DNA from: a virus
Direction: 5' to 3' (one strand)
DNA: 36,504 bases
IMG/VR virus record: IMGVR_UViG_3300045286_000150
Location: 1-36,504 of that record
Shown here: positions 1 to 36,504 of the stretch, one piece after another
How the letters are laid out: each line of letters starts with the position of its first letter
How positions within the stretch are numbered: position 1 is the stretch's first letter
The notes under the pieces: model-generated
Told to the model about the DNA's origin: nothing
Seen by the model: the letters and a program-made list of their open reading frames with translations, nothing else
The model's database searches: none
Position numbers and translations under genes: made by a program

Positions 1-127
1 GCGGGTGCGCAAGGAGCACAAGGACCACAGGGGCTAAAAGGCGATACCGGAGATACCGGCGCTACCGGGGCTGCCGGGGCTGCGGGTGCGCAAGGTCCAC
101 AAGGTCCTCAGGGGCTAAAAGGCGATA
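1..127. repeat. Terminal direct repeat, identical to 36378-36504
   Basis: Bases 1-127 match 36378-36504 exactly, the signature of a circular assembly closed by a 127-base overlap. The same 127 bases also occur a third time, at 36135-36261, inside the fibre gene's collagen DNA. The contig therefore breaks at a repeated word. Circularity is well supported because the reading frame is kept across the join, but the number of 243-bp repeat periods in the fibre gene is uncertain. Confidence 0.9.
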
Positions 128-720
128 TCGGCGCTACCGGAGCTACCGGGGCGCAAGGTCCACAAGGTCCTCAGGGGCTAAAAGGCGATACCGGCGATAC
201 CGGGGCTGCGGGTGCGCAAGGAGCACAAGGATCACAGGGGCTAAAAGGCGATACCGGCTCTACCGGCGCTACCGGCGCTACCGGGGCTGCGGGGGCTGCG
301 GGGGCGCAAGGTCCACAAGGTCCACAAGGTCCACAAGGTCCACAGGGGCTACCAGGCGATGCCACTATCCTGACCGGAGAAGTCAACACTTTCACAAAGG
401 CCCAGATCGGCGCGGTAGCATCTCTCACATCTACATCGGGGTCGATTGCCGTCAATTTATCCGCCAGCAATAATTTTTCCCATGCCCTGACAGAGAATAC
501 CACGCTGGCCGCGCCCTCCAATGTTGTCGCGGGACAATCGGGTGTCATTGCATTTACCCAGCACGCCTCGTCAGCTAAAACTCTGGCCTTCAATACATTC
601 TGGACGTTCGAATATGGCGCCGTGCCGACTCTGACGACGGTCAACAGCAAGATAAACGTCCTGACCTACTATGTTATCTCGGGATCGAAGGCCCTTTGCC
701 ATCTGACGGGGGATATATGA
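1..720 (+). CDS. Collagen-like tail fibre protein, C-terminal part (wraps from 35715)
   Basis: The frame is open from base 1 to a TGA at 718-720 (239 codons). It continues exactly in frame the ORF that starts at 35715, once the 127-bp terminal overlap is removed, giving a 460-residue protein. Residues encoded up to about base 360 are uninterrupted Gly-X-Y triplets rich in GPQ, GAQ, GDT and GLK. The last roughly 119 residues form a non-collagen domain, expected to be the trimerising or receptor-binding tip of the fibre. Collagen-like shafts with a globular end are common in phage fibres. The stop overlaps the ATG of the next gene (ATGA), implying translational coupling. Host-receptor binding is inferred from family and position, not from a recognised lectin fold. 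Confidence 0.85.
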
Positions 721-1406
721 TCTGCGGAGGTTTGAACGCTCTGGCGTTGAATGCCCGGCCAGTAATTCGGGCGGGTCTGCAAACCTATTACACATTTGAA
801 AAGCAGACCATATCGGGTTCGTCACTAGCCAATCAGACGGCTACATCACGAACCGGGGCTATCAATAATTCACCATCGGTAGCTCAGGGCTATAACGGCC
901 AGTGCATGGGATTTACCGCTGCCAGTTCGCAGTATGTATTGGCGGGCGATAACTCATATGAAGGCAACAACTCGCCATGGACAACGGTCTTGATTGTCAA
1001 AGCCACCCACGACAGTAATAACAATGCACTGGAACAGCCGGCCAGCAAACCCAGCACGTCGATTTTCTCATGGGATCATCCCAACGGTGCGTTTAATCAG
1101 GCGTGGGCAATCCACACCTCAGATGGATGGTTTTCGGCAAAATACAACACTCTGCTAAAAGCCAATACCTGGTACACCCTGATCGGCACGTATGACGGGA
1201 GCTATTTAAGAGCCTATCTCGGTGATTCCCTGGAAACAGCAACACCGGTGAGTAATGCCACTTTCGACTACAATCAGTATTGGATTGGGTGTGGTTACAA
1301 CTTCGGGGCATCCAACTTTTTTGATGGCTGGGTAGACGAGTACCGCTATTACAATCGCGTATTATCTGCGGGCGAGCGGTCGGCCATTGCACGGTTGAGG
1401 GGTTAG
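717..1406 (+). CDS. LamG/concanavalin A-like tail protein
   Basis: About 229 residues if translation starts at the ATG at 717, which overlaps the stop of the fibre gene (ATGA). An in-frame upstream ATG at 696 lies inside the fibre gene and is less likely. The pattern is that of a Laminin-G/concanavalin A-like jelly roll: a YYTFE strand near the N terminus, a central TTVLIVKA strand, an [13 protein letters not shown] turn, and a C-terminal [16 protein letters not shown] motif typical of LamG domains, whose end reads as '[12 protein letters not shown]'. Such domains bind glycans, so this is probably an accessory fibre or receptor-binding protein acting with the collagen-like fibre. Confidence 0.75.
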
Positions 1407-1407
1407 C

Positions 1408-2022
1408 ATGGCAGTATATGTAGTGGAATCGGGGAGTGATTTCAGGGTAATTAGCGAAGGCGACCCTGTAGAGATTGGCGGAACACAATACCCCTCGAAC
1501 TACCCAAAATCCGAAATAGCCGGACTTGTTCCGGTCGATGACCCCCCCACCACCCTTTCGGCTCCCGCCAGCCATTGGCAATTGAATAAGCAGGGTGATC
1601 AGTACGTGTGGGTAAAGTCCATAGCGGATGTAGTTTTAACAGATTTTATCGAAACCATCGCTCGAAAAATCGACGCCTATGCCGCGAGTTTACGTGATCA
1701 GGCCGTCACGGGGGTTTCGCCTGGAGAATTGAGCGCATGGCCTCTCAAAGCCGTTCAAGCCCAGCTTTACCTGGCGACGAATGATCTTAGCCAGGCCCCA
1801 TTGATTGCTGCCGAGATTGCATCCAGCGGAGAATCCCCGCAAACCGCAGTTAACCGGATCATGCAAAATGCCGTTGCCCTGGTCAGGCTGGAAGGGGCCG
1901 TGGCAGGAACCGACAGATTGCACAAAAATGCGGTTCGGGCATTGAATTCCTTCGAATCAGTCCAGGCATACGATTGGATGACGGGATGGCCAACCTTGAT
2001 AGGCATTCCGCCGGAACGCTGA
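1408..2022 (+). CDS. Putative tail fibre assembly/DUF4376-like protein
   Basis: 204 residues, starting one base after the preceding stop. The N-terminal 70 residues look like a small beta domain. The C-terminal part (from about residue 72) is helical and alanine-rich, ending in a short Trp-rich tail. Position directly behind a fibre and a lectin-like protein matches where fibre-assembly chaperones usually sit. The DUF4376 resemblance is a weak impression from the layout rather than a clear motif match. It could equally be an unrelated structural accessory protein. Confidence 0.5.
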   Translation: MAVYVVESGSDFRVISEGDPVEIGGTQYPSNYPKSEIAGLVPVDDPPTTLSAPASHWQLNKQGDQYVWVKSIADVVLTDFIETIARKIDAYAASLRDQAVTGVSPGELSAWPLKAVQAQLYLATNDLSQAPLIAAEIASSGESPQTAVNRIMQNAVALVRLEGAVAGTDRLHKNAVRALNSFESVQAYDWMTGWPTLIGIPPER

Positions 2023-2050
2023 TGGCAATGATTGACTCATGGAATAAAAA

Positions 2051-5000
2051 ATGACTGTTTTAGCCGGCGACATCAAGCTCATGCGCTCCGAGCGGCTCGG
2101 CGATGCCGACGACGCCGCCGGGCGCATGACGGGAACGGAAGTGATCGACGGGCTTTCCAACAACCTGTTCGCCGACATCTCCGACCTCGACCGCACTCTC
2201 GGGCGGATCAATATCGCCAAGGCCTTCGTCAACGTCGATACGGCGAATACCGACACGCTGTACGGGGTCAACGTCATCATCGACCAGGCGCCCGCCGATC
2301 CGGCGGTTTCCGCGACCCTGTTTTCCACCGCTTCATGGTTCGACCTGCGTGCGGATATCGCCAATTTCGTCGAAAACTATCTGGCGCTCGGGCCGGATTT
2401 TCAGGGCTATGTCTACGGTAACCAGATCACCGGGCAGCGTTCGATCACGCTGATCCAGCGCACCAACGTCGCGCCTCCCGATGTTGGCGGCGTCTATGTG
2501 ATCGTCCAGGACGAGGGGTTGTCGCAGCAGATCATGCAGTATGTCCGCGTGACCGATGTAAACATTACGCTAACCGCGTTTTATGACAGCGGACGCGGTG
2601 CGGATTACACCCGCAACCTGGTGACCCTGACCCTGGCCGACCCGCTGCTGCACACATTCATCGGCAATCCCGCGACCCAGGCCGATCCGGTGAATCCGCG
2701 ATCGGTGTTCCATTCCACCATCGTCGCCGACGCGGCCCGGTACTGCGGCATCAAGCCCTTGACCGCCGCCGCATCGAGCGGCGATTTCCATGTCCAGGCG
2801 GATTCGATTTTCAACCAACTTATGCCGGGTGCTTTGTCCGAAACGCCGATGGTGAATCTCAATGCCTCCGGCCAGGTCAACCCACTGACCGATTCGTCGG
2901 TCGTCGATGACAACTTCACCACCACGGCCACCATCGGTCCGGGGCTGAATCTTTATCTCGGCAATCCCTGCTTCCCAGGCAGCCTGACCATCACCGGTTC
3001 CGGTTTTTCGATCACCGACAATGCCGGCGATTTGTATGCGTCCGGCGTTATTATTGGGTCCATCGATTACGTTTCCGGCCTGCTGACATTCAATTCCAGC
3101 AGCGCGCCCTACGAAGGATCGAAAACGGTAGCCTTCCATCCTGCCGCCGCGCCGCAACGTGTATCGCAAACCGCGACGCTGGCGGTGGATACCGCCAATC
3201 GCGGCTATGCCTGGACTATCACCCTGCAACCCATCCCCAGGCCGGGTACGCTAACAATCAGTTTCCGCGCACAGGGAAAATGGTATGACCTGAAGGATTG
3301 GGGCTCCGGCGCGCTGTCGGGTTCTAGTCCCGCGTTCGGGGCCGGACGGCTGGACTTCATCACCGGCGCGGTTACTCTGACTCTTGGCGCATTGCCGGAT
3401 GCCGATACGCTGATCCTGTTTTCCTATGGCGTGGTCGCAGATACCTTCGATCGCTCGAATGTCGAGGTGCCGGCGCCCATGTTCCAGTACGCTACCGCCA
3501 ATGCGCCACTGGTCCCCGGCACGGTAACCATTACCTGGCTCGTCGGCAACTCCACGAAAACGGCAACGGACAATTCCAGCGGAGTCCTGACCGGCGACGC
3601 CACCGGCACGGTGCAGTATGCGACGGGACTTATCCGGCTATCACCCACGCTGCTGCCGACGGCAGGGACCAACTTCACCTTTGCCTATCAGTACGGCAAC
3701 AAACTTGAAGAAGATTTTACCGCGCCGACCCCCAACCAGGATGGCACGATCACCCTTCATCTTGCAGTTGGCGACATCGTTCATAAATCGGTACAGATGG
3801 AAATCCCGTTATATATCGCCGATTTCGAGCAATGGACGGATACGCCCAGCCTCATGTGGTGTTTTACCCTCAACACCGAGCAGAATCTGATTCCCACCGC
3901 CATGACCACGCGGGACAATGGCTCGGGCGCCTTCACCGACGGCATTACCGGCGGCATCGATTACACCCATGGGACGATCAACTTCACGCCATCGGTGACG
4001 GTGCAAATTCCCAAACCGCTTTATGACATTAGCGCCGTAGGCGCGAATTACAACCCGACCACCGATAACCGCGGCAACCTGGTGAAGGGGCCAAAGACGA
4101 TCGTTTACAAAAACAATTTTGTTGGTTTCGATTACGTCAATGCCGGCGCATCGATGGTTCCAACCGGCACGGTGAAAGTGCTCTACCGCTCCACCGACAG
4201 CCCGCAATCCGTCACCAACGAGGTCGTCGCCATGTCGAGCCTGGCCTTCGACATGACCTATTACAACGGCGAGAACATCGTGCCGGGGTCGGTGCGCTTT
4301 ATGCTGGGCGGCTGGCGATATATCGACCGCCAGGGGCAATTGTTCTGCAACATCGACTGGCAAACGGGATCGGGGACTTTCGCGGGGACCATCGATTACA
4401 GCACCGGATCGGTAAACCTGACGGCATGGAATGCCGGCGCATCCAGGACCATAGGCGTGCTGTCGCTATTGACCGAAGTGGGCGTGCAGCCCATCGACTC
4501 GCTGTTTTTCCGCGTCCCGGTCGCTCCCGTGCGCCCCGGCAGTCTGCAAATCCTCGCCACCAATCTACCGGGCCAGACCATCAACGCGACCGCAGATGAA
4601 TCCGGCCTGATCTCCGGCGCCGGCATCGACGGCTGGGTGGATTCGCTGACCGGCGTGGCCAGCGTTCGCTTCGGTACATGGGTCACAGCCGCCGGGCATG
4701 AGGGAGAATCCTGGTACAACGCCAACGCGGTGCGCCTGGACGGGAAAATTCTGCAACCGAAGCCGGTCTACGGCGATACCGTGCGCTTCAATGCCGTGGC
4801 CACAACTTATCTTCCGCTGCCGGCCAATATACTCGGCCTCGATCCGGTGCGCCTGCCCGTGGACGGCAAGGTGCCGATTTTCCGCATCGGCGATGTGGCC
4901 GTACTGCACGATACGCAGCACGTTTCCGTCAACAATCCCACGGCGGGCGGCGCTACGAACTGCAATCGGGTGCGCCTCTCGCGCATGTGGGTAAAGGATT

Positions 5001-5686
5001 CCGCCGGCGCGACCATTCCCGCCAGCACATACACGGTCGATCTGGACGCCGGCATTTTGACCTGGGCGACGCCCCTCGACCTTTCCGGCTTCACCCTGCC
5101 GGCCCTGGTCTACCATCGCATCGAGGACATGCTGCTGGTGTCCGACGTGGAGATCGACGGCAAGCTATCCTTTACCCGCTCGATCACCCATGATTACACC
5201 ACCGCTTCGCGGATTTCCTCCGCGCTGGTGATCGGCGACTTGCAGGCGCGCTGGTCGCATCTATTTGACCAGCAAACTTGGACCAGTGTCTGGTCGGATG
5301 CGGTGATCGGCTCGCCCTGCACGGCGAACTACGACACCCTCAATCACCCGATCACCGTCACCAACGATGGCGCGACGCAGGAACGGTGGGCGCTCATCTT
5401 CACCGGCACCACGGCCTACAATTGCGTCGGGGAAAACGTCGGGCAGATCGCCTCGAACATCTCCATAGTTAATAATTTCTCGCCCCACAACCCGGCCACC
5501 GGCCAACCCTACTTCACCATCTACGCGCTCGGCTTCGGCGGCGGCTGGTCGGCGGGCAACGTGATTCGCTTCAACACCGTGGCGGCGAATTATCCGGTCG
5601 ATATTGCACGGACCATCCTGCAATCGAATCCGACCGAAACATCCGATCTGTTCAGCATCGAAATCCGAGGCAACGCCGACCGATGA
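2051..5686 (+). CDS. Large modular tail-tip structural protein (1211 aa)
   Basis: 1211 residues. A GGA lies about seven bases before the ATG. After an N-terminal domain of about 250 residues, most of the protein is built from repeated beta modules of about 80-110 residues. Each begins with a PGT/PGS strand, has a D-x-x-G-x-L-x-G turn, and ends with a G-x-I/V-D-Y-x-T-G-x-I/V-x-L strand (for example near residues 330, 460, 530, 640, 760 and 850). This looks like a stack of Ig-like or jelly-roll folds. The size and place between fibre and hub genes suggest a central fibre or tip protein of a long-tailed phage. No enzymatic motif was recognised. Confidence 0.65.
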   Translation: MTVLAGDIKLMRSERLGDADDAAGRMTGTEVIDGLSNNLFADISDLDRTLGRINIAKAFVNVDTANTDTLYGVNVIIDQAPADPAVSATLFSTASWFDLRADIANFVENYLALGPDFQGYVYGNQITGQRSITLIQRTNVAPPDVGGVYVIVQDEGLSQQIMQYVRVTDVNITLTAFYDSGRGADYTRNLVTLTLADPLLHTFIGNPATQADPVNPRSVFHSTIVADAARYCGIKPLTAAASSGDFHVQADSIFNQLMPGALSETPMVNLNASGQVNPLTDSSVVDDNFTTTATIGPGLNLYLGNPCFPGSLTITGSGFSITDNAGDLYASGVIIGSIDYVSGLLTFNSSSAPYEGSKTVAFHPAAAPQRVSQTATLAVDTANRGYAWTITLQPIPRPGTLTISFRAQGKWYDLKDWGSGALSGSSPAFGAGRLDFITGAVTLTLGALPDADTLILFSYGVVADTFDRSNVEVPAPMFQYATANAPLVPGTVTITWLVGNSTKTATDNSSGVLTGDATGTVQYATGLIRLSPTLLPTAGTNFTFAYQYGNKLEEDFTAPTPNQDGTITLHLAVGDIVHKSVQMEIPLYIADFEQWTDTPSLMWCFTLNTEQNLIPTAMTTRDNGSGAFTDGITGGIDYTHGTINFTPSVTVQIPKPLYDISAVGANYNPTTDNRGNLVKGPKTIVYKNNFVGFDYVNAGASMVPTGTVKVLYRSTDSPQSVTNEVVAMSSLAFDMTYYNGENIVPGSVRFMLGGWRYIDRQGQLFCNIDWQTGSGTFAGTIDYSTGSVNLTAWNAGASRTIGVLSLLTEVGVQPIDSLFFRVPVAPVRPGSLQILATNLPGQTINATADESGLISGAGIDGWVDSLTGVASVRFGTWVTAAGHEGESWYNANAVRLDGKILQPKPVYGDTVRFNAVATTYLPLPANILGLDPVRLPVDGKVPIFRIGDVAVLHDTQHVSVNNPTAGGATNCNRVRLSRMWVKDSAGATIPASTYTVDLDAGILTWATPLDLSGFTLPALVYHRIEDMLLVSDVEIDGKLSFTRSITHDYTTASRISSALVIGDLQARWSHLFDQQTWTSVWSDAVIGSPCTANYDTLNHPITVTNDGATQERWALIFTGTTAYNCVGENVGQIASNISIVNNFSPHNPATGQPYFTIYALGFGGGWSAGNVIRFNTVAANYPVDIARTILQSNPTETSDLFSIEIRGNADR

Positions 5687-5715
5687 AAATTGCCAAGCCA
5701 ATTTTTAAGACCGAT

Positions 5716-5735
5716 CGCCCTGAGCTTGTCGAAGG
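5716..5735. repeat. REP-like word (CCCTGAGCTTGTCGAAGGG)
   Basis: The gap between two tail genes (5687-5777) carries the imperfect palindrome CCCTGAGCTTGTCGAAGGG, preceded by CG. Words of this kind recur in intergenic regions of many proteobacterial chromosomes. Its presence in a phage gap suggests transfer from a host repeat family. The rest of the gap shows no clear promoter. Confidence 0.5.
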
Positions 5736-5777
5736 GTGAATGGATTCAAACTCAAATAATCCGATCGAGAAATAGAC

Positions 5778-6977
5778 ATGAGTGCATCGATACCCGTTTT
5801 TCTCCATCGCTCCCACGACGGCAACGCCAGCGCCGTTTCCGGTTTTCCGCAACTGACCGGCCAGGTCGGCGCCGGCATCGCCCTGCTCGATGCCGTGCTG
5901 GTCAACGGCTACAACCTGAAGACCGTGCAGGGCATTACCCGCTCCGGCAATACCGCGACGCTGACCTTCTCGTCCGGCCACGGCTTCATTCCCTATCAGC
6001 CGGTCGTGATCGCCGGGGCGGACCAGTCGGATTACAACGGCCAGTTCGTAGTCCAGTCCGTGCCCGATTCGACCCATCTCACCATCACCGTCGCCAACAA
6101 CCCGGCGACGCCGGCCACCGGAGCGAGCATCACCTGCAAGGCCGCGCCGGCGGGTTGGACTAAAGTCTATTCGGGAACCAACCTGGCGGTCTATCAATCG
6201 GCGGATATCACCAGCACCAGGCTGTATCTGCGCGTCGATGACACCAACGCCCAATACATGCTGGTGAAGTGCTACGTCTCGATGTCTGACGTAAACACAG
6301 GAACGGAAAATTTCAACGGCACGCATTACTGGAAAAAATCCAATTCGGCGGATTCTGTGGTCAGGCAATCCTTTATCTGTGCAAGCTCAAAATTCCTGCA
6401 TTTCGGGCACGCCTGGGCCGACACGGCGGGCTCCAATCCGCAATACGATCTGCACCAGGCGGGGGATTTCAATACCTATACCATCGGCGATGCCTATAAT
6501 TATTTAATCTGCGGCGCCAGCTCTAATCCAGGATCGAAAGGACAGCAAAATCAAAACTTGTTAACGCTATATTTCAATGGCGATACCAACCTGCCCGGAG
6601 CGCAAATGGTGGCGCGAAGCTATAACCAGCAGGTCAACACTAATCGCCCGATTAGAGCGCAAAGCGCCTGTCCGGGTAATTATTCAGGCGCGGATTCCAA
6701 TGCCTATGCCTCCAATCCCTCCATGAATGGCGTTAACTTTGTCCCGGTTTATCTCTACGAATACGACGCCAATGCAAAAAACTCCCTGCGCGGCGCCGTT
6801 CCCGGCCTGGCCCATGTCATTGAATATCTGCCGTCGACCGGAACCGACGGAACCTCCATTCTGGCCGGCGTTTCCGGCGTGGCGGGTGGCACGCTGTTGC
6901 TGTTCAATACCAATATGGGAGGCACTGCGGGAAAGGCGGCCCTTGATGTATTGGGCGGCTCCGGAGGATTCTGGTAA
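5778..6977 (+). CDS. Tail-tip/minor tail structural protein
   Basis: 399 residues. Near residues 50-115 there is a compact beta module with a recognisable pattern (GITRSGNTATLTF, then GHGF, then YNGQFVV, then ITV), of the type often inserted in phage tail proteins. The rest (about 120-399) is rich in Asn, Tyr, Gly and Ser, like an exposed virion surface protein. The final residues overlap the next gene by one base (TAATG). No catalytic motif was seen. Role inferred from the operon only. Confidence 0.6.
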   Translation: MSASIPVFLHRSHDGNASAVSGFPQLTGQVGAGIALLDAVLVNGYNLKTVQGITRSGNTATLTFSSGHGFIPYQPVVIAGADQSDYNGQFVVQSVPDSTHLTITVANNPATPATGASITCKAAPAGWTKVYSGTNLAVYQSADITSTRLYLRVDDTNAQYMLVKCYVSMSDVNTGTENFNGTHYWKKSNSADSVVRQSFICASSKFLHFGHAWADTAGSNPQYDLHQAGDFNTYTIGDAYNYLICGASSNPGSKGQQNQNLLTLYFNGDTNLPGAQMVARSYNQQVNTNRPIRAQSACPGNYSGADSNAYASNPSMNGVNFVPVYLYEYDANAKNSLRGAVPGLAHVIEYLPSTGTDGTSILAGVSGVAGGTLLLFNTNMGGTAGKAALDVLGGSGGFW

Positions 6978-7312
6978 TGGCTGATCTCGCCCATCTAGCT
7001 CAAGCGAGCTTTATCTCTAATCCGCTCAGCCATGCCGTACAGGTCAATGCCGCGCGCCAGGCGCTGGCCTCGATGGATATTTTGTATGGCGGCGCCGTGA
7101 CGATTACCGATGTCGTGAAGGTGGTCCAGACGCCGGTTTCGAGAAAAGTCTATCTTTACGATTATCCATCCGGACGCATCGCCCGCTCGGGATGGAGCGA
7201 TTCGAGCGGTAATATAGTTTTCAGCCACTTGGCTCCGGGGCGTAAATGGTTCGCTGTCGCCTTCGACCATACCGGAACCTATCCGCCGGTCAGCATGAGA
7301 TATAGTACCTAA
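6977..7312 (+). CDS. Small tail protein with carboxypeptidase-regulatory-like beta fold
   Basis: 111 residues, sharing one base with the upstream stop. The C-terminal 60 residues show the pattern of a small transthyretin/carboxypeptidase-regulatory-like domain: a VYLYDYPSGR strand pair, a SDSSGNIVF turn, an LAPG motif, and a final YxVxxFD-like strand (FAVAFDHTGTY). Such domains decorate phage tail tips and structural proteins. Probably an adhesion or connecting module of the tail tip. Confidence 0.55.
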   Translation: MADLAHLAQASFISNPLSHAVQVNAARQALASMDILYGGAVTITDVVKVVQTPVSRKVYLYDYPSGRIARSGWSDSSGNIVFSHLAPGRKWFAVAFDHTGTYPPVSMRYST

Positions 7313-7313
7313 T

Positions 7314-7742
7314 ATGGCTATCCATAACTATTCAACGGCACTCCGCTCTGCCCAGGCGCAAGCCATCATTGACCAGCTTGATGCGCAGAGCGATCCGGGT
7401 ACTTTCAAATTCTACACCACGCCGCTTCCTGCCACGGTCGGCGCGGCAATCACCACACAGACGCTGCTGGGCACGGTGACGTTAGCCAAACCCTCGGGAA
7501 CGGTCTCCAACGGCGTCCTGACCTTTTCAGCCATGGTCGATGATACCAATGCCGCCGCCACCGGTTCGGCAGCGTTCGTTCGCGCCGCCGACGGCAGCGG
7601 TTTGTTCGTGGCGGACTTGAAAGCCACGCTGAACGGCGACGGCGGCCCCGTCACCATGGCCTCGCTACAGATTTATCAGGGAGGAACCCTCCACGTGACC
7701 TCGGCCACCATCACCATCGGTAATTCCACCGCGCTGAGTTAG
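7314..7742 (+). CDS. Small phage structural protein, tail-tip cluster
   Basis: 142 residues, two bases after the preceding gene. A short N-terminal helix (residues 5-25) is followed by alternating beta strands rich in Thr, Ala and Gly, with SNGVLTFSA and GGTLHVTSATITIG segments. Proteins of this kind recur next to tail-tip genes in siphophages of proteobacteria. No function can be assigned beyond virion structure. Confidence 0.55.
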   Translation: MAIHNYSTALRSAQAQAIIDQLDAQSDPGTFKFYTTPLPATVGAAITTQTLLGTVTLAKPSGTVSNGVLTFSAMVDDTNAAATGSAAFVRAADGSGLFVADLKATLNGDGGPVTMASLQIYQGGTLHVTSATITIGNSTALS

Positions 7743-7752
7743 GCAGGGCGCC

Positions 7753-9876
7753 ATGACCCTGCGCTTTGTCGTCCCGCTTTCGGTCCAGCCCAACGGCCTG
7801 ATATTCGGCGGGGACGCGCAGGGCGACGGCAGTTCAACCGCTGTCCTGGCGGATATCCAGTCCGACGACACGCTTGACTGTTCGGTCCAGGCCAAAACCA
7901 CTCATGCCGCCGCGCTGGCTGATGTCCAGGCAAATGATGTCGCCGCCGTCTTCGCATCGGCCATCCCGCTGCAGCCGATCCTTGTGGCGGACATCTCCGA
8001 CGATGACGCTGTCGTCGTTGCCGCCGCCGCGCATTCCATCCCTGTCGCGGCGGTCGCGGATACCAGCGATGATGATCTTATCGCCATCGCCGCCGGTGCA
8101 CCGATTCCCGAGGCCGTCGCCGGCCTGGATGATGTAGCGGATGATGATGTTATCGCGCTATCGGCCAATGCCTTTCAGTTAGTTGATGTCTCGATTTCGC
8201 TGTTTGACGAGGATGATGCTCCGTCCATGGCGGCCCATTATGATGCGGCGGTCTGGCGCGGCTATGCCATAAGAGTGGACAGCATCCACCAGGAAACCGG
8301 CAAGGTTTTCTCGGAGTTGGCATCGTCCTGGCAGCCACACTCCACCCGGTTAAATTCGACAGGCATGAAGTGGGATGCCGGCGTTGATTTGTCCACCGAC
8401 ATGGCTACGGATTGGTCCGGTGCGGTCAGGGTCGCAGCCAGGGATTCCAGCGCATGGGATCAGGCATCGCCATTGTTCGACGGCATGGCATCGTGGTTTA
8501 CCGCATTGCCGCCGCGAGACTATCGCCGCGACATGGCATGGCAGGAAGGCGAACCTATCGGTATTGGCCTGTCGGGAGGATTCAAGGGCCTGCCGGCGCG
8601 CAAGGGGTATCTGAGCATCCCCTGGCAAGAGGGCGCGGCCACTCAAAAAGGCAAGCTGTCGCCCTGGCAAAAGGGCCGCTTCGTTTCCCGCTCCAACCGC
8701 GAACCCTGGCAGGAAGCGGGAATTCCCCATACGGGGAAAACGCCGAGGCCTCCGCGACCGCCCGTTCCGCCGCTTCCGGTTATCCCTCCTGGCCTAATCT
8801 TTATCTGCGATTTCGCCGCCAATGCGCCGTTGGGCCTGATATTCGGCAGAATTTGCTATCCCGGCTGGTATTCAAGAAGGGTTTATATCGTGAAAAATCA
8901 TATCGAGGTCAAGCGATTGGCCGATAATGTGGCGATCGAGGTCATGAAGGTCGAACTTTCCATAGATCGAGGTTCGTGGGGATGGAGTTTTTCCTGTCAG
9001 GTCCCCTTCGCCGAGCGGGAAAAGGTGGATCCTGTTGGCGGGCCGGTGGAGATCGCCATCATCATCAATGGCTTTTCATGGCATGTACTGATCGAGAAAT
9101 TGACCGAAACCAGGCGTTTCGCCAATAACTCGATTACGGTTTCCGGGCGCTCGCTATCCGCCTACCTGGGCGATCCCTACGCGCCGCAGATCAGCATGAT
9201 CAATCTCCAGCCCCGCAACGCACAGCAGCTCGCCAACGACTGGCTGATCAATACCGGTTGGGAACTGGATTGGCAATGCGCAGACTGGTTGGTGGCCGCC
9301 GGCGCCTACAGCGTGGACCGAACCCGCGCCATCGATGGGATTTCGCAGATCGCGGCGGCCGCCGGGGCCTACCTGCAATCCGACCGCCAGGCGCAAACCC
9401 TCCATGCGTTGGCTGCTTACCCGTCGGCGCCCTGGTCATGGGCCAATGGCGATCAGGACATCAGCATCCCTGCCGGCGTGCTAAGAACACTCTCCCGGCA
9501 ATGGCTCGCCAAGCCAGCCTACAACGCCGTGGCCATTCGCGGCCAGAATAGCGGCGTTGACGACCTGGTGAAGATCACCGGCATGGCGGGAGACTTTTTC
9601 GCGCCATCCATCGTGGACCCGCTCATCACCCACGACGACGCCGCCAGGGCAAGAGGGCTGTCGATCCTGGGCGATACCGGAAAGATGGCGATGATCACCC
9701 TCGAACTGCCTATCTACGAGGAAACCGGCCTGATCGAAGTAGGGAAACTTGCGCGGGTGGTGGAGGATGCGGATTTATGGCTCGGCCTGACGCGCGGAAC
9801 CTCGGTCTCGGCGGAATGGGCAAACGGGCTGAAAGTGACACAGACAATCGAAATCGAAAGGCATTATTATGGCTAA
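7753..9876 (+). CDS. Tail hub-like protein with acidic 23-residue repeats
   Basis: 707 residues. Residues 33-132 hold five tandem repeats of about 23 residues, each with an (A/D)D-x3-(D/N)D core (starts near 33, 56, 79, 102 and 126). Residues 260-322 repeat a WQ-x-G motif four times. A proline-rich linker (about 329-345) leads to the C-terminal half (about 380-707). That half, with strands followed by an alpha/beta region, resembles phage tail-hub proteins of the gp27-like class. Position just before a small conserved hub partner and at the end of the tail operon supports a hub role. The N-terminal repeats may be an added module and have no function I recognise. Confidence 0.6.
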   Translation: MTLRFVVPLSVQPNGLIFGGDAQGDGSSTAVLADIQSDDTLDCSVQAKTTHAAALADVQANDVAAVFASAIPLQPILVADISDDDAVVVAAAAHSIPVAAVADTSDDDLIAIAAGAPIPEAVAGLDDVADDDVIALSANAFQLVDVSISLFDEDDAPSMAAHYDAAVWRGYAIRVDSIHQETGKVFSELASSWQPHSTRLNSTGMKWDAGVDLSTDMATDWSGAVRVAARDSSAWDQASPLFDGMASWFTALPPRDYRRDMAWQEGEPIGIGLSGGFKGLPARKGYLSIPWQEGAATQKGKLSPWQKGRFVSRSNREPWQEAGIPHTGKTPRPPRPPVPPLPVIPPGLIFICDFAANAPLGLIFGRICYPGWYSRRVYIVKNHIEVKRLADNVAIEVMKVELSIDRGSWGWSFSCQVPFAEREKVDPVGGPVEIAIIINGFSWHVLIEKLTETRRFANNSITVSGRSLSAYLGDPYAPQISMINLQPRNAQQLANDWLINTGWELDWQCADWLVAAGAYSVDRTRAIDGISQIAAAAGAYLQSDRQAQTLHALAAYPSAPWSWANGDQDISIPAGVLRTLSRQWLAKPAYNAVAIRGQNSGVDDLVKITGMAGDFFAPSIVDPLITHDDAARARGLSILGDTGKMAMITLELPIYEETGLIEVGKLARVVEDADLWLGLTRGTSVSAEWANGLKVTQTIEIERHYYG

Positions 9877-10096
9877 TCCCTGGCAGCAATTTCGTAATCT
9901 GCTTCCCGGCTCTCCGCTGATCATCGGCGAGGTGACGGCCCACAACGACGACGGTACCAGCACCATTAGCCTGCCCAACGGAGGCAGCGTCAACGCCATC
10001 GGGCAGGTAGTTGATATCAATCATCTGGCCTTTGTGCGCAACGGACAAGTGCTCGGCGAGGCACCGGCCCTGTCTCAATCCACCCTGGAAATATGA
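9869..10096 (+). CDS. Small baseplate/hub accessory protein
   Basis: 75 residues, overlapping the hub gene by eight bases. The sequence begins MANPWQQFRNLLPG and continues with a small beta-barrel pattern (GEVTAHNDDGTSTISLPNGG ... GQVVDI ... AFVRNGQVLGEAP). This resembles short OB-like proteins that follow the hub gene in related siphophages. Probable virion component of the tail tip. The stop overlaps the next start (ATGA). Confidence 0.6.
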   Translation: MANPWQQFRNLLPGSPLIIGEVTAHNDDGTSTISLPNGGSVNAIGQVVDINHLAFVRNGQVLGEAPALSQSTLEI

Positions 10097-10656
10097 TAAA
10101 ACCTCCCCTGGTCTCCGTGATCTGCCCGACCACACCGGCCCGCGACTCGTTTAGGCCGGCCTTCCTGCGCTATTATGGGGGACAGGACTACCGCAACAAA
10201 GAACTGATACTCATCGACGGACCCGGCACCATCGGCGCCAAGCGCAACTTCGGATGCGCCCGCGCCAGGGGCTGCATCATCGTGCACATGGACGACGATG
10301 ATTTCTACGCCTCCGATTGGATCAGCCGTTCGGTGGATTTTCTACTGATGCATCCCAATGCGGAGATCACGGGATTGAGCGATTTGTTTTTCAAGAAAGG
10401 CGAGGAAATCTGGAAATATACCTACAGTTATCCGCCTCACGCATGGGTGGGCGGGGCGACGATGTGCTATCGTAAATCAGTATGGGAGAGATTCAAGTTT
10501 CCCGACAAAATGATCGGTGAGGATTGCGATTTTCAGTGGAAATCGAAAGCCCGAATTTTCCCCCATGATTATATCGACGGATTCAAGGCAACCATTCATG
10601 ATGGGAATACATATAAAAACAATATGCAACTGAAGGAATGGACCAAGATTAGGTAA
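10093..10656 (+). CDS. GT2-family glycosyltransferase (GT-A fold)
   Basis: 187 residues. The N-terminal VSVICPTTPAR strand, a GAKRNFG motif (residues 48-54), and MDDDDFY (66-72) in the place of the nucleotide-sugar/metal-binding DxD match family 2 glycosyltransferases. GEDCDF (142-147) fits the catalytic acid region. There is no signal or membrane segment, so it should act in the cytoplasm. It is translationally coupled (ATGA) to the tail-hub accessory gene. It may glycosylate a virion protein or modify host surface glycans. Which one cannot be told from sequence. Confidence 0.8.
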   Translation: MIKPPLVSVICPTTPARDSFRPAFLRYYGGQDYRNKELILIDGPGTIGAKRNFGCARARGCIIVHMDDDDFYASDWISRSVDFLLMHPNAEITGLSDLFFKKGEEIWKYTYSYPPHAWVGGATMCYRKSVWERFKFPDKMIGEDCDFQWKSKARIFPHDYIDGFKATIHDGNTYKNNMQLKEWTKIR

Positions 10657-10901
10657 TGAAAATAATTATTTTATTATCATTGATAATGACGTTATCCAGT
10701 TGTCAATCACAAAAAGAACATGATTTGGTCTCGGTTGGGCATCATATCAACATCTGTTTCGATCAGTATTATATCGGTAAACCATCCGAACATTGCCTGG
10801 AAGCAATCAATAACCTGATATGCGAAGCGGAACACCATCACGAAGAAATGTTACGTCAGAAAAATATAAAACTGGAGTGCAATCATGAAAATAAAAAATG
10901 A
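10656..10901 (+). CDS. Small predicted lipoprotein
   Basis: 81 residues, start overlapping the glycosyltransferase stop (TAATG). The first 16 residues are a lipoprotein signal: a Lys, a hydrophobic core, then LSSC, so Cys16 should be acylated. The mature part is about 65 residues, His- and Cys-rich (five more cysteines) and not proline-rich, so it does not look like an Rz1 spanin. The DNA is visibly AT-rich compared with the tail genes. Possible roles are superinfection exclusion or another lysogenic-conversion function; neither is shown by the sequence. Confidence 0.65.
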   Translation: MKIIILLSLIMTLSSCQSQKEHDLVSVGHHINICFDQYYIGKPSEHCLEAINNLICEAEHHHEEMLRQKNIKLECNHENKK

Positions 10902-11076
10902 TAACGAGTTTGAATATTATTTAAATAAAGCGCGTTATTTCATGGGTAAACATCCTGATAATATTACTAAAGAAGAAATAAATGAAATTGAAGAAATAAG
11001 ATATTCATGTAAAGAATATGAATTGAAACAATTCAAAAAAATCAACAGTTTTTGTTCCGCAACGCATTTTAAGTAA
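10885..11076 (+). CDS. Small AT-rich helical protein, unknown
   Basis: 63 residues, overlapping the lipoprotein gene by 17 bases. It is charged and almost wholly helical, with a DNITKEEINEIEEI segment. No family recognised. Very low GC and codon use unlike the tail operon suggest a late-acquired moron together with the lipoprotein gene. Confidence 0.5.
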   Translation: MKIKNDNEFEYYLNKARYFMGKHPDNITKEEINEIEEIRYSCKEYELKQFKKINSFCSATHFK

Positions 11077-11168
11077 TTGATTAGGAAACTATGTTTTTTC
11101 CCTGTTTTTGGATTATTGAGGAACGCAAAGCGATATAGGCCTATGTTTTTAAATAAATTCGTTGCAGT

Positions 11169-11223
11169 CTTAAAATCCCTCGCCTTTACCGGCGTGCCGG
11201 TTCGACTCCGGCCCGAGGCACCA
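11169..11223 (+). other. attP core: 3' half of tRNA-Leu(UAA)
   Basis: From 11169 the sequence reads as a tRNA from its anticodon loop (CTTAAAA, anticodon TAA at 11171-11173) through the 3' anticodon stem (TCCCT), a long variable arm, a T arm (GCCGG-TTCGACT-CCGGC) and the acceptor strand CCGAGGCA ending in CCA at 11221-11223. The bases before 11169 (GCAGT) do not pair with TCCCT, so the 5' half is absent. This is the classic integrase target: the phage restores the 3' end of the host tRNA on integration. It lies about 80 bp from the integrase gene. Confidence 0.88.
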
Positions 11224-11231
11224 GGTTAATC

Positions 11232-11272
11232 AAGCGGTTGCATCTGTATTTCAGATTCAGCCGCTTTTTTTC
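11232..11272 (+). terminator. Intrinsic terminator after the tail operon/attP
   Basis: AAGCGG (11232-11237) pairs with CCGCTT (11261-11266), with a nested ATCTG/CAGAT hairpin inside, followed by a run of T. It ends rightward transcription of the tail operon. After integration it may also serve the re-formed tRNA. Confidence 0.75.
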
Positions 11273-11304
11273 GTTCCGCAATTATTTTTTTGTTCCGCAA
11301 AATC

Positions 11305-12351
11305 TTATTTTGTGGGGGTAACTTTATCGCCTTTGCGGTCGCGGACGTAGTGCTCGGTCATGACGATTGTGCTGTGGCCAAGTTGCCGCTGCGCGGCGTG
11401 GATGGTGGTGGTTTCGGATTTATCGGTGGCGGCTTTGGCGCGAAGATCCATGAAGCGGAATCGGCGAATGGCATTGGCCAATAGCGGGTTGGCTTTGGCT
11501 GCGGCTTCGCGGGCTTTGTCGAAGCGTCCGCGCAGGGTATGGTAATTCATCGCTCGGCCATCCCCGACGATCAGCAGGTTGAGGGGGCGAATGGTAAAGG
11601 CTTGCTTGTGAGATTTGATGCGATCGAGCAGTGCGGAAAGTTGGCCGGTTATTTCGATGCGGAGCTTTTTGCCGGTTTTGCCCTGGCAAACTTCTAGGAT
11701 ATTGCCACGAATATCGGTCTCGCTCATTTTGAGCAAATCGGCTTCCCGCTGGCCGGTGAGATAGGCAAGGTCCAGGGCATCGCGCAATGGCCAATCGGCG
11801 GCTTGCCATACGGCCTGGAATGCGTCGTCTTCGATATAAACATCCCTGCCTTGTTCCCTAAATCCTTTGATGCCCTGGCAGGGGTTTGGTGCATCGGTGT
11901 AGCCCCATTCGCGGGCTTTATTAAAGATGTGGGAGAACAGGGCTTTTTCCCGATTGGCGCGGATTTTCGCCTGGGCTCCTCGCCAGTCGAGATATTGCCG
12001 GATGTGGATAGGCTTAATCTGCTCGATGGGCGCGGGTGGGGCGTCGAAGAATTTGTACAAGGCCTCGATTTCACGCAGGTTCAACTTTCGAGTCGCGGGG
12101 GCTTTGGTGGGGAGGATTTCGCGGATGTAGCGCTCGGCCACATAGCGAAAGGTGATGATCTGCGGGTGACGCGGCTTGGCGTCGATCTCCAGTTGCGCCC
12201 ATTGTTTTACCGCCAGCGCGTAATCATTGCCAAGGGGTATTTCCTTTCTTGGCTTACCGCCTGCATCGTAGTAATACCAGGTCTTACCTCCACGAATACG
12301 AGCGCGGAGACGCGGAGGCAGGTTTTGATGTTTGTACGGTTTGCGGCCCAT
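11305..12351 (-). CDS. int: Tyrosine recombinase integrase
   Basis: 348 residues, the last gene of the leftward early operon. It has an N-terminal arm-binding region, a SAM-like core-binding domain (about 65-165) and a catalytic domain with Arg202 (TGQRE), Lys225 (GKTGKK), Arg304 (in MDLRAK; the usual His of the HxxR box is Met301), His326 (LGHST) and nucleophile Tyr335 (EHY). It catalyses site-specific recombination between attP and the host tRNA-Leu gene. The adjacent attP core and the adjoining DUF4224 gene support a complete integration module. The RDLRAK-like variant of the HxxR box is common in gammaproteobacterial phage integrases. Confidence 0.95.
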   Translation of the reverse strand: MGRKPYKHQNLPPRLRARIRGGKTWYYYDAGGKPRKEIPLGNDYALAVKQWAQLEIDAKPRHPQIITFRYVAERYIREILPTKAPATRKLNLREIEALYKFFDAPPAPIEQIKPIHIRQYLDWRGAQAKIRANREKALFSHIFNKAREWGYTDAPNPCQGIKGFREQGRDVYIEDDAFQAVWQAADWPLRDALDLAYLTGQREADLLKMSETDIRGNILEVCQGKTGKKLRIEITGQLSALLDRIKSHKQAFTIRPLNLLIVGDGRAMNYHTLRGRFDKAREAAAKANPLLANAIRRFRFMDLRAKAATDKSETTTIHAAQRQLGHSTIVMTEHYVRDRKGDKVTPTK

Positions 12352-12359
12352 GGCGAGTA

Positions 12360-12572
12360 TTATCCGCGCAAAACGCGCGGTTGCCAGTCCTGGCCAGGTG
12401 TTGAAATGGGTCCCGGCGTTCCTTCCACTGCCGAACGGCAGACGACTGGGCGTCCAGCGGCATTGACGCGAAAGGGAATACCACTAAGGCGTAACCACGC
12501 AATCTGGTGTTGATGGCGCTTGCGTCCAGTTAATTCAGAAAGTTCACTGGCAGTGAGAAATAAAGTTTTCAT
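12360..12572 (-). CDS. DUF4224 protein (probable excisionase/recombination regulator)
   Basis: 70 residues from the ATG at 12572. A longer reading frame extends upstream, but only the segment from MKTLFLTASEL matches the family. The FLTASELSELTGRKR, then Q-x2-WL-x3-GIPF, then NAAGRPVV pattern is characteristic of DUF4224, whose members are found next to phage integrases and are thought to help direct excision. The stop is eight bases before the integrase start. Confidence 0.8.
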   Translation of the reverse strand: MKTLFLTASELSELTGRKRHQHQIAWLRLSGIPFRVNAAGRPVVCRSAVEGTPGPISTPGQDWQPRVLRG

Positions 12573-12597
12573 GCCGTCATTTACCAACATCGTCAAT

Positions 12598-12810
12598 TCA
12601 CTTGCGTAAATGTTCCAGACAGATGGCCTGTCGGGTAGTGGAAAAACCGCCCAATGCGCAACGCAGTGTCTCCAAATTCTGGAGATGGGGGTCTTCATAA
12701 ATAACTTTAAGGTGAATGCAATTGCCGCACATGTCTCGATTCATGCTGGATTTCCAGTCCTGTTTGGCGCGGGCTTGTTCTTTCAGGGTTCCACTGGCAT
12801 CGGCTTTCAT
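12598..12810 (-). CDS. Small cysteine-containing (zinc-binding?) phage protein
   Basis: 70 residues from the ATG at 12810. This start shares its A with the upstream stop (TGATG) and has a strong SD, GGGAGGA, seven bases before it. An in-frame start at 12846 lacks those features. CGNC, a later single C, and a final C form a possible metal-binding set. Function unknown; part of the leftward early operon. Confidence 0.65.
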   Translation of the reverse strand: MKADASGTLKEQARAKQDWKSSMNRDMCGNCIHLKVIYEDPHLQNLETLRCALGGFSTTRQAICLEHLRK

Positions 12811-13238
12811 CAGTAATCCTCCCATTGTTGCTTGCAATCGGTCCATTTGGTTGTACCCCCAATGTTATCCAGCATTTGAAGCGCCGTTTCTCGCCTTTTT
12901 TCCCATTCCAGCCGTTTTTGAATGGCATTAGCCATATCTTCTTCTAATCTTTTAATGTAATCATCTCTATCTCCCCTATCGAATCCAAACTCCGTATCGA
13001 ATTCTTCAGGCGGCAGTGACGTGATTCTTTCAAGTCTGAGTTTTCCTTGGCTCAATTCAGAAGAGCTTTTGACATCAGCCGGAGGTTTTGGATCGAGATC
13101 GTTTAATATATTTTCCAGCCCGATTACACATTGAGTGGCTGATTCAGATGGCCCAATCTCGGCGCTGAGTTCGTAGCGGACATGTTCATAGTTACCCAGA
13201 TTATGTAGCCGCGCTATTTTGATGGTGGTGATTTTCAT
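12810..13238 (-). CDS. Conserved phage early protein (MKITTIKIARLHNLGNYEHV type)
   Basis: 142 residues from the ATG at 13238. An upstream in-frame ATG at 13277 would overlap the preceding gene and is less likely. The N-terminal pattern (MK-I-x-I-x-I-A-R, then NLGNYE-x-VRYEL) recurs in small proteins of phage early operons in proteobacteria. The C-terminal half (about 80-142) is charged and helical. No biochemical role is known to me. Coupled to the downstream gene by TGATG. Confidence 0.6.
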   Translation of the reverse strand: MKITTIKIARLHNLGNYEHVRYELSAEIGPSESATQCVIGLENILNDLDPKPPADVKSSSELSQGKLRLERITSLPPEEFDTEFGFDRGDRDDYIKRLEEDMANAIQKRLEWEKRRETALQMLDNIGGTTKWTDCKQQWEDY

Positions 13239-13254
13239 GGTTGATTCTCTGTTT

Positions 13255-13485
13255 TTAGATGACATCAAAACCCGCATAATGGCATTTCAATTCCGTAATC
13301 TGTTTTTTACGATTAACCTGAAAGGGTTGATCCAGTTTGATTACAGAATAATTTTCCATGCCCGGTGCTTTTAACTGCCTCGTGATAATCCCCGTCAGTC
13401 CGGCATAGGGTTGGCCCTTGCTACCGTTAACGCGAATGATGACCTTTGAACCGATAGCGGGTCGGCGATTTTGTGGATTTATCAT
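13255..13485 (-). CDS. Small hypothetical early protein, beta-rich
   Basis: 76 residues, with AGGA eight bases before the ATG. A basic protein with KVIIRVNGSKGQPYAGLTGII, resembling a small SH3/KOW-like barrel that follows a conserved Gly-rich loop. The match is only by eye. Member of the leftward early operon. Confidence 0.55.
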   Translation of the reverse strand: MINPQNRRPAIGSKVIIRVNGSKGQPYAGLTGIITRQLKAPGMENYSVIKLDQPFQVNRKKQITELKCHYAGFDVI

Positions 13486-13514
13486 GGTGTTTTCCTAAAA
13501 TCTTGTGGCAATGG

Positions 13515-13730
13515 TTAATAGTGTTCGGCTTTGGCCGGGCCCGGCGCTGAGCCGTCGTCCGGGGGCAAGTCCGGGTGTTCCAGGCGCGCAATCAATTGTC
13601 CGATTCTGTCGCGCAAATCGAGGTTTTCCGCCTTCAAATCCCGAATATCAATTTGAGCGATGTATAACTTGCATTGGGTCAGTTCCAGTTCGCGAGTCAG
13701 GTCGGCGTGGGAGGGGGTTTGCATGTTCAT
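13515..13730 (-). CDS. Small coiled-coil early protein
   Basis: 71 residues, with AAGG six bases before the ATG. Residues 8-52 have leucine/isoleucine at heptad spacing (LTRELELTQCKLYIA, then DLKAENLDLRDRIGQLIARL), a leucine-zipper-like coiled coil. The tail is proline- and acid-rich. Probably a dimeric accessory or regulatory protein; no family recognised. Confidence 0.55.
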   Translation of the reverse strand: MNMQTPSHADLTRELELTQCKLYIAQIDIRDLKAENLDLRDRIGQLIARLEHPDLPPDDGSAPGPAKAEHY

Positions 13731-13738
13731 TTTTTGCC

Positions 13739-13900
13739 TTATTTTTTCAAAATGGTTAACGGTTGGTTAATAGGTGGGGATGGATTGCGCGGTCCGAAAA
13801 TAAAAGCGAGATATTCCTTGATTAACGGATAGCGGCCATGAATGGCGTTATCCAAATACCGCCGGTATTTCCAATATTCGTCTTTGGGCTTTTCAGTCAT
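13739..13900 (-). CDS. Small hypothetical early protein
   Basis: 53 residues from the ATG at 13900, which overlaps the stop of the upstream zinc-ribbon gene by eight bases. A start at 14005 would lie wholly inside that gene. The protein is Tyr- and Arg-rich with a hydrophobic segment near residues 28-36 (LIKEYLAFIF). No family recognised. Confidence 0.5.
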   Translation of the reverse strand: MTEKPKDEYWKYRRYLDNAIHGRYPLIKEYLAFIFGPRNPSPPINQPLTILKK

Positions 13901-14093
13901 GGTCTGTCTCTTGCTGGTTGGGTCTGGATTGATAGAGGGAACAGAAGATCCAGTCCTCCGACCACCAGGTGCCGGTGCAGCCGAACGCCGGGCGGTCCTG
14001 GCCACAGCGGATGAGAACGGGATGATCGGTTGGGATAGCGTGGCGGCAGGTTTTGCACTGGACGATGGCTTCGAGTATGGGGACGGCGCTCAT
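13893..14093 (-). CDS. Small zinc-ribbon-like early protein
   Basis: 66 residues. CKTCRH (13-18), a lone C30, C39 and C51 give a likely metal site, with a WWSEDWIFC segment. AGGAAGG sits about nine bases before the start. Comparable short cysteine proteins are common in phage leftward operons. No function assigned. Confidence 0.6.
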   Translation of the reverse strand: MSAVPILEAIVQCKTCRHAIPTDHPVLIRCGQDRPAFGCTGTWWSEDWIFCSLYQSRPNQQETDHD

Positions 14094-14097
14094 GCGG

Positions 14098-14274
14098 TCA
14101 GCCTTCCTGATTAATTTCCGGTTTTTGATCGAATAAGTCGACTTGCTTCAAGGCTAAATACGACAGTTTTCCTTTATTCAGTAATTGGCGCTTCTTGGAG
14201 CAAGCGGCATGATTGCCATGCCTCCGGAGTTTTCCGCAGATGTCGCAAATAAAGTCTGTAGTGTTCAGTTTCAT
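14098..14274 (-). CDS. 58-residue zinc-finger early protein
   Basis: Short gene reading from the ATG at 14274 to TGA at 14098-14100, with a strong SD (GGAGG, six-base spacing). The motif C10-x2-C13, H19, H22, C25 (CDICGKLRRHGNHAACSK) is a small zinc finger seen in phage early proteins. It sits between the 14342-14527 gene and the 13893-14093 gene, with tight spacing on the downstream side. Likely nucleic-acid or protein binding; role not known. Confidence 0.6.
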   Translation of the reverse strand: MKLNTTDFICDICGKLRRHGNHAACSKKRQLLNKGKLSYLALKQVDLFDQKPEINQEG

Positions 14275-14294
14275 GTCATGCCTCCGATTTTGGA

Positions 14295-14331
14295 ATTCGT
14301 TGGGTTGCGATGGAGCCGCAAACCAACCTAC
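14295..14331. repeat. Palindromic repeat, copy 1 (degenerate)
   Basis: Matches the family word TTCGTTGGGTTGCGA-TGGAG-CCGCAA but the right arm is damaged (CAAACCAACC instead of CAACCCAACC). It lies between two early genes. Confidence 0.7.
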
Positions 14332-14341
14332 TCAGTTGTCG

Positions 14342-14527
14342 TCACTCTGTTGGAATGTAGAAAAGATCGAATGCGATCAGCTCGAACTCACGCGCAGCTT
14401 TTTCGCCATAGACATCCAAAAAATGGTGATCGCCATCGACTATCTGATCGAACTCGTTGGGTTCGTCCACGAAGCGCCGTGCCCATTCGGTGAAGATGGC
14501 CACGATCTGCGAGTGGGTGAGGGTCAT
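14342..14527 (-). CDS. Small early protein, first gene of the leftward operon
   Basis: 61 residues from the ATG at 14527, with AGGAG six bases upstream. A start at 14587 would overlap the promoter's -10 and has no SD. The protein is helical and acidic (IFTEWARRFVDEPNEFDQ, ending in an aromatic FDLFYIPTE). Its family is not recognised. Its promoter and two operators lie just upstream (14578-14620). Confidence 0.6.
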   Translation of the reverse strand: MTLTHSQIVAIFTEWARRFVDEPNEFDQIVDGDHHFLDVYGEKAAREFELIAFDLFYIPTE

Positions 14528-14577
14528 GGAGGCTCCTGGATGGTGAAGGATTTCAGCCTGGATGGGCGTTGGCGGAT

Positions 14578-14620
14578 ATAGTAGCAAATGCTATTTCATG
14601 ATGTCAATAGCATGTGCTAA
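14578..14620 (-). promoter_or_regulatory. Leftward early promoter with two TAGCA-NN-TGCTA operators
   Basis: On the minus strand TTGACA (14602-14607) and TACTAT (14578-14583) are 18 bases apart. Two 12-bp sites with perfect TAGCA/TGCTA arms, at 14582-14593 (over the -10) and 14608-14619 (just upstream of the -35), closely resemble the sites in the 18.75 kb switch region. This is the phage's probable PL-like promoter, controlling the int operon. Operator identity is inferred from similarity; binding is not shown. Confidence 0.7.
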
Positions 14621-14638
14621 TTTTTTTCCCGCACGCAC

Positions 14639-14662
14639 AAAAAAAGCCCGCGCGGGGCGGGC
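14639..14662 (-). terminator. Leftward intrinsic terminator
   Basis: On the minus strand GCCCGC-CCCGC-GCGGGC is followed by seven T (bases 14639-14645). It would stop leftward transcription just before the early promoter, insulating it from upstream reads. Confidence 0.65.
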
Positions 14663-14707
14663 GGGAATTGCCGTTGACGGCATTGACAACGCAGGTAATG
14701 GGTTGGC

Positions 14708-14920
14708 ATGATTGCCAACATGAAGGCTGGGCTGATCTATCGTTACCGCCGCGATTACGGCGATGGCGCCCTTGTGGAGGCGGTGATTTGGCGTCTGCCG
14801 CAACCGCTGCCGGCGAGGCGAGTAGGTTGGGTTGCGACACCATCGCAACCCAACCTACATTGCTCTTTTCATTCTGCTGTCTTTATGAAACAATTCAATT
14901 CTGCCGAAAAGGCAGCTTAG
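14708..14920 (+). pseudogene. Truncated TumE-family toxin gene
   Basis: The first 32 residues from the MKAG at 14720 (MKAGLIYRYRR, then DYGDGALVEAVIWRLPQPLPA) match the start of TumE/DUF6516 toxins, which normally run to roughly 90-100 residues. After that, the frame is the palindromic repeat (14822-14858) and then unrelated sequence, ending inside the first CRISPR-like repeat. There is no antitoxin partner. It is therefore a broken remnant, probably cut by insertion of the palindrome. Confidence 0.65.
14822..14858. repeat. Palindromic repeat, copy 2 (perfect 16-bp arms)
   Basis: GTAGGTTGGGTTGCGA and TCGCAACCCAACCTAC flank a five-base loop. This is the most symmetrical copy. It interrupts the TumE-like gene and lies about 40 bases before the mini-CRISPR. 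Confidence 0.85.
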
Positions 14921-14979
14921 AAATTGTAGTGTTACTTTTCGCTAAGTGACGGTTCACTGCCGAATAGGTAGACTTCAAA
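14896..14979 (+). CRISPR. One-spacer mini-array with type I-F-like repeats
   Basis: Repeat 1 (14896-14923) matches the I-F repeat from its stem onward: CTGCC-GAAAA-GGCAG then CTTAGAAA, the standard 8-nt crRNA handle. Only its first five bases and two loop bases differ. A 28-nt spacer (14924-14951) follows, then repeat 2 (14952-14979), which starts GTTCACTGCC-GAATA-GGTAG and is degenerate only after the hairpin. The segments a Cas6f-type nuclease and Cascade need, both hairpins and the first handle, are intact, while the segments not needed have drifted. An intrinsic terminator starts within repeat 2's end, and a weak promoter (TTGCTC, 18 bases, TATGAA) may lie upstream. The window holds no cas genes, so it would depend on a host I-F system. 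Confidence 0.78.
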
Positions 14980-15001
14980 AACGGGCTTCATGCCCGTTTT
15001 T
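14977..15001. terminator. Bidirectional intrinsic terminator of the mini-array and the 15030 gene
   Basis: AAAAACGGGC (14977-14986), loop TTCAT, GCCCGTTTTT (14992-15001): a 10-bp stem ending in T on both strands. It would end the rightward small RNA transcript immediately after the second repeat and also the leftward operon that ends at 15030. Confidence 0.85.
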
Positions 15002-15029
15002 GTTTTCAACCATCTTCTGGTTTCCAATG

Positions 15030-15479
15030 TTACGGTACGTAACGATCGCCGCCTTCATCCAAGGCTTGATTCAGCCAGGCTTTCGTGTCGGCATTGACTT
15101 CCTTTTCGATTGCCCTAGCGAATGCAATGCAGTCAAAGAGATTGTCCAGTTCTAGCAGTAATGAATCTCTGATTTCGATAATTTTCTGTTCAGTCAGCAT
15201 GTTGTAATACCTCGCAGAGGGTTCCTCTGGTTCCGCTGAAGCTTGGGAACCAGGAAAAGAAGATTCAGTTTTTGTTTTCAATAACCGCAGGCCTTCTTCA
15301 ATCAACTGAGTCGGGCCTTCCGGCTGTTGATCTATCCAGTCCGACAAATCGGGGTCGAGGCGGATGGTGCGGGCCCGTTTGCGTTGATTCGGGAGCAAGG
15401 TAGGTTTTACGCCGCCCCGATAGCCGCCGCGGGGTTTATTCGGATTCGGCATGTTGTTGGGATTTGATGGTTTTGTCAT
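15030..15479 (-). CDS. Small putative DNA-binding protein of the immunity operon
   Basis: 149 residues from the ATG at 15479, whose ATGA overlaps the upstream stop. The basic N terminus (residues 1-37, rich in Asn, Lys, Pro and Gly) is followed by RARTIRLDPDLSDWIDQQPEGPTQ, which has the strand-helix pattern of ribbon-helix-helix proteins. The C terminus (95-149) is helical and acidic. Probably a small regulator. Last gene of the leftward immunity operon. Confidence 0.55.
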   Translation of the reverse strand: MTKPSNPNNMPNPNKPRGGYRGGVKPTLLPNQRKRARTIRLDPDLSDWIDQQPEGPTQLIEEGLRLLKTKTESSFPGSQASAEPEEPSARYYNMLTEQKIIEIRDSLLLELDNLFDCIAFARAIEKEVNADTKAWLNQALDEGGDRYVP

Positions 15480-15982
15480 ATCCTGCCCAAGCCCAAGCCA
15501 GGTTCCGTTTGAGATCGCCCGGAAATCCAAGCCCAGGCCAAGCAGCGTTCGAAATCGCCCAGCCATTCCAGGGCGTCGGCGTGATTCACGATGTCGGGTT
15601 CCAGGGAAACCGCGATCCATGGCTCAGTGGGACAGCGATCGGAATCGGTCGCTGCCGGCACCGTGGAAAATTCATGCAATCTGCGCCAGATTCTTGAACC
15701 CGGACGAGATTTAACCGCGACGGCAAAATTGACGAGCGCTACCGGCGCTTCATCGCAATGCCAGACGGAACCAACGAGAGAACGGCCCGGCGCCCGGCCT
15801 GCGAGGAGCGAATAATCCTCAGTGCCGGGCAACGTGATGGGGATACGCTGGCCGTCCCGTTCCAGGCATTGGTCAATCAGATGCTGACAAAACACCAGCG
15901 CATCGGTTTTCACTTCACCAGCAAACGAATCGCGGACGTGCCCGGACTGGAGAGTAATGTGGCGAATGAATCTAGGAGTCAT
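15476..15982 (-). CDS. Conserved phage/mobile-element protein of unknown function
   Basis: 168 residues. Recognisable conserved features include the N-terminal ITLQSGHVRDSFAGEV, the central SVWHCDEAPVALVNFAVAVKS, and PTEPWIAVSLEP followed by ALEWLGDFERCLAWAW near the C terminus. Proteins with this pattern recur in proteobacterial prophages and mobile elements, but no role is known to me. Its stop overlaps the start of the next gene, and its own start overlaps the upstream gene by 11 bases. Confidence 0.65.
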   Translation of the reverse strand: MTPRFIRHITLQSGHVRDSFAGEVKTDALVFCQHLIDQCLERDGQRIPITLPGTEDYSLLAGRAPGRSLVGSVWHCDEAPVALVNFAVAVKSRPGSRIWRRLHEFSTVPAATDSDRCPTEPWIAVSLEPDIVNHADALEWLGDFERCLAWAWISGRSQTEPGLGLGRI

Positions 15983-16160
15983 TCAATTTCGCCTGAAGTT
16001 TTGCCAGTGCCAGTTTTTTGGGAAATTGGCGGCGCACCGCTTCACACGCTTCTTTTGCGGAAGATGCGATGACTCGCGGAGAAATCAAAGTGTCACCCAC
16101 GGACACTATCCAAACTTTTCTTTGAGCAGGGTCATATGTGCCAATAATCGTGGTTTTCAT
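15972..16160 (-). CDS. Small hypothetical protein, immunity operon
   Basis: 62 residues. Short beta strands (KTTIIGTYD, KVWIVSV) are followed by a helix rich in Ala and Lys (SSAKEACEAVRRQFPKKLALAKL). The tail LQAKLNDS resembles the end of the 16295-16573 protein (LQSKFNDY). Its start overlaps the stop of a 14-codon leader ORF (ATGA). Confidence 0.5.
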   Translation of the reverse strand: MKTTIIGTYDPAQRKVWIVSVGDTLISPRVIASSAKEACEAVRRQFPKKLALAKLQAKLNDS

Positions 16161-16201
16161 GACTCTTTACACACATTTTCAGATTCAATTACGTACAACA
16201 T
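16157..16201 (-). CDS. 14-codon leader ORF coupled to the 62-residue gene
   Basis: ATG at 16201, SD GGAG five to six bases upstream, product MLYVIESENVCKES, stop overlapping the next start. Too short for normal gene calling, but the SD and the coupling are clear. It could be a translated leader or the stub of a lost paralogue of the 16295-16573 gene, since both share the same upstream leader sequence. Confidence 0.4.
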   Translation of the reverse strand: MLYVIESENVCKES

Positions 16202-16242
16202 GACGTTCTCCTATCATGCCCCAGCAGCCCGAGGCGCGGCGT
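16202..16242 (-). repeat. Leader sequence duplicated at 16574-16613
   Basis: On the minus strand both segments contain CCGCGCC-(C/T)-CGGGC, a run of about 10 bases, then GATAGGAGAAC before an ATG. The similarity is in the 5' leader rather than in the coding sequence, so the leader (a strong ribosome-binding site with a GC-rich upstream element) was duplicated or is kept by selection. Confidence 0.55.
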
Positions 16243-16253
16243 TAAATTAAGGT

Positions 16254-16290
16254 ATTCGTTGGGTTGCGATGGAGCCGCAACCCAACCTAC
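16254..16290. repeat. Palindromic repeat, copy 3
   Basis: ATTCGTTGGGTTGCGAT, then GGAGC, then CGCAACCCAACCTACG. Lies just before the stop of the 92-residue gene, whose last residues overlap copy 4. Confidence 0.8.
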
Positions 16291-16294
16291 GTTG

Positions 16295-16573
16295 CTAGTA
16301 GTCATTGAATTTCGACTGAAGGTATTCGTTGGGTTGCGATGGAGCCGCAATCCAATCAATCCAGCCTTGTCTAAAATAGTCGTTTTTTGGAAAACGGGTT
16401 GCTATTGTCGATATTTCATCGTCTGAATCTTTAATACCGACATGAAGATAAGTGCCTTGAAATAACTGTTTTCTCAAAGCCCTTGCTTTAGCAGCGCGCA
16501 AATCTTTCGCTTTAATTAATTCCCACTTACGGTAGGAGCCGTTGTCTTGAGTTTCGCTGAAGTAATAAAACAT
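16295..16573 (-). CDS. Small hypothetical protein with repeat-encoded C-terminal insert
   Basis: 92 residues with GGAGAAC SD four bases before the ATG. The N-terminal 70 residues look like a compact alpha/beta fold (FYYFSETQDNGSYRKWELIKAKDLRAAKARALRKQL). Residues about 71-85 (WIDWIAAPSQPNE) are encoded by copy 4 of the palindromic repeat, read in frame. The last residues LQSKFNDY echo the end of the 15972-16160 protein, so the repeat probably inserted within an existing gene without breaking its frame. Confidence 0.6.
   Translation of the reverse strand: MFYYFSETQDNGSYRKWELIKAKDLRAAKARALRKQLFQGTYLHVGIKDSDDEISTIATRFPKNDYFRQGWIDWIAAPSQPNEYLQSKFNDY
16324..16358. repeat. Palindromic repeat, copy 4 (inside a coding sequence)
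   Basis: ATTCGTTGGGTTGCGATGG then AGCCGCAATCCAATC. It encodes AAPSQPNE in the 16295-16573 gene. The right arm carries substitutions. Confidence 0.75.
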
Positions 16574-16684
16574 TTTAGTTCTCCTATCTTGCCTCTAGTG
16601 CCCGGGGCGCGGCTGGTAGAAGTTTTTCTACCGTGGAATTCATCATACTCCGATTTTGCTAAATGTCAACACATTTAGCAAAAT
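16574..16684 (-). promoter_or_regulatory. Leftward promoter, palindromic operator and structured leader
   Basis: On the minus strand TTGACA and TATGAT (16642-16647) are 16 bases apart. The -35 lies within a near-perfect palindrome, 16653-16684 (ATTTTGCTAAATGT-CAAC-ACATTTAGCAAAAT), with TGCTA/TAGCA half-sites like those of the other operators but in outward arrangement. The transcript would begin with a hairpin (GGTAGAA-AAAC-TTCTACC, about 16615-16632) and end in the shared SD leader. This starts the small-gene part of the immunity operon independently of the repressor promoter. Confidence 0.6.
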
Positions 16685-16736
16685 ATTTTCAATTATTTTT
16701 TATTTTTTTTGGGTGTCAATTAGCCGATCAGAGCAA

Positions 16737-16763
16737 TTCGTTCGGTTGCGATAGGGCCGCATT
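16737..16763. repeat. Palindromic repeat, partial copy 5
   Basis: AATTCGTTCGGTTGCGAT then AGGGCCGCATT, then CGCGGCT. The right arm is missing but the flanking CGCGGCT is shared with copies 6 and 7. Marks the 3' side of the nearest DUF1640 gene. Confidence 0.6.
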
Positions 16764-16770
16764 CGCGGCT

Positions 16771-17040
16771 TTAAAGCAATTTGACCAGGGTGGCCACCGC
16801 GCCGACGGCCACCACCATTAATGCCCCAAGTTTGATGACCATGCGCTGTTCCAATAGGGCCAGCTTGTGTTCGAAGCGCCCCTCCATATGCTGAAGATCG
16901 GTTTTTGTGGCCAATTCTTTCAAATTGACTTCGAAAGCTTCCGCCAAGGCTTCCGGCTCGGCCTCCGCTTGTTTGCCGGGAACGCCGGCAGCCTTGAGCC
17001 GATTGGAAAATTTCAACGTATCGAATGAAATGGTTGCCAT
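16771..17040 (-). CDS. DUF1640 coiled-coil protein, paralogue 3 (shortest)
   Basis: 89 residues from MATISFDTLKF at 17040. Longer upstream frames read through the palindromic repeat. It has a DTLKFSNRLKAAGVP-x-KQAEAE start, an internal coiled coil, and a conserved C-terminal hydrophobic tail (MVIKLGALMVVAVGAVATLVKLL, given in short form) predicted to be a membrane segment. Compared with paralogues 1 and 2 its central coil is shorter. Membrane-anchored coiled-coil proteins of this family have no settled function in phages. Tandem array discussed at 17501 and 17949. Confidence 0.8.
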   Translation of the reverse strand: MATISFDTLKFSNRLKAAGVPGKQAEAEPEALAEAFEVNLKELATKTDLQHMEGRFEHKLALLEQRMVIKLGALMVVAVGAVATLVKLL

Positions 17041-17043
17041 GAA

Positions 17044-17073
17044 GATGTTTCGTATTGGCCTCGTTTTCCGTGC
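17044..17073 (-). repeat. Leader repeat upstream of each DUF1640 gene
   Basis: The word ATGTTTCGTATTGGCCTCG then TTTTCCGTGCT (plus strand) occurs just upstream of all three DUF1640 genes, at 17044-17073, 17841-17871 and 18277-18306, with one to three differences. It is part of the duplicated unit, and being kept in each copy it may hold a promoter or translation signal. Confidence 0.7.
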
Positions 17074-17083
17074 TAACGGAATG

Positions 17084-17120
17084 CAATTCGTTGGGTTGCG
17101 ATAGAGCCACAATCCAACCT
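17084..17120. repeat. Palindromic repeat, copy 6
   Basis: AATTCGTTGGGTTGCGATA then GAGCCACAATCCAACC, followed by TTCGCGGCT. Sits between the DUF1640 paralogue 3 leader and the HNH gene. Confidence 0.8.
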
Positions 17121-17133
17121 TCGCGGCTAATTT

Positions 17134-17418
17134 CTATCTCCCACGGCAATTCTTGCGTTCCCACTTGTCTTTGGCTTTACCTTCCTCTACCGATTGCCAT
17201 TGCATATTGGTGGGAGCATCCGATCCGCCGCAATCCAGTGGTTTGACATGGTCGATCACTTGGCCAGGGCAAGGCCCGCGATTATTTCCGTTCGTTGGAC
17301 AAGGATTTTCTCGTTTGAATTCATCTTTCGCCGCGGCGCTACGTTCACGTGAATCAGCCTGATCGATTTGAAAACCAGCTAGCAAAACCAGCATGGCCAT
17401 AAATGTTTTTTCTCTCAT
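17134..17418 (-). CDS. HNH nuclease-like protein with signal peptide
   Basis: 94 residues. SD GGGGAG four bases before the ATG. An N-terminal hydrophobic stretch (MAMLVLLAGF) resembles a signal peptide, and GQVIDHVKPLDCGG-x-D with NMQWQ and a KDKWE tail match the HNH core, with DH, N and the last acidic residues as catalytic/metal ligands. It is likely a secreted or periplasmic HNH protein. Its placement between two DUF1640 paralogues suggests capture during rearrangement; the family is also found in chromosomes. Confidence 0.7.
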   Translation of the reverse strand: MREKTFMAMLVLLAGFQIDQADSRERSAAAKDEFKRENPCPTNGNNRGPCPGQVIDHVKPLDCGGSDAPTNMQWQSVEEGKAKDKWERKNCRGR

Positions 17419-17500
17419 AGTGCTCCCCGTTTATTGTTGATTCGTTAATTTTGGCCTTTCCGCGGCGCGGTGAGGCTTGTTAATTGGTAGGCAGTCACGT

Positions 17501-17824
17501 TCATAGCAATTTGACCAGGGTGGCCACCGCGCCGACAGCTACGACCATCAATGCTCCCAGTTTGATGACCATACGCTGCTCTAATTGAATCATCTTTCCC
17601 TCCATGCGCTCTTCCATCCTAGCCATGTCCTTTCGCAAATCAGAAATTTCTGCCTTTAACTCGGTCTTCATGGCCGCCATGTCGAACTTCGTTGCCAGGT
17701 CCTTGATGTTGCCATCGAGTACGTCGGCCAGTACTTCAGCTTCCGCCTTGGCCTGGGCCTCGGACACACCGGCCGCTTTCAGCTTCTCGACGAATTTCAG
17801 GGTATCGAAATACATCATGCTCAT
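17501..17824 (-). CDS. DUF1640 coiled-coil protein, paralogue 2
   Basis: 107 residues. The N terminus (DTLKFVEKLKAAGVSEAQAKAEAE) and the C-terminal tail (KLGALMVVAVGAVATLVKLL) are almost identical to the other two copies, while the middle (KAEISDLRKDMARMEERMEGK) differs. The C-terminal segment is a predicted membrane anchor. The coding and flanking DNA around 17486-17900 is a clear duplicate of 17927-18320, so this array arose by tandem duplication. Confidence 0.85.
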   Translation of the reverse strand: MSMMYFDTLKFVEKLKAAGVSEAQAKAEAEVLADVLDGNIKDLATKFDMAAMKTELKAEISDLRKDMARMEERMEGKMIQLEQRMVIKLGALMVVAVGAVATLVKLL

Positions 17825-17881
17825 GATATGCCTGCTTGTGTATGTTTCGTATTGGCCTCGTTTTACGTGCTACTGGACTGC

Positions 17882-17920
17882 AATTCGTTGGGTTGCGATA
17901 GAGCCGCAACCCAACCTACG
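17882..17920. repeat. Palindromic repeat, copy 7
   Basis: AATTCGTTGGGTTGCGATA then GAGCCGCAACCCAACCTA, then CGCGGCT. It lies between two DUF1640 units, at the duplication boundary. Confidence 0.85.
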
Positions 17921-17948
17921 CGGCTTGTTAGTTGGTAGGCAGTCACGT

Positions 17949-18272
17949 TCATAGCAATTTGACCAGGGTGGCCACCGCGCCGACGGCCACCATCATCAAA
18001 CCGCCCAGCTTGATTGTCATCCGACGTTCTAAGTCGCGTAATTCCAGACGAATCAATTCAAGATCGTGCTTAAGGCGAGATTCCGCTTCACCAATATCGC
18101 GTTTTAACGAGGTTTCCACGTCCTTTAAATCGCGCCTGGAGGCCAATTCGTTCAGATTGATCTCCATGACTTCAGCCAAGGCTTCGGCTTCCGCTTCGGC
18201 TTGTTTTTCGGGGACGCCGGCATCCTTCAAGCGCTTGGAATATTTCAGTGTATCGAAGGTAATAGTTGCCAT
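17949..18272 (-). CDS. DUF1640 coiled-coil protein, paralogue 1
   Basis: 107 residues, starting at the ATG at 18272 just downstream of the repressor gene. DTLKYSKRLKDAGVPEKQAEAEAE opens the typical DUF1640 pattern, a long polar coiled coil (LKDVETSLKRDIGEAESRLKHDLELIRLE, shortened here) follows, and a hydrophobic C-terminal anchor ends it. The three copies keep both ends and vary in the middle. In a lysogen this operon is likely expressed with the repressor. Confidence 0.85.
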   Translation of the reverse strand: MATITFDTLKYSKRLKDAGVPEKQAEAEAEALAEVMEINLNELASRRDLKDVETSLKRDIGEAESRLKHDLELIRLELRDLERRMTIKLGGLMMVAVGAVATLVKLL

Positions 18273-18319
18273 GGTGATGTTTCGTATTGGCTTCGTTTTT
18301 CCGTGCTGCCGAACGGTGA

Positions 18320-18724
18320 TTACCCGCCCCGCTTCCCCTGCCGCTGCCGATGAGACAATTGCTCTAGAACTTCCCGGTTTTTCTGTTCCTGTTTCTGAAT
18401 ATGTCGCATCACCTCGTCTTGCTGCGCTTCGGTAAGTCCTTGAAATAGCCCCACCATGGCCCTCTCGCGAGGCGTCAATAGCACTTCTGGCGAAGAAATA
18501 GGTTTATGTTCTTTCCCAGGTTCCCGGTCCAGCCAATCAGGTTCTAAGCCAATCTTTAATTCCAAATTCCTTGCTGCTTTTTCGCCAATAGAGCGATGTC
18601 CGTTTAACAATTGAGAAATGTAAGTTGGGTCGAGCAGATATTTTCTAGCAAAGTCTGCTATGGATTCTGTTTGTTCAACTAAAAATCTGAGATTGCGTAG
18701 TCTGATTGGTCGTTTGTCTGGCAT
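18320..18724 (-). CDS. Phage repressor-like HTH protein (CI-like, no peptidase domain)
   Basis: 134 residues from MPDKRPIRL at 18724; the frame extends upstream through the control region but that part is non-coding. A lambda-like helix-turn-helix spans about residues 9-60 (RNLRFLVEQTESIADFARKYLLDPTYISQLLNGHR). The rest is a short helical tail (LTEAQQDEVMRHIQ). There is no LexA-type peptidase domain, so induction by RecA-mediated self-cleavage is not expected. Expressed leftward and divergent from the Cro-like gene, it is the probable lysogeny repressor. Confidence 0.8.
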   Translation of the reverse strand: MPDKRPIRLRNLRFLVEQTESIADFARKYLLDPTYISQLLNGHRSIGEKAARNLELKIGLEPDWLDREPGKEHKPISSPEVLLTPRERAMVGLFQGLTEAQQDEVMRHIQKQEQKNREVLEQLSHRQRQGKRGG

Positions 18725-18809
18725 GGACTGATTGTCGCCAGAATCATAGCAAATGATAAACTCACTAATGCTATTGACTAATCCGATAGCGAATGCTAAG
18801 TTATCACTC
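18725..18809. promoter_or_regulatory. Lysis/lysogeny switch region
   Basis: Between repressor and Cro-like starts are operator-like sites TAGC-AAA-TGATA (18747-18758) and TAGCGAATGCTA (18787-18798), with a TGCTA half-site near 18769. Rightward, TTGACT and TAAGTT (18797-18802) are 17 bases apart and the transcript would begin almost at the ATG, so the Cro-like mRNA may be leaderless; no SD precedes it. Leftward, TGC-TATGAT forms an extended -10 for the repressor. Operators match those at 14582-14619. Confidence 0.7.
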
Positions 18810-19067
18810 ATGAAACTTCATGCTTATTGGAAAGTGCTCACTCCTGAGCAAAAGAAGAAGCTTGCTAAATCCACAGGGACTTCTTTTGCCTACTTGTCAC
18901 AAATTGCCAATGGCCATCGTGGTGCCGGCGAAACTATCGCCCTGGCCATCGAGCGCGCTACCTGCGGACAAGTGACGGTGGCCGAGCTGCGCCCGCAGTT
19001 CGCGGACGATCTGCGCCGCTCGGGCTATGTCCGCCAGCCACTACCAATGGAGCAGCCCAGCCCATGA
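18810..19067 (+). CDS. YdaS/Cro-like HTH protein
   Basis: 85 residues from the ATG at 18810. The TPEQKKKLAKSTGTSFAYLSQIANGHR pattern (shortened by the usual helix-turn-helix spacing) followed by AGETIALAIERAT-x-G and TVAEL-RPQFADDL matches the YdaS family, which acts as the Cro-type regulator in many proteobacterial prophages. Divergent from the repressor; first gene of the rightward early operon. Confidence 0.85.
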   Translation: MKLHAYWKVLTPEQKKKLAKSTGTSFAYLSQIANGHRGAGETIALAIERATCGQVTVAELRPQFADDLRRSGYVRQPLPMEQPSP

Positions 19068-19230
19068 GAGCCATGGCCGCCCCTAGCGGACTCAAGGAGG
19101 TTGCGCCGGGCCTATCTCCCCCGGCATCCGTTTCGTCGGCGGCCTCCCTTTTCCTTACCCCTCGGCCGCCCGATTTGCGGCCAGGGTTTTTCCTTAACCT
19201 TTCGCATTCCATCTCCACAGGAGAATGTTC

Positions 19231-19425
19231 ATGGCTAGACCGCGTAAACCCTCGGCCGAGCTGCATTGCATGCCGCTGAAGTTATGGCTGACCGAGGATC
19301 AGGAGGCGGCGCTGTTGCGGTTGTCGGAACGCCGCGACGTGCCGAAGTCGATCATCGCGCGGGAGGCGCTGCTGATGGGCCTGGCGGCCTATCTGGATAG
19401 TGTGCGCGGACAGCGGGCTGCATAG
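19231..19425 (+). CDS. Small RHH-like DNA-binding protein
   Basis: 64 residues from the ATG at 19231, seven bases after AGGAG; an ATG at 19225 is too close to the SD. A basic N terminus (MARPRKPS) is followed by one strand and two helices (LKLWLTEDQEAALLRLSERRDVPKS, then IIAREALLMGL), consistent with a ribbon-helix-helix dimer. Probably an early regulator. About 160 bases upstream (19068-19230) hold no clear gene. Confidence 0.6.
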   Translation: MARPRKPSAELHCMPLKLWLTEDQEAALLRLSERRDVPKSIIAREALLMGLAAYLDSVRGQRAA

Positions 19426-19437
19426 AAGGCGCTGGAA

Positions 19438-19650
19438 ATGCCTCAGGTTCACATTTCGTTGTCGGAGGAGGTGATGGAGATTCTAGGGGCGGAAAAGCCC
19501 GCTGGCATGTCCAGGACCGCTTTCGCGGAGCATGTGTTTGCGATCGGCTTGCGGCAATTGCGGGCCGAGGCGGAGCGCCGCCCAAAACCGGTGCTGGCGG
19601 TGGTGGATAAAGATGAGTTGCTTCCGACCGTGGACGACCAGAGCCCATAG
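19438..19650 (+). CDS. Second small RHH-like protein
   Basis: 70 residues, ending at a TAG. The PQVHISLSEEVMEILG then RTAFAEHVFAIGLRQL arrangement fits a strand followed by two helices. Downstream of the TAG the same frame stays open for about 28 codons, to a TGA near 19735, with plausible protein sequence, so a longer ancestral gene or stop-codon readthrough cannot be excluded. The gap 19651-19802 has no other clear gene. Confidence 0.55.
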   Translation: MPQVHISLSEEVMEILGAEKPAGMSRTAFAEHVFAIGLRQLRAEAERRPKPVLAVVDKDELLPTVDDQSP

Positions 19651-19802
19651 CTCCTCAGGATACGCTGCGCGTCCTTCACGGCGGCAAACGGTAAGCACAG
19701 CGTGATCTACAGATCTGAGGGCGAAGTTGCCAGATGACACTGGTTGGTTCGAGGACTGGGATATTGAGTTTTAACGATTCATTTAATTAGAAGAATACGA
19801 TC

Positions 19803-20105
19803 ATGAATGAAAATGAATTAGTAGAGTTTCTAAATGGCTTCAAAAAACGCCAATACATGAAAAAACCGCATTTAATGAGACTGAAGATCGAGTTGAATGA
19901 TGAAGAAAAGCATGCACTCCTGTGGGGAGCGGAACAATTAGATATATCACAATCATGCTTCGCTCGCACGGCCATGATTTTTGGTTTAGGGTTTATTTCT
20001 ATGTTTATTGATGACGAGGAGAAGCTGAAAAAGATTTTTCCTGATGAATCGATCTCATCACCAACGCCATTGCCATCCCTACATGTACCGGTCATCTATC
20101 AATAG
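19803..20105 (+). CDS. Third small RHH-like protein, AT-rich
   Basis: 100 residues. The LMRLKIELNDEEKHALLWGAEQLDISQSCFARTAMIFGL region resembles a strand and two helices of a ribbon-helix-helix fold. The C terminus is acidic and proline-rich. Its base composition is lower in GC than its neighbours, suggesting separate origin. Three such proteins in a row point to a regulator cassette. Confidence 0.5.
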   Translation: MNENELVEFLNGFKKRQYMKKPHLMRLKIELNDEEKHALLWGAEQLDISQSCFARTAMIFGLGFISMFIDDEEKLKKIFPDESISSPTPLPSLHVPVIYQ

Positions 20106-20143
20106 AAACTTAATTAGTAGCGTAGGTTTTCTCTGGATTGGCC

Positions 20144-20941
20144 ATGGACAGCGCGACTGCTCTTTCCGGCAATCGCTGTGGGCATGATCCCAAGAATCCG
20201 CGTTTCCCCGATCCAAAGAACAACCCTCGCACCGCCCGGCATGGTCTCAGTCCGAAAATTATTGAGGCTGTAATCAAAAAGTCCCGCAATTATTACAATA
20301 ATCCCGAACTTCTACCCTCACTCAACGCAGCCAATGGCAGCGATCGCCAGATGCGCTCTGAGCGGCGCGAGGGATGTAACGATATTTTGGAGCCTATTTT
20401 GCGTTACATGGATATTCGCACGCTCCGCGTCGGCATCCCACAGATCGATGGGACCATGGTGGGCCTGCCGATGGAAAGCAAAACCCTGGAGGATGGAACC
20501 CGCATTGTCGGTCTGGTGGAAATGGCCGGGCTGGGTCTCCGCCGCGCCGAGCGGGCCGCCCACGATCTCAAGACGGCGGGCATCTTGGGCGTGAACTCGA
20601 TCTGCAATAAGATCGAGGAGGGCGTCTATCAAGGCATCTCCGCGATACGCACCATTTCAGCCCAGTTTTTCACAGCCCTCGGCATGGAACTCTATCTGAA
20701 GCATGAACAGAGGAAAGCGAAAGAGCGCTGGGAAAAAAAGACCAATAAGGCCGAGAGGAAGAATCTCGCCAATGTGAAGATGGCGATGAACAATCTGAAA
20801 GGCAAGCCACAGACACCCACTGCAAAGGAGGCGGACGAGGCCGTCGCCGCGACCGGTGGACCTAAGCCGGCCATGGAACTGGCATTCAAAGCCATGCGCA
20901 AAACCCTCGGCATGCCGCCGAATCCGAACGATACCAGCTAG
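20144..20941 (+). CDS. Putative plasmid-type replication initiator
   Basis: 265 residues from the ATG at 20144; an in-frame TTG at 20138 is also possible. The LSPKIIEAVIKKSRNYYNNPELLPSLN segment, then RSERREGC, RVGIPQ and GLGLRRAERAAHDLKTAGIL, has the winged-helix look of replication proteins of plasmids and some integrative elements. The C terminus is a charged helix. It lies just upstream of a repeat-containing, gene-free stretch with DnaA-like boxes. The identity is a pattern match by eye; the fact that the phage has no other replication gene supports it. Confidence 0.55.
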   Translation: MDSATALSGNRCGHDPKNPRFPDPKNNPRTARHGLSPKIIEAVIKKSRNYYNNPELLPSLNAANGSDRQMRSERREGCNDILEPILRYMDIRTLRVGIPQIDGTMVGLPMESKTLEDGTRIVGLVEMAGLGLRRAERAAHDLKTAGILGVNSICNKIEEGVYQGISAIRTISAQFFTALGMELYLKHEQRKAKERWEKKTNKAERKNLANVKMAMNNLKGKPQTPTAKEADEAVAATGGPKPAMELAFKAMRKTLGMPPNPNDTS

Positions 20942-21574
20942 CCAGCACTTCTTTCCGCTCCCTTTTTCCCATCATTCCGCTTCCTTGCTCGCCGGCATTC
21001 AGCCGGTGACGATCCCCTATTCCACATTGCCAGCAATCCGCCGTTAAACGCGCCGGATAAGCCCCGGCTTGCCTTTTGAAAACCATCCCGCCGGGCTAAT
21101 TACGCCGTCAGGCCGGCCACTTTTGGCCGGGCGCGAGGCATGTCCTCGAATAAGTGTCGGTCAGTTTTCGGGCCGGTGCAGAATAGTGATTTTAAGTGTC
21201 GGCCTATTGACGGTTAAGTGGCGGGACTAATTCAGATCTTTTTTCAGATCTAAAGAAGAAAAGGAGTCGCTTCGCGACGGCCATTGATAGCGGAGGGCAA
21301 CCGACGAGGCCATACAGGGTTGCAGCCTGATGGCTGTCTTTATGGCTAGAAGAAGAGCGGGTCTCTAGGCGGGGTACCGTGGGAGTGGTGGAGCTCCGGG
21401 TGGTGGAGGAGCTCCGGCAGAAACAACAGGGTCGTAGGGAAAGGATCGAATCTATCCACAAAATCTGTGGATGAAATGGTGAAAAATCAAACCAAGCCAA
21501 AGCCAATCAATGGATTACTGGCATGAGAAAAAATTGAACAACCTCATAGGGTATGCACAGCGAACCCACTTTAA
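20942..21574 (+). other. Gene-free, repeat-rich region (candidate replication origin)
   Basis: No convincing gene over 630 bases. It holds three imperfect repeats TTAAGTGTCGG (21150-21160, 21192-21202, 21214-21224), a TTCAGATCT direct repeat (21231 and again at about 21243), a GTCGC-TTC-GCGAC hairpin near 21263, a repeated GGTGGAGCTCCGG/GGTGGAGGAGCTCCGG, and two DnaA-box-like words. Downstream of a Rep-like gene this is what an iteron-type origin would look like. Function inferred. Confidence 0.5.
21452..21474. promoter_or_regulatory. Opposed DnaA-box-like words
   Basis: CTATCCACA (21452-21460) and TGTGGATGA (21466-21474) form an inverted repeat, each one to two mismatches from the TTATCCACA consensus. 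This is typical of replication origins, but two boxes could also occur by chance. Confidence 0.5.
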
Positions 21575-21859
21575 CAGGATGGAAGCAAAACTCGCCGTCC
21601 AGCACTGCCAGACGCCAAACCCCCATGCCAGGCACAATCAGCCCTGCCGTTCCGTCACCTGATCAAAACCGGCAACGACCTGAGTTTTACTTGGCGGTAT
21701 ACCCAAAAGAGGCTGCTCGACTGGGTGGTGGAAAATCGCGAGGGCGACTGGCATATGTATTATGGCATCGGCCAGGCCTGGTTTCAGGAAATCATCGAAC
21801 TGGCTCGCCACAATGAAAAAGCCGCCCGCGCCACCGGATGGCGATGCATGCGCTTATAG
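21575..21859 (+). pseudogene. Open frame without a start, likely frameshifted gene
   Basis: The frame starting after TAA at 21572-21574 runs 94 codons to TAG at 21857-21859, with a protein-like C-terminal 65 residues (LIKTGNDLSFTWRYTQKRLLDW, shortened, then GDWHMYYGIGQAWFQEIIELARHNEKAARATG). There is no ATG until late in it. An ATG at 21579 in another frame reads MEAKLAVQ before stopping, so a single-base frameshift would restore a gene of about 90 residues. Family not recognised. Confidence 0.45.
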
Positions 21860-21879
21860 ACCCGAATATTTCTAGGCCG

Positions 21880-21920
21880 CTACAGCCCTGTAGCGTACGC
21901 TGTGCCTACCCTACAGGGCT
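21880..21920. repeat. Inverted repeat CTACAG...CTGTAG and AGCCCTGTAG...CTACAGGGCT
   Basis: AGCCCTGTAG (21884-21893) pairs with CTACAGGGCT (21911-21920) over a 17-base loop, and CTACAGCCCTGTAG overlaps as a shorter palindrome. No T-run follows, so it is not an obvious terminator. The surrounding 21860-22031 shows no clear gene. Confidence 0.55.
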
Positions 21921-22031
21921 AGCTGAATGCCATGGCGCGGTGGATACCACCAAGCGCACTCCCACCTACGAGTCTTTTTTGTTATGTTATAACATTACAT
22001 TGATTAACAAGATTTGTTCAACAGAATCAAA

Positions 22032-22283
22032 TTAACTCTCTAATCTCCTGATGCCGATTTCTTTTAGCTCTGTTTCTGACAATGCAAAAATAATTTCTAT
22101 GGCTTTTTGAATGGTTGATTTGATGGGAGAATGTATAGTATGGCTAAGGGAAAGTTTATAGACAAAAACAGCCTGGCAATTCTTATTAATGCAGTGACAA
22201 AAAAGGTCGTGAGAAGTTGGAATGATAGAGTTTCTTGAAGTTATTATTGCTTTTTCATTACAATAAGGACAGCTTATTTTCAT
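22032..22283 (-). CDS. ogr: Ogr/Delta-like late transcription activator
   Basis: 83 residues. CPYC at 5-8 with KAIITSRN, then an aromatic segment and C-x-N-x2-C near residues 31-36, then FVYKLSLSHTIHSP, is the hallmark of the Ogr/Delta family, zinc-binding activators of P2 late promoters. It would act by contacting RNA polymerase at late promoters of the divergent head operons. Its start lies inside the end of the portal gene (26-base overlap), so it is co-expressed with portal and terminase. Confidence 0.85.
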   Translation of the reverse strand: MKISCPYCNEKAIITSRNSIIPTSHDLFCHCINKNCQAVFVYKLSLSHTIHSPIKSTIQKAIEIIFALSETELKEIGIRRLES

Positions 22284-23310
22284 AATGCAACTTTCTAGCT
22301 ACAGCGTTCCAGATCGGCTCGGCGAATTCTATCCATTGATCTCGCGGCAAATGGTCGTTGATGCCCTGAAAGGCACGCTGCATGGGGGGTACCTCAAGTT
22401 CAACGTAGACTCGCATCACTTTTTCTAGATCCCCGAATCCTGCCGTATTCTCCGGTATTACTCCTGCAATACCCGGCTGCATACGGTGCATTGCGAGGGT
22501 CTCAGCCTTGGTGATGTCCTTGATCGCCTGGAAATCGTCCTTGGTCCCGATGTCGCCGATGGGTATTATCTTTACCGGCTCGCGGGATGATGTTCGAGGA
22601 ATGTTTATGTACAGATTGCGAAAATTTCCGGGTCCCCTGGACAGTTTAACTTGTTCCTCGATCATCTTGGCTGTTTCATCGTTGATACCGGCATCGCTGG
22701 TGACAAGAATATAGCCGGCATGAGACCCGTTACGGAAGTATTTTCGACGGAACAAAGTAGCGTCTTCCGAAAGTAATACTGACTGTAATCCGCCGAAATA
22801 CTCAGGAATACCATATATCTCCTGTTTAACGTCATCCTCCATGATAATGAACACTTCTCCAGGCTGATACTTCAATGGAGCGTTCATGTAGCGATAGTCC
22901 CGCATCTCGAAATAAACGTCCTCATCCACGCCAGCCCGCATCATTAGTGCTGGTCTGCGCTCAATGCGAAGTATCTGGCCGAAGCGATTAAGTATCTTGC
23001 GAAAGTAACACATACCGAATACATGATAATCGAGGGCGGCCTTTTTGGCATCGCTGTAGCTCAGGATGGGCGAGGGCAACAGCCATTTGACCAGCATGTT
23101 GCGTTTAAACCTCAGAATGGCATTATGCTGAGCATTGGCGTTCATGGCCTTGGCCAGCCCCATCAGATAGATCGGCGGGATGTAGAAGCCGAACATCAAA
23201 TCCGGGAAGACGCCCAGAAAATCGGCCATATGATCCTTAAGCACCGGCTCGGGATCGCCGAAGGAAAATACCATCGACCCGCCCATCATTATTTGATCCG
23301 TTGTATTCAT
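22258..23310 (-). CDS. Q: Portal protein (P2 GpQ-like)
   Basis: 350 residues from the ATG at 23310, ten bases after the terminase stop. A longer frame to 23373 overlaps the terminase gene. It is the portal ring through which DNA enters the capsid. GDPEPVL near the N terminus, then the LVSRP-like central DYHVFGMCYFRKILNR and GIPEYFGGLQSVLLSEDAT regions, are as in PBSX/P2-type portals. It is leftward and adjacent to the terminase, the P2 gene order. Confidence 0.9.
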   Translation of the reverse strand: MNTTDQIMMGGSMVFSFGDPEPVLKDHMADFLGVFPDLMFGFYIPPIYLMGLAKAMNANAQHNAILRFKRNMLVKWLLPSPILSYSDAKKAALDYHVFGMCYFRKILNRFGQILRIERRPALMMRAGVDEDVYFEMRDYRYMNAPLKYQPGEVFIIMEDDVKQEIYGIPEYFGGLQSVLLSEDATLFRRKYFRNGSHAGYILVTSDAGINDETAKMIEEQVKLSRGPGNFRNLYINIPRTSSREPVKIIPIGDIGTKDDFQAIKDITKAETLAMHRMQPGIAGVIPENTAGFGDLEKVMRVYVELEVPPMQRAFQGINDHLPRDQWIEFAEPIWNAVARKLHYENKLSLL

Positions 23311-23320
23311 GAAAATCTGC

Positions 23321-25102
23321 TCAATTGCTGAAAGAAACCCGCGTCCCCACGATATCGCGGCTGATCGGCTCATAGATCATGGCATGCATGCAGGCCCAGG
23401 CGACATCAGCATGGCCATTGGTATTGGTGCGCGTCGTAGCATAGGTGATATGCCCAGTCTCGCTCATGGTTCGCCGAATCATCAGGAAAGACTGAACGAT
23501 CTCCTTATCGCCGGCGTCGAATTCCAGGCGGCTCGGGGGCTGGATCACATCCAGCGCCTTGATGATCAACTGGTTCTTCATCTGCAGGCTATAGGTAATC
23601 GGCTGTACGGACGGATAGAAGCCCTGCACCAGCTCGTAGACTCCCCAACCCATGCCGCTCACATCAATGCCGACATGAACCACATTATGCCGGTTCACCA
23701 CGTCCCGGATGCAATCGGCCTGATGCTGAAAGCTCTTACCGTGCAGGCTTATTCGATGCAGAAGCTGCCATTTATCGTCAGGCCGAATAGGCACGGACAT
23801 CAGAACCAGTGAAGCGTTGTCCGTTGTCCGGCTTGGATCGTAGCCGATGGCCACCGGTTTGTTGCCGAAAGGTCTGGCCTTGTTGATATGATAATCAGTC
23901 CAGTTACAATCGTTATCCACTCCACAGGCAAGGAGGAGCTGCAACGGAAATACCGACTGTGCGTCATCAATGAACTTGCACATGAACAGATTGGCGAAAT
24001 CGTCCGTGTTGTACTCCTTCCTCAGCTCCTCGATGTCGAACAGATTGCAGCCGTCGCGTTCGGCATCCTCCACGGTGACGACATGCCGCCAAATTTTATC
24101 CTCTCCCAGCAGTCCATTTTTCAGTGTGCTGTGGGATACATCGAACTCCACCGTCGCATCCCCGGTTTTGCCCTCGTTGAATTTTTTCCCTGACCACATT
24201 TCATAGGCATCATGGCTAAGGGTTGACGGCGTTGAGAATAGCGTCCGGCGCCATTTCCTGTGCGCTGCCATGCCCGAGGAGACCCTCCAGAGCTTGGAAA
24301 ACTGCGGAATCCAGAAAACCTCGTCCAAATACAAATGGCCGTGATAGCTCTGCGAAGTGCGGCTGTTCGTCGAAAGGAAGCGCAGCTCGGCCCCGTTAGA
24401 CAATTTGATGGGGTTTCCCGTCAATTCGATTTCCAGCTCGTTCTTGGCGAACTGGACGATGTAATGCTTGAAAACCTCGGCCTGGTCGCGGCTGGCGGAT
24501 AGAAAAATCTGGTTGTCGCCGGTCAGTATGGCGTCTTCAAGCGCTTCCCAGGCGAAGTAATACGTGGCGCCGATCTGACGGCTTTTTAGAATGAATCGGT
24601 TGCGCCTGGTTAAAAGGCTTTCCTTGGCTTTGAACCATTCCTGCTGATATCCATAAAAAAGCTTTTTGCGGATGGCTTCCAGTTCCTGATACTGGACGCC
24701 GCTGACATCGTTTTTTACGCCAGACGGCTTGTATCCTGGTTTACGGCCCCTTTTCTTCTCGGGCGGCGGCATGCCGATCAGATTATCCAGCGACCCGGAT
24801 TTGATCCGGGCCGTCTTCTCCATGGTTATCGCCAGGCTGTCCAGGCGTTTCAGCACCATGTCGAATTCATCCAGTTCAATGCGTGTTTTGCTGTCCTTGG
24901 CGGCGAGTACGGCGATGCGAGTGGTCAGCAAATCCAGGACATTCTCATGGGCATAAACCCTGCCCCACTGATATTTTCGAGCCCATTGATAGATGGATTC
25001 GCGGCTGATCTTTAGCCGTTTGGCCGCCTCAGGAAGAGTCAGCCCGCTTTCGTACAGATCGCGCGCGGCTTTTATTGTCTCATCCGAATATTTCTCAGAC
25101 AT
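23321..25102 (-). CDS. P: Terminase large subunit (P2 GpP-like)
   Basis: 593 residues. An N-terminal HTH (about residues 19-45) is followed by an ATPase domain with Walker A SRQIGAT (174-180) and Walker B LYLDE (257-261), and a nuclease domain with GYDPS (Asp422) and GIDVSG (Asp480). It packages DNA with the portal and the small subunit at 27200. Divergent from the scaffold gene, as in P2. Confidence 0.95.
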   Translation of the reverse strand: MSEKYSDETIKAARDLYESGLTLPEAAKRLKISRESIYQWARKYQWGRVYAHENVLDLLTTRIAVLAAKDSKTRIELDEFDMVLKRLDSLAITMEKTARIKSGSLDNLIGMPPPEKKRGRKPGYKPSGVKNDVSGVQYQELEAIRKKLFYGYQQEWFKAKESLLTRRNRFILKSRQIGATYYFAWEALEDAILTGDNQIFLSASRDQAEVFKHYIVQFAKNELEIELTGNPIKLSNGAELRFLSTNSRTSQSYHGHLYLDEVFWIPQFSKLWRVSSGMAAHRKWRRTLFSTPSTLSHDAYEMWSGKKFNEGKTGDATVEFDVSHSTLKNGLLGEDKIWRHVVTVEDAERDGCNLFDIEELRKEYNTDDFANLFMCKFIDDAQSVFPLQLLLACGVDNDCNWTDYHINKARPFGNKPVAIGYDPSRTTDNASLVLMSVPIRPDDKWQLLHRISLHGKSFQHQADCIRDVVNRHNVVHVGIDVSGMGWGVYELVQGFYPSVQPITYSLQMKNQLIIKALDVIQPPSRLEFDAGDKEIVQSFLMIRRTMSETGHITYATTRTNTNGHADVAWACMHAMIYEPISRDIVGTRVSFSN

Positions 25103-25258
25103 TTGCGGCTTATCGTCTAAGTGGCTGTTCGATTATATCTGTGCTCATCCTGAATTATATTTCTAGGATTTCTAAGGAAATTTAATTCTATTACTATTGA
25201 AATTATTATTCTATCGTTGTTAAATCAATGTAGAAATTATTCATCAAGGCAGCATACC
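25103..25258. promoter_or_regulatory. AT-rich divergent late control region
   Basis: 156 bases between divergent head operons, very rich in A and T. In P2-type phages this spot carries Ogr-dependent promoters for both operons. I could not find a TGT-N12-ACA Ogr site by eye, so the promoter assignment rests on gene order alone. AAGG precedes the 25259 start. Confidence 0.5.
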
Positions 25259-26086
25259 ATGCCAAAACTGCAAACTGATTGGCTCACTATCGGCCGATCC
25301 GGCCATACCACGGACGGGCGGATGATCGATGCAAAATTGATCGAGGAAGCCGCCCAGACTTATGACCCCAGCATTTTTACCGCTTTGATTTGGCCGGAAC
25401 ATGACCGTTTCTATAATCTGGGACGGGTAGCCGATGTGCGGACGGTCGGCAATCATGAAGGCGGCCTGGATTTGCAGGCCAGGCTGCAACCCAACGAGAT
25501 ATACCAAAGCGCTAACAGCTATGGGCAGAAGCTTTTCACTTCAATGGAACTGACCAGAAATTTTCGCAACAGCGGAAAAACCTATTTGAGCGGACTGGGC
25601 GCCACCGACCAGCCGGCCAGTGCCGGGCTTTCCGAGGTACGTTTTACCCGGGAAGCCGGCGATATCCTGCGATCCGATCCTGTCGAAGTGCAGATCCAGG
25701 TCGAAAAACCGACGCCCAGCCTGTTTACCCGTTTATTTAGCCGCAACGAATCCCAAGAGGAAATCATCATGGATCGCGAAGCCGTCGAAACCATGGCCGC
25801 GGAACTCAAATCCCTGCGCGCCGACGTATTGAAACTAAGCCAGCAAAAACAGCCGGAAGATCCGCCAAAGAAGCCGGAAAACCCATCCTTCGAGGAGCGT
25901 TTCGCCGCACTGGAAGCCAAAATTGCGGAACAAAACAATCCATCCGCAGTCATCGCAAGCCTGGAAGCCAAAATCTCCGATCTGGATCAGCGTTTCACCG
26001 CGGCATTGAAGCAGGAAGACCCCACTGGGACCAAATCGCCAAAACAGACCGGCGGAACCGACATCAACTACAAGAGCGTCCTTTAA
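25259..26086 (+). CDS. O: Capsid scaffold/serine protease (P2 GpO-like)
   Basis: 275 residues from MPKLQTDWL at 25259. The N-terminal protease domain has Asp19 (HTTDGR), His48 (PEHDR) and Ser95 (FTSMEL), in line with the Asp-His-Ser triad of P2 GpO, plus YLSGLGATDQPAS. The C-terminal part (from about residue 165) is coiled coil and scaffolding. It directs assembly of the capsid and cleaves head proteins. It precedes the capsid gene, as in P2. Confidence 0.9.
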   Translation: MPKLQTDWLTIGRSGHTTDGRMIDAKLIEEAAQTYDPSIFTALIWPEHDRFYNLGRVADVRTVGNHEGGLDLQARLQPNEIYQSANSYGQKLFTSMELTRNFRNSGKTYLSGLGATDQPASAGLSEVRFTREAGDILRSDPVEVQIQVEKPTPSLFTRLFSRNESQEEIIMDREAVETMAAELKSLRADVLKLSQQKQPEDPPKKPENPSFEERFAALEAKIAEQNNPSAVIASLEAKISDLDQRFTAALKQEDPTGTKSPKQTGGTDINYKSVL

Positions 26087-26123
26087 AACCACGGTCCTAT
26101 CCATTTATAAAGCAGGTCTAGCC

Positions 26124-27200
26124 ATGTTAACGCACCAACTCACAACCCAGGGCCGTCAGCTGGTTTCGCAGTTCGTCCAGCAAATCGGCGAAGTGCTCGG
26201 CGTGGACGCCACCATGCAGTTCACGATTGAGCCTGGGCCGCTGCAAACCCTCAATGAACTGATCGTGCTCGACGGCACGCCATTTTTACAGGCCATCAAC
26301 GTCGCCGGCGTTCCCGAGCTGAAGGGCCAAAAGTTGTTCATGGCTCAGGGCGGGCTGATCGCCAAGCGCACCAAAATAGACGCCAGCCATGAGCGCGTTC
26401 CCAAGGATTACAGCAATCTGACCAACAGGGATTACGAGCTGGTCAGCATCGAGTCCGACGTGGCGCTGGGCTATGCCCTCATCGACATGTGGGCCAAATT
26501 CCCCAATTTCGCCGCGCTATGGAATCAGACAGTGCGCAAAGCCATTGCCAACGACCGGGTTAGGGTGGGGTTCTGGGGCGTCGAGGCGACTGCCAACGCC
26601 TCCGATCCGGTCGAATTCCCCAACGGCGAAGACCTGGCGCCGGGCTGGCTGCAGCAGATCCGCGAATACAACAGCGGTTCGCAATACCTGGCCGGCACCA
26701 CGGTTTCAAACGCCTCGCCGCCGGTCACTACCCATGTGGTAGTGCTGGGCGATACCACCTATCCCTATCTGGATTATCTGGTCAGCCTTACCAAAGCCAA
26801 GATCGACCCGGTCTTCATCAACGACCCGGATCTGGTAGTCCTGATCTCCCAGGATCTGGTGAGCTATGAAGAGGCGGCCATATTCAAGGCCATCGGGCAT
26901 ACGCCGCAACAAAAAGACATCATCCTGGCGAATCAGCCAGACGGACTGGCGAACAACCGCCTGTTCAAGAACTACGGCGGCCTGCCCAGCTTTTCCATCC
27001 CCTATATGCCAGACGGCGTCGTGCTGGTAACCAGCCTGTCCAATCTGAGCATCTACTATCAGACCACGAGCTGGCGCCGATTGATCCGCGACTATGCGCC
27101 AAAGAATCAATACCAGGATTTCAGCAGCCGCAACGAGGGCTATGTGGTGGAAGATTTCCGCAAAACATCGTTGGTGGACGGCATCACTCTGAAAAGCTGA
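26124..27200 (+). CDS. N: Major capsid protein (P2 GpN-like)
   Basis: 358 residues, the size of P2 GpN. The order after the scaffold and the HK97-like pattern (KGQKLFMAQGGLIAKR, GYALIDMWAKFPNFAALW, then a C-terminal region ending YVVEDF) fit the P2-type capsid. It forms the icosahedral shell. The stop overlaps the next start (TGATG). Confidence 0.92.
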   Translation: MLTHQLTTQGRQLVSQFVQQIGEVLGVDATMQFTIEPGPLQTLNELIVLDGTPFLQAINVAGVPELKGQKLFMAQGGLIAKRTKIDASHERVPKDYSNLTNRDYELVSIESDVALGYALIDMWAKFPNFAALWNQTVRKAIANDRVRVGFWGVEATANASDPVEFPNGEDLAPGWLQQIREYNSGSQYLAGTTVSNASPPVTTHVVVLGDTTYPYLDYLVSLTKAKIDPVFINDPDLVVLISQDLVSYEEAAIFKAIGHTPQQKDIILANQPDGLANNRLFKNYGGLPSFSIPYMPDGVVLVTSLSNLSIYYQTTSWRRLIRDYAPKNQYQDFSSRNEGYVVEDFRKTSLVDGITLKS

Positions 27201-27946
27201 TGTCCTGGCATCCGTTTGACAAGATCAAAGCCGAACGGCATGGAACCCTGGGCTTACCCGATCCTAAACCAGGCGCCAGGATCGGAATCAAGCCAAAGGC
27301 CCAGGCCGGAGCCAATCCAACGGCCCTTGACCGGCTTCAGGAACTGGTAGCCAAGGCCAAGGACGATATAGCCGGCATTTCCACGGTAGGCGAGCGGGCG
27401 GAATACAAGCGCCGGGCGCTGCCGGAAATGTTTCCGCTTGTGAAGATTTACCGGGATAGCCGGTCGATGGAGCCGAACATGGATGTGATCATGGTCATGA
27501 TCTGGCTGTTCGACGCCGATATCATGGACGAAGCCATGAATCTCGCGTTTTATTTGATCGGCCAGGGCAATCAGCACATGCCGGAACGGTTTGCGCGCAA
27601 CATCGAGACCTTCGTTGCCGATTTCATTTATGACTGGGCGGCGGAACGGCTGAATATCGATCAATCAGCCGAACCCTATTTGAGCACCGTCATTCGGGTT
27701 TCCGACGAGCAGCAATGGCGGCTGAATTTCATCGTGAGGGGCAAGCTCTATGCCATCGCCGCCAAACACGCATTATGCGAGGAGCGTTACATTGATTGCG
27801 TGCGGCTATGCGATAAGGCCGAATATTACAACCCCCAGCGCGCGGGCGTGAAATCGACCAGGCTGAAAGCCCAGGACCATATGGGGAACGGCAACATGAA
27901 TAAACCCGGTGTTTCCGCATTATCCAATAAATCTGCGGCTCACTGA
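27200..27946 (+). CDS. M: Terminase small subunit (P2 GpM-like)
   Basis: 248 residues, starting with TGATG overlap. GpM-type terminase endonuclease features include the central EMFPLVKIYRD and DADIMDEAMNLAFYLIGQ segments. It recognises and cuts phage DNA with the large subunit. Followed by a 128-base gap with a hairpin at 27991-28016. Confidence 0.88.
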   Translation: MSWHPFDKIKAERHGTLGLPDPKPGARIGIKPKAQAGANPTALDRLQELVAKAKDDIAGISTVGERAEYKRRALPEMFPLVKIYRDSRSMEPNMDVIMVMIWLFDADIMDEAMNLAFYLIGQGNQHMPERFARNIETFVADFIYDWAAERLNIDQSAEPYLSTVIRVSDEQQWRLNFIVRGKLYAIAAKHALCEERYIDCVRLCDKAEYYNPQRAGVKSTRLKAQDHMGNGNMNKPGVSALSNKSAAH

Positions 27947-27990
27947 TCAGTCCTCCCGCCAGGGCGAGGCAAACGCTACGAATCGGATAC

Positions 27991-28016
27991 AGCGCATATT
28001 CAACTGAACATGCGCT
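27991..28016. promoter_or_regulatory. Strong hairpin between small terminase and head-completion genes
   Basis: AGCGCATATTCA (27991-28002) pairs with TGAACATGCGCT (28005-28016) with one mismatch. No strong T-run follows, so it may be an attenuator or RNA-processing site rather than a full terminator. Confidence 0.6.
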
Positions 28017-28074
28017 TTCATCACTGTTCCGCGCCGCTGTTTCGCACTGGCCCTAATTTTACGCCAGAGGTTTC

Positions 28075-28590
28075 ATGGCCAGTTTTATCGATTCCACATT
28101 CACCTCGGACGGTTTTTGGCCGGATGTGGTTGTGCGCGACTGGATGGAAGGCTGGCGCATTCCCAGCGACGCCAAGGATTCCATGCTGGGGCAAGCGCTG
28201 CTAGGCGCAATCATCGACACCATTGATGCATTGACGGCCGCCAGGGATACCGCCACAGCCCTGGGTTATGAGAACCTCGACGACTATGCTGCAGCCCGCT
28301 TCGAGTCGGATACCGTCAACGATATTCCCGTTCTCGAAACGCTGTATCTACAAGCCGTCGGCAATCTGGCCAAGGCGAGGGTGTTGCGCCGACAGCAGGC
28401 GCAGCAGCGCCGGCCTGCAGACGACAAGGAAATGTTGGCGGCCGATCTTGGCGAGAACTATTTTCAGAACGAATACCAGAATGCCGTCGGACGCATCCTC
28501 AAGCGCATGCTCGGTTCGGTTGCGTCCACCAATTTCGGCATACACGTGTCAGCCATAGGAGGAGATGAAATTGGCTTTCCTGGCTATTGA
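28075..28590 (+). CDS. L: Head completion protein (P2 GpL-like)
   Basis: 171 residues, GAGG before the ATG. The start (SDGFWPDVVVRDWMEGWRIP) fits the P2 GpL pattern of head-completion proteins, which join the filled head to the tail. Helical and acidic. The C terminus overlaps the next gene by 26 bases. Confidence 0.75.
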   Translation: MASFIDSTFTSDGFWPDVVVRDWMEGWRIPSDAKDSMLGQALLGAIIDTIDALTAARDTATALGYENLDDYAAARFESDTVNDIPVLETLYLQAVGNLAKARVLRRQQAQQRRPADDKEMLAADLGENYFQNEYQNAVGRILKRMLGSVASTNFGIHVSAIGGDEIGFPGY

Positions 28591-29065
28591 TGTCGATTAC
28601 GGCAATACCCAATCCCTGTTGCGGGCGCTTTCAGACAACAAGCTGGCGCTGAGGGCGGCCAACGAGGCGGCCAGGAAATACAAGTCGGAGATGAAAACCT
28701 ATATCCGGGACGGAAAATCCTACACGCCCAAAACCGGCGGAACCCTGGAACGCTCGATCAAATGGAAAACCGAACCTGACGGCGCCGTCGTCTATACCCG
28801 CGCCACCCATGGCGTCTGGATCGAGCAGGGCACAGGTTCGCGGCGCATCGGCTTCGCCTGGGGACTGTATGACATTCGCAATAGAAAGCTGAGCGGGAAA
28901 AAGGCGCTTACAGTGAATTTTCATGGCAGATTGTTGCTGCTTAAACATGTGCGGCATCCGGGGATGCATCCCCGGCCCTTCTTTTTTGCTGAACTGGAAT
29001 CCCGCCAGGAAAAAATGCTCGAATCGGTCATCGCATCCATCCGGAGCCAGGCGGGGCTGACATAA
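28565..29065 (+). CDS. HK97 gp10-like head-tail/tail completion protein
   Basis: 166 residues, starting inside GpL. The pattern RAANEAARKYKSEMKTYIRDGKSYTPK, TGGTLERSIKW, GVWIEQGTGSRRIGFAWGLYDIR and a final HPGMHPRPFFFAE is that of HK97 gp10-like proteins. It probably connects the tail to the head or aids tail completion. Confidence 0.75.
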   Translation: MKLAFLAIDVDYGNTQSLLRALSDNKLALRAANEAARKYKSEMKTYIRDGKSYTPKTGGTLERSIKWKTEPDGAVVYTRATHGVWIEQGTGSRRIGFAWGLYDIRNRKLSGKKALTVNFHGRLLLLKHVRHPGMHPRPFFFAELESRQEKMLESVIASIRSQAGLT

Positions 29066-29520
29066 TGCACTTCGACGCCCTGTCCGCCGTCAGCGACCGC
29101 CTGGCCAACGATGCGGCCATCGCCACCTATCTGGATACGGAATTTCCCGGCATCGAGGTTTTCCATAGCATCGGCATCAAGCCGGATTGGGAAACCGGCA
29201 CCGGAGTCCCGGCGGATTGTTTCCCGTATATCGCCGTCTCGCCGATGAACGACCAGCGGTTCTACAACAAGAAAAACAGCACCGAGCAGGTCAGCATCCT
29301 CTTCGGAGTCCATAACGATACCCGAACGGGAACTGTTTTCGACGGGCTCAGGCAAGTTTGTGAGCTGGGCGAATTGATCCTGGCGGCGCTTGAACTTCAG
29401 CCGCTGACAAAATCGCCCTCCGTGACATGGAATCACGAAGCGCAAATCCGCTCGGATGCCGGCCTGCAGCATCCCTTTTATGAAGGGGAAATCGTCATTC
29501 CAGTGGAGATTCGCCTATGA
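29065..29520 (+). CDS. Tail terminator-like protein
   Basis: 151 residues, overlapping the previous gene by one base (ATAATG region). It is followed directly by small tail genes and the tube protein. The pattern (mixed alpha/beta, with ITGVRVFHSI-like strand and FPYIAVSPMNDQRFY) and position fit tail terminators that cap the tube. Family match by position, not by motif. Confidence 0.6.
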   Translation: MHFDALSAVSDRLANDAAIATYLDTEFPGIEVFHSIGIKPDWETGTGVPADCFPYIAVSPMNDQRFYNKKNSTEQVSILFGVHNDTRTGTVFDGLRQVCELGELILAALELQPLTKSPSVTWNHEAQIRSDAGLQHPFYEGEIVIPVEIRL

Positions 29521-29789
29521 AAGGCTATCGACAAACACCCGGAGAAGCATTAAGACTCATTGAAGTGCCGGACTATGGATGGCCGGAGAATAACCAAACG
29601 GAGAAAGCAATGGAATGTTTACCTCTTGTCGTCACCGGCATCACCGTACAGGCCAAACGGCTTCATGAGCATGATAAACAAATCCACGCCCCAGGCGAGG
29701 TTTTCACCATAGAATCCAACGCCGCTTCGCTGTTGATCCAGCGCGGCCTGGTCGAATTCATCCGCAAAGAGGTAGCCCAATGTCAGTAG
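29517..29789 (+). CDS. Small tail-region protein
   Basis: 90 residues, overlapping its neighbours by four and ten bases. Short strands and a helix (LPLVVTGITVQAKRLHEHDKQIHAPGEVFTIESN) fit a small SH3-like fold as found in DUF7210-type phage proteins. No function assigned. Confidence 0.55.
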   Translation: MKGYRQTPGEALRLIEVPDYGWPENNQTEKAMECLPLVVTGITVQAKRLHEHDKQIHAPGEVFTIESNAASLLIQRGLVEFIRKEVAQCQ

Positions 29790-30547
29790 AACTCGTTAAA
29801 CCCCTGCGTTATTCCGGCGAAATCAAAGTCGGCCGATGGACTTCGCAAACCGTTTTCGGGGGTTATGACGACCCCATCAACTTCATGGATTTCAGCATCG
29901 CTCCGGAGGGTGATCTGATCGTGCAGACCGACAACGGCATCACCAACTTCGGCATGGCGCGTAGTTTCGCCTATCAGCCGAAGCCGTCGAAACTCACCAT
30001 AGAGATGGACGAACTCAACACCGCCCTGCTGGCCGACGTAGTACGCGGCATTCCCTCGGTCTATAGCCAGAGCAACGATTCCAGCGTCGACGCCACGGTA
30101 ACGCTGGTTTTGGATAAATGGGTCGATCTGGGAATCATGAACGTGAGCGATGTGGTGCTTGCGGCCAGCGGTTCTCCACCGGCAGCTCCGGTTAAAGGTA
30201 CCGATTACGAAGTCGATGCCATTCTCGGCCAAGTCCGGGCTTTAACGTCAAAAGCGGTCGGCAGCCAGGACATAACATTCAAACAGGGCGCCATCGCCGG
30301 CAACAAGATCATCTCCGGCAACGCCTCGCCGATCATGCTGGGATTCAAGGGCCGGGTCATGGATCACAACTCGGGAGAAACCGGTGTGATCGAAGTGCCC
30401 AAAGCGGCCATGGACCCGAAAACCGTGCTGCAACTCATCGGCGCAAAGGGCAATCAGCAAATCAAGTTCGAGGGCTTCATCGTCATTCCGCCGAGTGGAT
30501 CGCCGTTCACGTTCTACCCCGAACTGGCGATGACGGCGCCTATCTGA
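29780..30547 (+). CDS. Major tail tube protein
   Basis: 255 residues. Beta-rich throughout, with MDFSIAPEGDLIVQTDNGI and a ...SGNASPIMLGFKGRVMDHNSGETGVIEVP... core, as in siphophage tube proteins. It forms the tail tube. It precedes the tape measure. No sheath gene follows, indicating a non-contractile tail. A GTDYEVDAILGQVR module near the middle is Ig-like. Confidence 0.75.
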   Translation: MSVELVKPLRYSGEIKVGRWTSQTVFGGYDDPINFMDFSIAPEGDLIVQTDNGITNFGMARSFAYQPKPSKLTIEMDELNTALLADVVRGIPSVYSQSNDSSVDATVTLVLDKWVDLGIMNVSDVVLAASGSPPAAPVKGTDYEVDAILGQVRALTSKAVGSQDITFKQGAIAGNKIISGNASPIMLGFKGRVMDHNSGETGVIEVPKAAMDPKTVLQLIGAKGNQQIKFEGFIVIPPSGSPFTFYPELAMTAPI

Positions 30548-30553
30548 TCCCCA

Positions 30554-30823
30554 ATGAACGATTCATCAGATGCCAATGATTTGAGTCATTTCGACAGGCG
30601 CAAGGACGATTACTGGAAGGGCAAGCTGGATATGCAGCTAACCACGCTGACTGCGACCGTGATGAAGTTGGAAACCAGCCAGGAGGTCAACAATGCCAAT
30701 GTAGTGCGGCGGATCGAGGAACTAGAACGCATGATCGCCACGGCTAAGGGCATGGAGAGAATAATCGCGGCAATTTTAGGAGCAGCTCTGGCCGCACTGG
30801 CTGCGAGATTCATCCATGTCTAA
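30554..30823 (+). CDS. Small coiled-coil membrane protein (XhlA-like?)
   Basis: 89 residues. Residues 28-68 are polar and heptad-like (LTATVMKLETSQEVN then VVRRIEELERMIATAKG). Residues about 69-87 are a hydrophobic predicted membrane segment (IIAAILGAALAALAARFIHV). This is the layout of XhlA-type haemolysin/holin partners. Because no lysis module is visible, it is a candidate holin-like protein, but it sits where a tail-assembly chaperone usually lies, and that alternative remains. Confidence 0.45.
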   Translation: MNDSSDANDLSHFDRRKDDYWKGKLDMQLTTLTATVMKLETSQEVNNANVVRRIEELERMIATAKGMERIIAAILGAALAALAARFIHV

Positions 30824-30834
30824 TCCTGATCCCT

Positions 30835-33800
30835 ATGGCTGACAATCTGAACCTCGAACTCAAGATCAGTGCCGACGATACCGCATCGCCGGCGCTGCAA
30901 AACTTGAATGAACAGCTTGACCAGTCCCATGCCGAGCTGGAAAAGCTGCAGCAAAGCGTCCCCAAATCCGCCAAGGATTGGGCGGATTACGCCGAAAATA
31001 CCTCGAAAATAGCCTCCAATGCCGCCGAAGCCGGGGATTCTCTGGCTTCATTGCGCCTGCATATGCTGGAAGCATCCGCCGCCAGCTCGACGATCGCTGC
31101 GGCCACCGCCGTTATCGCCAAATGGAAAACCATTGTCGAGGGCGTGGCCGGCGCTTATGACCAACTGAAAAAAGCCGTAGCCGATGCCGGACAGTTCGCC
31201 GCCGAATCCGCCCAATCCGGCTGGACCTCCGTGCAAACCAGGACCGAAGCGCTGGAAGTCAAAATCGGGCAACTCACCGCCCGCTTCCTCGAATTCGGCA
31301 GGATCGCCTCGGCGCTGGAAACCGCCGGCATCGTCCTGGCCATCGCCGAGATCGGCATCAAGGCCGACGAATCGAACGAGAAAACCCGGCAGCTCACCGA
31401 ACAAATAGGCGGGCTCAAGGCCGCCCTGCAATCCCTCGATCCGGCATCGTCAACGGTCCAGGCCGCCAAGGAGCGCTTCGAGGAACTGTACAAGGCGAGC
31501 CTCAATCTCGGCGCGCCTATCGATGATCTGTTGCCGAAATTCAAGGCATTTTTCGAGCAGACCGACAAAGGCGATCTCAGCACACGAACCGCCTCCGCTG
31601 CCCTGACGGATTTCCTCAATGTCCAAAAGAGCCTGGCGGCCTCTGCGACGGAAACCGCCGAGGCGCAAAAGAATGTCGCGGCGGCTTTCGAATCTGGCTC
31701 GGTGTCCGTCTCTCAATTGGGCGCGATTTTCGGCTCGGCGCTCAATCCCGCCCTCGATGCCGTGGCCCACCAAATGGGCGTGACTCGTGATGAACTGAAA
31801 AATCTGATCGACACCGGAAAAGTCGGCACCGAAGCGGTTTTCCCGGCCCTTGCAGCCGCTGCGCGCACCGTCACCGCTCCGCTATCCGGCGCGGGCGAAG
31901 CGGCTGCTTTTTCCCGGCAGCAGTTCGATGCAATGGGCCTGTCGGTGTATGAACTATCGTCGAGCAAACTGCCCGGCGTGACTACCGCGCTGCAATACAC
32001 GCAGAAAGCCATCGCCGCTACCGTTGATGCCGCGGTCGATCCCATCGGCGCCGCCGTCGAACAAATCGAGAACTTCGGCACGCGGATCTCCGAATGGGGC
32101 CGGCTGACCCGGCAATCCATCGCTGATGCATTCGCGGGACCTGAAATCGTCAAGGCGTTTAAAGGGGGACTACAGGAATCCATTTATGATCTGGACCTGA
32201 TCCTGGTCAGCGCGCGTTCGGCGATCCAGGCCGCCGGCGAATCGCTGGGGATATTAGCAGGAGCGGCGACGACCGCCACCAACCCCCTGGCAGCGCTCAA
32301 CGAAGCATGGCTTAAATCCGCCGACGAAATCAACCATGCCAAAACCCAACTGCAAGGCTATATCGACGCGCTGGAAGGGGTGGACAATGCCAGCGGCAGA
32401 ACGGCGGAGGCTTCCAAAGCACTGGCGGAAGCGGCCAAGGGACTGCCTGCCATCCATTTGCCGGAAGCCTTGCAGGAAATCGTCGATAAACTCACAGCGA
32501 CGCAAACCGCATCCTCGCAGGTGGGCGCGGTCTGGAAACAGCTTCAGGATCTGAATTTTACCGGCGACAACATCAAGAGCCTGCTGATATTACGGCAGAC
32601 CATCGAGGATGTCAGCGCCAAAACCGGCGATGCGGCAGGAACTCAGGTGGCTTTCGCCAGGGAACTGGCCAGTCTCCCGACCAAGCAGTTTGAAGCCCTA
32701 CTCGAAAAAACCACCGCGCTGAAATCCAGGTTGGAGGAAGCCGGCGACAAAGGCGCGCTGTTCGGCACTGTGATCAGCGTTGCGTTCGACAAAACACTGG
32801 ATGCGGCACGCAAGGCAGCGGCCCAGGCGGAGGTTTACAACAAAACACAGGAGGGAATTCTGGCGCTCGGCGAAAAGCGCGCGCTCAATGCCCAATTGAT
32901 CGCCAATTCGCTGAACAGCGAAGCCGCAGCGCTGCAAACCGCCACGGAAAAGGCCAACGCCGAAGCTGTCAGCCTGCAGGCGGCAGCGCAAACCGCGGCA
33001 GTTCATGCGCAGGCGGCCCAGGCTCTCGCCGATGGCAAGCAGGCCCAGGCGGACGCCAGCCAGGAGGTTTTTGCCAAATTGCAACAGGAAACCGCTGGTG
33101 TGGCCTCGTTATTCGAGGCAGAAAACCAGGGATTGGCTGCCGCGAAAGCCGATGCCGAGCAAAAAAGCAATCTTGCTGCGCAGTCCAGGGAAGTGGCTGC
33201 CGCTGCTCAACTGGAAGCGGCTCAGGCGGCGGGCGTGGCCCAGGCGCATCAACTGAGCGCACAAGGCGCTTCGGTATTGCTGGGTTCGCTGAACGATCTT
33301 CGGCAGAACTACGAGAATGCCGCGGCCAAGGCCGAGGTTTTGGCGCAGAACGAGCGCGACGGCATCGCCACTCACGAACAGACCAATACCGCCATCGCAG
33401 GCCAAATCCAGGCATTGGCGGCCTACAACTCGGCGGTGAGACTGACACAAACGGCCTTCCGTGGATTGGGACTGGATGTCGAGCAGGTATTGACCGGCAT
33501 GGACGCAAAATTCAGGGAAACGATACAGAACTTGCGGGATCTTGCATCCAGCGGAAAACTAACCGGAACCTCGTTGCGCGAGGCGCTACAAAATGCCATC
33601 AATACCGCCGACACCCGGGCCGAACTTCAAGCATTGGAGGAGCTGCTCAAGCGCCTGGGGGTAAGCGGGAAACTCTCCGCCGGCGAGGTCACTCATGCGC
33701 TGGATGCCGTCCAGGACAAACTGCTGCAAGTGCGCGGCGCCACCGATCCGGTAGCGCAGGCATTTAGGCAGCTCGGCATTCAGAGCCATGAATCCCTGAA

Positions 33801-34929
33801 CCGCGCGGCGGAGGATGCCCGCCACGCTTTCGAGACGATCCGCGACAGCGGCACGGCAACCCCCGCCGACATAGCGGCCGCTTTCGATGCAATGGCGGCC
33901 AAAATCAAAACGGCCAGCCAGGACAGCGCGGATGCAATCGACCGCCAGTCCGCCGCCCAGGAACGCGCCAGAGCCAGAGCCATCGCCTGGGCTGCCGTGC
34001 GCAGGGAAGAGGCCGCACACGATGCCGCCGTCCATGCCGAGGAAATGCGCATGGTGGCGGAGGCCTCGGCGGCGGCGCAACAACGCAGGATTGACGATGC
34101 CGCCACGATTCATGACGGGGAGACGGTGCATCAGGTATGGGACATGGCGACCGCATCATTGTTAGCCTACGGGTACAAAGGAATGGAAGCCCTGCAAAAT
34201 ATTTCCCGCGCCATCGGCGGCGCGGGAGCCAGTTGGGATCTGTATTTCGAGCTGGCCAACCGCTGGACCGAGCAGGCCGCCAAGCAGGAAGATGAAGTGC
34301 GGCGGTTAACGACAGCACTGCAGGAAGCGGCGCAAAGCGGAATCGGTTTATCCTCGGCCATGGCCGCGGCCAACCAGAATTTTGACAAGCTGGACGCCAA
34401 CCGCATGGTGGGATTGCAGCAGGCCATCGAGTCCGCCCGGCAGAAAATGCAGGCACTTCAGGATTCCGCGAAATCCACGCTGCAAACCCTGCAACAGGAA
34501 TTCATCCAACTGACCGGCAATGCTAAACAGCAGGAGGATTTTCAGTATCACCAAAAGAAGCTCGAACTCGAAAAACAATTGCAGGCGGCCAGGAATGCCG
34601 GCAATGCAAAAGCCATCAACGATCTACAACAAGCCGAGGCACTGGAATACAGAATCCACCGGCAAAAGCTGGCCAATATCCGGGTCGAGGAACAGGCCAA
34701 GGCAGGCGGAGGTTCATTCAATGCACCGGCCTTCGGCAGGAGAGCGTTGGCGCAGGAATCTATCGGTGCAATGCCGGCATCCAGCCAGGCCATTGCGGGA
34801 TCGGAGAAAACAATCCATGTGCGGCTGGCCGGCGCGGATGGCCAAGCGGTTTCCCTGTTCACCCAGGCCGGTAATGAGCAGCCATTGCTCAATATTCTGC
34901 AAACCGCGCGGGCCGTCGGCAACGCATGA
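30835..34929 (+). CDS. Tape measure protein
   Basis: 1364 residues. The conserved tape-measure domain lies in the N-terminal third and includes GVTRDELKNLIDTGKVGTEAVFPALAAAARTV near residues 313-345. Most of the rest is Ala/Gln-rich coiled coil. The length of the tail is set by this protein; at 0.15 nm per residue the tail would be about 200 nm, by analogy with other siphophages. No enzymatic domain was recognised. Its stop overlaps the next start (ATGA). Confidence 0.95.
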   Translation: MADNLNLELKISADDTASPALQNLNEQLDQSHAELEKLQQSVPKSAKDWADYAENTSKIASNAAEAGDSLASLRLHMLEASAASSTIAAATAVIAKWKTIVEGVAGAYDQLKKAVADAGQFAAESAQSGWTSVQTRTEALEVKIGQLTARFLEFGRIASALETAGIVLAIAEIGIKADESNEKTRQLTEQIGGLKAALQSLDPASSTVQAAKERFEELYKASLNLGAPIDDLLPKFKAFFEQTDKGDLSTRTASAALTDFLNVQKSLAASATETAEAQKNVAAAFESGSVSVSQLGAIFGSALNPALDAVAHQMGVTRDELKNLIDTGKVGTEAVFPALAAAARTVTAPLSGAGEAAAFSRQQFDAMGLSVYELSSSKLPGVTTALQYTQKAIAATVDAAVDPIGAAVEQIENFGTRISEWGRLTRQSIADAFAGPEIVKAFKGGLQESIYDLDLILVSARSAIQAAGESLGILAGAATTATNPLAALNEAWLKSADEINHAKTQLQGYIDALEGVDNASGRTAEASKALAEAAKGLPAIHLPEALQEIVDKLTATQTASSQVGAVWKQLQDLNFTGDNIKSLLILRQTIEDVSAKTGDAAGTQVAFARELASLPTKQFEALLEKTTALKSRLEEAGDKGALFGTVISVAFDKTLDAARKAAAQAEVYNKTQEGILALGEKRALNAQLIANSLNSEAAALQTATEKANAEAVSLQAAAQTAAVHAQAAQALADGKQAQADASQEVFAKLQQETAGVASLFEAENQGLAAAKADAEQKSNLAAQSREVAAAAQLEAAQAAGVAQAHQLSAQGASVLLGSLNDLRQNYENAAAKAEVLAQNERDGIATHEQTNTAIAGQIQALAAYNSAVRLTQTAFRGLGLDVEQVLTGMDAKFRETIQNLRDLASSGKLTGTSLREALQNAINTADTRAELQALEELLKRLGVSGKLSAGEVTHALDAVQDKLLQVRGATDPVAQAFRQLGIQSHESLNRAAEDARHAFETIRDSGTATPADIAAAFDAMAAKIKTASQDSADAIDRQSAAQERARARAIAWAAVRREEAAHDAAVHAEEMRMVAEASAAAQQRRIDDAATIHDGETVHQVWDMATASLLAYGYKGMEALQNISRAIGGAGASWDLYFELANRWTEQAAKQEDEVRRLTTALQEAAQSGIGLSSAMAAANQNFDKLDANRMVGLQQAIESARQKMQALQDSAKSTLQTLQQEFIQLTGNAKQQEDFQYHQKKLELEKQLQAARNAGNAKAINDLQQAEALEYRIHRQKLANIRVEEQAKAGGGSFNAPAFGRRALAQESIGAMPASSQAIAGSEKTIHVRLAGADGQAVSLFTQAGNEQPLLNILQTARAVGNA

Positions 34930-35339
34930 GCACGCTGGTTTACGTCTCCAACGCCACGCCGCCGGTCACGACGAGTATTACCCTGCCGGATGATCTGCTC
35001 TGGCGCGATGAATGGGGCTGGAATCCGGTTGTGCATTCCCTCGACCAGACCCTCTCCGGCGCCCTGATCGTGGAAACGGCAACCCGGCTGGCCGGCAGGC
35101 CGGTCACCCTGGAAGGTGGGCAAAATTATGGATGGATTACGCGGCTAACCCTCGCTCAAGTGCAGGCCCTGGCGGCCATCGAGGGCGCGGTCATGTCGCT
35201 CACGCTACCCGGACGCAGCGCCATGGACGTAATGTTCCGGCTCGACCAGACGGCCATCGAGGCCCATCAGATCCTGTCGCTATCCGAACCCGGTGATGAT
35301 GATCCCTTCCAGGTCACACTTTCCTTCATGGAGGTCTGA
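34926..35339 (+). CDS. Small minor tail protein after the tape measure
   Basis: 137 residues, coupled by ATGA. Beta-rich with TTSITLPDDLLWRDEWGWN, LVIVET..., and a short C-terminal FQVTLSFMEV strand. Proteins at this position help build the tail tip. Function inferred from position. Confidence 0.6.
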   Translation: MSTLVYVSNATPPVTTSITLPDDLLWRDEWGWNPVVHSLDQTLSGALIVETATRLAGRPVTLEGGQNYGWITRLTLAQVQALAAIEGAVMSLTLPGRSAMDVMFRLDQTAIEAHQILSLSEPGDDDPFQVTLSFMEV

Positions 35340-35341
35340 TC

Positions 35342-35722
35342 ATGACTACTGCAACCATTGCAGCAGGGAATCTGGATCTGCAATTCATGCAGGGTTCCCG
35401 CGTGGATGCCTCCACCCTTCAAATCCTCCTAAAATCCGGCGACCCGCCAGAGTACGTTAATTTGAGCGGCTGGTCGGCGCGGGCAGTGTTCAAGGCAAAG
35501 ATCAAGGACCAGACAGCGCAATTGGATTTGAAAAGCTCGGAGAATACCATTTTGCTCAACAACCCGACCGGCGCCATCGTTCTGATCATCAGTGAACAGG
35601 CCAGCTCGTCAATGACCAAATATGCCGGCGTGTGGAATCTGGAATTAACGTCTCCGGATGGCATAACCAGTCGATTACTCCAGGGAAATTGGACCATGAG
35701 TCCGGATGTTAGTCATGACTGA
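35342..35722 (+). CDS. Small Ig-like tail protein upstream of the fibre
   Basis: 126 residues. Seven beta strands (including [12 protein letters not shown] and [10 protein letters not shown]) suggest an Ig/beta-sandwich fold. It overlaps the fibre start by eight bases. Probably a fibre-attachment or linking protein. Confidence 0.55.
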
Positions 35723-36504
35723 ATCGATTGAGGTTATAACGGTTGGCGATACGCAAATCGATGTCATTGTTCCAAACGCTCCATTGATCATCGAGTTAGC
35801 GACTCAAATAGGTCCAGCGGGGTCTCCGGGACCTCAAGGGACTGAAGGGCCTCAAGGACAACAGGGGCAACAGGGGCCGCAGGGGCCGCAGGGGCCGCAG
35901 GGGCCGCAGGGTCAACAGGGACCACAAGGTCCACAGGGACCAGAAGGGGGACCACCGGGTCCACAAGGTCCACAGGGTCCACAAGGTCCACAAGGGCCAC
36001 AAGGTCCGCAGGGGGCTAAAGGCGATACCGGCGCTGACGGGGCTGCCGGAGCTGCCGGGGCACAGGGAGCCCAGGGGCCACAAGGTCCCCAGGGATTGAA
36101 AGGTGACAAGGGCGATACCGGCGATACCGGGGCTGCGGGTGCGCAAGGAGCACAAGGACCACAGGGGCTAAAAGGCGATACCGGAGATACCGGCGCTACC
36201 GGGGCTGCCGGGGCTGCGGGTGCGCAAGGTCCACAAGGTCCTCAGGGGCTAAAAGGCGATACCGGCGATACCGGGGCTGCGGGTGCGCAAGGAGCACAAG
36301 GACCACAGGGGCTAAAAGGCGATACCGGCGCTACCGGAGCTACAGGCGCTACCGGGGCTGCCGGGGCTGCCGGGGCTGCGGGTGCGCAAGGAGCACAAGG
36401 ACCACAGGGGCTAAAAGGCGATACCGGAGATACCGGCGCTACCGGGGCTGCCGGGGCTGCGGGTGCGCAAGGTCCACAAGGTCCTCAGGGGCTAAAAGGC
36501 GATA
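35715..36504 (+). CDS. Collagen-like tail fibre protein, N-terminal part (continues at base 1)
   Basis: Starts at the ATG at 35715, overlapping the previous gene by eight bases, and is open to the window end. The first 32 residues ([19 protein letters not shown] and on) are non-collagen and probably anchor the fibre to the tail. From residue 33 the protein is Gly-X-Y. One single-residue interruption (GPEG-GPP) is at residues 78-79. With 1-720 it forms a protein of 460 residues with about 100 triplets. Fibre length is uncertain because the DNA is repetitive. Confidence 0.85.
36135..36261. repeat. Third copy of the 127-bp word, 243 bp before the terminal copy
   Basis: Identical to bases 1-127 and 36378-36504. 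The next base differs: C at 36262, T at 128. The 127-bp word is thus a branch point in the assembly, and the 243-bp spacing (81 codons, 27 triplets, in frame) is a plausible unit of expansion or collapse in the fibre gene. Confidence 0.9.

What the first reader, a model, noticed from the sequence alone, without database searches (positions are those of the whole stretch)
10093..11076. Glycosyltransferase, lipoprotein and small AT-rich gene appended to the tail operon
A GT2 enzyme is coupled by overlapping codons to the hub cluster, followed by a lipoprotein (Cys16 lipobox) and a charged small protein with markedly lower GC. It looks like a moron cassette that might modify receptor glycans, glycosylate the fibre, or exclude other phages.
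Basis: partly seen in the sequence, partly recalled or inferred. Interest (0 to 1): 0.55.

Follow-up and report, generated by a model that had tools for sequence, protein, structure and literature searches.

The report
Sugar-adding gene beside phage tail genes
A virus of bacteria carries, at the end of its tail genes and right beside its integration site, a compact sugar-transferring enzyme that most likely decorates the virus particle itself, followed by a small membrane-anchored protein and a tiny protein for which no relatives were found.

Summary
A GT2 enzyme (10093-10656), a lipobox protein (10656-10901) and a 63-aa protein (10885-11076) overlap one another and the tail operon. In eight hub relatives examined this slot holds other genes, not the GT.

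The GT model is a confident GT-A fold. In 19 of 46 loci of viral relatives the major head protein lies directly upstream (3.3 expected by random placement; 15 of the 19 are one clade). The nearest relatives lie between portal and protease, the slot of the Corndog-group glycosylation cassette. The family profile matches Che8 gp108, from the cluster that includes the virion-glycosylation enzyme gp110; gp110 itself does not match. No flippase or membrane-anchored GT is beside it, so Gtr-type serotype conversion is not supported. I favour late virion glycosylation (about 0.55); a receptor-blocking lipoprotein (about 0.35) rests on analogy only. Acceptor, sugar and host are unknown.

The parts
7753..9876 (+). 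tail hub / tail protein (phrog_6079), the gene cluster to which the cassette is appended ('hub' is my reading; PHROGs says tail protein)
   Evidence: PHROG E 3.4e-131; 35 phage records with a tblastn match
9869..10096 (+). 75-aa tail-operon protein (phrog_5076), conserved just behind the hub; its stop overlaps the GT start (ATGA)
   Evidence: PHROG E 3.3e-24; tblastn match behind the hub in 6 of 8 relatives, one of them weak (L009, E 0.003)
10093..10656 (+). compact soluble GT2 glycosyltransferase, 187 aa, GT-A fold, DDDD and GED motifs
   Evidence: PF00535 29.5 bits, cut-off 23.3; model pLDDT 92.4; PDB 6p61 Z 19.2; conserved motifs
10656..10901 (+). 81-aa lipoprotein, lipobox LSSC, Cys16, four further Cys in the mature part; no relative found
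   Evidence: sequence; no relative, only sub-threshold lines
10885..11076 (+). 63-aa charged protein, 24% GC; no relative found
   Evidence: sequence; no relative, one sub-threshold line
11170..11223 (+). attP core: 3' half of a tRNA-Leu (UAA by my reading) from the anticodon to CCA
   Evidence: blastn to annotated attP / tRNA-Leu of Haemophilus phages S2 and HP1 and to HP2 (not annotated there) over exactly these bases, 79.6%; ARAGORN finds no whole tRNA
11305..12351 (-). tyrosine integrase; excisionase-like gene next at 12360-12698(-)
   Evidence: phrog_1 E 3.9e-48, PF00589; excisionase phrog_8896 E 1.6e-18
35706..36504 (+). start of a collagen-like fibre gene that runs across the record ends (127-bp end repeat) to base 720; a guessed sugar acceptor
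   Evidence: 464 aa, 103 GXY triplets, 23 with Thr in Y; the acceptor role is a guess

Best explanation
The cassette fills the variable slot between the end of the tail operon and attP of a temperate tailed phage. SHOWN: gene order and overlaps, a confident GT-A fold model, attP and integrase beside it, and relatives of the GT inside head-tail operons of many uncultivated phages. INFERRED: the GT is translated late together with the tail proteins. As a soluble enzyme it uses a host nucleotide sugar to glycosylate a particle protein made at the same time, perhaps threonines of the collagen-like fibre (a guess). The lipoprotein, made late from the same message, is exported to the outer membrane, where it may block the receptor so that progeny do not stick to debris and other phages are kept out. 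The role of the 63-aa protein is unknown.
For: Overlap coupling to the tail genes. No membrane segment in the GT: highest 19-residue mean hydropathy 0.66. GT-A model pLDDT 92.4, TMq 0.72 to 6p61, Z 19.2. Nearest viral relatives (43-45% identity, L013-L017 and L019): in L015 the order is portal, two methyltransferase-like genes, a GT11-type enzyme, the GT2, ClpP-like protease, and further on a major head protein; in L019 two other GT2s stand before the GT2. The Corndog relatives Firecracker and Catdawg hold an O-methyltransferase and GTs in that same portal-protease slot (PMC4351075 passages). In L002 two GT2s lie between a tail terminator and a major tail protein. Family context: the upstream neighbour is a major head protein in 19 of 46 loci, 3.3 expected by random placement within each locus; downstream neighbours include head-tail adaptors, proteases, major tail proteins, methyltransferases and further GTs. 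Gordonia phages GodonK (E 3e-3) and Sixama (E 0.1) have a weakly matching GT between head-tail genes and tape measure. The profile of the window GT and eight relatives finds Che8 gp108 at E 1.2e-18 for Z 1000; Che8 virions are reported glycosylated (PMC12363180 passages). Small lipoproteins that block a phage receptor are known in T5 and Rtp (PMC9586334, PMC12685063 passages).
Against: No glycan, sugar or acceptor has been seen. The enzyme reported essential for capsid glycosylation, Che8 gp110, does not match the profile, nor do Che8 gp109, Catdawg gp34-36 and Firecracker gp36; only gp108 does, and with the window GT alone only at E 2.7e-4. Not all relatives lie in structural operons: those of Che8, Yoshi and Ronaldo do not, 27 of the 46 viral loci have no major head protein directly upstream, and Pedobacter has a chromosomal GT2 cluster. 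15 of the 19 head-protein neighbours fall in one GT clade, so they are not independent. The window GT's nearest rows by path are chromosomal, and its grouping with the portal-protease GTs has support 81/89 only. The slot beside attP is also where gtrABC lies in serotype-converting phages (PMC3636060 passages). The tallies have no control with other phage GT families. Nothing but analogy supports the lipoprotein role.
Confidence: 0.5

Rival explanations
1. The GT modifies a host surface glycan in the lysogen (serotype conversion in the broad sense), so that the receptor of related phages changes; the lipoprotein reinforces exclusion.
For: Same slot as gtrABC in Shigella serotype-converting phages, immediately beside attP (PMC3636060 passages). 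The GT-A model also resembles a viral GtrB (BFVD rank 24, E 4.2e-9). A chromosomal GT2 cluster of this family exists in Pedobacter.
Against: No membrane segment in the GT, no flippase or third gtr gene in the cassette; relatives often sit in structural operons.
Confidence: 0.22
2. The slot is a lysis slot: the lipoprotein is an outer-membrane spanin and the small protein an unrecognised lysis protein; the GT is a passenger.
For: Two hub relatives carry lysis genes exactly here: ACPWH lysozyme and Rz, Haddon endolysin. No endolysin, holin or spanin was recognised among the roughly 37 window proteins scanned with PHROGs.
Against: No TM protein in the slot; the lipoprotein is not proline-rich as Rz1 proteins are (recalled) and is Cys-rich; no family match above a cut-off.
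Confidence: 0.12
3. Passenger DNA picked up at the prophage end (AT-rich, 33% GC), of no use to the phage.
For: Sharp GC change at 10468, genes without relatives, position next to attP.
Against: GT motifs and fold intact, three overlapping frames without decay, and a family that recurs in structural operons.
Confidence: 0.14
4. The GT glucosylates modified phage DNA, as in T4-like phages.
For: Phage glycosyltransferases can modify DNA (PMC12619734 passages; PMC2884959 passages).
Against: No DNA hypermodification gene recognised among the window proteins scanned; tail-operon position.
Confidence: 0.03

Closest known systems
Che8 gp108-110 glycosyltransferase cluster of mycobacteriophage Che8
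   Same: gp108 matches the profile of the window GT and its relatives (E 1.2e-18 for Z 1000); Che8 virions are glycosylated and gp110 is reported essential (PMC12363180 passages; the primary paper, Freeman 2023, is not held)
   Different: Che8 has three GTs with no annotated structural gene in the 7.4 kb fetched, and gp108 is 391 aa; the window has one 187-aa GT at the tail-operon end; gp109 and gp110 do not match
Corndog-group cassette between portal and capsid protease (O-methyltransferase plus GTs)
   Same: Slot and kind of genes like those around the window GT's nearest viral relatives (L015, L019)
   Different: The Catdawg GTs and Firecracker gp36 do not match the profile; the window GT stands alone after the tail hub
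gtrABC serotype-conversion cluster (Shigella phage SfI and kin)
   Same: Beside attP and integrase (PMC3636060 passages); a glycosyltransferase is involved
   Different: No flippase or membrane-anchored GT in the cassette; the GT overlaps the tail operon
T5 Llp / Rtp45 superinfection-exclusion lipoproteins
   Same: Small lipoprotein of a tailed phage; Rtp45 about 6 kDa, this one 7.8 kDa when mature
   Different: No sequence match to solved structures; here it lies beside tail and GT genes; receptor unknown
Leptospira GT 6p61 and other solved GT-A enzymes (heparosan synthase, SpsA)
   Same: GT-A fold, Z 19.2 to 6p61 over 158 residues
   Different: The window GT lacks about 22 residues after its second strand relative to the bacterial relatives aligned

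Membership tests
GT2 glycosyltransferases (PF00535) | Profile match above the curated cut-off | tested here: met
   29.5 bits against 23.3
GT2 glycosyltransferases (PF00535) | GT-A fold | tested here: met
   model pLDDT 92.4, pTM 0.89; solved GTs rank first
GT2 glycosyltransferases (PF00535) | DXD metal site, ED catalytic motif | tested here: met
   D67, D69, D70, E143, D144 invariant in 9 of 9 rows; assignment of their roles is recalled
GT2 glycosyltransferases (PF00535) | Sugar transfer activity | not testable with these tools
   needs an assay
Virion-glycosylating phage GTs (Che8, Corndog type) | Sequence relationship to a GT reported essential for virion glycosylation (Che8 gp110, Corndog gp38) | tested here: not met
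   Che8 gp110 and, for the Corndog group, Catdawg gp34-36 and Firecracker gp36 give no match at E up to 1; Corndog itself is not held. The neighbouring Che8 gp108 does match (E 1.2e-18, Z 1000)
Virion-glycosylating phage GTs (Che8, Corndog type) | Location in a head or tail operon (Corndog type; not so in Che8) | tested here: met
   overlap with tail genes; relatives
Virion-glycosylating phage GTs (Che8, Corndog type) | Glycan on virion proteins that depends on the GT | not testable with these tools
   needs mass spectrometry
gtrABC serotype conversion | Located beside attP and integrase | tested here: met
   attP 11170-11223, integrase
gtrABC serotype conversion | Membrane-anchored GtrB, GtrA flippase and a serotype-specific Gtr beside each other | tested here: not met
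   no 19-residue window above 1.6 in any of the three proteins; no GtrA match in the cassette
Llp / Rtp45-type exclusion lipoproteins | Lipobox and short mature protein | tested here: met
   LSSC by eye, 66-aa mature part, 7.8 kDa
Llp / Rtp45-type exclusion lipoproteins | Sequence or fold relationship | tested here: inconclusive
   no PDB sequence match up to E 10; single-sequence model pLDDT 64.9, too poor to search with
Llp / Rtp45-type exclusion lipoproteins | Blocks a phage receptor | not testable with these tools
   needs adsorption assays
Spanins (Rz1-type) | Lipoprotein paired with an inner-membrane spanin | tested here: inconclusive
   no TM protein in the cassette; an unrecognised partner elsewhere in the genome is not excluded

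The most novel reading that the evidence does not exclude
This compact GT2 family is a portable virion-glycosylation module that has entered structural operons at several different positions (behind the major head protein, between portal and protease, before the major tail protein, behind the tail hub) in many unrelated phages. Sugar-coated virions would then be common among uncultivated tailed phages, not a speciality of mycobacteriophages. In this phage the module is paired with a receptor-blocking lipoprotein at the prophage end.
Probability: 0.3. Interest if true: 0.7.

Novelty: new variant of a known kind. Interest (0 to 1): 0.45.

Why it matters
In the papers seen here, glycosylated virions are reported for a few mycobacteriophages, where the sugars shield the particle from antibodies. 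If the family studied here acts on virions, the same trick may be widespread in environmental phages, and gene order alone (GT next to the major head or tail protein) would tell which particles to test. The cassette also suggests that the slot between tail operon and attP can carry late genes instead of lysogeny genes.

Tried and rejected
It aligns (79.6-85.2% in the 20 rows shown, 30 records in all) to tRNA-Leu or attP stretches of phages of Gammaproteobacteria and of an Acidovorax-group phage, which only hints at the group.

Serotype conversion: not the first choice because membrane parts are missing. DNA glucosylation: no supporting gene found. Lysis slot: kept as a rival.

Fold comparison does not separate the roles: a Che8 GT of 391 aa (rank 18) and a GtrB (rank 24) both match. 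The lipoprotein model is poor and was not searched. RNA folding of 11074-11230 gives no unusual structure (z 0.61). Rfam gives only a sub-threshold hit (P31, 25.2 against 40 bits). Hub alignment A1 was not conserved enough to scan genomes; the hub as a single protein gave no viral relative.

Rows dropped: one search kept the best 80 of 131 confirmed relatives. Of 91 loci given to, 24 had no phmmer hit at E 1e-3 and 14 more were near-copies, leaving 53, of which 51 viral; 46 of these had a same-strand upstream neighbour within 500 bp and 44 a downstream one, 42 of the latter distinct since L015, L017 and L019 share one. ORF calls were mechanical, so some neighbours may be wrong. The context labels other than 'MCP' in the tree were set by eye; later bore out portal, major head protein, tail terminator, major tail protein and tail-hub labels for L015, L002 and L083, while the terminase labels (L018, L098) were not checked one by one.

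Literature: ten searches. bear on GT genes and virion sugars; apart from the Corndog group no survey of GT genes beside structural genes was seen in their listings, of which only some papers were opened. For every paper cited I saw passages found by terms, not the whole text. Freeman 2023 (PMC10527164) is not held and is cited second-hand.

Full report
WHAT IS THERE. The window is a whole virus record of 36,504 bp, for which no completeness value is given. It has an exact 127-bp end repeat, which suggests a complete genome, though the repeat lies inside a repetitive collagen-like fibre gene. It is a temperate tailed phage: portal, large terminase, scaffold, major head protein, tape measure, tail proteins, integrase, excisionase-like protein and repressors are recognised. 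The tail operon ends with the hub (7753-9876) and a 75-aa gene (9869-10096). The GT (10093-10656) begins in an ATGA overlap with that gene, the lipoprotein (10656-10901) begins on the last base of the GT stop, and the 63-aa gene (10885-11076) begins inside the lipoprotein gene.

ATTACHMENT SITE. At 11170-11223 lies TTAAAATCCC...GGCACCA, by my reading the 3' half of a tRNA-Leu(UAA). ARAGORN calls no tRNA, as expected for a half gene. blastn against phage records aligns exactly these 54 bases to tRNA-Leu genes and to the annotated attP of Haemophilus phages HP1 and S2. The integrase follows at 11305-12351(-). After integration the cassette would lie at the prophage end away from the integrase, next to host DNA (inference).

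THE SLOT IS VARIABLE. Of 35 phage records with a hub match I looked at seven, and at one viral contig, L005. The 75-aa gene has a tblastn match behind the hub in six of these eight loci, one of them weak. What follows differs: methylase (S1), lysozyme and Rz (ACPWH), tRNA-Cys and integrase (PCA1), small genes (Y8A), a putative lipoprotein on the other strand (AS1), a repressor region (LR797314), endolysin (Haddon), one small ORF and an integrase (L005; integrase). An integrase follows within the stretch in five of eight (L005, S1, ACPWH, PCA1, AS1). None of the eight held stretches has a tblastn match (E 0.01) to the GT, the lipoprotein or the 63-aa protein.

COMPOSITION. GC falls stepwise: hub 60%, GT first half 59%, second half 44%, lipoprotein 34%, 63-aa gene 24%. 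The best change-point lies inside the GT at 10468. So either the AT-rich block joined within the GT, or the whole cassette is foreign and partly adapted. I cannot tell which.

THE GT. Pfam GT2 above cut-off. With eight relatives AlphaFold gives pLDDT 92.4, and solved GT-A enzymes match best, 6p61 with Z 19.2. Asp/Glu motifs are invariant in nine of nine rows. About 22 residues after the second strand, present in the bacterial relatives, are missing. The protein has no membrane segment.

WHERE RELATIVES LIE. Nearest viral relatives are 43-45% identical (L013-L017, L019). In L015 the order is portal (PF05136), two methyltransferase-like genes, a GT11-type enzyme, the GT2, a ClpP-like protease and, two genes on, a major head protein (PF03864); in L019 two other GT2s take the place of the methyltransferase-like genes and the GT11-type enzyme. 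The protease is identical in L015, L017 and L019, so near-identical phages exchange this cassette. In L002 two GT2s lie between a tail terminator (PF11367) and a major tail protein; L003 reads the same there. A wider scan confirmed 131 viral relatives, of which 80 were kept. Among 46 non-redundant viral loci with a same-strand upstream neighbour within 500 bp, that neighbour is a major head protein (phrog_10) in 19. A head-protein relative lies somewhere in the held stretch in 30 of 46, and random placement of the GT among same-strand ORFs would give 3.3 adjacencies. Downstream neighbours (44 scanned, 42 distinct) include six methyltransferase matches (phrog_6636), six GT matches (phrog_2456), four head-tail adaptor matches (phrog_442), three head protease matches (one protein in three loci) and one match each to three major-tail families (one protein may match several families). 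The tree needs three changes for the head-protein label (2-3 in bootstrap trees); 15 of the 19 lie in one clade, three in another, one apart, so the count is not 19 independent events. Other positions (portal-protease, tail terminator, tail hub) occur elsewhere in the tree.

NAMED PHAGES. At E 1e-5 the GT has no match in 50,697 phage records. At E 1 it has 31: 15 Gordonia, 13 Mycobacterium and three other phage records. GodonK and Sixama carry theirs between head-tail genes and tape measure. Ronaldo, Yoshi and Che8 carry theirs among genes not annotated as structural. A profile of the window GT and its relatives finds Che8 gp108 (E 1.2e-18 for Z 1000) but not gp109, gp110, Catdawg gp34-36 or Firecracker gp36. 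Passages of PMC12363180 say that Che8, Corndog and Myrna virions are glycosylated and name Che8 gp110 and Corndog gp38 as essential. Passages of PMC4351075 place the Corndog cassette between portal and protease, where Firecracker and Catdawg show it too.

MECHANISM. I read the GT as a late, soluble enzyme that glycosylates a particle protein as it is made (about 0.55). The collagen-like fibre with 23 threonines in Y positions of 103 GXY triplets is the acceptor I would test first, but nothing links it to the GT. The rival, host-glycan change as by gtrABC, has the same position next to attP (PMC3636060 passages) but needs membrane partners that are absent from the cassette. For the lipoprotein, exclusion or progeny protection as by T5 Llp or Rtp45 (PMC9586334, PMC12685063 passages) is an analogy. 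It has no relative above a cut-off in any search made. The same holds for the 63-aa protein.

VERDICT. The GT is a compact variant of a known kind of phage enzyme in an unusual place. It fails one membership test, likeness to the GTs reported essential for virion glycosylation, so I say it works like these and not that it is one of them. The recurring placement of its family beside major head proteins is the part that deserves follow-up.

Noticed in passing
14295, 14822, 16254, 16324, 16736, 17086, 17883 (46-nt units): Seven copies of a palindromic element (GTTGGGTTGCGAT..GAGCCGCAACCCAACCTAC) between small genes of the early region; REP- or MITE-like, perhaps of host type.
   Followed up: partly
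16771-17112, 17501-17824, 17949-18272 (-): Three similar proteins of 107-113 aa with a C-terminal hydrophobic segment; the third matches CCDC90-like just below the Pfam cut-off; DNA repeats D2 and D3 cover parts of them.
   Followed up: partly
whole window: No endolysin, holin or spanin recognised among the roughly 37 window proteins scanned with PHROGs, although two hub relatives carry lysis genes in the slot taken here by the GT cassette.
   Followed up: partly
17134-17418 (-): 94-aa protein with an HNH-like motif and a hydrophobic N-terminus by eye; no Pfam match, weak PHROG match.
   Followed up: no
L022:1967-12525 (Pedobacter sp. MR2016-24): Chromosomal cluster of seven GT2 genes of this family interleaved with small proteins of 83-127 aa sharing a C..G..(M/I)CAIY-like motif by eye, possibly acceptor peptides.
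   Followed up: no
L013-L019 except L018, portal-protease interval: Near-identical phages exchange the GT/methyltransferase cassette while flanking head genes stay the same.
   Followed up: partly
22258-25102 (-): Portal and large terminase are on the strand opposite to the other head genes.
   Followed up: no
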